Positions 1-64,000 of a stretch of 64,000 nt of DNA are shown here, in pieces (the first letter of the stretch is position 1; the number at the start of each line of letters is the position of its first letter). This DNA comes from Brugia malayi. Its lineage: Eukaryota; Nematoda; Chromadorea; Rhabditida; Onchocercidae. Below the pieces are notes generated by a model, which was given only the letters and a program-made list of their open reading frames with translations, did no database searches and was not told where the DNA came from. The DNA lies in contig NW_025062479.1 in the NCBI RefSeq assembly GCF_000002995.4, forward strand, positions 9,353,721 through 9,417,720, given 5' to 3'. Position numbers and translations under genes: made by a program.

Positions 1-1454
1 CACAAATCTTAAAAAACTTTTGGAAAATGTATTAATTCAAGTAAGAAGCAATAAACTATGAATTTGGTCCTATGTTGAATGACTAGAATGGAACAATAAT
101 AGATTTATAAGGGATGGTCAAGTTTGGTCATGCCCGATTATTTATTTATATATATATATATGTAAATCAGAAGTAATAGTAACAACGATCGCAGCATGGA
201 TTATCTGGTTCAATGAGTATTGCTGAATTATTTATTTCAAATTACTAAAATTGAAATTGAGTTATTGACATTACCAATGAAACTTTTAACTCGTGTAAAA
301 TATCTGATAAAGGAGTAATTATTTTATTTTTTATATTCGTTTAGTGCAATTGTTATCAGAAATATTTTGAATTGCTAAATGCTTCTTTCGTATAAATAGT
401 TAATAATCGATTCCTGAAAAATGTTGATAAATATCATAATTGATACTAAGAAGTTGTTCAGTAATAAGAGATCTTTGGTGAATAAAAAAAAGTTCTGAAA
501 ATCCTTCTAGTGTATCAGAAATTATTAAAAATAAAGTAATATCTCATTCAGTATTCATTTCTAAATAGTATAATGATTAGTCAGGTAATTATCCTTTTTT
601 TTTGGTAACAGATTGCATTTTCTGATTTTTGAAATGTATCAATTTATAACGATGATATTTTACCATTATAAGGTTGAAGTCCATTTTTTGTTCCCATTTA
701 ATAATTGACTTCTGTTAATTTCGAAAAGAGATTCCTAAATTTTTATTCCATCCAGAATTTTTTTTCATATTTTTTAAGTTATAATTGCATTAAGTACAAA
801 AAGAAACTTTAGTTTGGTAGTCCATATTATCCTAAACGTTTTTCAGGTGAAACTTGACTGGATAATGACAAGTTCGAAACAGATCTCACTAATGTAACGT
901 CGCGGATGGACATTCATAACGACATTTTGTAAAATTTCAGGTTTTTAAATTGAGACTTCAGGGCAAACTTATATAATATTGTGTCATAACATCAATGTAT
1001 TAATTTATTGCAAGATTACTTGAATGATTAGATAATTTAAATAATATATTTTGAATATAAAGTGCAAATAAGTGAATCTAAATGAATACAACAGATATAT
1101 AGATATATTTTGTAATAATTGATAAGTGAATGATAATGACAAGAAATATTGTCAAGTTTGAATTAAAAGTGAGCAAATTATTATATTAATGATGTCTATT
1201 AGAAAATGTTAAATTTAATGATACATAATTAAGTTGATCGTATTACATTCAGGAATGCATGTGAAACACCGAATATGTCAACAAGACAGAAAACGCTCAT
1301 TAGCAGAAGAGTTTACATTTAATTTTGATTTTTTAATTTTACAAAAATTACTAAGCATTTTATTCAGCTATCCATTTTATAGGCTCAATAAAAAAATCAT
1401 TCATTGATTAAAATTCGAAAGTATATTCAATCGACAAACTTTCCAAACAACAAT
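1..1454. other. No gene recognised (left edge)
   Basis: AT-rich sequence with only short chance open frames. I found no exon with good splice sites and a protein-like composition. It may hold the promoter and 5' leader of the membrane-protein gene that begins at 1455. Confidence 0.5.
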
Positions 1455-2979
1455 ATGGATCGAGGTAATAATCATCCAGCTAAACAATTGGCCAATTATA
1501 AGTTAGCCAACACCTACACTTTTTTTGGTACTATTCACATTAAGGTATTGTTTTATTGGAAATTAAATCAAATTTTGATGCAAAAAGTTTCCATTTTTTG
1601 GTTTATTCACTATGTAAGGCGTTAACTAATTGCACTTTAATTTGACAATATTTCACATTCAAATGTAATAGAGTTGTTCAAATGTAGCAGCTTGAAGCTA
1701 AAAACTTGAGACTACCACTGTCTCATAACTTTTAACCTTTTTACTTCATATTTACTTGATTACATATGATATCATTCATTCGTGTCTAATTAAGTCAGAC
1801 TTACAACTTTATGCTGCAATATTATTTAAGTCGGTTTCGAATGTGTATTTATAAATTTCCAATGATTAAAATTAAATAACAAATTTTCAGACATCAGCAA
1901 CAGTGTTAATTTTATTTTACATGCTTTCATTAGCTGTTGCTGACTTGACAATTGATGTGACAACGATTGATTCATCGTCTTCTGTATATACAACTACCGC
2001 AAGTACAATAGCACTATTGGTAATATTATTAGCACAATATGGAATTTGGAAAGAATCGTCCTTGTGTTTATTACCATTGATATTTATTCAGGTCAGTAAT
2101 TCCGATATCCATTGAAAATATTACCTTTCATAAAAGCATATTATGTGAAACAACATTCAAATAAAATGATGCATAGTTGAAATTTTAATAAAATATTTTT
2201 AAGTTTTCATCTATATTTCAATTCTTTTCAACTAATCCTTAAATTTGTTATTTTAGGTAGTGTTAAGCGCAATGATGATATTAGCATTTGCTTTTTCGTG
2301 TTTCATTGAATTTTATTGCTTTCTTATTGAAGCTTGTAGAGGCGGTAATGTTTTTTTTTTTTGTAAAATTTTGAATAATTATTATTAGGGTAATAATTCA
2401 TCACCTCTTCTAAGATCATTTACTTTAACTTCTGTTAAATTACCAATCTTTTTTTAATCAACTCTTTTTTTCCTTTATCATCCATATGTATAATTAGCAT
2501 TACTTCACCCTACTAATTTAAACTAATATTACAATAAATGAAAAAGAATATTTTAGCCAATTTAGCCACTGGAAAATTAAACTTTGAATTATACTTACTC
2601 TCATTGTATTTTCAACATTTCAGACCGTTTTCTCATGGTTGGTATGGGAAGTGCTATATTTTGTGTGTCGCACTGTTATTGTATTGTAATCATATGGCTC
2701 TGTTGGAAATATTTTCGCTATATAGAAAAAGTAAGTTTTATAAAAACATTTACTGGGTCAATTCCTGTTTTTTTAAACGATATTATTTTTTTGCTACCCA
2801 AACATTTATTTAATCCACTTTCAACTTTTCCACCATAATATGTTCTTATCATATTGATAACCTAATTTTCCTTCTAGAAAGCAGAATTAAAACAAACATG
2901 GCATATTGAAACAATTGATGATGACATTGATGAAAATGTTCTGATTGATAATATACCACTTAATGCAAATTTTACTTAG
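1455..2979 (+). CDS. Small four-helix membrane protein, nematode type
   Basis: Five exons join in phase: 1455-1544, 1891-2091, 2257-2344, 2624-2730 and 2878-2979, giving 195 aa. The start ATG opens a hydrophilic N-terminus (MDRGNNHPAK) that ends in FFGTIHIK. Four hydrophobic segments follow: roughly residues 32-45, 66-83, 93-120 and 127-153. A Ser/Thr-rich loop lies between the first two, and the acidic C-terminal tail contains DDDIDENVLIDN. The layout (cytosolic tail, helix, outside loop, three helices, short tail) resembles LAPTM-like and other nematode tetraspan families. That is a resemblance only and I cannot assign a function. An AATAAA at 3158 is a plausible polyadenylation signal. The gene at 4736-7236 on the other strand has the same design. 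Confidence 0.72.
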
Positions 2980-3758
2980 TGTTAATTAATTGATCGACAG
3001 TTCTATTTCTTTGTGCATCATTAATATTAATTGTAAATTATTATTGGCAAATTTGCAGTTCTTGTTCTACATATCTCATTAATGTAAATTTTAAAAAGCA
3101 ATCTTCTCCACTCCAAAATTCCTTCGCTTTAGTCATAAAGCGCTTCAATAATCCCGAAATAAAAATCTGATTCTTGTGTAACATTCATAAATTATCGACA
3201 CATTTTTCCCTTCAACATCTCTATATATCTTTTCTGTCCTATTGTTCTATTCGTTTTTGTCAACTTTACAGTATTTCTACCTCTTACTCTTTTTATTTTA
3301 TTGAAGGTTATATTTAAAAATAATTTTGTAAAAAAAAAAAAACAATAAATTGGAAAATTTTACTATTTCAGAAACAACTATACCATATAGATCAGTTGTC
3401 CTGTCAGACTGTCACAGTACACTTGAGCATTTATGAAATACAAAATATACATCTACTTTCGATCCACAGTTCCCAGTTCAATAAGATTCATTCCTAAAAG
3501 AGAGTCAAACTTCTGCGTAGATGAAATACAAGCGGAAAATCTAAATATAATCACCAGAAATTTGAGGAGCGGTATATCATTTTGTAAGAAAGTTCTATTT
3601 CAATTATCTTATAGCAGGTTTTACTTTTAATTCAACTTTCCCAGTACAAAACTGTAATTTCAATTGTAAAAGTGCTGCGCTTATTTTTGTACCAATTCAA
3701 TTAGTGTTTGAAGAACATATATACTGAGCAACATATAACTATTTTTAATGCTTGTAAG

Positions 3759-3854
3759 GAATCTCGTTTACCAAGTAAAAAAATAACAAATTCTTCTACA
3801 CACAATTAAGTGCTGATAATAAACCACTCTATGTAAAATATAGCAGCAATTGAA
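3759..3854 (+). repeat. Direct repeat, copy 1 (96 bp)
   Basis: Matches 4161-4256 with 7 differences and no gaps, about 93% identity. The copies are offset by 402 bp, so about 300 bp of unrelated sequence separates them. No target duplication or terminal structure is evident. Confidence 0.85.
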
Positions 3855-4160
3855 ATTCCATTGAAAAATTATTTAAGCATATAAAAAATATGTAATGAAT
3901 ATAAACGTTAATACTTAACGTATGTTTTTCCATTCAACAAAATTTTCATTATTTTCTGCATCAAAGCGAGTTTGAGTAATACCTTACCATGACATACTTA
4001 TTGATTATTATATCATAACAATTATGTGCAATTTTCATAATTCATTCTCGTTTTCTTTTTTTTTTCCACTCATGTAATATACTAAATTGTTGTTGACATC
4101 ATTCTTCCAATATCTAATTATTTTTGTTTAAAATATTCTATCTTTATAACATAATGAAAG

Positions 4161-4256
4161 AAATCTCGTTTACCAAATAAAAAAATAACAAATTCTTCTG
4201 CACACAATTAAGTACTGATAATAAATCACTCTATGTAAAATATTGCAACAATTGAA
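4161..4256 (+). repeat. Direct repeat, copy 2 (96 bp)
   Basis: Second copy of the repeat at 3759-3854, same orientation. It could be a local segmental duplication or two members of a dispersed non-coding family. Confidence 0.85.
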
Positions 4257-4735
4257 TAATGTTTGGCTAAATGAAAACAATTCAAAGCAGGTGTTAAAAA
4301 TTGTGGGAAGTCGAAGAAAGTATCAAATAATGATTAACTGATTCATGATCAATTGCTGTTGGCGTTATCTTTCTCAATCGTTTCGCATTGTTCCTTTTCA
4401 GATAAATAATTACAGTAGCAACAGCTAATGAATAATAGTAAGACCTGTAATCATTTAATTATTCAGCTTTGTGCTGATAATTTGATTTAATTTATTAGCA
4501 CATTACTTATTTTGATTGGTGATAAAAGTCTTAAAAGCAAAAAGGACTAAACAAAAAAGCTCGCAGTGTCATTTGTCAAAAATCCTATTTAAAACCATTC
4601 ATTACTAGTTGTGCATTTATGTTACTTAGGAAATTTTTCCTTTTTTTTTGAAATGTTTGTAATTTAATGCACTGATTAATAAGCTGTATTCCTCATACAT
4701 GAAATTGATGAGTAGAAATGGAAGAAAGGATAAGT

Positions 4736-7236
4736 TCAGACAATTACTTTATTTATTGAAAATAAATGATTCACCTGAAATGAAAAAAATACCAATAGTG
4801 ATATGAAAATGATTCGTTCAACTTGACTGAACAACACTAAATGATTACTACAAATAGCATCGCTACCGCAATCACCGCTAAAGCTTTCCTCTGATCCAGA
4901 ACGCCACTGAGATATTAGGGTTGCATGTATCTAAAATGTTTTAAAAAAATTTTAATTATATAAGAAAAATTAAAATATTCAAAAAAAAAAAAAAAAAAAA
5001 ATTATACTGCAGGCTTTTTAATAGCCTAAAATCGGTTATCATTCAAAGGCTAGAATTCCTACAAGAGACAAAGAAACAACAACTGTCAGTCAAATTATTT
5101 CACTGAATTAGCTATAAAAGGAACAGTCAACCAACGATTTCAGAATTCAAAATTCAATGAAGTTTTTCTTATTTTAATTTTATTCCTAATGTTGAAAATT
5201 TATCGAAAATTTACCTTATGTTGATTGGCAAGAGCGAAAGCTGACAGACTAAGCTGAACAAATATTTGTACCAGCAACATCACTATGTACTGAAAATGAA
5301 ACAATTATTTGGATAGTGTAAAATTATGCTTAGATTGAACAAAATTTAAATTATATAAGATTTAAATAGTATTTGATTGCAAATTTTGTAATCCATTTTT
5401 CACTGACGTACTATCTATATTCTCTCTCTTCCATTATAAACAAAATTTCTCGGACTTCAAAAGTTAAAAATGCTCTTAATGTTAGTGAAAAAAGTGTGAT
5501 AGCATAATGAGTACAGGATTTGCCGATCTTGCGTTATTTATCTGCTTTTAGTTTTTATCAATATGAGTGAAAAATAGATGGAATGGAATATATTGCTAAA
5601 TTATCATAAAAATTAGTCAGTTTTCTCTAATTGATTGCATGTTAGATAAAACTTAACAACCGTTTAGCAATTCATCAAAAACATTCGCGTTGCTTATCGT
5701 TAATACCGAAATTATGTTGAATTGATTTTAGATTTTAAAGAAATCAGATTTTAGATTTGAAGCAAGAAAAAAAATTGTTTATAGATATGCTGTAAATGTT
5801 AGAAATTAATTACAGATGACCTCTACCAATGTAGTATTAATAGGAAATTGGAAGAAATTTAGTCAATATACATATCAATTTATTTCACTGAAATACATAT
5901 CAATAATGACTAATTTCCTTTTATTGGATATTTTTATAAAGAAATTAATTTTTCAGGTTTTCCATTAATTCCTTGCCATATCAATAACTCATTCAGTGAA
6001 CTCAGAAAATTACACTTACCAGAAACATACAAAATGAGCTACACAATATCAATGATACAATTCCGAGTACCGATAATAAAAATATTGAAATACTCGTTGC
6101 GCCAACAAAAAACACGGCAAGTGAATACTAAAATGTGTGCCATTTATAATTTAGTTGTTGCTTATGGATGTATTTAAAAAGAAGTATTTCAGATACATTA
6201 ATAGCTCTAAAAATCAATTTTTCATATTTTGAAATGTATAGAATTTTACATGATGTTCACTTCATCCTATCGATAAACATACCTGATGATGATCCGCAAC
6301 AGGATTAGGAGAAATTCCCGCGATTGGAGGTGAAAACCATGAGAATACAGCAATCAATAATGAAAAAATCGAAATTAACTGTAATGAATATGTTTATAAA
6401 AAGTATTCGAAGAAGTCTAGAATGTTTTTCTCTCTTTCCATTGATTTTGAGAGAGAGAAAAAAGAAAGAAAGGGAATGAAATTTTAGGAATACTTGCTTA
6501 TAACGATCGCTCTAATAATCGATTGAACTGATATCAATGTTAAAAAAGGAAAAAAAAAATTAAGTTGAAATTCCCCACAGACGATGATGACCAGCAGTTG
6601 ATGGTTGCCTTATCAATTAGACATCATTCAAAGAGTAGTTAACCATCTCTAATGCTTCTTCATCCAACTAAACTATACGATGTCTGGACATTTAAAATTA
6701 CTTAAGCTCTTATTTAATACCAAAATTAAAAAACTTAAGAGAAAAAAAAAAAAAAACTTGGAGTAATTTAATAAGCATTAATATATTTGATGTGACAAGT
6801 TTGTAACTGCCAAAATATGCATATTGACAATCATATTAGTATCTTTCTCAAATTCTCTCTTTTCATGCTTATTTGAATGTATTTGCTCAAATTTTCATAA
6901 TGAAATAAAATAAATTAAATAAAGAAGCAAGGGAGAGAAAGAAAAATAGAGAGCTTTCATTTATTTTCTAGAAATGGAGAAAAAGAAAAATAATAATGAA
7001 TAAATTCACATGTGATTGATGGAAATGATTGATGGAATCACTGAATTTAGTGATTGTTAAATCAATAAGAAAATAAAATACGTCATATTTTGTAAACAGC
7101 AAAAAAAATTGGTATGATTGGCCGAAATTTTTTTTTCTTTTTCAGGATAAATAATATAATATTAACTTACCGCAAATATGGAATTGAATGTGAGCGCAGT
7201 AATTTTCAATTGTTGGATGAAGAAAGTAGGGAGCAT
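4736..7236 (-). CDS. Small multi-helix membrane protein, second gene
   Basis: Five exons join in phase 0 on the minus strand: 7171-7236, 6283-6378, 6020-6127, 5215-5289 and 4736-4930, giving 179 aa. The start is MLPTFFIQQLK. Helices run at about residues 12-38, 57-75, 78-94 and 96-110, with a Pro-rich loop (PPIAGISPNP) after the first. The tail is Ser/acidic (SGSEESFSGDCGSD). The exact 3' end is less certain, because the last 30 codons read on as hydrophobic sequence and may be intron retention. An intron lies between helix 2 and helix 3, as in the gene at 1455-2979, so the two may be distant relatives. Function unknown. Confidence 0.65.
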
Positions 7237-7471
7237 AGAGAGGAAGAAAGAAAGAGGTTGAAGGAAAGAGAGAGAGAGAGGGAGGATAGGAGGGAAAGGT
7301 ATAAGCTGATACGATTCTTCCTGTGATAATAAATAAATGAATTAGTTCATCAAATACAATTCGTCTTGTAATTTGATTAAGAAGTTTACGAAAAACTTGC
7401 GAAGCGAATGATCAACAACTCTTGCAGTAGTGAACATTATTCTCAACATCTGCACCATGTGCTTATGTTTG

Positions 7472-7512
<41 letters not shown>

Positions 7513-8717
7513 GCGTGTATGTATGTATTACATGTATGGCAGCTACATCTTGTACACTCGTATTCGGTATGAGTAAATTTCTGTGAGCATTCTAAATATT
7601 ACATTCTTCACTTCTGATACAGCTGGACTGAATCATCGAAAAGAAAAAAAAGTGATACATAACTGAAAAATTGCTTTGACTTTCAATAATACATCCTTGC
7701 ACCTGTTAGAACACCACTGTTTCGATTCCCTCTTTAAAGTGATAATTCTATTCTCAATGCAGTTGAATTTGATAGTTCTGTTTCCTTTTTCTTAAAACAC
7801 AAAAAACAAGTTTTCACAGCTGCACTTACTCATTAGCAACTTCCCTATGAAAGTGACTTTAAACGAAAGATAGAAAAGAGGAATTTGTTATTAAGTCTAT
7901 TAGATAAATTAAACGTGGTAGTATTAGTTTGCAATATGTGACACACAGCAAATGTCGGGAAGATGCGCCATTACGGTCGCAAAAAAAAAAGACTTATTTT
8001 ATATGAAGCTATTATATGAAATTATTATATTCTATTAAAATACGAAACAATACCAAAAATACAACTATTCAGATAGGAAATTTACTAATTCCACAAAAGC
8101 AACAATATATTATGCATATTATGCACATCAAATCGCTACATTAGAGAGATTAATGCTTAATAACTTGAAAAACATGAAGTTTACATCTATGGTGCTTCCA
8201 ACTATGACACTTGAATAAAGTTTTAGACAAATAAATTAGATTCATAAAGTTTTAGATCAGCAGATAAATGTGGTAATGAATTCTATGTACAAACAAAATC
8301 GATATCTCGTAATTTATGCAAGACACTGACATTTTGTAACTATCACTGAAACTAAACTGTCCAGTCATCCGTACCCTTCAGCAATGACTGACTGTCAGAT
8401 ATCATATCTGTCCAGTCATCTCCTTGAAACTTTGAGACTTTTATTAATCACCAGTCCTTACAAAATATAACATGATAAACTGACAAGAACTACAAGAGAT
8501 TATTTATAAAAGTTTAAATATTGTGTTTTTTTTTTTTTCCTGTTTCTTTATATAAAAAGTCATGCTGTATCTCTTATTTGGTACCTGATTAAAGTATAGA
8601 AAAAGAACTATGTAAATCTGTCTAGGAATTCACTTTCAACATATAACATAATCCAATGCATCCATATTGATTTCACAACAATCTGAATTTAAAAAGCAAT
8701 GGAAATTGTCAAAGGCA
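7237..8717. other. Intergenic region, simple repeats
   Basis: Holds a purine-rich GA tract (about 7240-7310), a TA dinucleotide run and probably the 3' UTR of the STAT gene, whose stop codon is at 8718-8720. No coding exon recognised. Confidence 0.5.
7478..7511. repeat. TA dinucleotide microsatellite
   Basis: Uninterrupted alternating T and A for 34 bases, flanked by GTATG/ACGCG sequence. Confidence 0.95.
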
Positions 8718-11700
8718 TTAATCTTCCATACTGTCACCAAATTTACTTAATGAACTGTTGCAGCCATCAATAAACGATATGTCGACAAGTTGGAGAGGTT
8801 GACTGGGAAGCTGTGCATAAAATCCTGGCCCTAGTAAAGCCTCAACATCGCTTTCAAAACTGCTTGACAATACCGATATTACTTCTTCATTATTATAATT
8901 CTCATTCCTGCAAACAGCATCAACTTAACAAAGAAGAAATTCATATTAAAATTCCACCGGTACATAGCATGGTAAAGGAAATAAATATAAATGAACACTT
9001 TAAAAGAAAAAAAAGATTTATATGCATGGTAACGCTTAGATCTGAAATTCTCAAACTTCACATCTATCTTACATCTCCTGCCACCTTCAATTCATAACCA
9101 TTTTATATATCTTACATGTGTCACCATCTTGCAATTATTCGAGTGATTGTGCACCCGTCTCTCAAATATTAAAATTAATATTACAAATTAAAAATACATT
9201 AACGGACATTTCCGCAGACTGAGTTCGAGCAATTATCTCTCCGGGGGACCAATCCAATTTAGTTTGTGTTGAGAATGACAGTAATGGGCTATCTCTACCA
9301 GTTTGACATCCAGATCTTCTGCAAAAATTGATCTAATATTTCAAGAAATATGAATTAAAAACAGAATTCATTTTAAATAAGTAAACTATATACAAAGTAT
9401 CAAAAACGATTTATCAGTACTATATTTAAAACAAAACAAAACGTTTGTTACCCGCCAGTTTTTGCAACCATGACGATTTCGGACTGAATGTAGCCCGTTG
9501 GAGACAAAGATTTCTGCCGTTCTTCAGTTTCAAAATATCGCAACATGTCTTCCTTGTCGATATCCGGATATAGATACCTGCATGTGATATTACTAAGTAG
9601 GATACCTATAATTTTTAACAATTTTAGTCAAATGTTTATAATACTCAACTGATGTCAGAAAGTTAGATACCTGACCTGCTTTAGAAAGCGATTCTTAATA
9701 TTGACATTAATAAAATACAAAAGACAAGAAAATTTCTGCAGAAAAAGATTTGGTTATCAAAATAATTACTTGATATCTTTTAATTGTGGGCACGATGCAA
9801 TACGCTGAGCTAGAGAAAATTGATCGAGATCTTTTATAGAGAATGGTGAAAGATGAAAAGGCACTGTAAGAGACAAAAATTATTTGAATTAATATTTATA
9901 AAGAATAATTTCGTGAGGAAAACGGATGTGACCACAGAGTCCACCATATAACATTTAATTCAGGCATGAAGATAAAAATGGAATTACCTTTACCACCTTC
10001 ATCATCGCAGACAAAACCAATACTAACAGCACCAGTTTGAGTATCACTAAAACGCAGAAGAAATGTAGGATGGGGAGTTCTGACCATTTGTGACGATGCA
10101 TCTTGTTTACTTATAAAACCGATTAGCCACCCTGGAATATGACAAATAAAAACTTTCAAATCCTAAATCAGAATAGAGAGTTATATTAGTTATTCGATAG
10201 TAATACATGGACATGAAAGTTAAAAAAAAGTCGAGAACAAACCTTCATCCCAAAACTTCAAAAGTTTATGCTTGATAAGTTGCATAATAGCGAAAAACCA
10301 TTCCCAAAACGAGAAATTAACGTCATCCCGCAAATTTTGCTAAATGTAAGACATAACGATTTCTACACGATGAAATTAGTCCATTACAAAATCTAATTAC
10401 AATATCTCATCACAGAATAAAACCAATCAAGTGCTAAACCAACAATTTTGATAATGCAACTGGTTCTACATAGACAGAAGATAAAGCTGCATGTCGAAAT
10501 TATGCCAACCTTCGCAAACCGATGCAAGGTTATTAGTTTTCTTTCTTCATCGGCAGAAACCTTTAATTTCTCAGCCATGTAACAAAGATCTGAATCGCTG
10601 ATTGCTCGCTCTGCACCAGTTGAAATCGCAAATTTATGACGAAGTACTTGACCAAGTTCTTTCCACGATACAGAAACTATTTCCGGCGACAAAGTCGTAC
10701 GATTCTGAAACCAGACATTTATGATGATTAGTATCTGTAGTTATAAAAAATACTAATGATGACGAAGAACTATTATATTACGAACCACATCAGAAAAAGC
10801 CCTCTGCCAAAGTATGGCTCCCTGTGCATCACAATCTTGACTTCCATGTACTGTAACCATAATTGGTAATGACAATGTCCAAACATCGAACTTCCCAAGA
10901 TTGCCAAGTTGAAATGGGGTTATATGAAAAATTAATGCATATTTCTGGTCAATAGCCGTCTGTGAATTCACTATCACTTTGCAGTCCCCTTGTCCACCTT
11001 TTGGTGGCGGTTTTCGATGCGCAATACGCGTCAGCTTCTATAAATCCATCACGAGGGCGATCAAAATTGTAACACAGTAGCTTCATTAACACTATATTCT
11101 ACTTCACAACAAGAAGATTCATGAAATCATTATCGTCTGCTCTGTACCAATAACTACAAAAAAAAAAAAAAAACCACCAACAGGACATGCGCTTCAAGGA
11201 ATAATCAAGCAATTACATAGAAATTGTGAACAACCTGTATGTCTGCATGGAACAGATTGAATATCACAAAAACTGAACTCACAGAATTGCTAAATTTTGC
11301 AGACATGTGTCCTTTATCGTCAGTAGTTATTTTTTCGAAATCGTTACTTATGGAACCAACGGTTTTACTGAAAACACAGGATTTACTGAAATTGAATATC
11401 AGAAAAACTGAACTCAGAGAATTGTAAACTGGATCATCTTTTCTCACTCATAATTAACTTACACGTTTTTTTCGGACAGCTGTGCAGTACTAAGCAACCG
11501 AGCTTCTTCCTCAGCAATGATCCGAACAGTGACATTAGTATTGACAAGATGCTGTTTGATGCCCAATTTGTCGCCAATAAGAAGTCTCACTTCAGCAAGA
11601 AATTTATGCTGCGTTTTCAAAACTGGTTCAGGTTGGATTGCAACAATAAAACTTTGAGAAACCAACATACACAATAACTTCGTTAGATTATCCAGTATCG

Positions 11701-13211
11701 AATTCAAATTTGTAGTCTGTGCCACATGACCACTTATTTGTGGACCTAAAGAAGTCCTTAAATTAAAATCTGTTAATTCCCTATACATGAAAAAATGAAC
11801 TTCAGAATGCCTGAACCAGGATTTTTTCGCCATCACCTTTAGCATGTATGAAGACTTACCTTCGAGAATGCAGACATTCTTTACTCTAAGAAAATTTTTT
11901 ACTCCAATATGTGAAACGAAGTGAAAAACCATATAACGATAAAGTTAAGCAATGAAAACAAGCAAAAATCAGTTTTCCTCTTAAGAAAAAAAGAAAAAAA
12001 AAGCCGACCTCGCCGAAGCAAATCCATCTGCCAGCACGCGTATGTTCTCAGCTGCCAGTTCTGTTCCGCTAACATTTCGAATCTTCAAAAGGAAATATGT
12101 TTACGACATGAAATAACTCGCTACAAATAACAGAAACATCGACAACTGGGACAATGGAAAACTTAACAACATAAAACTAATATTCCATGTGCAGCCTACT
12201 AGCTAAATTTAGGTACTGGAGACAGAGAAATGCCGCAGAAATAGCACGCATCACTACTGCGAATAACGATCGAGCAGTTCGAGGTCTCAAACTTCATTTT
12301 TCATTTTAGCACACAGTGAATTATATTCAATAACACTAAAGTAACGAGTATTCAGAACATGAAAAAACTATACGCTACGTTAAAGAGGAATAAGTAACTT
12401 CAAACAAGCCAGTAGAGAAAGGAATGCTAACTCTGTTTGTATTTCATCAATCATACAATCGCGTTCTTCAAACGGCACACCAACTTGCTGAAGCTTTTGT
12501 CTGTTTTTCCAATCATACAGATAATCACTAATGAGCTGATTTTGTAACAATGCGACATTATGCACACCTTCATTCAGCTTCTGCGTCAGATTACATCTTT
12601 TCTCCATAAGTGCATTGTACAGCTGGCTTGCCCGCTTCTGCATATCACTCACTGATATCCGCGCCTGTGACAATTTGTCATCCCTATAACAATTTGACCG
12701 ATTCATCCAATATGACAAAGCAATTTCGGCCATAATTAAATACCGCAAAAAAATGGTCATAACTGAAGGACGATTAAGATAAGGTGTAATAACATAAAGT
12801 GTCTGTTTACGTCGGTAACTATTCTTTTTATTCTTTTCTTCTCTGCTTACCGCACTATGTAAACTCACACGTGGCAAGTTTAGAAGAAAAGTTACGAGAA
12901 AGATGAAATATAAAGTAAGATAGTATGAAAAACGCTTTTTATCTCGACTACCTCCCTGTTTGTTTCATGTACCATGATATCCTTATGCAACATGCATTTA
13001 GCAGAAGCTGCGAAAATCTCGAAATCAAAAACAATATATTAGTTGCTTACTGGTGATCATGTTCAAGCTTGCTCACAGCAAATTGCATTCGATGTAATTC
13101 TGTCAAATCATTCACGAAACGACCCTGCATATCCTTGTTCTCTTCCCAAAGCGTGTGACATTCCTTTGTCAAATCAAGCAACGCTGTTTTGATTTCACCA
13201 TAGCATAACAT
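8718..13211 (-). CDS. sta-1: STAT transcription factor (STA-1-like)
   Basis: Thirteen exons join without a phase conflict: 13051-13211, 12432-12683, 12009-12082, 11463-11769, 11283-11367, 10786-11037, 10510-10704, 10243-10339, 9988-10131, 9770-9863, 9452-9577, 9220-9318 and 8718-8907. The product is 691 aa. Order of parts: coiled coil (ex 1-3), immunoglobulin-like DNA-binding domain (ex 4-6, with GHMSAKFSNS and LTRIAHRKPPPKGG), linker (ex 7-8, FWEWFFAIMQLIKHKLLKFW), SH2 domain (ex 9, FLLRFSDTQTGAVSIGF with the phosphate-binding Arg), then KYLYPDID and the tyrosine site TGYIQSEIV. That site lines up with the phosphotyrosine of animal STATs. The protein starts at the coiled coil, so the N-terminal oligomerisation domain is absent, as reported for C. 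elegans STA-1. It should be a nuclear regulator switched on by tyrosine phosphorylation. The donor of exon 12 is weak; a second choice 12 bp further (9208) is also in phase. Confidence 0.93.
11256..11290. repeat. Short direct repeat at a STAT exon donor
   Basis: About 34 bp, matching 11391-11424 with only a few mismatches. This copy covers the 5' splice site of STAT exon 5 and its first intron bases; the other copy lies in the intron on the far side of that exon. Confidence 0.75.
11391..11424. repeat. Short direct repeat, intronic partner
   Basis: Partner of 11256-11290. Here the splice-donor GT is CT, so it cannot serve as a donor. Confidence 0.75.
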
Positions 13212-13920
13212 TAGATTTAATTAACTGAAACATTCTCAGATTAACTGACATAATTGAGTTTTCACCAACAGTACTAAAACTTCCATCTTTACACTGTCTA
13301 AAAAGCAATCCTTAACATAATCTTTCACCTCCAGCCACTAAACGCTTCACCACCCTGCACCGGATTAATGCATAACGGCGCATACCAGGGCCGTATTTCA
13401 TAAGAATTATCAATAATTGCATTGGCACGCGAGCGATGTACGAAAGTGCTTGGGTTGTAGGGTTGGTCGCGTTGTGGGGGGCTGATGGAATTGTCTTCAG
13501 TGTTTTGTGTAAGGCATTGGGAGGCTGACTGGGGTGGCTAATAGGCCAAATCTATTCCGTATCACATACTCTGTGGAAGTCTTCACGTAGAGAGTTGTTC
13601 AATTGATATGCTGGCTGGTTTGACGTAATATCAGTGATTGGATTAAATGTGGTGGATTTGATTGGTATTATGGCCATATTCGGGAGGATTAATACAAAGC
13701 CGTGTTTACTTCGTGGTTATTTCTATTAAGGATGCATGTATATCGTCTTAGGTGACTAAGTGACCAAATGAGAGTTCTAGATACTGGAAGCCATGTTACT
13801 ATGAAATGCTTTTGTAAGTCATGATGTATCTGGAATGTCATTTTTCTTGAATCCATCTGTTCAAATTTTATTGCAGAGATCTTCAAGTATTCTACAGCTT
13901 GTGTGAAGAATTAGACAACA
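13212..13920. promoter_or_regulatory. Shared divergent promoter region, sta-1 / rack-1
   Basis: A 709-bp gap between the start codons of the minus-strand STAT gene and plus-strand RACK1. Part of it is clearly more GC-rich (about 13330-13560) than the window average. A good acceptor (TTTTATTGCAG, ending 13876) lies 44 nt before the RACK1 ATG. It is a likely trans-splice site for its leader or the end of a 5' UTR intron. Confidence 0.5.
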
Positions 13921-15784
13921 ATGGCAGAACAAATGCAGTTAAAAGGGACTTTGAAAGGTCACAATGGATGGGTGACACAAATAGCTACAAATGCTCGTTA
14001 CCCGAATATGATTATTTCGTCTTCTCGAGGTAGAAATTATTAGGATAGTTATACAAAATATTATTTACTTCGCTCCTATATTTCATGTCAAAGATTACTA
14101 TAGTTCATCGAATTACTGGTGTCGCAACGGGTGATCAGTTTTCACTACAGTGTGTATTTTTGGAAGTTTCAAACTAGTTTTAAAAATGTAACGTAGAATA
14201 TTCCTTTCTGCTGCAGAGTTGGTAGTTGTTACCCTAAGTCTGTTAGAAAAGGTATATGTAAAAATATATCTACATTAATGTCAGACTTTCCTGGAAGTGC
14301 ATATTTCCACTTCCTGGCATGCATTTCCATTCTGTTCTATTATTTGAGCCTATTCTGTTTATTATTTATTCCAAGAAAAACTTGATAGCTTGCTGCCATT
14401 ACGTAATGTATTGATTTCCACAACCAGAAGATGCTAAAAGTAATTTAATTGGGAAACTGGTGAAGAGTTACACCGGCAATTTTTCAGATAAAACAATAAT
14501 TGTGTGGAAATTGGATGCGGATGATATGTCAGGAAATTATGGCGTTCAGTTAGGTGGAAAAGCTGAAAGAGCATTGAAGGGCCACGGTCACTTTGTTTCT
14601 GATGTTGTGATGTCTTCCGATGGACAGTTCGCTCTTTCTGGTTCATGGGACAAAACATTGCGACTCTGGGACCTCACTACGTAAGTCGAAATATTGTCTG
14701 TTGGTAAGAGTATGTCGATTCTGGCGAAATCCTCTGTCAGCATAATGTATTTTCTTTAAACAAAATTCTTCGAATCCAATTTTCAGAGGTGTAACATCAA
14801 GGCAGTTTGTTTCACATACAAAGGACGTATTATCTGTCGCATTCTCTGCTGACAATCGACAGATCGTGTCGGGATCACGGGATAAAACGATCAAACTGTG
14901 GAACACTTTAGCTCAGTGCAAATATACAGTTAGCGTGCGTATTTTGAAAATTGAAATTTGGACAGCGATTGCGAAAGTTTCAGATTTAGGACTGTGTTCT
15001 GTTTTGTAGATTTCATTCTTTTCTTCTCTTTCATCTCGTTCAATGTAACAAATAATAGTGATATCTTACTTTATCATTGTGCATTATAGATCGCTATTAT
15101 TGTTACTTTTTTAGGAAGACTGCCACACTGATTGGGTTTCAAATGTACGTTTTTCACCTTCAAGTTCAAACCCTGTAATTGTTTCCGCCGGATGGGACAA
15201 AATTGTGAAGGTATGGAATCTTGCTAACTGTAAGCTGAAAACGAATCATATCGGACACACTGGATACATCAACACAGTTACTGTATCGCCGGATGGTTCA
15301 CTTTGTGCTTCGGGCGGAAAGGTATGGTTATGTCGAAATTTTATACATGGGAAGTTGAATAGCACGACTTAATTTTGCAGTACTAGAAATAGGTTTATGC
15401 ATGATGGATTTTGATTTTCATTATATATCTGGTGGCTTCTTATTTCACAGCGCTTTTTTTCAGGACGGTAACGCTATGTTGTGGGATTTAAATGAAGGAA
15501 AGCACTTGTATACTTTGGGTGGCAACGATGTTATCAATGCACTGGCATTCTCACCTAATCGCTACTGGCTTTGTGCTGCAGTTGGACCTGTGGTTAAAAT
15601 TTGGGATTTGGAAGATAAGAAACCTGTAGATGAATTGAAGCTGGATGTTATGGGTGGGGCCAAATCTGCACCTCCACAATGTATTTCGTTAGCTTGGTCA
15701 GCTGATGGTCAAACACTTTATGCTGGATATACTGATAATGTAATTCGCATATGGCAGGTTTCTGTTGCCCAAATTCGATCATAA
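13921..15784 (+). CDS. rack-1: RACK1, seven-bladed WD40 protein of the 40S ribosome
   Basis: Five exons, all in phase: 13921-14029, 14488-14680, 14787-14934, 15115-15321 and 15464-15784. The product is 325 aa, within the usual family length. It opens with [22 protein letters not shown] repeats are easily seen: [59 protein letters not shown] and [12 protein letters not shown]1 sits on the 40S head near the mRNA exit and scaffolds protein kinase C and other signalling proteins; it also acts in ribosome quality control. All exons are intact with canonical junctions. The next gene downstream on the same strand is TSR2-like. Confidence 0.97.
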
Positions 15785-16382
15785 TTTATGTAGTTGTTAT
15801 ATGTCAGGTAAAACCTACTTGTTATTTGTTCTGCAAAAGTGACATGTGAACATCTCTTATATTAAAGCATTGAATATATTTCACAGGTTTGCAAGTACGT
15901 TTTAAAACGTTCACTCTTTTTAACAATATTGGGAGGGAAAACCTCTTTCATTTACATACATGACCACTGTTTATGGAAAAATCAATAAGAGATTAATCAT
16001 CAGTATTGTTAGTTCGTTGTTTATGAAAAAAGGTGTGCTTGAGGTTATTAAACCATACCTCAAATTTCTGGTACATATTCTGCTGGATAACAATAACAAC
16101 GGATGTATAGATAATGGAAAACCGGCGCAAGTAAAATCCTGTGAAAGTTATGGACGGTGGAAAGATCAGTATGCTTAAAAATAAAGCTGCAAAGTGTTAC
16201 GGGATTTATCCAGTAAATTAATGAATTTGTTATGATCTTTGATGTATTGGTTTGGGAGTGCGGAAACGTGATTACTAGTCGGTGTGTCAGTAATTTGCTG
16301 GGGTCAATTTTACGAAATGGTTCACTTTGAATTGTAGGTATTTCTTGGATTGTAGCTGAATTGGATTTATAGCGCTCAACAT

Positions 16383-17197
16383 ATGGAGGATGACTGGATG
16401 CACTGTGTGGACCGTCTCTTAAAGGCATGGACAGGATATCAGTTGGGGGTACAGATGCTTTCCGGTGGACCAGAAACATATCAAAAGGCTGAGTGGTTTG
16501 CTAAGGTGAAGTTTTACTTATTAATTTATTATGTTTAATTAGGTGTATAAAACCTGCTCGCGCACGTCGAGAAAGTTCATCTCAAGTAATGGATAGCTGT
16601 GGAAGGAAATTGGGCGCAACTCTGGGTTTAGCTTTCTGTGAATCCTGGTTGAGCATAACAAGGTTGTGAGTCAGATTACTTCAGGTTCTGGCCGAGTATA
16701 CATCCAGCTCAGGGAATCTACAAGTTCATAACTTAAGTGAATGGATATGTGACATTTTGGATAACGAGTTTAATCTTATTCTAAAGGTTCGTTATTCTGC
16801 TTTGAATATATCCCTGAAATCAGAGACACTGTTTTGGAAGTTTCCTTACATTTTCGCCCCATTTGTTATCGACAACAGTAAAGATGTGAAGTGGTATTTT
16901 CTAATCCTTTTTCAGGATAACAGCATCGAGTGGCTTGCTTCATCTCTGCTAAAGTGTAGGTTGTGGTTGGAAAAATGTCAGAAACCAGAATTTGAAAATT
17001 TCCTATCCAAGTTGCCGTCCGAAAGTGCCGTACGAGCTGCTGCAATAGAAAGTGAGGTGGTAATGGACCACTCAGATGACGAAAACAGTGACTGTGAGAA
17101 ATTTGAGAATAAGCCGCAAGACAAACAAACTAAAAGGTCATCGAGGAGACGCATGGAAACCGATGAAGATGGTTGGACTACAGTTATTCGTAGATAA
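16383..17197 (+). CDS. tsr2: TSR2-like pre-rRNA processing protein / eS26 chaperone
   Basis: Three exons in phase: 16383-16505, 16685-16786 and 16916-17197, giving 168 aa. The N-terminal half carries the TSR2 pattern: LLKAWTGYQLGVQMLSGG, then QKAEWFAKVLAEY, and a second helical part with WLASSLLKCRLWLEKC. The tail is acidic (DHSDDENSDCE) and ends in DEDGWTTVIRR, the usual TSR2 close with a Gly-Trp-Thr-Val core. TSR2 releases ribosomal protein eS26 from importin and delivers it to the pre-40S particle. A strong acceptor (GGATTGTAG, ending 16355) is 27 nt before the ATG and is a likely trans-splice site. The distance from the RACK1 stop is 598 bp. AATAAA at 17220 probably ends the transcript. 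The identification rests on motifs only, without an alignment. Confidence 0.8.
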
Positions 17198-17642
17198 CTC
17201 ACGGTTTTTGTTTTTGTCTAATAAAAACTTCGAAATTGATTTATAACATTTACATGTTTTAACTTTTATCTATAATAAATAGTTCATGGACACTGCGGAC
17301 TATCATTTGAGAAATGTCAACATTTACAACATTAAATTTGAACTGACGTTTCTTAATAATGGGTACACTATACATATTGTATGTTCAGGAAACAAAAAGG
17401 CGCAACAAAGGAATGCAATAGAGCGCACCCATAAAAGCACCCGTAAATGCTCAGCTGCTCTTATGAAGTGCGCCTGCATGCTTAATTCGGGCAATATGTA
17501 CAATAAATGACGTATATAAAATGAGGCAGTGTACAAATTTAAACAACCCGTGAGTAAATGAACAAAACATAGGCCAAACCAAGGTATCACTGGAACCCGA
17601 TTTTAGCCGAATTGCATCGATCCTGAAATTTGTCCGGTCAAA
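17198..17642. other. Convergent 3' region, tsr2 / pxf-1
   Basis: Holds the AATAAA of the TSR2 gene (17220-17225) and the probable 3' UTR of the minus-strand Rap exchange factor. No coding exon supported. Confidence 0.5.
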
Positions 17643-20600
17643 TTAAGGATAAGGACGTTTGAAATGATTTTGAATGATGGGGTCTTTACCGCCTTTACCA
17701 CTACCACGATCCCTTGGTACTACGAGAGTATATGGAATTGTAGAGGAAACCGACTCTTTTAATTCTGATTCTATTTTGAGCATTTTGACATTTTATTTTG
17801 AAAAGGGAGTTATAACGAGGTCGTCTTTTGAACTTCGAAGCAGATAACGAACAGATTAAATTCCGTGATGCACTACATCCAAAAAAAGAAAATTTATCCA
17901 ACTCTTGGTTTATTTCCAGCAAGAATTCAAGTATTGTGTGTAGACAGAAAACATTTAAATGAAAGCTTCCTCCACTAGGCTCAATCAGAGTCTAAAATAC
18001 TATTTTTTAAGAATCTCATTCAACACAAGTCGACAATACTTAAATTCAATACAAGTCGCTCACTTTAAAAGAGCTTGCTTGATCACTTATTTCACTTAGT
18101 GCCGTTCGTATTCATATCTTGCTTTTTTATTAACAAAAACAAGCTGTAATTATTTATAGGTTAAACAAATATAACATACCGAGATTTTGACCATGTTGAA
18201 AAATAAATACACCATTGACAATGACAGGAACTGCGTAGAGACAAATATTGTACACTAACAGTTCTCTTTGTACACCACTTTATAATCCTCCTGCAGAAAA
18301 AAAAATTGAAATTTGCAAAATCTTGAACAATCTAGGTAGGTTATATATAAAGCAATAAAAACAGAAAAATTCACCGTTTATGCGAGGCGCATATAAACTT
18401 GTCACAGAACTACTTTCGGCATTTAGATCCACTGGTTGCACATCGGAGGTTGTGGTTACAGTTGAATGGTGCTGAGAAGTTGAGGGAACACGACGAACTG
18501 GCAATGGAGTATTCCGTAAGCGGACACCTTTTGAAGACAACAAAGGAGACTGAAGCGGGCTTATAGGGATCAAATTCCCACTGCAACCTTGCTTCAAACG
18601 TGAGTTCTGAGCTAATGAAAGCATTTTTTGTACTGCATGTGGTGACTCTACACCTGCAATGAAATAACAGCGTTATTTCCAAATGCAAACTGGGAAACTG
18701 CTTTTAACTGAAAGCTACCAAATTTTGGAGCCGATATCCTATGCTGGTCAGAAGTACTCGACTGGCTCGATAAGCTCGAAGGTGATGGTGATGGAGCTCT
18801 ACGTCGTATTACGCTTGCGCTACCGTAGGAAGGTTCACATTCGTATGAAAGCTGATCCAAATCCGTCTCGCATTCAACGACATTTAAATTTGACAGATAG
18901 GATTTAACTTTCCGAACCATTAAAGCTTGTTCGTATAACTTGCGACGTGGCTGTGTTGCAGTTTTCACTGAAAATCTTTTTGAAAAGGATATGTACTGTT
19001 CTGCAAAATTCTGCATCAAGCATAGAAAATTTTCAAAAAAAAAAAAAAAAAAAAAAAAAAAACAATAAAAACTGTAAATAAACTAACTAGCATTTGGTCC
19101 CACTTTTCTCATTGTAGCGACTGTTCCGGCGCCGCCGTCAAAACTATTCATGTTAACTAACGCATCGCTAACATCATTTCCACCACTCTTTAAATTTAAT
19201 CACAATTATGTTTCGTTGTTTAAAGTAATTGTCTTTATAAGAATTCTACTTATCTGAGAAATGGCATGATGATTAACATTCCCCGAGAGATCTATGTCCA
19301 CTGAGCCTAATATGAAAGTTGCACAACAGCCGAAGGACGATATATGTATCGATCAAGTAGCTCTCGTTGTGAGAACTTTACAATGAATTTTTAAATAATA
19401 AATGAAAACACTATCACAAACCATACTTGCTGAGCCATAACGCCAATTTCATAGGGAGAACTGCACAGTTTGGTAACTGAACGAATAGTCTTTGCAATCA
19501 TCCGTAATTTTTCGAAATTGATTAACTTTTCACAATATGTCGGATTACCCTCATGTGAAAATGTCAAGTCTTTCTTGAGCACTGGATATATGGGAACAAC
19601 AGGTGGTTCCTGCGAAACAACAGCAAGATGCTGACGATATTTCGACATGTTTCTCGACGGATCTACCAAATGTTGCACATCCTCGAACATTTTTGTATAT
19701 TTACTGGAAAAACAAAACTTTAAAATTCTCCAACAAAAAATATACGCTTAACAAACCTTGGAACACGTTCCCAAGTATGATGAAGTCTTCGGACAGCAGG
19801 CTTTTCCAAGCCGCTCATAATCGCAAACATCGAATTGAAGTTCCTGAAGTCTCGGCAATATCGAGCTACTTTAATAAACTTCTTTATCAGCTTCATTCTT
19901 TTTTGTAAACCTTTCTCGCGACATATTTCTGTTGCAACCCACCACATTTCCTGAAATGACATCCCTACTTCAGAATAAAAATTGAGAAGTCAGTACCAAA
20001 ATAAAGAATTTTTTCTGCCATGATTATCTACAGTCATGTAAATATGACAAGCTCAACAGGAATCACTGAAATTCGAATGGTAGTAACATTTATAATACGA
20101 CAGTACACCTCACTAAAGAAAGCAATAATCAATACTTTACAATAGCAACATGGTTGAAAGTCCTATACCTTATTAAATAAAGATTCAAAATCAGCCAACT
20201 TTGGCCAACCATACTTTGATTCCAAATTGAATAAGTTATCTACATATTCTGTGGGTTCAATGGACGAAAATACATCGAAATCCTGCAATGCAGTGGAAAT
20301 TAGCAACAATCAGTTTATAAAATGAAGATAATGAACCAACAAAGATTTTTATAATACAAGAAATTTGCACTTGTAAAGTAAGCTGAGCGGCAAGTATTTG
20401 GGCATTTAACTGAAGCAGATGAGTCTCTGCTTCCTTCAGAACTTCGGGAGCCAATTCATCAGGTACCATCGGTTCTGATCTGAAATCCTATTCTTAGTTA
20501 ACGCTTGAAGTGTAGTCAGTTAAATATTTTGTCAAATTAAAATCTCATCTGACTGACAACTAAATTCGTTTTTACAATTGGAGTGCCAACCTATGAATAA

Positions 20601-23600
20601 GAAAACCACACTTTCTACTACTACTACCTTGAGAAAACTATTATAGCCTGCCTAGATATAAGTAATTGAAATTTTTTTAGTTCAAACTACACCATTTTTA
20701 TCTATGATGGATACTTCTAAAATAAAAACGAAACGAAGAATAATGTTTTATTTTTGAACTCCTACAAACATTCACCGACTGTTGTTTTTTAAATAATAAC
20801 GACTATTAAGCTGAATTCGCTCAGCAAGGTTGTTCATTTGATCTGGAAGTCGCTTCTGTTTGATCACTCCATCAAGTGTCACAGTTGTCTCACACAGTGC
20901 CCATTCGAGACTTCCACTATCAGAACTCATACCAAATTCCTGAGAAAAAGTTAAAAAAGCAGTCTGGATGCACATAAGACTAGTTTAAAAAGAAAAAGAA
21001 AACCTGTAGAGCTAGCTGAACTACATTTTGAGCAGTTGTTTCTTTGTAAATAGTGAGATATTTGAAAGATTGATCCGCTCGGTACACTTTCAAAACATGT
21101 TCCGGACACGGACTAGCAGGTTGATAATATTGTGCAATATTCATTGTTGAGATTCGTGATGCGCCTACAGAATGACCAGCAATGTCAGGATTTGAACGAC
21201 TTGCACGAAGAGAATTCGATCGTGTCGGATTTAGCTGAAAATATTTCAAAAATGAATTTTTATCAAAGCGTAACTGAATAGCCTATATAAGGTAAATAGT
21301 GACCAGCAGTATCAAAAAAGTGCATGCCTTATGAGACTAAAATACAATAAAATCCATTGCTGTGTCGATTCGAATCACTCAAAGTTTAATCCGAAAGTGT
21401 ATTAAAAGAGATGAACAGGTGTTTCTTTCTAAAGAAGGTTATATGAAAGTTTCTAATGTGCAAACAGACACCACCGCCAATAATATATTATATCCAATGA
21501 TGTTGGTGGAACTGGAACAAAAATGTGCTGATAAAAAACGTAATTTAACATCTATATTTGATTTCATTCAAATATGACTGAAATGATGTGTCATTAAAAT
21601 ATTTTTTTAAAATGTACTGTTTTGGATTCTGCAACAGGCGCATCTGGCAAGGTACTCGGCAAGCCTTTTAACATTGCCAGCAGTTTATCCATCATCGAAG
21701 TTTTGTTTCCAATACTACTTGTCATACCACTCGGCGGCAAGTATGAAAAACTGGAAGCACCCGTTCGGGGATTCATTCCTACCATACATGACATAGATCC
21801 TCTCTGTACATTTTCACTTTGCTGCAAAAATTGTTAATTGTGAATCTATACTTCACTAAACAACAAGCAATCACGCTTGCTTCTCTAAACATTTCCTTTA
21901 AAAGGATCATCCCAAGTTACTTCTGCACAAAACCATAAAAGACGAAATGCAAAACATTTGTTGGTAGATTTTATCAACTACTATCAATTTATGCTATCAT
22001 AGAACCTTTAATAAACAACCTTCGAAACTGCTCTGTGTTTTGTGTAGCGAATTTCCGGTCCTTTACGATACGCATTACACTGATCTTCAACATCAACTGC
22101 ACGTTCTGACCGAGCAATCATTTCTTTGAAGCCCAAAAGATTTGATTTGACTGTTATAGACAAGTGAGTGTTGCTACGCAAAACTTCTAAAGCTCGGATC
22201 AGACTAATTTTCTTGAAGCTTTGACCATTCACTTCGATTATCTTTAAAAAAATATATGAATTATCAGTACTACCAAAAAAAAACTCAATTTTCCCTCAAT
22301 TAAAACATGTGTTTGCTATCTGTTTGTTACTCTTGTAAAAGATTAGTAAGCAAACCTGATCGCCCCGTTTGAGGCCGATTTTTTCGGCACGACTGGTCCG
22401 CTGGACGTCAGAGACGAATATTCCGGATGAGCCGTTTTCTTTACCACCAAGAATTGAGAGTGAGAGAGGCTGATCTCTGCTCGAACGAGAATATACGATG
22501 TTCCTCGTCCGAGATTTCACGCTACACGCAATGTTCAATAATGACTGTAAAAATGATCTGTGTTTCAGAAAAATGCTTCATAAATTTTCGAAATGTTACA
22601 AAATTAATCTTTAAAACAATGAGGGTTTGAAACAACTCAAAGCAACATTCCGAAGGTCGACAAAAAAAAGATTTCTTTGCATCAGCATAAGATTGGTTGA
22701 AAAAAAGTGCTACAAATACAAAAATGAGAGGATTGCCAGTTACATAAATGGTATGATCAATGTCATTTATTTCTAATTTTACAAAATTTCTTCCACGATT
22801 ATTTTATATAATGACCAATGAGGATTAATCATTATATAAAATAATCTAATTAGAACCTATAATCTGCACACAAATTAAGTATTACCTGCTGACTGTGCAT
22901 TTGATCCCGTTCAAGAGCTTGTTCAAAGCGATCAAGCAACTGCATCATTTCACCATTGCACTCGAAATCATTGAAATGATTGTTGACCCACAATAACACA
23001 ATCCGTGCAATCTGAAAAGATTTATCATCATCAAAGATTTATCATCATTCAGTAAGATTTATCATCAAAAATTTAGAACTTACGAGAGCTATACAATTAT
23101 TTACTGCAATGTATCTAACAATAGCTATAGCAGTGCTACCGCACACCGATCGTGACACGTTCAGCGCTGATATTCTAAAAAAGCTTATGATGCCGACTGT
23201 CAAGTAATCCCACCTGACCTATCTAATCTGCAATTCAAAGAAACACAACTAACTCGGAAAAGTGAGTCCTCAATATTTCCTAAGTCTTTTTTTTTTTTTT
23301 TTTTTTGTTTTTTCTTCCACATTATAAGTACTTGCACATTCACAAAGTAGTCATTTCACATAACCAAGCTAATTTTGCAGTGATCATAGCACTGAATCAT
23401 AAAAGTCTGTGGAGAAAAGAAAAATTGAAACTGGAAATAAGTTCGATACTGCAAACCTTGTCTCTTAAATTCGATTCTGCAAACCAATGCATTAACTTTT
23501 CAAAAATCATGGTTGGATCATTGATGAATACACGATACATTAGGAGAAAATCTTCAATATAATGAGCATCCACTGCCGTGTCCCTTTCTTCAACTAAATG

Positions 23601-26600
23601 TTCAATCAGCTTTTCTCGGTTGGCTTTGATCAGCACTTGACCCATTTGATTACCCACTGATCTAAATTACCCAAGTATACAGAGTGTTTTCAGAAGGTAT
23701 CACAAGAAGTGGTGAAGAGCGAAACCGAAAGATTATGGAAATATTTTGTTTACTAAGATGAAAATGGATAAACAACTGTGAAGCATATTTGTATCATTAC
23801 CTTCTTTCTATTTCTGAGACGATTTCACCGGTGATTCCATCCGAATGTTGTTCAATATGTTCACTTATAGTGCTCATAATGCTACAGTAATCTCGATGTT
23901 CAACCAGCACAAATTCACAATCATCAACTAATGTCCGCATTATTCCTACATGGTACTGAAAATTTTTATAACTAACCTTACATTTTATATTTAGTGTCCC
24001 CACTTCCAGCAAAAATCAGCAAGAGCTGGTATCTTTGTTCAAATCGTATGGATAGATCATCAGTCACAGGATCTGTTCTTTGCCAAACGAGACTTATGAC
24101 CGACATATGAATCCACATGAAAAATCATTCAACCTATCGGGGACAACCTTTTTCTTGATCCACAGAAATTACAAATGTTAGTTTAGAGAAGAAAACAAAC
24201 CTGAGGAACCAGATCAGGTTGTACACCAAATGAATCGCCAAGTTTATACTCGATTCTTTCGCCATCCGGTAGAACAACTTCTACCTGGCCGTTTACGATG
24301 ACTGACCATGCATCAATCCTTTCATTATGTTGCATAACAACTGTATTTGCTTCAGATACAACAGCAAATACCATTTTTAAGCAAAGTTGGCGCTTTATAC
24401 TCAACGGAAGTGTTGCTAAAGCTGACATATGCTGCATGAAATCCTAAAATAGATAAATTTTCCTCATGAAGTACTGAGAAATCAAGATATTTTAAATGAT
24501 GAGAATTTTGGATTGGATTTCGGTAGGCAATTTTTCGCACTTTTTTGAAATTCTTAAATGTTACCATTCTACGCGTCACTCTGCAATGACTTCATAGAAT
24601 TTCCACTACCCAAATTAATTTTTGTAAACAGAAACAGATAACATTAATGAATCTACGCAGAAAACCTTACCAGTAATGTGCATATATCGTCAGCCGTTCT
24701 TTCAAAAGGTTCCTTTTCAAGACATTCACGAACGCTATCTTTTAACTCATGAAAACTATCATATGAAGGACATGATTCATCGTCTTCTTCGCTGTCGACT
24801 GCTGCCTCTGGAAGTCCTAAATATGGGGTAAAATATAGCAACTCCGACGGGATATAACATGGAATTTAAAGCAATCTGTATTAAATTTACTATAACATCA
24901 TTGCACCGACTTTTTATGTGTATTCAGGTAACTGAATATATGCAACGCACCGTGCAAATCATCTTCGTTTGTACTTGATGAAGTCGTACTTGACAAATGC
25001 GTGTAAAATTCGCTACTATTTGGACTTGAAATTGAATTAGATTTGCGTGCTTTGTGCTTCACCTTGAGTCGAGTATCCGTGTCCACATTTAAACCATTCA
25101 AATATATCTCAAGAATTAATATATATAGAATTGAAAGTTCCACAGATTATTGCACCAAAAATATTTGATCATTAATTATACTTTTTGCAGTAAGCTTACC
25201 TGGCTTTTGTACGAAGCATAATCAGAACCACTAGCATTACTGGAGCATATATCGTCTCTTTCCTGACGAAAAGACCTGTGTTTTTTTCGTTCAGACCTTG
25301 AAATTGGTGATTCAGTGGCACTGAGAGGCGATGCTTTTCCAGTTTTGTAAAGACGAGAAGGTGGCGGAAGAGATGGATTGGAAGTAGCAGAGTCTGCACC
25401 TGAACGAATTGAAACAGTGACTGTGCCAGATGGTGACGGTATGGCTGCAGCGCTCAGTGCACATAATGAATTGCGTAAACGACCACTGTTTTCCGTCGAA
25501 CACATATGTCCCTTGTTCATCTTTATATGTTTTACATCTGGATAATCAATCTGAAAAAAAAAGTCAATAGATATTACACTTATGAAATGCGCCACAGCAT
25601 TAAACGTAAAAATTAAATACACCCGATCCTATCCGATTCAAAATAAAATATCAAAAAATCAACTGTTTATTTGGCATCCGAATAACAATAAAAAATAACT
25701 ATTAGCAAAATTTTATGTTAGAAAAACCTAACCACAATCATTTCTGCTGGTTGTAAAACAATGCAGTCGTTTTTGCGTCGATAATCCAAGCCATTCCGTT
25801 TACCAAACCTGTGATATTTTTATGTTAAGTCCTTTGCTGTGATTAGTGAGTATGGACGTCTGAGAGGGATGATTCCTTACGAGTTATTAAAAAATGAAGA
25901 TTTAGAAATTCGCTCGGTAGCATCAGAATCACTAGAATTCCATTAACTACAGCAACACAGGACCCTTCCATACAAGTTTATAATTTAACAACTATCCTTT
26001 CCTATCCAGCTCCACGTCCGATTGTCAAAAAAAGACTCTATATAAGTCATAAGATAAATGAGCTTTAATTTAACAGTCCTCCAATAATTATTTCACACAT
26101 AATTAAACCAAAACTGTATACCAGCCGCAGGGTAAGTAGATTTGTTCATCCATGAAAACACATCCGGAAAGTAATATATACCAACATGTAGCAACTTGGC
26201 CTTGTCTAAAATTAACATATGTAATAAACTAATACAAATTGCTCTCCCACTTACCTATTCTTGCATACATTACAAAAACTCACATAAGATCAGACAAAAA
26301 AAAAGTCATCAAGTAAAAGAAAAACACACAACTAAATCACATATCTCACCGAAAAAGAATAAAATTCGCCGGATGTCTTTCAAAACGTGCAGTACAACAA
26401 ATTGCCCGAAGTGGCGCATCATTTAAGTTATGAAAAACATCTAAGCGTCGTAAATTTGAATAAATAATTTTCAAGTCCTGAAAGAAAGATAACAACAAAT
26501 ATCCACTAATTAACGTATACACATACTACCTTATATACAGTAACTGAAATTTTTCTTGTTAAGAATAACAAGCTTCATTGGTCAGTAATTACTAATTGGT

Positions 26601-26958
26601 ATAAATCTACTATCAATAAGTGATAATTGCACTAATTGAGACATTTTCGATCATAATTAGAAATTACCAAAAAAATAAAAAATAGAGAAAAGACCTCATC
26701 GGTCCTTGTAGATGGCTCTTTAGCAATAGAAGCAATGAATACTTCCTTGTAATGCTCCATGCTACCACAACTATCATTCAACAAATCCCCATCGGACTGG
26801 AACTTGCTGTCATTCTTGTTACCCAGTAAGGAGCTACCGTAACCAAATTTTCCATACTGGAACCAATCGGTTATTGTAACATATTTCATATGTGTGGAAA
26901 TGATACATTTACTTGTCATCGCGATATTGCCAGTTCTGGCGGTGATTATGAGATACAA
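17643..26958 (-). CDS. pxf-1: Rap guanine-nucleotide exchange factor, RAPGEF2/6 (PDZ-GEF) type
   Basis: A large multi-exon gene. N- to C-terminal parts: cyclic-nucleotide-binding-like segment (26695 upstream and 26350-26477, [20 protein letters not shown]); Ser-rich linker (25200-25550 and about 25.0 kb); second cNMP-like domain (24818-24183, [17 protein letters not shown]); RasGEF N-terminal module (24012-23397, [13 protein letters not shown]); PDZ (22500-22010, [20 protein letters not shown] and [18 protein letters not shown]); Ras-association (21249-20770, [10 protein letters not shown] and [13 protein letters not shown]); catalytic RasGEF (20470-19391, [35 protein letters not shown]); and the family C-terminal stretch ([19 protein letters not shown]). 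Last exons 18719-19000, 18375-18653 and 17643-17764 join in phase, with a very short intron at 18654-18718. The protein loads GTP onto Rap GTPases at membranes and cell junctions. The start is uncertain: in-frame ATGs are at 26958 and 26889. A small extra exon near 19.3 kb is possible. Confidence 0.92.
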
Positions 26959-27533
26959 CAGAGTATTCCCCGAGATTTACTGTTGTGAATTCGCGGTCTA
27001 ATATGATTACGAACTGATGTGTTGCTGTTGATAATATGCAAGGTATGATGAACTTTGAATTTTTTACTATCCTTTCTTTTTTTTCCCCTCCCCTCCCCCG
27101 TAAAATTCATGGTCAAAATTTTGTTCTTAAATTAGAGATAAATTCTTGATCGATGTTGGTAGGATTTAGAATTGAAATTCGTCATTTTCATGTATAGCAC
27201 TTTCATGGATGTGCGATGAATAATCAATAAGTGCGAGATGAAATTAAGAAATTTATCAGAATTATGAAAACAAATGAATCAAAAGAATGATCAGTAAAAA
27301 ACACAAAGCTACAACAACGAGATAACACCGAGAAAGCTCTTTGTTAAGACCTTGCAATATTAAATCTGCAATGTTAGATAAAGTGTACTTCGAACTAAGG
27401 CAATTAATGCAATGATAATTCCAGCATCAAAAATTGAAAGAACGAGAAAAGTCTACACAAGTACTATATCCATATTGTGATCCAAACTTTTACTCTGGAT
27501 CAGCGTAGCTTTATCATCCGATTGCTTGCTTGT
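26959..27533. other. Intergenic region between pxf-1 and the disrupted gene
   Basis: Likely holds the pxf-1 promoter and the 3' UTR of the minus-strand gene whose stop codon is at 27534-27536. On the minus strand an AATAAA overlaps that stop codon. No coding exon seen. Confidence 0.5.
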
Positions 27534-27637
27534 TTATTTGATTCCGATCAAATGCAACCATAAACTGGGGTGTTTGAAAATGGCCTTCAGAACCACTAAT
27601 GTTAAAAGCGCCGACAGCAAGCCGATTAAAGCTGGCA

Positions 27638-27642
27638 AATAG
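27638..27642. repeat. Target-site duplication, left
   Basis: AATAG directly before the left LTR, identical to the 5 bases directly after the right LTR. Five bp is usual for BEL/Pao elements. Confidence 0.95.
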
Positions 27643-27973
27643 TGTCGCGAATTATAATTTCGCGAAAAACTTCTAACTGTCGTGAAAGATGAAATATTTA
27701 AATTATTATATCCAAAACTGTTTAGGGAAATCATTACATTGTTAACAATCTTGTTTTTTCATCCATAGAAATTCTTCCATCTAATTTCCATTCATTAAAT
27801 CAGTCTTATATATAAACCAACCAATCCTTCTATAACCATCATTTGCTTTATGTTTTGAGTGGTATTAGGATGCGTCTAATACTTTATAATTTCGTATTAT
27901 TTCACCATTTTTATATTATTGCATTTTATATAGTTTACGTGTTTGTTAATCGGTGTAGCATCCGTACGATATG

Positions 27974-27979
27974 TATAAA
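27974..27979 (+). promoter_or_regulatory. TATA box of the LTR
   Basis: TATAAA within the LTR, its first base 35 nt before the first G of the embedded SL1 sequence. This is the spacing expected between a TATA box and a start site. The right LTR has the same signal at 35450-35455. Confidence 0.6.
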
Positions 27980-28002
27980 GCGCTATTATTTGCCTCATGT
28001 TA

Positions 28003-28008
28003 AATAAA
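28003..28008 (+). terminator. LTR polyadenylation signal
   Basis: AATAAA directly abutting the SL1 sequence. In the right LTR the equivalent signal (35479-35484) would place cleavage roughly 10-30 nt later, inside or just after SL1. Confidence 0.55.
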
Positions 28009-28030
28009 GGTTTAATTACCCAAGTTTGAG
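28009..28030 (+). other. Exact SL1 spliced-leader sequence inside the left LTR
   Basis: All 22 bases equal the conserved nematode SL1 exon, from GGTTTAATT to CCAAGTTTGAG. It is followed by GTTTAT, so the base after the leader begins a GT as in a true SL RNA gene. It is not followed by an SL-RNA-like body or Sm site that I can recognise. Its position relative to TATAAA and AATAAA marks the likely start of the R region. Confidence 0.95.
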
Positions 28031-28107
28031 GTTTATTAATCTTCCTACTGTATTGCAACAATTCGAATATCCACCAACAGACAACCTTTCACGACAAAAA
28101 TAATTTT

Positions 28108-28127
28108 TGGTGCCACGAGCCGGGAAC
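28108..28127 (+). other. Putative primer-binding site
   Basis: Starts TGGTGCCACGAG, with the TGG expected as the complement of a tRNA CCA end, 11 nt after the LTR. Which tRNA would prime is not clear to me; the complement ends TCGTGGCACCA. The gap to the LTR is longer than usual, so this is tentative. Confidence 0.45.
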
Positions 28128-29204
28128 ATGTCAAGCCACATTATCGCGAGCTTTCAACCGGCAAAGGAAAGGTTAGTCAGTCTTCTTAAAGAAGTAAATC
28201 AACTGGAGATCAAATTTCCAGATCCAAATATGACAATAGAAGAAAAAGAAGATTTTTATGTGATAAGAAAAAGAGTGTTAGAAGATAAACTTCGAAGAAT
28301 CCAATTATGCGTGACTACGCTTGAATCTATCAACGATAAATGGTTCACATATACTCAACAAATCGTCACGATGAAAAGAAGAGAAGAAGAGGAAGAAAAA
28401 TACAAAACAGTAACAGAAGGTGACCAAGGAATATTTCAATTATTACACGAAGGAAAGGAAGCGATAATAACACTGACAATGCACATGGATGAAGTCGACC
28501 AAAACTTAAAACAACTCTCAAAGGAGTTGACGAACAAACAAACAAAAGAAGAAGCAAAATTTACTCCTTCTTCAAATATTAATGTAAATCTTCCTCATTT
28601 ATCGCTCCCTACTTTCGATGGAGACCCAAGACAATGGCGACAATTTTGGAGCAGTTTTAACGCAGCAGTCCACACACAAGCGATTCCAGAAATACAAAAA
28701 TTGAATTACTTGTACTCATGTCTTAAAGGAAAGGCTCTACAAGCAATATCTGGATATGATATAGCTCCAGAGAATTATGAAGTCATCAGAAAACTGCTCA
28801 ATGAAAAATATGGCGACCACTCAATAGTAACAACATTACTATACAACGAACTCCAATCAATTAAACGAAATGAAAGAGAATGGATTGGAACAATTGAAAA
28901 TATAGAACGAGTACTGCGCCAGTTAGAAGCTCTAGGAGAAAGCCTTGAGCATTCAAATATTGAAATCATGATCGAGAGCAAGTTGCCATTATGGATATTA
29001 AATAAAGTATATAAACATAAGAAGAAGGACATGCCTTGGTCAATTCTCAAACTAAGAAACTTTTTAACAAGTTTAGTTAATGTGAATGAACAGATTAGAA
29101 ACTGTCAACATTCACTCACTCAGCTCAATATTAAATCTACAACTACCAAACAGGAACAAAAACAACGATACAATCCCGGAGAACTTCAGCACTGTCGACA
29201 ATAA
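28128..29204 (+). CDS. BEL/Pao gag
   Basis: An open frame of about 358 codons from the ATG at 28128 (MSSHIIASFQ). The first part is rich in charged coiled-coil sequence. It is followed by the gag-like DUF1759 pattern: LPHLSLPTFDGDPRQWRQFW and the KLNYLYSCLKGKALQAISGY stretch. In the family this part forms the particle and binds RNA. The frame ends at a TAA at 29202 where a shift is needed to reach the zinc knuckles. Confidence 0.9.
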   Translation: MSSHIIASFQPAKERLVSLLKEVNQLEIKFPDPNMTIEEKEDFYVIRKRVLEDKLRRIQLCVTTLESINDKWFTYTQQIVTMKRREEEEEKYKTVTEGDQGIFQLLHEGKEAIITLTMHMDEVDQNLKQLSKELTNKQTKEEAKFTPSSNINVNLPHLSLPTFDGDPRQWRQFWSSFNAAVHTQAIPEIQKLNYLYSCLKGKALQAISGYDIAPENYEVIRKLLNEKYGDHSIVTTLLYNELQSIKRNEREWIGTIENIERVLRQLEALGESLEHSNIEIMIESKLPLWILNKVYKHKKKDMPWSILKLRNFLTSLVNVNEQIRNCQHSLTQLNIKSTTTKQEQKQRYNPGELQHCRQ

Positions 29205-29710
29205 AGGATAATCAAAATACTTCAAAAACTACAACAACGAAAAGACGACCATGTGTATTCTGCAATCAAGATCATTGGGACAGCGATTGCGTGAACTACA
29301 CGACTCTCAATGCTCGACTTAGTCGTCTCAAAGTATTGAAGAAATGTACTATTTGTCTTAGAGACAGTCACAAAGGACAGAATTGTAATGTCAAAAAACA
29401 ATGTTTTTATTGCAAAAGCTTACATAATAGTGCTTTATGTAATAAAAGGAATTCACTTTCTTTAAACAATACAATGTCTCAAAGAAATGAAGAGCAAGAA
29501 AGAATTGAACCTTCGAAACGAAAGGATTGTTCAACTTCCCTCTACAACTCGACATTAACAACTCGATCCAAACAGACAAAGGAAACTTTACTTTTATGTA
29601 AGGAGATAAAGGTTTTTAATCCATCACAACCTCAACTACAACAAAATGCCCTTGCATTATTTGATATTGGATCGCAACTCTCCTTCATCTCTAAAAAATT
29701 ATTACGTTAA
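29205..29710 (+). pseudogene. gag zinc knuckles and start of protease, shifted frame
   Basis: In another frame than gag. Cysteine-rich knuckles follow each other (CVFCNQDHWDSDC, CTICLRDSHKGQNC, CFYCKSLHNSALC). The aspartic protease site then reads LALFDIGSQLSF; the usual Asp-Thr/Ser-Gly is Asp-Ile-Gly here. A TAA at 29708 interrupts the same frame before pol continues. Confidence 0.85.
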
Positions 29711-31159
29711 TTAAAGTTAACCGAAACAGAAACTCAAATTATGAGAATAACTCCATTTGGTATGAAAGAACCGAAATCATGTCCCACTGCTCGCATACAA
29801 CTAAATGTGCTAACTACAGGAAGCGAAATCATACCATTACAAGCAAATATAATTGATTATTTAACGAACGAACTGCAGGTAGTGGAGACATCAAATGTAC
29901 TTCAAATTCAAAATTTAACAAATTATTGGAAAAAACCTGACGTATTGATTGGAGCTGACTATTTTTTCAAATTTATTAGTCTACGAGAAATCAAAGAATT
30001 AAAATCAGGGCATATGTTGGTTCAATCAAAAGTTGGTCCTATGATTGCTGGAAGTGGAGATATTGAGAAACTTTGTAAGAACGAATTATATCCTAAAGAA
30101 GTAGTATATTCTACAAATGCCAATATTAACTCGGAGCTAGAAAAATTTTGGAAATTAGAAACGATTGGTATTCAAAAATCACCTCAAGATGATGATGAAG
30201 CTTTAAAGCATTTCAAACGGACCATCATCAAACAGGGTAAAAGATATCAGGTTTGTTGGCCATGGAAGGACTCCAAACAAAAATTAAGCAATAATTATGG
30301 ATTATGCCTGGGACGATTGAAGAATTTGATCAACCGTCTACAACATAATTCAAATCTCCATTCATATCATCAAATACTTATGGATCAACTACATTCAGGT
30401 ATAATTGAAGAAGTACCTCCAAAGGATGAGGTAGGCGTTATTCATTACTTACCACATCATGAAGTATTAACTCCTAGTAAATCAACAACTAAATTAAGAA
30501 TAGTATATGATGCCTCAGCACATCACAAAGGTTTTAAAAGCTTAAATGAAGTACTATATCGAGGTCCAGTAATGTTACCGGATTTAGTTGGAGTAATATT
30601 ACGTTTTCAGATGATGAAAATAGTAATAACCGCTGATATCGAAAAGGCATTTTTACAACTAGAACTACAAAATGAGGAAAGAAATTGTACACGTTTTCTT
30701 TGGTTGGATGATATTGATAAAGAACTAACCAATGAAAATATAAAACGTTACCGATTTAAGAGAGTTCCTTTTGGAATAATATCCTCACCCTTCTTATTAG
30801 CAGCAACATTAAATTACCACCTAGAAAATCATGGTAGTGAATTGGCATGGGAGATAAGAAAGAACTTATACGTAGACAACGTTATTATATCAGCTAATGG
30901 AACAGAAGAGGCCTTATATAAATATGAAAGAACGGAAGAAATTTTTGGTGAAGCATCAATGAACATAAGAGAATTTCTTTCAAATGACGAAAAATTTAAT
31001 GAAAGAATACCTGAATGCGACCTAAGCCAAACAAACCAGGAAATTTTTCTTGGTCTTAAATGGAACCATGAACGAGATATTATCCGTGTGGCACTGAAAC
31101 TATGGATAGGGAAAAGTTTAACAAAGAGGACTATCCTACAATTCATAGCTTCTCAATAA
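29711..31159 (+). pseudogene. pol: protease remainder and reverse transcriptase
   Basis: Same frame as the preceding segment. The first 110 codons hold the rest of the DUF1758-type protease (LIGADYFFKF). Reverse transcriptase follows: KLRIVYDASAHHKG, ITADIEKAFLQLEL, RFKRVPFGIISSPF and the polymerase box YVDN at about 30869. The second catalytic Asp of the usual YVDD is Asn, which should impair polymerisation. The segment ends at a TAA at 31157, just before DPLGLLVP, where the family normally reads straight through. Confidence 0.9.
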
Positions 31160-31963
31160 GATCCATTGGGTCTTCTCGTTCCCATAATGATCAAACTTAA
31201 ATTATTCATACAACACTTATGGAAAGAAAATATTCCATGGGATCAATCTTTAAACAAACAAGACGAACAACAGTGGATAAATCTCATCAAAGAATGGCCA
31301 ACAAATATAATAGAGCTGCCAAGATTTGTAATGGAAACTTCACAATTAACAGAATTCCATATATTTACTGACGCTTCGAAAGTTGCCTATTCTGCAGCTA
31401 TTTATATTCTCAATCATGGATATCAAAACACATATTCGAATTCATTTTTGATTTATGCTAAATCTCGAATTGCTCCAATTAAAGGTATGTCAATTCCTAG
31501 ACTTGAATTATTATCTGTACTAATTGGAGTAAGAGCAACTCAGTTCGTATTGAAACAATTAAATCTTGAAAATAATCAAGTTACTTTGTGGATGGATTCA
31601 AAATGTGTTCTTTACTGGATCCAGAACTATACAAAGCTGCTTCCCAGATTTGTACAAAATCGCATCGAAGAAATACGGAAATCTAACTTCGAATTAAAAT
31701 ACATACCAAGTGATCAAAATCCAGCAGATATAGCCACCAAAGGAGTATCACCACTTAAACTCCAAAATTGTAAACAATGGTGGAAAGGACCTCGATGGCT
31801 GGAACTCAAGAAATCTGAATGGCCAAAGTGCAAACTTCGCTATTCAGGAAACGATGAATTTGCAGAAGCAATTGCTTTGAATTTAACAAAGATGACTCAA
31901 ACTTTTAAAAGGATACAATTGAATTTATTGACGAATGTCGCTTCAGCAGTTGGACAAAACTAA
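31160..31963 (+). pseudogene. pol: Pao-type RNase H
   Basis: Continues in the RT frame after the stop. Family landmarks: DPLGLLVPIMI, IFTDASKVAYSAAIY, SRIAPIKGMSIPRLELL, TLWMDSKCVLYWIQN and SDQNPADIATKG. The frame is lost near 31.91 kb, and the sequence continues in another frame towards the integrase. Confidence 0.9.
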
Positions 31964-33084
31964 TTCGAGTAACTGTTTGGACTTTTAGATTTATTAAACA
32001 AACCTGCAAAAAGAAATTAGTGTGGCTAGAACCATTATCCGTAAAAAAGAAATATATGACTAAAGTTGATTACGATATAGCAGAGACCATGCTGATCAAA
32101 CAGGCCCAATCACAGATGCTAACGGAGGACGAAAAGGAAAAATGGAATCTATACCTAGATGAAAGTGATAATTTATGGAAATTAATGGACCGACTGGAAA
32201 ATTCAGAATTAACGGACGAAAGCAAATATCTCATATATTTACCAAACCATAATTATATTACTGATCTTATTATTTTACACAAGCATAATGAATTATATCA
32301 CGCAGGTATTGCACATACGTTATCTGAATTAAGACGAAAATATTGGATACCGAAAGGAAGAGCTGCTGTAAAACGAATCATAAACCTATGCTGTTATTGC
32401 ATTCGCTGGAAAGCTAAACCGTTTAAACTGCCAGCGATGCCAAGTTTACCAGAAACACGAGTAAAACGATCCAGGACCTTCGAACAAGTCGGCCTTGATT
32501 ATATGGGTCCTCTTTCAGTCAAATCTAATACTGGTCTAGTCAAAAGATGGATAGCACTTTTTACGTGCTTCACTATCAGAGCGGTGCATCTTGAAATGGC
32601 GGAGAATTTATCTGCCGAGAATTTTTCACATGTTTTAAGAAGATTTATCGCTCGACGTGGATATCCAAAATTAATATTAAGCGATAATGCAAGCCAATTT
32701 CAACTGGTATTCAAAATCATTATGGAAGAAAACGCTAACTTTTTGGCTACAAAGGGTATGATATGGAAAAATACTACACCAAGAGCACCATGGGGGGGTG
32801 GTGTATATGAAAGACTTATAGGACTCACAAAAAGGGCATTAAGAAGAGCAATAGGAAGAAAACTTCTAAAGGAAGGAGAATTAATAACATTAATAGTTGA
32901 AATAGAAGGAATCCTTAATACCCGTCCATTAACTTATGTAGGGTTTGACGACTACAGAATCATTCGTCCAATTGATTTTATATCACCTATGGCTTCATTA
33001 GATCTACCAATAAATTATGATAGTGACCAAGATGAATATACCCCTTATACAATAAAGACTAAAGATAAATTAGTCAAGTATTAG
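31930..33084 (+). pseudogene. pol: integrase
   Basis: Begins with FIDECRFSSW in the shifted frame, then the HHCC zinc domain (HKHNELYHAG and CCYCIRW). The catalytic core carries Asp in GLDYMGP (32497), Asp in LSDNAS (32683) and Glu in VYERLIG (32809), so the D,D-E triad is retained. A TAG at 33082 replaces a codon inside the frame, which reads on into the DUF5641 part. Confidence 0.9.
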
Positions 33085-33309
33085 ACTACCACTCTTAACA
33101 CATTAGATGTCTTTTGGAAGTTGTGGAAAGAAGAATATCTTACAAGTCTTAGAGAACGCACACAGAGAGAATTAAAATCACCTAGAATAGTAGAAAAAAG
33201 AGTACCACATGAAAATGAGATAGTATTACTAAATGAACCAGAAATACCTCGTGGTGTATGGAAATTGGCAAGGATAATAAAAATAATCGAGGATGGGATG
33301 GAAAAATAA
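33085..33309 (+). pseudogene. pol C-terminal DUF5641-like segment
   Basis: Continues the integrase frame after the TAG with [16 protein letters not shown] and [15 protein letters not shown], then ends. The rest of the domain ([14 protein letters not shown]) is in the next frame. A one- or two-base change near 33.29 kb is implied. Confidence 0.8.
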
Positions 33310-35093
33310 GGAGTGCAACAATACAATTACCGAATGGAAAACAAATCGATCGATCAATAAATATGCTTTATCCTATGGAAATAGATGCTACTGAAGATAA
33401 AGAAGAAAAAGTGGAAGATGAACCAAAAGAACCCATTGCTCGACGAACCAGAAGTGCTAAAAAATCACAAACTACAATCTATGCAAAGGACAAGTCTAAT
33501 CTTTTGATAAAAACTTTATCATTAATAACGATGATGTCATTAATACCAAGACAGGTATTAGCCAACAATAGCTGTAATTGGATTACTGGAGTACCCTTTA
33601 ATACTCCTGAAAAATGGAATTGTGAAGAAATTATTCACAAAAATGCTACATATCACAAAGTGGATGTGTACACACGCACCCATGCAAGAATACCAGCTAT
33701 AAAATGTAGTAACATTACACGGACTGTATGCACGAAAGCTTTTCTCAGAATATCGCTATCGGTAGTATCAGACCATACGTCTACTACCGCAACTTCCTCA
33801 CAATTCTGCAGATATTTAAATGTTCGAAAACAAATGAACGGAATTGGACTAATTCAATCTTCTCCTAATCAATGGATAACGAATAAGGAAATACAATACT
33901 CCTATGGATGGTTAGGAGTTAACTGTCAATCAACGTCAAACTTCATATTAACTCAAGGAGAAATTCTTTTCTATGATGGAAGAGGGTTAGTCTCTAACCT
34001 TGAAGATATAAAAGACTGTTCGACACAAAAGGGTCAATGCATAACGAATACTAGCATTATCATATGGAATAGCAATGATACGACCAATCATTGTTTATAT
34101 CGAAAGATCGGAAGATTCAAGGCTACAAAGTATAACAACCACTTCATCATCGATGAGATACAAGCATCGCTTATAATTGATAAAAACCCCCCTGTATTAA
34201 ACACCAAAATTTGTAGATTCACCTCTCCAATTTTAATGCAGGGCGATATAGTTATTGAACTAGACGTTGAAGATGACTCGAACTCTACTACAAAATTCAA
34301 ACGAAGAATAACAAATAAACTATTAATGATGGAAAAGACTCCGGATAGAAAGTACGATCCTGAAAATGTAAAACTTCAATACCTTTCTGATTCACTAAGA
34401 CAAGAATTCCTTCAACAACTCAAAGAAACACAGCAGAGAAGTTGCCAAAATAGAAATAACCTATTACTTTTGATCAAATGGCTATCAATCAGCAATCCTA
34501 CCCTTGCCACGAAACTAATACTTCAAAGAAACGATGTGATAGCTAAAAGAATTAACGGAAATTTGATGGTGGCTCCTTGCAAATCAGAACAATCAACAAT
34601 TGAAAATATCGAATTCAAAGGAGATTTAATAAGTAAGTTTGAAATTGAAAGAATTAATGCAGAATTGGAAATCCTAACTCAAACCCAAAAAACAATTAAT
34701 TCAATACCACATCAAATGAAGGATGAACTCTTTTGGCAAGAAATCTCTGAAGAAGGAGAAGAAATTATCAAACAAATGGAAAGGGAATTCGATGAAATTG
34801 TTCTACCGATAGAAGAAGAATTTGAAAACTTGATAACAAACTGGAAATTGATTTTTATCTGTATAATAATCGTGACATTATTAACTATTTTAATTATTAT
34901 TAAGTGGAAATTTAAATTAGTTCAATCTCTCCTTTGTAATACTTCAAAACGAAATTCAAATCAAAGTACCATCATTACTCTCCCTATAGAAGCACAACAC
35001 ACTCAATTTCTAACTAAAGAAGAAATCCCACCTATTAAACTTCATACATTTAACTATATACCTCAAAATCACTCTCTCAAAATTACTTCTTAA
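33310..35093 (+). CDS. Envelope-like membrane glycoprotein of the element
   Basis: One open frame covers the DUF5641 end, a basic linker (ARRTRSAKK) and an envelope-like protein, without any stop for about 590 codons. It has a hydrophobic signal-like stretch (LLIKTLSLITMMSLIPRQVL, about 33.50-33.56 kb), a long Cys- and Asn-rich ectodomain and an acidic coiled-coil-like region. One strong membrane helix lies near the C-terminus (LIFICIIIVTLLTILIIIKW, about 34.85-34.91 kb), followed by a short basic tail. This is the layout of a class I-type or similar retroelement envelope. Nematode BEL elements are known to have captured envelope genes more than once. I cannot place this one in a viral family by eye. 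Confidence 0.75.
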
Positions 35094-35118
35094 AACAATT
35101 TCTCTCCCCCTTTGGGAG

Positions 35119-35572
35119 TGTCGCGAATTATAATTTCGCGAAAAACTTCTAACTGTCGTGAAAGACGAAATATTTAAATTATTATATCCAAAACTGTTTA
35201 GGGAAATCATTACATTGTTAACAATCTTGTTTTTTCATCCATAGAAATTCTTCCATCTAATTTCCATTCATTAAATCAGTCTTATATATAAACCAACCAA
35301 TCCTTCTATAACCATCATTTGCTTTATGTTTTGGGTGGTATTAGGATGCGTCTAATACTTTATAATTTCGTATTATTTCACCATTTTTATATTATTGCAT
35401 TTTATATAGCTTACGTGTTTGTTAATCGGTGTAGCATCCGTACGATATGTATAAAGCGCTATTATTTGCCTCATGTTAAATAAAGGTTTAATTACCCAAG
35501 TTTGAGGTTTATTAATCTTCCTACTGTATTGCAACAATTCGAATATCCACCAACAGACAACCTTTCACGACA
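35119..35572 (+). repeat. Right LTR of the BEL/Pao element
   Basis: 454 bp, 451 identical to the left copy, same TGTCGCG start and CACGACA end. The three differences include T/C changes and one A/G change. No convincing polypurine tract precedes it; the last bases before it are CCCCCTTTGGGAG. Confidence 0.97.
35485..35506 (+). other. Exact SL1 spliced-leader sequence inside the right LTR
   Basis: Same 22 bases and same surroundings as at 28009-28030 (TATAAA 35 nt before, AATAAA abutting). Both copies are unmutated although the LTRs have diverged at three other sites. Confidence 0.95.
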
Positions 35573-35577
35573 AATAG
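35573..35577. repeat. Target-site duplication, right
   Basis: AATAG directly after the right LTR, equal to 27638-27642. Confidence 0.95.
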
Positions 35578-35597
35578 ATATAGTTATTCCGATTCTT

Positions 35598-37062
35598 CTA
35601 AAGTACAAATGTTTCAAATTTTAAGAACAATCCTAGGAATGTAAGGTGATTCATTGGTCAATAAACTTTCGAAAAAGCTTTTGTAACGGAATTTCAAAAT
35701 GCCTAAAGATCATCATTGGAACGCTATAGTATGATTGTATTTGGGATTTCAGACTGAAATTGCCAGGAACATTCATTGCTACCTCCTGGATGAAACTATG
35801 ATATTGGATCTTTTTCTGTCTTAATCACTGGTTTGATTCTGGATGACTGTTAGTATAATAAAGACTGATTTGAATCTGTTTAAATTTATGTTTATCAAAT
35901 TGTTTTGCAGACTTTACTAAATTAAAAATGAGATATGCGATATATTCTTCATATTACAGTTACTAAAATGAAATGCCCTGTAAACTAACCCCAAATTTGT
36001 CAACTACTATTTTAGAAGCCTTAAAAATCACATCACCATCTGCTTTTGGATGCATAAGATATTTCAGCATATTCCATTCCAAATTCGTTGAGTTTATATC
36101 ATAAGAACTGGATATATTCAACAGGTAAAACGCTATTTGTTCCAGCACTTCGCTACTGTTTTGTTGTGTCACAATGGATGCGAATATATTTGTGATAATG
36201 CCGAGGAGTAAAATATACATAGCTTCAAAAATTTTCAGTAACATCTCCCTAAAATTCGCACTCAATGATATTCAAAAAATGAAATATAAAAAAAAAAAAA
36301 AACCATTATTAAAAATAAATATAACGTGCCTTGCATTATTTCCAGAAAAATGTTAATTTTCGGGAGAAGGAACTAATCCTGAAAAGAAAATGTTACCTTC
36401 AGTTGACTTATCTTTCTTTGTAAGGTAGATTATGATCTGTTACTACATGTTTCTGGAGTACTATAAACTACAAAAAACGATGAACAAGTCCCGCTCTGAT
36501 CCTCTGCGAATTATTTATCTCATAATTTGACATTACAGCAACTTGACTTATTCATGCATATTGTAGGGTTTTCTCAGTTTATTTGTCATCCTATATTAAT
36601 GATAAAATATTGCTCAGCTAAGAATCTTTGTCATTGTTTTTTGACACACAAATATTATGCAGATATTGGCTCATTGATTTTTTGATCTAAATAATTCAGT
36701 GAAAAGTAGTAAATTGCATTTTGGAATTCACAGCAAATGTTGAAAACTCACAGTACTGGAATTATTTACTCATTTGAGGAAGGTAATTAAGGACTAAGGT
36801 GTTTTGTATTAAAGTGCTCAAAATGAAGAGGAATTCACATGTAGTCTAGTACGGACATGTTCAAACATGTCCCATCGTAACTTCATCAGTAATATTATGA
36901 ACTGTTTTTGTCCGTAAGTATTTTGTAGCTGTTATTGTTATTTGTTAAAATTACTAGTTACTGTGTATTGCACGAAAAACTCGAAATTTTATAAATTAAT
37001 AAAAGAAATAAAATAATGAAAATACTCCATGTACAATAAATACAGTATAAAATTATTTGTAC
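35598..37062. other. Introns of the disrupted gene and unassigned sequence
   Basis: Apart from the exon at about 35978-36257 (part of the disrupted minus-strand gene) I see no supported coding sequence. An A-run lies at about 36290-36302. Confidence 0.4.
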
Positions 37063-37739
37063 AAAGCACTTTTATGCAAAGTACCCAGCACTTTAATCAT
37101 TAAATCCAAATAAGTCTGTAAATAAGTGTCATTCAAACGAAATTTTGAACTATATATGATTGAACACAAACTACCTTTGAAAAAGTGTTCTAAATTGGAG
37201 CTATCAGAGTGTTAAATTATTCTAGCAGTTTGCAAATGAAACACAGAAATCAAATATCCCTTTCAAACGGTTAGGAATCATCACCAATGATTAATTAATT
37301 CTAGGATGTTAAGTCGAGAAAGTAATAATGTATCATTCGAAAGAACAGATTTACAGGACCGTTAAAAAATACTTGTACATTTGTTAAAAGTTTTTTAGAA
37401 GGGAACAAAATTCTAAATGAAAATAGTTGAATATGCAGGTGATCCAGTCATTTAGTAAATTAGAATTCTTATTAATGTATGTTTCGCACTACAAACACGT
37501 CTATAAAAAAGAAATACATGATAATCCTGGCTAATGATGCAGACCGCTCAGTAGTAGCTGACTGTCTCTTCTTAGTATATCACGCATTATTTTGATACCA
37601 CCCAACTGTAACATCGTAATAGGAATAAATTTTCCGGGAGTTCAGATATTGGAAAAGACAACTCATCTGATATAGTCTACATGCATCTAACATTAAGCCA
37701 TATGGAATAAAACTCAAGTACTATGTGAGATAAAAAGCG

Positions 37740-38802
37740 CTAAGAAAGTTTTCGACTATTCGAAATATGATTTGTTCCATTGTGTGGCCTAATTGCTGTG
37801 TAGAAGTTAATCAGGAAGTCTCGGACACTTTTCCTGCTGAACATTCCATCGGAATGGCACATTGAGCAGAGGAAAACTGGTGGAAATTGTCGCTTCTCAA
37901 ATTGTGGATCTTCCGTTGATTTGTCGCCATGCAGTCGAGCATTAACAATGTTATGAGCACGCCACAGGTAGAACATCATATCATGAGTATTTTGCACCTA
38001 TAATAATATCACTCTTTAATTTGATTGAAGAAATCTTAGATTTGAATAAATTTTGCTATTTTAGCATTTAGCAATCTGCAACTAACTTAAAGTTAGCTTG
38101 AAGATCGGATGGATTTATAGAACGTAAGAAGAGAGAAGAAAATCAAGTGGCCAGCTAATCTTATAACCACTCAAAAAGTTCCCTGAGCCAGTTCTTTTTT
38201 CTTACTGTAATTTTTGATTGATATTTGTTATCTTTCAAATTTGCTTTTCTTGAAAATCTATATAAGTAAACTGTGTAAATAAAGTGAACTATAAAAAAAA
38301 AAAAAAACCCGGCGTTTAGTCAACGGATAGAGAGTGGTTGTCATGTGCAAAAAATGTCGTCGACAATCCAGGCAACCAAAGAAGTTGACAACCCAACCCC
38401 GTATACTGAGCAATAGATTAATGGGTGATTGTAAACTTTGCATGAAAGCATTAACGGTAATTGCGTGAAATGTTGTCCATAGGCCACACGTATAACCTCG
38501 ATATCCTAATGCTGTTCCTTTGCAGTGTTCCCATGAAGCGTTCATCGGGAATGGATATCCATATACTCGCTAGAAAATTCCATTCAATTTTTAAAGCTTT
38601 TTAAAAAATTTCATAAAAACTTTCAAGAAATACGATATTGCTATCAATACTTTGAACAGACATATTTATGAATTTACTTCGACATTCTGGAATTGATTTC
38701 GCCAAACAATTGTTGAAATTGCATGCTTTTCATTGTGTGCTTCTAGAAAATGTCGAAGATGCAAAAAGACTGATTTGGCTCGTGCGCTTTGCTTCAAGGC
38801 CT

Positions 38803-38845
<43 letters not shown>

Positions 38846-41800
38846 ATAATAAAAAAATTAATATAATTAAATGACCGGTATACATTCATCAATAGATAAC
38901 ATAGCATTTAGCAGAGATTCATGAATAACTTGTAAATGACCGATGGCCATTTTTACCCCAAAATGCATACGGGAATTTGTAGAGAGTGAAGAAGGAAAAG
39001 GGAAATAGACTTATCAATTTAAAAAGAAGACTATGAGTCACTAATTCGTTCTTTTTAATGTTAATTTTAAAAAGCTTGTACCACCGAACAGCAAGAAAGA
39101 GAGGAGACGAAGACAGCTGGAAGAGAAAGAGAGGGAGAGAGAGAGATTTATGATCACATTTCATTGTCCTGATCCAAATTTCAGGCTCAGTAGGTGGGCC
39201 TAATTTATTGGCTTAATGTCAACTACTGTTTGTAAAATAATGGCTAGGTGTGAAATACTTAGCTAATGCGTTCGAACGTTAAGTGTACAACGTTTCAAGG
39301 GTGGTACAGGGAAGGTATCTCTTCAAAAGAAAAGAGCTAGGCACTAGGAAAGAGAACTAGCATAAATCACAAACACCACCTGTCATACCGATATCGGCTA
39401 TAGAGAAATGGAACAATTTACCGCGAATGATTTCTGATTCGTTGTTTGTGATGTTGTATTAGATGTATAAATTGGAAAATGCTGAAAATACATAATATAA
39501 TTTGAGAAAAAACATAATTATTTGTATAATTTGAGAAAAACATAATTATTTGTATGTTAAAGCAAAATCTCAAATAAATTTTTATATGCTAAAATGGAAG
39601 TTCATTTTTTACAAATTTATATATTTGAAATATTTCAACAAAATAATTATATTACTTCGGCAAGAACACTGATGAAGTCTAGTAGTGCTGTGAAGTTTGT
39701 ACCAGCAATGTTGTTGTTTGTTTTAATTACTTCATCAAATATTGCCATACGCATTGCTTTCAACATATCCGTCTCCGATACATAGTATAACTCACGGCAT
39801 CTTAAATTTAACCATTAATCAATCAGATTTTCCACCAGATCTTTTTATAAAGAAAAAGACAGATTCATTTGTGCCAAAATGAATGAATAGAAAACTTATT
39901 CGGATATATACAGTATTACAATTTTAATTACGTGTAATGTGAAGAAAACAGCATTAAAAAGTAAAGGAACAAAAAACAAGAAAAAAAAAATTATATGCAG
40001 AAAAAACGTAGTTGAACATTTGAATCACCACAATATTTGACGTTAAATTACTTTCAAGATTCCACCAATTCTACACAATTTAAAGTTGCATATAAACAAG
40101 AAAAATTAAAAAAGAAACAGGAAAGACAAAGGGAAAAATGTCGACTGTTCCGATGTTTTTTAGGAAGAATTCAGTAAGAAAAAATTTTTAAATAGCAAGA
40201 AAAAAAATAGTTTTATAAAATTGTATTAATGAGAGAGTTTTGCTAACCTATCGTGATGCAACTCGCACTGTACGATAATTTGCTGCACAACAGGTGATGG
40301 TACCGGTGCAGCATGAAACACAAGCTGCATTGGTGTCGCATATGTCATTTTCATTACTTCTTGCAACAAATGCGGACCATATCTAAATTTATTCACCAGA
40401 AAATTAAAAAAAAAAAAAAGAAAACATCACCTGTTGTGGTGAAAGAAAACATTACTTCACTGAAAGTTATATGCTGCAGCATTTCGGTAAATTATTTTCG
40501 TAAAAACTCATAAAAATTATCCTCAAATCTGAGCCAGTTTTAAAAGAATCAAAAACTACTAGCGAATAATAATTACTTTTGTTACTTAAAATGAATTATT
40601 CCAAAGTTAACTTGCTTGCAGTTTGGAACAAATTTTTTCTTTTCTTTCCAGTAGTTTCAATTAATATTAACTAGTAATTTAATTAAAGTAAAAAATATGA
40701 GAAATGAAAAATTATGGAGGCAAAAGAGAAATGAAAACCTACGGACTTTGATAGATCGGCTTGTCTTGATTACGCTTGAAAACTATGACGTATGGCAATT
40801 GTGTGATGGTGAATAATCGGGTAATAGGTGAAGGAACAATAATTCTTCTGGTAAGCACCGTTCTTTGAAGTGGAAACATATCCAGTAAGAACTCTACACC
40901 AATGCTATCGAATTGCTCGAATAGGAAAACAAGAAATTGATGAGAATCATTCATCTGATTCCAAAAATTTCTCAGTGCTATTGCACTAAAAATTATGCAA
41001 AATAATTTTGTTTTGTTTTTCTTTTAAGAATTGCCAATTTTAATTTTTACAATTTTAATCCAGAAATTAATTCGGTTAATTATCTGATATGTTTTGACGA
41101 TCAATGTAGTGAACTCTTTCATGCATTCTATGTTCAACGAAAGTCATCCGATCATGACTTGGAAATGTTTTGCATAAGATGTTAGACAGTTCTAATAGCC
41201 GAAATTAAGTAATTTTTGATGTGAAATTTGCTTAATTTTTTTTTTTTTTTTGCATTTTTGAAGTGTAAAATAACCCGTCAGTTGTTAAAAAGGTGAAATC
41301 TGGCCAATCTGTATAGTGAAACTGATTGTATTCGTTGCGTATAACTTGCGTGAGTTGACCTTTCATATACGATAAGGAATGCTTTGGCTCCAACTTGATT
41401 GCATCGATCCGACTTCGAGCATATCGAGGATAGTACTATAATTGGAACAATAAATAAATCTCAGGTTCATTTATTAAATCTATTATTTCTTTAATCAATG
41501 TGCATTTGCATATTTAGCTTTTCATTAATTTCTACCAAGAATGAATCCAACTAAAAATAAAAATAAATAATATATAAAAAAGTATATCATATATAAAGAA
41601 TAAAAAAGACAGAATTACTAAACTAATGAAGTCAAAAGAACCAAGATTACTAAAATAATGAAGCTTAGGTCAGTTACAAGCTCTGAAATGTTAAATTTTA
41701 TATTCGATATATTTATTACTTCCCTTAATTTCCAGGAATTATTAAATTATTCTTTTAGAAAAGTTTGTTGATTGAAATATTCAACCAGAATCATTGGATA

Positions 41801-42331
41801 TCCGATAATTCCCTCATCGCTACATATCTTCTGGTTAACAATATCAGCGCAATTAATTGCAGCCACTGTTACCACGTTTTTCCATGAACGTATAGAGGAT
41901 GCGAATTCCAAATAAAACGGAGCAAATGCACGACAATGTCCACACCTTTAATTAATAATATAATTTCTTCAAAGATAAAGAAAAAAAAGTTACAGATATC
42001 ATAATTTTATTTCACTTTTAAGGTGTGATATCTTTTAGCAAAAAGAAATTGAAAGATTTCTGTAAAGAAAACAAAATTAATGGTTTACTAGTCAAATGTG
42101 AGATTATAAAGATTGGAAGGATTACCAGTCTGCGTAGAATTCAACAACAAAAGAATGATCTTGCATGAATACAGTATCATAAAATGTAGCAGCATCAAGT
42201 TGCATAACTGGATCATAACCCGGTTGATATAATGTTGGATTGGTACCCACTGGTATATAATTCATATTCGAAACATAACCAATCGTTTTCTTCGTTACAA
42301 ATATTATCAGCAGTATTATCAACGAAAACAT
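37740..42331 (-). CDS. Quiescin sulfhydryl oxidase (QSOX)
   Basis: Nine exons join in phase: 42126-42331, 41786-41945, 41275-41435, 40743-40985, 40248-40382, 39656-39800, 38678-38800, 38309-38569 and 37740-37997, giving 563 aa. A signal peptide (MFSLIILLIIFVTKKTIG) leads into a thioredoxin domain with FVVEFYADWCGHCRAF, the CxxC being split by the first intron. A degenerate second thioredoxin fold and the helix-rich region (ETDMLKAMRMAIFDEV) follow. The Erv/ALR FAD domain has YTCGLWTTFHAIT, CLDCRRHF and CSMCHS. The enzyme makes disulfides in secreted proteins and passes electrons to oxygen. The gene model ends with SNSRKLS and no membrane anchor. An anchor-like exon lies further downstream but does not join in phase. 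Confidence 0.93.
38804..38842. repeat. Long poly-A run at a QSOX splice acceptor
   Basis: 39 uninterrupted A bases on the plus strand. On the coding strand this is poly-T ending TTTGAG directly before QSOX exon 7, so it forms the pyrimidine tract of an unusual GAG acceptor. Confidence 0.95.
39497..39553. repeat. Tandem duplication of a 28/29-bp unit
   Basis: Two head-to-tail copies of a unit containing AATTTGAGAAAAA and CATAATTATTTGTA, in a QSOX intron. Confidence 0.85.
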
Positions 42332-43286
42332 TTTTATAAAAAAATCTGTAAAAAAAGAAAAATTTTCCCATACTAACAAAAATTCTCTTCCATACTGTGA
42401 TATGATAAAAGAGGACAAATGATAGGATAAGGGAATGTTGAGAAGGAGAAAATAAGGTCATCATCAATATATCAGCTGCACTGGGAGAGAAATCAATCGC
42501 TCTCACAGTAAACAAAGCTATTTCTTCCTGGTACCGTTCCATCCCTTTTCATCATCAAACTATCATACATATTTACAAAGAAGTAAATCTTCTATATTCT
42601 CACATCAAAAAAAAAAAATCCTCTATTTCACTTTTCACTTCGGAAACAAAAAAAAAAAGAAGAAAAAAGATCATATGGAATGCTTCCTAAAAAAAATTTT
42701 TTATAACATTAAGTGCAAAATATAGTGAAATGGAAAAATAACTTATCAGTAATACTATTATCCTACTTACTTCATAATAGTTAATTCAGGAAAACATTTG
42801 ATGGGAACAAGTAAAATCATCAAGTTATCAATAATATTAACAACAATTCTGTCTTATCAACAACATAACTTGTTTCGGAGAGAGAGAGAGAAAAAAAAAT
42901 TAAAGATTCGAATAATTATTTTTAGACGAGCAATGAAACTTGAATTTATAATATGTTGCAAAGTGCATTGTCTAGAGTTATTCTCAATATATTTAATGTC
43001 ATATTATGTTTGAAGATATTAATTTTAAATTAAAGCAAAATGTTCAGTAATTGATACCATGAACAGAAATTATTGCAACATTGCTGATGGTTTAAGCTGT
43101 AAGAAACACCTGCCAAATGCTCAACTGGCCGAGACTAGGCGATCCGGAAAATACTAAATTATATATCTTATCTAATTTGCAACTATTAGAACATTTATTT
43201 CTTAATGAAATGACTAACTTTATTATGATTATAAATTCATTGAAATACAAGAGTAGCATATTGTTCCAGTTGTTTAATATTTCATA

Positions 43287-43357
43287 AAATAATAATAATA
43301 GTTAATTCTTAATAATAAAATAATAATAATAGTTAATTTTTAATAATAGTTAATTCT
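43287..43357. repeat. AAT-rich imperfect tandem repeat
   Basis: Three imperfect units built on AATAATAATAGTTAATTCTT. Confidence 0.8.
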
Positions 43358-43586
43358 TCATCGATGAAAATAAAATGAAAAGAATTTTATCAACCGATAA
43401 ATGAAGAATTTGCCATTGATAAGACAGTGATATTGCTTCAACTCTTTGAAAAGAAGCTTTACTATCATATAAAGAAATGCGAAGTGCAACTACGCGATCA
43501 TTGAAAATAGCAAAATATGACAACAATAAACTGGATTTTTGATTACCAAAAGAAACCATAAGTTTATATTTAACCTTTAGGATATC
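43350..43586 (-). CDS. Candidate terminal exon, gene unknown
   Basis: 79 codons in one frame from a good acceptor (CATATTTAG) to a stop. The composition looks protein-like (SSLLLSYFAIFNDRVVALRI, ASFQRVEAISLSYQWQILHL). No partner exons were found upstream on the minus strand, and the family is not recognised. It could be a fragment or a chance frame. Confidence 0.25.
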   Translation of the reverse strand, partial: DILKVKYKLMVSFGNQKSSLLLSYFAIFNDRVVALRISLYDSKASFQRVEAISLSYQWQILHLSVDKILFILFSSMKN

Positions 43587-46315
43587 CTAAATATGAAAAT
43601 CAAATTCGTGAAATACATTAACAAATTTTCTAACAATTTAAAAAAACGATTGTAGAATGGCTATTCAGATAATGTTCAATTATGATAAAAAAAATAGAAA
43701 AAAAAATAAATAAATTTGCTGCTTGAGTAAATAAGATAAAATAAAATTAATTCAGTTCATTCATTAGTTATTAATTTTCTCGGTAAATTGAAGACTAACT
43801 AGGACAACTAAAACAATTATTATGAATGAAACAAATAATATAGATTTGGTAATTGAAAAATAATTGTATGCTTTTTCTTTACTCTTTCTTTTTTTTTTTT
43901 TTTTTTTATTTTACTGAATTCAATAAACAGATCAAAATAGTAATAATATGTGAAATAATTATGGGAATGAAATGTCGTTAGAGCTTCTTCCATTCATTAA
44001 TATAAACATAACTGTTGTTCGAGAGTAATTTCGTCTTGTGCTGTTGAAGTGTTAATGCTATCAGCTGTGAGAATAACCTTTTGCTGCTAGTATGTCATAT
44101 GATGTGCTGATGTTTTAAATGTATTCTAGCATGCAATTGTTAGTGAAACAAAGTTTTTTTTTTTCATTTTTCTTTTTTACATTAATGATCATTGATCATG
44201 ACTATACGTTCTCGTATTATTTCTTTCCCGAAGTTTTCGTTTTGTTTTGTTTTTTCTAGTTTTTTTTTTCTCCCTCTCTCTTTCTTTTGTTGTTTTTTTT
44301 TCTTTTTTTTTTGCTTCATTTTTCTTCTTTTTATCACCATTAAAATAATGACCATAAGTGGAAAATAATTTGATTAATTGAAGAAAATGATTCAAAAATT
44401 ATTCCTGTCATTTAATATTAATGTTATTTTTTTTAATGACAAAATGTAATGAGATAGAAATTAGACGAAGACAAATATTTAGCTAGCTAGCTGATTAACA
44501 AATTGAAGTATACTTTCTCCAACTTTTAAACATTATGAAAATTTATCACTGTTGTTACTGACAGAATCATATTAGGCTAACCAGGATATTGAACTTGTAG
44601 TATTTGCAGGACTCAAGATATTCTTTTCCATTAATATATAATTTAATAAATAAAATGAACCACAATTGATTTGATACTTTATTTCATGCATATTATCTTC
44701 ATTTAAGAAATAATAATGGAAGCTAAAGAAGTCAAGAATCAAAGTTGGATCTTGTATCTTAGGATTAATTTTACTTTGTATAATTAAGATTAATTTTACA
44801 TTTTCTAAAAAAAAGTCTTATGAAAATTCCTGATTATAAAATTCATAATCTAGAATAAACCTCTATAGCTGTATAGCTATTTGATATTTTATAACTTGTA
44901 ACTGATTATTTTTTGACATATTTGCAACGAACAACAAAATTAAAGAAATCTCGTAGAACTATTGTTCCGTTCAGCGTTTTTCAATCTTTTATGTTGCACT
45001 GAGATAATCTCAAAACATCCAGGTGACACTACTTTTTTTACCGGTTTTAATCAATTACTCTCATCACATATTTCTCTATGATCCCCTTGCAAATTTGTGA
45101 AATAATCTTCAAAGACATTTGTTAAAATTATGCGATACATAATTTAACCTATACGAATAATAATGCAATAAAATTTCCAAATAAGTTTTCGAAAAAATAC
45201 TGTGAAAAATGGAAGAAAAGAAAAGATGGAAATGTGATACTATTGTTGTTGCAAAGCTGATGATATTATGTGAAGATTGTTTTACCAATTATGTACACTA
45301 ATTAAATTAAAATTGAAAATGGGTGGAAACACAAAAAATTGTCATTTTACGTTGAGGGTAAATTCTATTAGCTGGTCGCAAAAATAAGATTAATTCATTA
45401 CCTGTTTAAAATGAAGTTAGATTATATTTTTACAACGTGTGCGTAAAAAAAAGGTATGCTTGATGAGGTTATCAGCGAAGGCGATAGAAAAAGAAAGTGA
45501 AACGGATGAAAAAGATGACAATTACAACCAATGAATGATTCATTATTAATTTATTTAAACTAAATAACTGGCACATGCAAAACATCTAATTGATTTTCAT
45601 TTTAAGTGTTCTAAACCCTTTTCGTCCAATTTTGATTTAAACCAATTGTATTAAAATACTAAAAAATGAGCTCTGCTACATAAAAATTTCTACGATTTAC
45701 TTAATTTTTTTGTAGCATTGATTTACTTTTTTACTTTTTTTTTTTTTAAAAAAAATATGAGACCTTTTTTTTTAAACTTTAAAACTAGCAAAACTGATCT
45801 TGATAGAGATTTTCATTTATTTAAATTAGCTCAAGAAAAGATGTGAAGGAAACTTTTTGTATGATTTTTAGTCATATTTCACTAAACACAACGAAAAATG
45901 CAAATGTTCAACAAACTTAATGACTGATTCAATCACTACTGACGAAGAAATTGAATAATTGGTAGTTTTTGTTTTGCATAATTTTGCACGATTTCATCAC
46001 AGTGAACTTTATTAAAAAACGTAAGTTTAGATTCATGATTCTTATCAAGAATTTTAAACAGTAAAAGGCGAAAATGATCTATACGTCACAGCAGAAATTC
46101 TGAGAATATCACACTAAAAGCCCAAGTAATTTTAATAGAATCAACGGGGCACTGAATTTATAAATTACTTTCGCAAAATAGATTTTATCTATTGTACATC
46201 ATATGAAAGAACTGGTTTTTGAAAACTTGTCAAATGAAACGGAAAGTTTGCGATAAGTACAATATCATTCAACCATCATGTTAAGCATTAGATTTTAAAA
46301 GAAAAACATATCATT

Positions 46316-46432
46316 TGAAGACCAATATTATATTTCTATTTCTGAATATGAAATATTATATTTCTAACCAATATTATATTTCTATTTCTGAATATTTCTG
46401 AATATGAAATAGAAATATAATATTGGTCTTCA
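46316..46432. repeat. Inverted repeat with an internal duplicated arm
   Basis: Outer arms 46316-46342 and 46406-46432 are perfect 27-base inverted copies. A second copy of the left arm (46367-46388) can pair with the same right arm around a 17-base loop. The DNA or RNA could thus form alternative hairpins. No coding sequence nearby. Confidence 0.9.
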
Positions 46433-47896
46433 ACTATGAGAATTTTCCCAAGTTTCTTTGAAAACTTCACTTCGTTACAATGTTGCTCAGAAATGATTGC
46501 ATTTATTACCACTGAGATAAATTCATTTCATTAAAAAATCCACACAAAATTATAATAGAAATAAATTTTAAAAGAAGAATTAATCAATTAGTTTGTTCAC
46601 ATTGAGCTTTTTAGACGATTGATACTATGAAAATGTAAATATTATTTCATTACCGTTATTTAATGAACCATACGGTTTTTTTTCAACGTTCTTAAACCAA
46701 TGATTCGAAATGAGCTAGTAGTAGTATGATGTGGGGTTATTTGCAGATAATAAATTGCAAATTATTAAGTCATATATGCATAGTTTGAGTAAAAAAATGA
46801 GTAAATCCCTAGTTTTTCAAGTGTACAATGGTGTTTCATGAGGGGAATGGTCTGAGTCTGAGCAATCTTCAATGTTTATTAGTCTAAATAAAAGTAGCTG
46901 AGAGGATATACTAAATTAGAATTTTACAGTTGGGTTTTGAGGGATTGGCAGCACAGGGAATTCGGTAAACCTGAACAACTTGAACACATTTCCAACTTTC
47001 TTTCTATCCTGTCGCCGAATTTGTTTTCTTTTCAACTTTTCTGTATTATCTCTTGCAATGAGAAAGTAATTCCTGTGCATCATCGATGACTCAAAAATTA
47101 TGCAATATTTAATTCAATGCTTCAATCAATTCTCTCCATACTTTTGCAACAAGATATACTCTTGAAAAAACAGGATGGTGTTTTAATTACCATCCTGCGA
47201 AAAAAAATGTGAATATATCGAATGAAATTAAGAACTAAAAAGTGCAAGGAATCTATTCAGAGCAATTTATTTTATTTCCATAGTGTATTTCAGAATGAAA
47301 GAAATCTTTAAGGAACACGATAAGATACGGAAATAGTTGTCGCATTCCCAAATATGACTGCAGGTATCACAGGTAAGTAGATGATCTTACGTTTAATTTT
47401 TGTCAGTGCATCGAGGTCTTGTAATAATTTTTCAATGAAAAATTAAGCGAGTGTGACACATACATGCATGATTTCATAAAATAGTTGCGATGAACGACAT
47501 AAACAAGCTGAAAATTAATTCAAATCAAATAGCACAGAAGTGAACAATATAATAAAGCTAGCTGTAAGCTAATTTGATTCAGACTAAATGTAGATCCTGC
47601 ATAGTTGGCGTGAATTTTAAACCAACCCAATTTAAACTTCTGCTAATTAATAATGGAAATAACTGCGCGATACATTCCAGAAAGTTGTAGCAAATCAAGA
47701 AGAGCTCACCGAGCATTAGGCGAACCCTCCAGCCAAGCCAAAAATTTAGCCACCCTGGTCTCTATTCAAACTATCCAATCCAATATTTTACGGTCGGCCG
47801 TCAGTTTTAATTCTAGTTGTAAACGTTTGGATAGTTCGGTCTGCAGGAGGCGGTTGTATAGTGTTGATTTAAGTACTTTTTTTCTTTACTTTAAAT

Positions 47897-47993
47897 ATGC
47901 ATCTTTTCGATATATCATCTGATGTAGTAGATGCATCTTTTCGATATATCATCTGATGTAGTAGATGCATCTTTTCGATATATCATCTGATGT
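47897..47993. repeat. 34-bp minisatellite, three units
   Basis: Two full and one partial head-to-tail copies of a 34-base unit that starts ATGCATCTTTTCGATATATC. The copies are identical. It ends 160 bp before the BTAF1 ATG. Confidence 0.95.
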
Positions 47994-48152
47994 TCATGAA
48001 TTTGCCATTCCCCGACATAACCATGCCTATAAAAGCGATTTAGTAGCATACTTGTGTAAGAGTTGGGTATATCACTATAAAGTTTTCCTAAAACAAAAGT
48101 TTTTGTATTTTAGGTTAGCTTTTTTATATGGTGCAAAGCACTGCAAGAAAAA

Positions 48153-51100
48153 ATGGAAAAGCAGGCGAACAGGATAGAACGGCTTGGTGCACTGCTATCA
48201 TCACGCAATGCCTTAGTACGACGTGAAGCCGCTCAAGCTCTTGGCCATTTTCCACTTACAAATTCCTACGTTATTGATATTCTGAAGTATGCTTAACATG
48301 TAATATCTTGAAATTTTGCAGGCAATTTATTAGCCGTCATATTAGTGATACTTAGAAATTTTAAAGGAATCATTAGGTTTACTGTAGTGACTAGCTGAGA
48401 TTGCTCAGTCAAGATCTTTCGTTATGAAGATAGAGAATTATATGTTACTTATTATAATATATGTATATATCGAGTGGTTCAATTTCTTTTTGTTTTTGAA
48501 GGAATAATTTCCAATCTAGTGCATGGGATACACGAGAGGCAGCAGTTGAGGCATTCCGGGCTATTCTTAAAGCTATGCCTTCTAAAAGTCAGGTTGTGTC
48601 ACCGCGAATCGATAGTGTTTCTCGACTGAATCTGAGAGATGCTGTACGAACTTATCACCCATTACTCAGGTAAGTTACTATTAGTAGTCTAAGGTTGTTT
48701 TGTTGACAAATTCACTACGTGAAAAGTGAAGTACTTGGATTTATGAACTCGAGTTTTAGCTGTGAGGCGGATTTGGTGACACGAATGGGTATCTGCAGTT
48801 TCGGTGAACAACGGAAATTGGTTGATGAACAGTTAGATTTCCAGTCTGTTGTTGGCATTTCATCTGGAACGTTTCTTTCAGAGGATGATTTTAGTTCATC
48901 TGGAAATGTCAAAGAAACTATCCCGGAGAAAAAGGTTTATTAGTTTTTTTTTTTTTTTTTCGTTAATAGTTTGGAGGAAAAAATTATTAAAATAATATAC
49001 AGTAAAAGGTATAATGTTATTGGAATCCTTGGTTTAATACCAATTATTTGTTCTGGGTGGCTGAAATTTAGTTTTAATGGATTGCAGGATTTCTTGCATT
49101 GCAGTCCACTGCAGTATATTCTTATTTTTTTCATTGCTTTAGCCCCTCTAGTAACCACCAAGTCTTATTAGAGGTACTAAATCCTCCTATCATCCCTGCA
49201 TTTCGTATGGAATGAATTTAAACACCTTATGCTGTTAGCAGTCATTTAGATGATTCTTACTAGGATCGTATTTATTTAATGCACTGTTTCTGTAGGTTTT
49301 TAATGAGTTACTTTGTTATATGTGCCAAATCATTTCAGTTAGATCTTGTAACTTCTGATATTGATTGTGATGATAGTTTGGAAGAGTTAGATGCAGCAGT
49401 TTATTCAATCTGTATCCAATTGATGCGTGACGTAGTTGATGTCAAGTGGGAAATTCGACATGGAGCTGCTCTAGCAATTGCGTGTATCTTAACAATTGCT
49501 CCTTCGCGGTGTGTGTTAGACCATTTGCCTAGTGATTTCGTATCTTTGAAAATTCATTTGATTTAATGGGATCATTTAAGGATTAAATTGGGGCTCTTTT
49601 CAGAAAATTTTCAAGAAACTTTAATCAGTTGTTTGAATCTAAGCGATATTATATTTTAAGGCTTTCTTCATTGTTGGTGGACATTCTAGCAACTAGACTT
49701 CTCCAAGCTATTGCGCTTGACAAATTCATTGATTTTTCTTCTGGAAGGTTAGTTGTTTTGTTCACTTTTGTTTAAATTGTTTTCGAATTGCAGGTAATTG
49801 AATTCTGATATCTTCCCGGTAAATTATTTACTCCATGTTCTAAAATTTTTAAATTTCATAATTTTATCGTTCATAAACTTATTTAGAACAGCAGTAGGTC
49901 CAGTTCGGGAAGCAGTTGCAGAATGTATTGCACGCCTGACAATGGTTTTCTCAACTCCAGAATTTGTAGATATTATTTTTGACCATATATATACATTGCA
50001 TAAAATGACCGATGGTATCCAAGCTGAATGTCAGAACGCTAATGATTTGGAGTCTCACAAACGCGTAAGTTTTCTATAAAATATAATTAGAGACTGGTAA
50101 TTATCAACTATAGATATCTGGTTCTAACAGTGTATATACCATTTCTTGTATATACGAGGAAATAAAAATTAGATGAAAATTGCTATAGAAATTGTTATTT
50201 GAATCGTGTTCGCATAATTTGTAATGGAACAGGGACATGTCATATATGGAGCAGACTTGATATATGTCAACAGTTTTTAGTTTGCATATTTTTAGATATG
50301 GTTCCATCGTCAAGCGGCACTGTTAATAATAAAGTATCATCTAGCAGGACCATACTATGATGTTAAGTTCAATGAAGTCTTCAAATTATTACTGTGTTCA
50401 TTTGAGGATTCCCACGACGAGGTTTGATGTGTGGTTGTATCTTAATTTGTTTGAAATATTGGTTTTACCATTAAAAAAAAAAAAGGAAAGAAAAAAACCT
50501 TTTGTAATGAGAATGATAACAACCAACATTTCCGTTTTCATAACTGAACGAAGCAAAAAAACGCAAACTGATAAATAAGTGTAGCAGAATTAATTCATTT
50601 CCTATAAATCTGAGTTTTTTTTCTTTTTTCGCTTTAAAAAAATTATTATATGTACATTGCACTATATTCCCATAAACTGAATTTTAGGTATGTGCTTCAG
50701 CTTTGTCTGCGATCACAACTCTTTTCTGCAAAGATGATTTGAAGCCAGAAGTTTCGGAAATGATCTCACATGTAGAACACGTTATTTATCGTTTCATTGA
50801 ATCTACATGCAGTGTCTCGAGAAATCAGGTTTGTCTTTCAAAATGAATACTTTTATGAAGACCCCCATTTCATGTCGAAGAAATTAACAATCTTGTCTGG
50901 CAGAAAATAAGGTTGCTGAAGGAGTTGATAAGTTGGTTATATTGCTGAACTGGTCGCTTTATGAAACTGAAAAATTACTATAAAATGTGAGATATCAAAT
51001 ACTTTTTTCAGTTATTGGATATTGACACAGTAGCAGTTGATCTTTTGTCGTTATTAGTTATTTGGTTGCAAGGTGATTCTTCACGAAAATTACCCTATTC

Positions 51101-54100
51101 CGTGTCAAATAACCTTTCTCATCTTTTGGATCCGTTACATATCACTTTATCGCTTAAAGTAGTCAGTGTTTTTTCCGTATCTTTCTCAAGACGATCGCCT
51201 TTAAAGGTTAAACTTAATTCATTCTTTTTACCAGATTTCGGCAAACGTAGAAGTTTGGTAGTGTTGTGTCAGACTTAGGCTTTACAATATCTATATTTTT
51301 AATTTAGCAATGAAAATAGAACTGAATAATGTCTGATATGAATTCATTATTTTTGTAACTGGTGTATATGGTAACCGTACTATTAATTATTTGTTAGATC
51401 AAAAGTGATAGATTTCAAACCTTTTTGCTCATAGCGATGGATTGTATGCTTAAGCAAATAAATTTGTCAATGAAATATTGAATTCACATGGGTCAAATGG
51501 AAGTTCTAGAATTACCAGACTTATATTCTTTGCAGAGGCTTTAGTACCTACACAAGTCAAGCTAGAATTATATAAAAATCCTTTTCAGGATAACCATGAG
51601 TGCGAGGAATTCGAAACATGTACAATGTCAGTATTAGCATCTTTATTTCGTGTTGTACTTTTTGCTGGACCGCAAGATACGGAGGATCTCATCGAAGCTT
51701 GTATATTATGCGTTCATCGTATCGTCGAGCATTTTATATTTGTAAAGCATTTACCGCAAGCTTTGGTTGAAACAATTGGTCGTTGGACTGCTTGTCTTCT
51801 CATTGATGCGCGGAATGCAGAAATTGGTTCGTTTTTGCCTTATTGTTCATTACCACCGTATTTAAGCTTAACTTTTTCTTTTTTTTTTTTTTTCTGCAAA
51901 AGTAATGTGCTTTTTAGATCTCGAAAAATGCAATGTGGGTGCAAGCGCTGGCCGGAGTCCCACGGAATGCTTATGTGGTGATGAAATACGATCTTTGAGC
52001 GATATGATTCGGATTGATGTTGTCCTAACGCGTAAACTACATGTGGCTCGTTTTCTAGCCCCTCTAATTTCAGCTATTTATAATTTTCCTTCAAGGGTAA
52101 CTACTGTCGTTTAATTTACTTTGCACTAACTCTACATTAAACAGATTATATTGTCGTCTTGTATCTGATAAAAAGCTCCGCAAAAGATCATACTAAATTT
52201 AATCATATTCGTAATCGAGAAATATGCCGTATTAAGTGGTTTGCAGCGCAGATGATCGTGATTATTTTTAAATAATATTAAAGCTTGAACAGTTTTTTAA
52301 AATTGCTTTATGATTTTGTGTCTGTTATATTATTAACTTTTATTATAATTTTTAGATAGGCGACCAGTTACTGAGTGAAGCAGTCCAGCTGCTTATTATT
52401 CCTACGATGAAGTCCTTGGTAATCATGCATAGACTTGGGGGAGTACTGTTAAGTCATGCATGGTTTACATATGCATGGTAAGTTTAATATATCTTCTGGT
52501 AGCTTGCTTTAACATCATCAAAATTATCGACTGCTTTCTCTCAGATTTTCCATCAGTGTTGTTTATGAAAATCTAGGATAAGGTAAAGTAACTAAGAATG
52601 AGATAACAACACTTTCATGCTGTATTTTTCAAATCTTTATAGTCTCGGAGAGCGTTATTCGGTCAAGGATTGCGTCGTCGATGATGCTGAACACTAATTA
52701 AAATTTCTGAAATCAAAAAAGAATTCTTTGAAATATATTGTAGTACATTGAAATAACTTTTTTCTTGCTCTTATCACAGTCACTGCCATCAAATATTATT
52801 TAGTTGGAAAACAAAACATCTTAAAAAATGGGTTGGAAATAAGTTCCACCTATAACGCTATAATCGTTGGTCATACTGTAATAAAATAATTATCAGTGCT
52901 AACAGCAACGGTATTATTCTTCCAGGAGGTCGGGAATAACTACCGATATCCCCAATTATATAACAGAAGTGCTTCACAGTTTAATTATGTCACCAAATGC
53001 TGCTTATGATGACGAAAAGATGTTTTTTTTATACCTTGATAATGCTTATAAAGATTTTGCATCGTACTGTCGAAAGAAAGGAGTTAGTGCAATTGAATTA
53101 CTAGATGTGGAAGCACATGGCGATACTGTTGATAACAATGCAAGGTTTCAAAATTATTTTTTGATTGTTATTATTATTTATCAGATTTGATATATAAAAT
53201 TTTTTATTATTATAGATTATATTTGCTCATTTTAGATTCTTCTGCTTTGATACTGGTACTTTACTTTCGTTTTTTGTTTACCTATTTTAAAAATTTATTT
53301 CCTACTCCTTATGTTTGGTGATATGTTTGGTCTTCAAAATGGCTGCCACTTGCCAATTGTTATCTTTTGATAATGAATCTATTTAGTGCACTTTACAATA
53401 TCTGCCACAACATTCTCAGAGAAACGAACGACAAAGAAATACTGCGTTTGAGGTATGAAAGTTTCAAGTATGCCGTCGCAACAGCCAAAGCAGTGATGAC
53501 ATCAAATATCTCGTAAGTCGCTGATTTTTATACAACGTGTTTGCGGAATGCTGGCAGGTTTTGGTGGATTTATCATATAAAATACGATATTCATGTTAAA
53601 AGCAGCAAATTTTTTAAATCAATTTAGTTGTTGCAGACGTGTTAATGCATTGACTGTTTCCTCCTTACTATTGATTTATCCAAGATCTTTGTTGGACTCT
53701 CCATCACTCAATCCTTTCGTAAAACCCCTCATGGAACTTGTTCGTTTTGAAGAAAACATAACTTTTGCGCAGTATGCTCTAAATTCGATACCGATTTTGT
53801 TTCGAATAGCTTCTGGTAAAAATTTGTTCCTTCAAATAATTTTTGTCGTAACTAGTCAAATCCTCACTCTTAAATGGTCGCTATTCTCGAGTTTTTGTGC
53901 AATGATATTTTCTTTTCTTCTGATCATCAATTCAAAGCACTGCTGAAATGACACTAGCTGACAGTGTGAAGAAAAGTCATCGTCTTAAAATTTAAGAAAA
54001 CTTCTGTGCTAATTATATACATATGACGCAGTCTCAATATATAATAGTAGTGATTGTTTTCCAGAAAAGCAGCCAAATCCCCATGCAAAAATGATCAAGC

Positions 54101-57100
54101 AAATAGTTGTGAGTTTGGTTTCATGTACTAATCGATTCCCTCCAGAAACTGACAGGTTAGCATTCTTGACTAATGAAAGAAGCATTCTTTTTTTGTTACG
54201 ATGAAATGTCAGGCGTTGGAGATTAATGATGTCCTTCCGGTCTCACTAATCTCGTAGATTTTGTACTTAAAGTAAGGCACTTTTGTCTTGTTATATTATG
54301 CACATATTTTATAAAGCTTGCAGTGAGGATGTGATCTTATCACAATGTGCAAGAGGACCTTTTTCTTCACGGTCTCAAAACGCAGAATACGTCATTCGTA
54401 TGTTGGTGACACCCGTTGCTGGAACAGATATGGCTTCGCTTTTGGATTTCAGAAATCGCAGTTCCTTGAAGGTGTGTCCTATTTTTTTATAAAGACTTAT
54501 ATCTTTGCTTATAGGGCTTAATTCATAATACAATTTCATGGTTTTTTCAGACCATGACATTGTTAAAATTGTACGATTGTATAATGAAATTTATCAAGGC
54601 GAACACGGCCATATTAACTTTCCGATGGCGTGATGCTGATCTTTAACTTTTGAATCTAGTGAGACTGTCGGTAACTTATATTGCGCATCCCAACTAGTGA
54701 ACTTGATCAGATTCCTCTTAATTTATTTTTGGAGCATTAGCATTCAAATCAGTGGAGGTTCCCTATTTGATGCTCCCTATTGGTCATAGTGGTATGGGCA
54801 GTAAGCCTGCAGTGAATCTGAGTGAGTACATAATGAGGACAAAGAAAAATTGCTTAATATCTGCGTGTGTCGAATGTGTGGAGGATATTCATGTTATTTA
54901 TCATAATTTAAAATCTTAAACACGACATTTCGTTTTGCCGTTAAGGAAACTGCTATGTTTATGATGGCTTATACTGTTTTCATTGATGAAAGCAGAATAC
55001 AACAGCGTGTTCCGCCTGATCTCTCTGACATCATCCTGGAGCTTGGAATACACTTGACATGTAGGTTACCTTTACTGTATGTTTTAATTTCTGTCTGCCT
55101 TTTTTCACGTTGTAATTCTATTTTTTTATAAGTTTATACAGGAAATTAATCCGGGAGATGTCCGGTTCTTTTTTTTTACTCTCAAGAATTAGTGTTTTAT
55201 AGCAGAAAAAGCAGTTGTCCGGTATTGTGCTGCTCAATGTTTGAGTAATATTGCTCGTATAGACGGATTTCTTCGATCAGTGCTACAGGCTGCAATAGAA
55301 CCATTGCAGCGAAAATTACGCACTGGTGAAACACGGGCGCACGTTCGATGCGGTCTTGTGGAACTTCTCTTTCTCCTTAGTGACTTTCACGTTGAAGTAA
55401 GCTCGTCGTTGATTTTTGATCTGCTATATAATGAAATTTGTCACCTTTATCAAATTTGATTGCATTTATAATCAGACAACATTCTTTGTTTAGATGCTGG
55501 GTGGTCTTCGTTTATTGGCTCCAATATCTCTACGTCTTATGGCAGATAGCTGTCATATTGTACGTGAAGTAGCAGCAATATCTTTCCGTAATTTTGTACC
55601 GTTGATGACATTAAAAGCAGTTAGTTTTTTATATTTAATTATAAGAATTTTTGTATTACTTAGTGTTTTTTTTTTCTTTATGAAGTTTTACGGTGTATTA
55701 CTTTTAGAATCGAAGAATCGAAGAACAGTCACTTCTGAAAAATGATGTGGCAGATGAAATATTTGGTGATAATTCTCTTGATTTGTTGCTAGGTGATCCT
55801 AGTCGTTTACCGGAATTACGATTGACTGATATTAAAGGATTAAACGCTTCAACTTCTTTACGACATTATCAGCAAGTTCGTATCAGTATTTGTATTTATT
55901 CTTACTTTAAAACAGTTTTTAATACTTTTATCAAAATGGTGAGGAATAGTTATCTTGACTACCATTTCTATAAATACAATTTCTCTTCAACTTACAGGAG
56001 GGTATTCGGTGGATGTCATTCTTAGAAGAATATGGATTGAATGGCATACTTGCTGATGATATGGGACTTGGTAAAACCCTTCAAACACTGTGTTTATTGG
56101 CAATGAAAATCTATCACAAACCTCAAGCAAAAGTTAGTGAAATACTAATAATCTATTCGACCTAATTAAGTTTATTGTTATTGAAGACAGTCTTTGAGAT
56201 TTAAATACTTTGGGAGATTTGTCAGCATAAAGGAGTAAAAAGCGGGAAAACAGTGAGGGATTATGGTGCGAAATCAAGAGACATAAACAACCGTTTAGAA
56301 CATTGTTCCGTGATCGAGAAAACGTTGAATAGTTTGCTATGAAAAGATTTCTTATTCAGTATAATATTTAAGATTATTAAAGGTTCTTATTGTGTGTCCT
56401 CCAACTTTGGTTAATCATTGGTGTGCGGAATGGTCGAAATTTTTTCCAACCTTATCACCATTTCATAAAATCGAGGAAGGTTATAGAGAAAAGAGATTAT
56501 TGATGGATAAGTCACAGAAAGTCACAGTTATGTCGTACAACACCGTGCGGTTTTGCACCTGTGTTCAGTAAGTTTGAATCTCGTGTTTATAAAAATATAA
56601 CAGGTGTCGGTTACGGTCATCATTACTGTTTTCAGAGAAATAGAATGGTACTACATAATCTTAGATGAGGGTCATATGATAAGAAATCCTACTACGCAGT
56701 TGTTCAAAGCTTTAACTAACATTAAAGCACAAAACCGCCTCATACTTTCTGGAACTCCTGTTCAAAATACCCCAGTAGATCTCTGGTCTCTTTTTCAGGT
56801 ATTGGTTTTTTAGCTTTTCAAATTTAAATTCCTGTTTTACAAGATCATTTACTTTCAGACATATAGATGTGTTATATGTTCCTTTCTAGTTCTAAATGAA
56901 AAATTTTTTCGATGCCTTTTCTGTTCTATAGAATCTCAATATATTCTTAAAATTTTCTTGGAATAAAGCTAGTGCAGTATGCCTGATTCATGTCGTTTCA
57001 GTTCCTGATGCCTGGTTACTTGGGGACAATCAGACAGTTTAAATTAACATTTTTAAATGCAATAAATGGGTCGCGAAATGTTAACGCTTCCGCTCAGGAA

Positions 57101-60100
57101 ATAAAGGTACATGTTTAGCGTATATATGTGATATGGATTATTCATTGAAATTCATATAAAGAAATTTAAACTTTTGTAATGTTTCACCTTTATTGATTTT
57201 GATTTTCATAAACCTTTTGTACTGTATTCTTATTTCTTTTGCAAATAACTGCTGGTAGTTTTGATAGCTTTGAAAATGAAGTTACGAAATTCTTTGCATG
57301 AAATTATCTCTTTAAGGAAGGTCAGGATGCGTTGGAACGGCTACATAAATCAGTTTTACCATTTGTTATGAGACGCTTGAAAACAGACGTTCTTGAAGAT
57401 TTGCCTGAGAAGATTGTGCAAGATTACATGTGCAGCATGACCACGGTACAGCGATTTCTATACAATCGCATTGTCGATATGTACCAATCCGCTCGTCGAA
57501 ATTCTACTAATAATCGTCCAAGTTTTTGTGCTCTAGAGACCATTGCTGAACTTCGGAAGTGTACTGTTCATCCTTTCCTAGTGAGTCACAAATCCCTGGA
57601 AGAGTAAGTGTTCCTGCGCTTTTCGATCATATCAAACGGGATTTAACGGTCTCTTCCAAGTTCGAATTTTACGTTTATATATTTTTTGTGCACCTTTCAG
57701 TCTGGACTTAGAGAAGCTGAAGGGCTGTGTTGAAGAATCTGGTAAAATAATTGCCTTGCGAGAACTTCTTAAAGAATGCGGTATCGGTTCACGAGAACAT
57801 TATGCACTGTCCGAAGAATCTTCACTACAGGGTGACTTTCAATTCTCTTCAGTAAAGGGATTTTTTACGTTTATATATAGATAACTCAATATAAGCTAAC
57901 TTATATGGTTTAGTATTACCGTTCATTTTGTAAAATTTGCGATTAGCAATTCATAAAAAGTAATATTGCTTGAAATACTCAGTCCGCTTTCAAATTCCAT
58001 TGCATCTGGTTTATTTCTAACGATACTAAATTTTTTGCTTATGAAATGCCATTGAAAGGTTCGCTCATGCAAATCGCTTTTTTTTCCCTGAGTGGTTAAT
58101 TTTCATAATATTGTGATTACTCAAAAATAAAAGAACTAATGTTGTTTTTCTTGTTATGTTTTTTTCTTCGTTTTCTTTTTTCCATAAGTTTTTCGTAAGT
58201 ATATTGCAGATAGCGAAATATCTCAAACTGGTAACGGTCATCGCGCGCTTATTTTTTGTCAGCGATTGTCTGCAGTTCAACTGCTTGTGAATTTGTTCAG
58301 TTCAGGAGAATTGGGATCTGATATAAGGTTACTTACCAAAACATTTATGGTTTAATAGCCCTATCTTTATAACAGCGACCGTTCCACTAATTGGAAGTGA
58401 ATTAGGAAATGGTCCTTTGACTTCTGGATAAATTACCCTCATGAATAACAAAACAGAAAACAAATAGTCCTGGAGTTGACATGGGAAAGTGTTTAAAGTT
58501 GTCATCCTTGCATATAATCGAGTTTTAAAAGGAAGAAATTTTATTATATTTGATTTTAGCTAGCGAAAAATATTTGTGCAGTTACTCATTATTTTCTTTA
58601 TTAATTTTAGATTTGCTGTGCTGGATGGTACGGTACCCGTAAATGAGAGACATGCCGTTGCTGAAAAATTTAATGTTGATCCTAGTATACATGTACTGAT
58701 ACTTACGACAAATGTAAGCTTTTGTGTAGAGTCGTATAGAAGATCACTTATAATATTCTTAATGTTTAAGAAACTCGAAGAGATAATTGCATTTTTTGGA
58801 TTCCGAAATAAAACAGCACTAGTCTTTATTGCAGTGTTTATTCTGATGATGTGACTGGAGGGATGAACATCATCTTTCTGATAAAAGGGTTGTTATCAAC
58901 TCTATGTAACATTTCATGAATTTAACCAGTTTGCTCGAAATGAATAACATCCTTTTAGCTTGATTCAAGTTTTCTATCGCTGTTGCTGTCAATTTTATCA
59001 TTCGTATATGTTTTGATTATTTATAAAGTTTTTCAGATAGGTGGTGAAGGGCTCAATTTAACCGGAGCCGATATTGTTATTTTTTTGGAACATGACTGGA
59101 ACCCAGTGAAGGACTTGCAAGCTATGGATCGAGCTCATCGTATTGGACAAAAATGTGCTGTGAATGTTTATCGATTAATTACGGAGGGTTCTATTGAGCA
59201 GAAAATTATGCGATTGCAAAAATTCAAGACAGATACAGCTAATGTTGGTTCTATGTATATTTATTCATGTATAACCGAATACACTTACGCATAGCCAAGA
59301 GTAATAAACTTTGAAGGTATTGGTTAGAAACGTTGGGTTTAAAATAAAGGTGACATCAAAGTGTTCGGCTTGATACTATTTCATTTTTTAGGCCCTAGTT
59401 GGTGCGGATAACCGTTCTTTGCAAACAATGGCGACGGAGCAACTTATGGAACTTTTTGCGATAGACGACGTATCGCCTGGAACTAGTCTTGATGCATACT
59501 CTCCAAGGAAATCACGTGAAAATGATACGTCGTCAACTTTTGATAAACATTCCAGAAGTTCAGATATCGGAGAAAAATTAAGCATTGAAGAATTATGGGA
59601 ATTGTCACAAGTACTTTTTTTTTAGTTGGAGAACTAAATCTCAGTTCCATTATTCATCACAGGTTTCCTGAGCTTTACTTAAAAGAGTCTTTAAAAATTG
59701 AAATCTTGGTTGTCCTAAAAGGTAAGCTGTCTTATGTAATGGTTGGCTCATTAAGCTATTGCTGTAGGCTGTATGTTTCAATAACTGCAGTGTATTTATT
59801 GCATTTCAACTTTTATGAAATTAAGTGAAAGCGTGCTTCCATATTCTAATCTTATTATGTTACTTCATGTATATTTCTTGAAAACATACTTATATACTTT
59901 TTTGTTGTGTAATTCTTTATTTTTTATAAGCAATATTGCTTTCTGTTTCAGTACGATCGTTATAATGCTTCTTCAATAGCTCACTCCTTTGAAGTATCTG
60001 GATGGAATAACAATGCTTCAACAGTAATTCCGAATATCTCTAATAATAGTGGCACTGTTAATGACAACGTTAAATGTAAAAAATCTCGGCTTAATGATTA

Positions 60101-60101
60101 A
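48153..60101 (+). CDS. btf-1: BTAF1/Mot1, Snf2-family ATPase that removes TBP from DNA
   Basis: A multi-exon gene of 12 kb. Exon 1 (48153-48286, [20 protein letters not shown]) joins exon 2 (48502-48669, [16 protein letters not shown]) in phase; these are the Mot1 N-terminal HEAT repeats. Further HEAT exons follow to about 55.7 kb ([50 protein letters not shown]). The Snf2 motor runs from 55.75 kb: [20 protein letters not shown] with Walker A DDMGLGKT, the DEGH box at 56664 (typical of Mot1 rather than DEAH), [18 protein letters not shown], and motifs [16 protein letters not shown] and DRAHRIGQ at about 59.04-59.15 kb. The C-terminal end has [11 protein letters not shown] and stops at 60099-60101. 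The protein uses ATP to strip TBP from promoters and so redistributes it. AATAAA at 60432 is the likely 3' signal. I did not resolve every middle exon border. Confidence 0.92.
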
Positions 60102-60867
60102 AAACATAAGAAATGTTTTTAATGTAATTATTTCAATTGCGGTCATCTTCATTTTTGAAATCCATTCCTTACTTTATCTCATGTTTTTGACCTTGTGTTG
60201 TTTTTCTCAGTTTATTGCCAGTTGTTGATAATTAATGTATATATGTGCAATTCCCCGTTATTATGTCCTGAAAATAGTAAGCGATATTGTCGACTGAAAT
60301 TTTGATGTGATCCTTTGCTCAATGAGAAATATGCTCGGGGATGTGTTCATTTTATCTCATCTAAAAGTTTGTAAATATGTGGTTTTTGGATATTCATGGT
60401 GGTGATTTATACAAAAAAATGTGCGTTGCTTAATAAAACACATTATACTGACTGATTATTTATCACATCTCATTTTTAAAGAAAAAACTTGAAGAATTTT
60501 TTCCTTTTAGAAAAGTAATGATAGAACAATTCATAAACAGGAGAAGATGCACACCTTGTCGCAAGAATACCCTTACAGCAAAACATAAGGATTCTTGAGT
60601 TCTGTAACAAATAAAGAATGCTTAGTTCATATATATATATATATAGAGGGTTAATGCTCGCGCTCGAAATAATCTGTGATTGCAATCCTAATTCAAACGC
60701 AGAAATCTAGAAGGTATAATTGTCTACCAAAAGTTACTGCATTGTAATCAGTCTATACTTGCCTTCCCTGAAAAAACTGGTCGATTTTATCTGATTTAAT
60801 AAACATTAACTCTTACGAATTGATCTAAAAGATATTACGAGTGATACACAGGTGTAGAACTAAGCTT
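60102..60867. other. 3' UTR of BTAF1 and intergenic sequence
   Basis: Holds the AATAAA at 60432-60437 and a short AT run near 60631-60645. No coding exon. Confidence 0.5.
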
Positions 60868-63073
60868 ACACAAACTAGACTTGAAACATTCATCACTGTT
60901 TTGATACGTTGTATCAACAACGATAAACTCATTCAGAACCACTTTTCAAGTTCTGAAATTATTGAGATTTGTTAGCTGAATACTTTTTTTTCTGGCTTTT
61001 TTTTTACAATAAGATATAAGCTCTAGAATTATTGATATAATTCTAGATATAATTCTAAAATTTCGTGTATAGAAATTCTCAAGTTTCCAGATTCTACATT
61101 ATGGAGCGGATTTATTTGTGAATGAGCCAATTTTGTTTAAATTTGATTTAACAAACAATGGCCTAATTATATTTCGTAATTTAGGTGGTAGTATTCATTC
61201 ATTGTTGCGAGTGTTTGATGAACATGGATTACCTCCAAAAAGACGCTATTTATTTCTCGCTTAGTAACAAGTTTCTCTTCTAATTTTATACATCATAGAA
61301 AGGTAACTATCATCTCTTCAGTTGCATTCACTCATTTATGTTATTTATGACAACATATCACTAATCTATGTAATTAATACAAATCTGGTAGATTCTGGAA
61401 TGTGCCAGAAGTCTCGTAAGATCTTTTTCTTCTCATATTTGATCTTCCATTACACCAAGCAGCGTACTTAAAACATTAAAATCACTACTGTTGTAGCAAA
61501 AGCAAAAACTTTGTTAAAATTGGAAAAAGAAAAAAAGAAAAATATAAAATGGAAATGTACATATACAACTATTATATCAAACAAACATTGTACTTCAGCT
61601 TTTTTTCATTTTTTTTTAGGCTGCTATGTTGGTCGTGGAAAACAGAAACTGCAAATAATCATACTACTGGTACTGATGAAGCTTCGATGGCCAGAAGATG
61701 TGGTTCTTCTGCGCAGTAATCATGGGACAATGGAACTAATGAACGCTAGTAATATACCAATAACAAGCCGTCAAAATCTTTTTTCTGAATTGATAAAAAT
61801 GACACATTTTTTTCTTTTCACGATTTTTTGTCAAAAAATGTGGTACCAGCTGCTATATTTCCGTACTTTATGATCAGAATGATAATGTTATCTGATTATA
61901 AAATTTATTACGATGAGACTTTTTTTTATGATAGAATAATCAAATTCTAATTAAACCTCACATCATCAAAGATGCTTAGCATGAATAGCCTAAGCTCATA
62001 ATATTTAATTCATTCTATAATAATATATAAAGCTGAAGGTAACATACCAAGTCTGATTTTCGCTCGATAGTGTCTATCCGAGATCTTTTAAAACTTCTGA
62101 AAATACATCAAACCGTCTTGTGCTACACAGGAATGTTTGCTAAGTTTATTTGGTATTTGATAAAGACACACTCAGTACAACAAATTCTTGCCCAATGATC
62201 ATCGGTCGACTTTTTATCTTTTCCCGACTTAATATCTTGGCATTTTTCATTTTTCCTAATAACCAGTTATCTAAACTGACCGAAATATGCTGGATTTCAA
62301 CTGTTTGGCTATCATCAAGTAGTGCATTTCAATTTTCATAGTGCTCTATAAAAATTTCCGATGCTATTTGTTCGACCTAATTTCAGAAATAACTAATTCA
62401 TGCTAATTCAATGTCAGTCCCAATTTTCTTCACAGCTAAACATGTTTTCCTGTTCAACCAGATGTTCGACGTGATGCCCATTGCAGCAGTTATTTCAAGT
62501 ACAATGATTTAAAAAAATGTTGGATGTTATTAGATTGAAGTTTTGAAGAACTCTTGCAAAAAAAATTTTTTTATTAATTGAGACACATTTATTGATTGTA
62601 TTATTAATTATTATTGTCATAATAATTATTATTATTAACAGCTAGTATTATTAGCAATTATTATTATTAATAGTGAACAGTTTTAACACTCATATTTTTT
62701 ATCACTACGATAAATCAGAAAGAATTTAGAACGTTTCTGTACTGTAGTGGTGGTGGCGTAAATCAATGAATGACTTATCTTGAGAATATCCGTAACATTC
62801 CCCGGCCTACGTGCGCAAAGAAGATGAAATTTCTGGAGGAATTTGGTGGCAGATATACTTTATGCTGAACTAAATGCTACAGTAGAAAAGTATTATTAAC
62901 TGTTAACTGTTTTACAAAATTATTTGAGCTTAGATATGATTGAAAATTGTGAATTAAATAGAATTTTGAGAATAAAATGTGATCATTTCAGAGCATTTGA
63001 CCTTTCAAGTTTAGGCGTAGGTTATATGTTCAACAAGGAAGGTTTTCAGTCAGTATTAAGTGCATTAAAATAA
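60868..63073 (+). pseudogene. Decayed PP1-like serine/threonine phosphatase
   Basis: Exon-like pieces follow the order of a PP1-family phosphatase: NNDKLIQNHFSSSEIIEIC (about 60.91-60.97 kb); VNEPILFKF through GGSIHSLLRVFDEHGLPPKR (61091-61259); GCYVGRGKQKLQ and VVLLRSNHG (from 61620); FNQMFDVMPIAAVISS (about 62.44-62.50 kb); CSGGGVNQ stop MTYLENIRNIPRPT (about 62.74-62.81 kb); GVGYMFNKEGFQSVLSAL (62992-63073). Metal and catalytic residues are mostly gone: GDIHG reads GSIHS, GDYVDRG reads GCYVGRG and RGNHE reads RSNHG. The donor after 61259 is CT instead of GT, and a TGA stands at 62767. PP1 enzymes are abundant in nematode sperm and germline, and this looks like a dead relative. A transcribed pseudo-enzyme fragment cannot be excluded. 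Confidence 0.82.
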
Positions 63074-63973
63074 AAAAAATTAATAAGAACTAAAGAAAAA
63101 GGTTTCTCTCACCTGGCTAACATTCTTGGTCACTGGTTGACGATGCAGTCGGTGTGGTTCAAAATTTCAATGATGACACCTGTTACACTGTTATTACCTT
63201 ACGGCATCCATATGTCAATTCTTATGAGTTATTCGTGTTTTCTCTTTTAAATGATCGTCATAAAACAATTTAGTGTAAAATTAATTAATCCTCTAAATTC
63301 AGGTTCAACTATAGAGCTCGTATATAGTCACACACATCATATTATTGAACAACTATATCAATTTGAGACCGATGTGGATACAATGACGGTAACCTGTTGT
63401 CGATTAAAAGTGGATTAGGGAAAAGCTTTGAAAAAAAAAAAAAAAAATTGACAGAAAGATCAAGATCGGGACTTTGCGATTGGTGTATGAATATTCCACC
63501 CAGTTATTTCGATTTAAGGTTTCTAAGATCTATTAAAGAATATCCGTTCGATTTATCATGTTTAGCAATGATGATTCATGAACCTTATAAACCTTATAAT
63601 TGAAAACACTTTAAATTTTATCTGAATAAAACTAGGAATATTGTAAGAAAGCTTTCCGCAATTAATATGAGATTCAAGTACCAACATTTTTTTTTTTAAC
63701 TTTTATATTTAAAATTATAAAAGAACTTATTATGCTTTCCCTATTTTCTTAATATCAATGTTTTAGGAATCAGTAAATACTAAAACTTATTTGATACTGA
63801 CATTTCTTAAGAGCGTGTTTTATTCTTTAGGAACTGTCGTATAGGTTTCATTGTAATCATTCATTTTGTATTCTATCAATGTTACAGTTTTTTTTCGGAA
63901 AACTTTACAAGAGCATTAAATATCTCCTAATTATTATTATTATTTTTTTAGCGCACGTCGAGAGAAATAGAAG
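63074..63973. other. No gene recognised (right flank)
   Basis: Follows the phosphatase relic. The open frame 63397-63603 contains an A-run and has no family signal. A T-rich tract ending in TTTTTTTAG at 63950 is a good acceptor before the final ATG. Confidence 0.4.
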
Positions 63974-64000
63974 ATGGAGGTATCGAGTCCTAAAGGTTTT
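63974..64000 (+). CDS. Possible first codons of a gene cut by the window edge
   Basis: ATG GAG GTA TCG ... gives MEVSSPKGF up to the last base. It lies 23 nt after a strong TTTTTTTAG acceptor, as expected for a trans-spliced nematode mRNA. Nothing more can be said from nine codons. Confidence 0.3.

Follow-up and report, generated by a model that had tools for sequence, protein, structure and literature searches.

The window, the 64,000-nucleotide stretch of Brugia malayi DNA analysed here, lies on contig C139 (24.9 Mb). At 27643-35572 it holds a decayed BEL/Pao LTR retrotransposon. Its domains (Peptidase_A17, reverse transcriptase, integrase) identify it as such, as do its paired LTRs and the short duplication of the target site. 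The reading frames of the coding part are interrupted, leaving several open pieces. In addition to the four domains listed below, DUF1758 scored above the cut-off, and the integrase core (PF00665) fell below it (24.9 bits, cut-off 32.6). The element is organised as follows:

27638..27642, no strand: target-site duplication AATAG, 5' side (by eye)
27643..28096, + strand: 5' LTR, 454 nt, TGTCG...CGACA (ends by eye; LTR comparison)
27643..27677, + strand: LTR head, common to an LTR without SL1 from a sister element, L152 (91% over 35 nt)
27678..28008, + strand: U3 of family I type, from its first base TGTCGTGAAAG (LTR comparison)
27974-27979, + strand: TATAAA in U3
28003-28008, + strand: AATAAA in U3
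28009..28030, + strand: exact SL1 (exact search), proposed start of R
28031..28096, + strand: remainder of R plus U5, as in the SL1-less sister family (match from 28029, 89% over 70 nt)
28108..28125, + strand: putative primer binding site TGGTGCCACGAGCCGGGA, beginning with TGG (by eye)
28128..28130, + strand: first ATG 3' of SL1, 119 nt from SL1 base 1
28614..29024, + strand: DUF1759 domain (PF03564), above cut-off
30608..30967, + strand: reverse transcriptase domain (PF00078), partial match, above cut-off
31121..31600, + strand: Pao Peptidase_A17 domain (PF05380) with one internal stop codon, above cut-off
32269..32415, + strand: integrase zinc-binding domain (PF17921, Integrase_H2C2), above cut-off
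35119..35572, + strand: 3' LTR, 454 nt (LTR comparison)
35485..35506, + strand: exact SL1 in the 3' LTR (exact search)
35573..35577, no strand: target-site duplication AATAG, 3' side (by eye)

SL1 is a short leader that is spliced onto many worm mRNAs. A sequence-only reading of the window had reported it complete, in sense orientation and without mismatch in both LTRs, and this was confirmed: GGTTTAATTACCCAAGTTTGAG was found with 22 of 22 bases at 28009-28030 and 35485-35506 on the + strand, and at no third place in the window at up to three mismatches. The two LTRs differ at three positions, none of them inside SL1. That reading also considered chance very unlikely, with which our counts agree. 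SL1 was absent from all 100 shuffled versions of the window, and about 2e-5 exact copies would be expected in the 86.8 Mb genome (139 contigs) at an assumed GC content of 30%. The genome contained 303 exact copies, compared with none for the reversed-pattern control. Chance was rejected on the basis of the shuffles, the genome search and its control.

A stray SL RNA gene was also rejected, as the array genes read SL1/GTAATTGAATGT and the window LTR reads SL1/GTTTATTAATC (slashes mark junctions throughout). No Rfam family reached its gathering score in the window. Not every exact SL1 in the genome belongs to an LTR: tandem arrays on C18 and C65 hold most of the approximately 100 exact places listed. 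In the C18 array (L013-L030), 77 canonical SL1/GTAATTG windows were counted versus 6 of GGTTTAATTATCCAAGTTTGAG/ATAATTG, overlapping loci included; the latter is a variant form of the SL RNA gene, altered at the donor. Exact SL1 was absent from our virus and prokaryote contig collections, which by their composition say nothing about other worms.

The 22-mer recurs in further copies of the family and in other LTR families, as the sequence-only reading required. A similarity search with the window LTR gave at least 79 matched pieces at no fewer than 40 LTR places, a lower bound with 40 of 172 candidates scored. SL1 was exact in 38 of these 40 places. The other two were C7:46384, with one mismatch, and C1:79620, which is rearranged and whose flank recurs at C71 with an exact SL1. 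Most of the 40 places belong to family I, defined here as LTRs ending in SL1 plus the 11 bases GTTTCACGACA. This combination was found at 71 places with up to three mismatches, 62 of them exact (reversed control 0). An SL1-less family I LTR, in which GTTAAATAAAG would be joined to GTTTCACGACA, was found at no place at up to three mismatches, and the capture step of family I is therefore not seen.

We compared 70 distinct LTR ends of family I type, 63 of type A and 7 of type B. The U3 abuts SL1 base 1 with ...GTTAAATAAA in type A and with ...TATAATATTGATTTGTC in type B; the two types have much of the remaining U3 in common (by eye). Small deviations occurred: an extra T (GGTTTT) in three family I LTRs (L077-L079), and one A more or less before SL1 in L040, one L043 LTR and L098. 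At several places, type B LTRs (L003, L011, L073-L076, L079) were without the TATAAAG- and AATAAA-bearing stretch that precedes SL1 in type A. Pairwise differences in type A amounted to 186/42966 in SL1 versus 1464/76378 in the 40 nt upstream, and in type B SL1 varied as much as U3 (11/462 versus about 2%); since some rows had been found through SL1 and the rows are related, these counts weigh little. Six SL1-bearing family I LTR ends at C136:10316015-10326202 (L086, L087, L113) show an even spacing of 2,031 bases and form a tandem array of a partial element.

SL1 was also present in two other LTR contexts. Family II is a repeat of ~470 nt (TGTCACC...TTTTACA; L061 from position 242 on), with at least 43 matched pieces when 40 of 74 candidates were scored. 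We call it an LTR because of its ends and because CCAGT borders one copy (L148) at either end (by eye). Its U3 abuts SL1 base 1 with ...GTTAATCTAA or ...GTTAATCTGT. In L112, which resembles family I LTRs in short stretches only, the U3 ends in ...GTTAATTTT, again directly before base 1. Thus, the U3s of type A, type B, family II and L112 differ and yet all end directly at SL1 base 1. Another Pao family, with frames of 1,835 aa, had no SL1 at up to four mismatches in the LTRs read, those of one copy (L071, L072).

Some SL1s stand in other surroundings. Three SL1 or SL1-like sequences (L066, L069, L070), preceded by CAGAAA or AGAATAAA and followed by ATAC or ATTA, are not LTRs of the types described; L066 lies near a tRNA-like stretch (by eye). 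In fourteen exact copies the next two bases are not GT but GC (13) or GG (1); one of these copies belongs to family II and another is L112. Nine others have no G directly after SL1, some of them in arrays. C137:5742861 and C139:199848 are among these places.

The position of AATAAA differed between the groups: directly 5' of SL1 in family I, ~8 nt 3' of it in family II and ~3 nt 3' in L112. From these positions, poly(A) sites at the usual distance would be expected within or after SL1. Taken with the U3 ends, the placement of AATAAA agrees with SL1 as the beginning of R, the segment that both ends of the genomic RNA have in common.

If R began with SL1, the element might simply encode its own leader: transcription would start at SL1 base 1 without any splicing, and selection on translation would keep the sequence exact. 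The exactness of SL1 in most copies speaks for this, and so does the arrangement of ATGs. The first ATG follows SL1 base 1 by 62-68 nt in 10 family I 5' LTRs, from a set of 11 that also included L101, and in these 10 and the window element no other ATG intervenes. ATGs at -12 and about -38, by contrast, would give longer RNAs short uORFs. This layout favours RNAs that begin at SL1, whether through a start site or through splicing. TATA-like motifs are less accommodating. Their distance to SL1 base 1 is 33-37 nt in type A, where one LTR has no such motif in the 60 nt upstream, and 16-18 nt in all seven type B LTRs; given this unequal spacing, the start would not be put at base 1 in every type. 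We regard a self-encoded leader as possible, though rather unlikely.

Alternatively, SL1 may have been captured once and carried along since, being neither R nor functional. The decay of family II points in this direction. SL1 differed at 39/760 sites in 36 rows, similar to 86/1170 upstream and 70/1553 downstream. L148, L150 and L151 had been dropped from these rows as repeats of the L117, L131 and L132 places, and L149 was omitted because it overlaps L125. Family I copies, for their part, are young and much alike near SL1. Decay at the rate of the flanks is, however, also what dead copies would show if SL1 was exact in their sources. A few family II copies (L125, L131, L132) are missing part of SL1. 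The window LTR and L061 match over only 37 nt including SL1, yet SL1 is exact in both, and a passive remnant would not explain why several U3 ends meet at SL1 base 1. We consider such a remnant improbable.

The history of the window element itself was revealed by its sisters. Its A17 domain is 96-97% identical to five copies (L154-L157, L171), 58-60% to eight family I copies (L158-L161, L167-L170) and 55-61% to the remaining five A17 copies read. Family I LTRs flank or adjoin L158, L160 and other copies of the eight-copy branch. The stop codon in the window A17 (31121-31600) recurs at the same position (ASQ*DPLG) in L157 (C138:2687827-2688306), which fits the spread of a defective copy or one common source.

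L152, the 5' LTR upstream of L154 and the only sister LTR read, is without SL1. It reads TTCGGAAAATAAAG/GTTTATTAATCTTCCTACTG, that is AATAAAG/GTTTATTAATC, and the window reads TTAAATAAA-SL1-GTTTATTAATCTTCCTACTG. The 269 nt after L152 are 96% identical to the body of the window element. The window LTR is a hybrid, consisting in order of the 35-nt sister head (91%), a family I U3 from its first base, SL1 and the sister U5. Genome-wide, the SL1-less junction was found at 38 places exactly and at 83 with up to three mismatches (reversed control 5); SL1 joined to the sister U5 was found at 7 places. The hybrid LTRs L033, L034 and L002 lie inside their own 5-bp duplications (ATATA, GATGA and CTAAG, by eye), so the hybrid LTR has moved since its formation. 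In L002 and L004 (C3), hybrid LTRs of the window subfamily, ~80 nt of U3 are missing, the TATAAAG stretch included.

The sequence-only reading had suggested that the leader was captured when a trans-spliced RNA of the element was reverse-transcribed. That SL1 came from trans-spliced RNA is plausible, and PMC7181701 has already proposed it. Capture by the window element itself is not supported, in view of one pol-sister LTR without SL1, the common SL1-less junction and the foreign U3 plus SL1. The element probably received its SL1 by LTR exchange from another family.

Two routes can lead to the hybrid. In the first, a sister RNA would have been spliced at AATAAAG/GTTTATT and so have gained SL1 at its 5' end. 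The first cDNA of this RNA could then anneal over 22 bases to a read-through RNA whose 3' end carries a family I R with SL1, giving the observed LTR. If the sister RNA had no SL1, the longest match in the junction region would be AAATAAAGGTTTA (by eye), and a transfer there would lose SL1. In the second route, which can also produce the hybrid and involves no trans-splicing, a family I LTR would have been nested in the sister U3, followed by a deletion between two AGGTTT stretches. The proposed sister acceptor AATAAAG/GTTT has no pyrimidine tract, which counts against the first route. In its favour, an R needs no particular sequence and yet this one equals the host leader exactly. The sequence fits either route.

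The same point leads to a more far-reaching idea. The host SL1 RNA might supply the 5' R by trans-splicing in every cycle, making the host leader a part of element replication, with the SL1 of the 3' LTR as the landing site of the first strand transfer. Re-splicing would leave no trace, because the LTR's own TTTGAG/G would serve as the acceptor. An R free to have any sequence is here SL1, exact in 38 of 40 places and with its bases the commonest ones in all SL1 columns of family II, and in the window the SL1-U5 join follows what is an AG in the SL1-less sister. A further sign comes from L005 and one family II insertion, where SL1 is followed by an additional TTTGAG, as splicing at an internal CCCAAG/TTTGAG would leave. 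It occurred at three places. Two of them, C136:784851 and C136:1012233 (family II), have the same SL1 mutation and 3' LTR flank and thus look like one duplicated insertion, which leaves two independent cases. L006, the probable partner of L005 (same GCACC flank, 96% identical), is without the extra TTTGAG. TTTGAG stretches also rearrange in other ways (C1:79620), and slippage is possible; the extra copy is at most a hint of a splicing scar. Recurring SL1 variants among family II copies fit inheritance, or possibly locus duplication. Overall, a leader supplied anew by the host in each cycle seems unlikely to us, and we put the dual role of the LTR copy, as strand-transfer receiver and traceless acceptor, equally low.

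The explanation we prefer combines ancient capture with later exchange. In an ancestor, an SL1-trans-spliced element RNA would have been reverse-transcribed, and the leader captured at the start of R. From then on, SL1 would have been passed on with the LTR at each copying and kept exact by active lineages. Traces around SL1 are common to family I, family II and L112, so one capture accounts for them as well as several. Later, a family I LTR would have been joined into an SL1-less Pao LTR, giving [35-nt sister head][family I U3][SL1][sister U5]; the resulting LTR would later have transposed to further places. We give this account an even chance, because the RNA ends, on which it turns, are deduced from the DNA.

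The sequence-only reading had allowed for an earlier report, and for B. malayi Pao elements there is one. Foster et al. (2020, PMC7181701) described 316 SL1 signatures in this genome, 196 of them close to SL1 RNA genes. Of the 120 elsewhere, 60 lay within 1 kb of Pao elements, and SL1 pairs flanked Pao elements on one strand. The authors' conclusion was that expressed Pao RNAs had received leaders and had carried them along on integration. Both the SL1s beside B. malayi Pao elements and the idea of capture are thus already published, which lowers the surprise of the present finding. The window element shows the same pattern, a Pao-type LTR element with SL1 within 1 kb of both ends on one strand, and the published SL1-Pao elements are very probably the same as those described here. 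In the accessible part of that paper, SL1 is near or flanking the elements, with no placement in the LTR at the U3/R boundary and no mention of SL1-less sisters or hybrid LTRs. Our search for an earlier account of an SL1 at the U3/R boundary or of the hybrid LTR found none; most subscription journals and the Ascaris Tas work were outside it. Added here are the proposed position at the start of R, the exactness in 38 of 40 places, the second-hand SL1 of the hybrid LTR and the junction counts.

Two other systems are related in part. Cer1 of Caenorhabditis elegans is likewise an LTR retrotransposon of a nematode, and one of its mRNAs receives SL1 by trans-splicing: its 2.4-kb mRNA occurs with and without SL1, and its 8-kb RNA was not trans-spliced at that site (PMC3315495). 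Unlike the window element, it is of the Gypsy/Ty3 type, and SL1 is added to its RNA by splicing. Dinoflagellate retrogenes carry DNA-encoded splice-leader remnants, likewise a leader that reached genomic DNA by reverse transcription. These are described as retroposed cellular genes, unlike the LTR element here, whose two repeats each contain the leader (PMC12014239).

If the preferred account is true, a splicing system that tags mRNAs feeds back into DNA and shapes the LTR of a transposon. Pao families with near-identical U5, with and without SL1, would offer a natural comparison for the effects of the leader on capping, translation and strand transfer. Trans-splicing would allow LTR exchange between unrelated Pao RNAs, provided that SL1 is R. 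Should the host supply R in each cycle, any trans-spliced Pao RNA could swap LTRs with an SL1-bearing one, and the window hybrid may show such a case.
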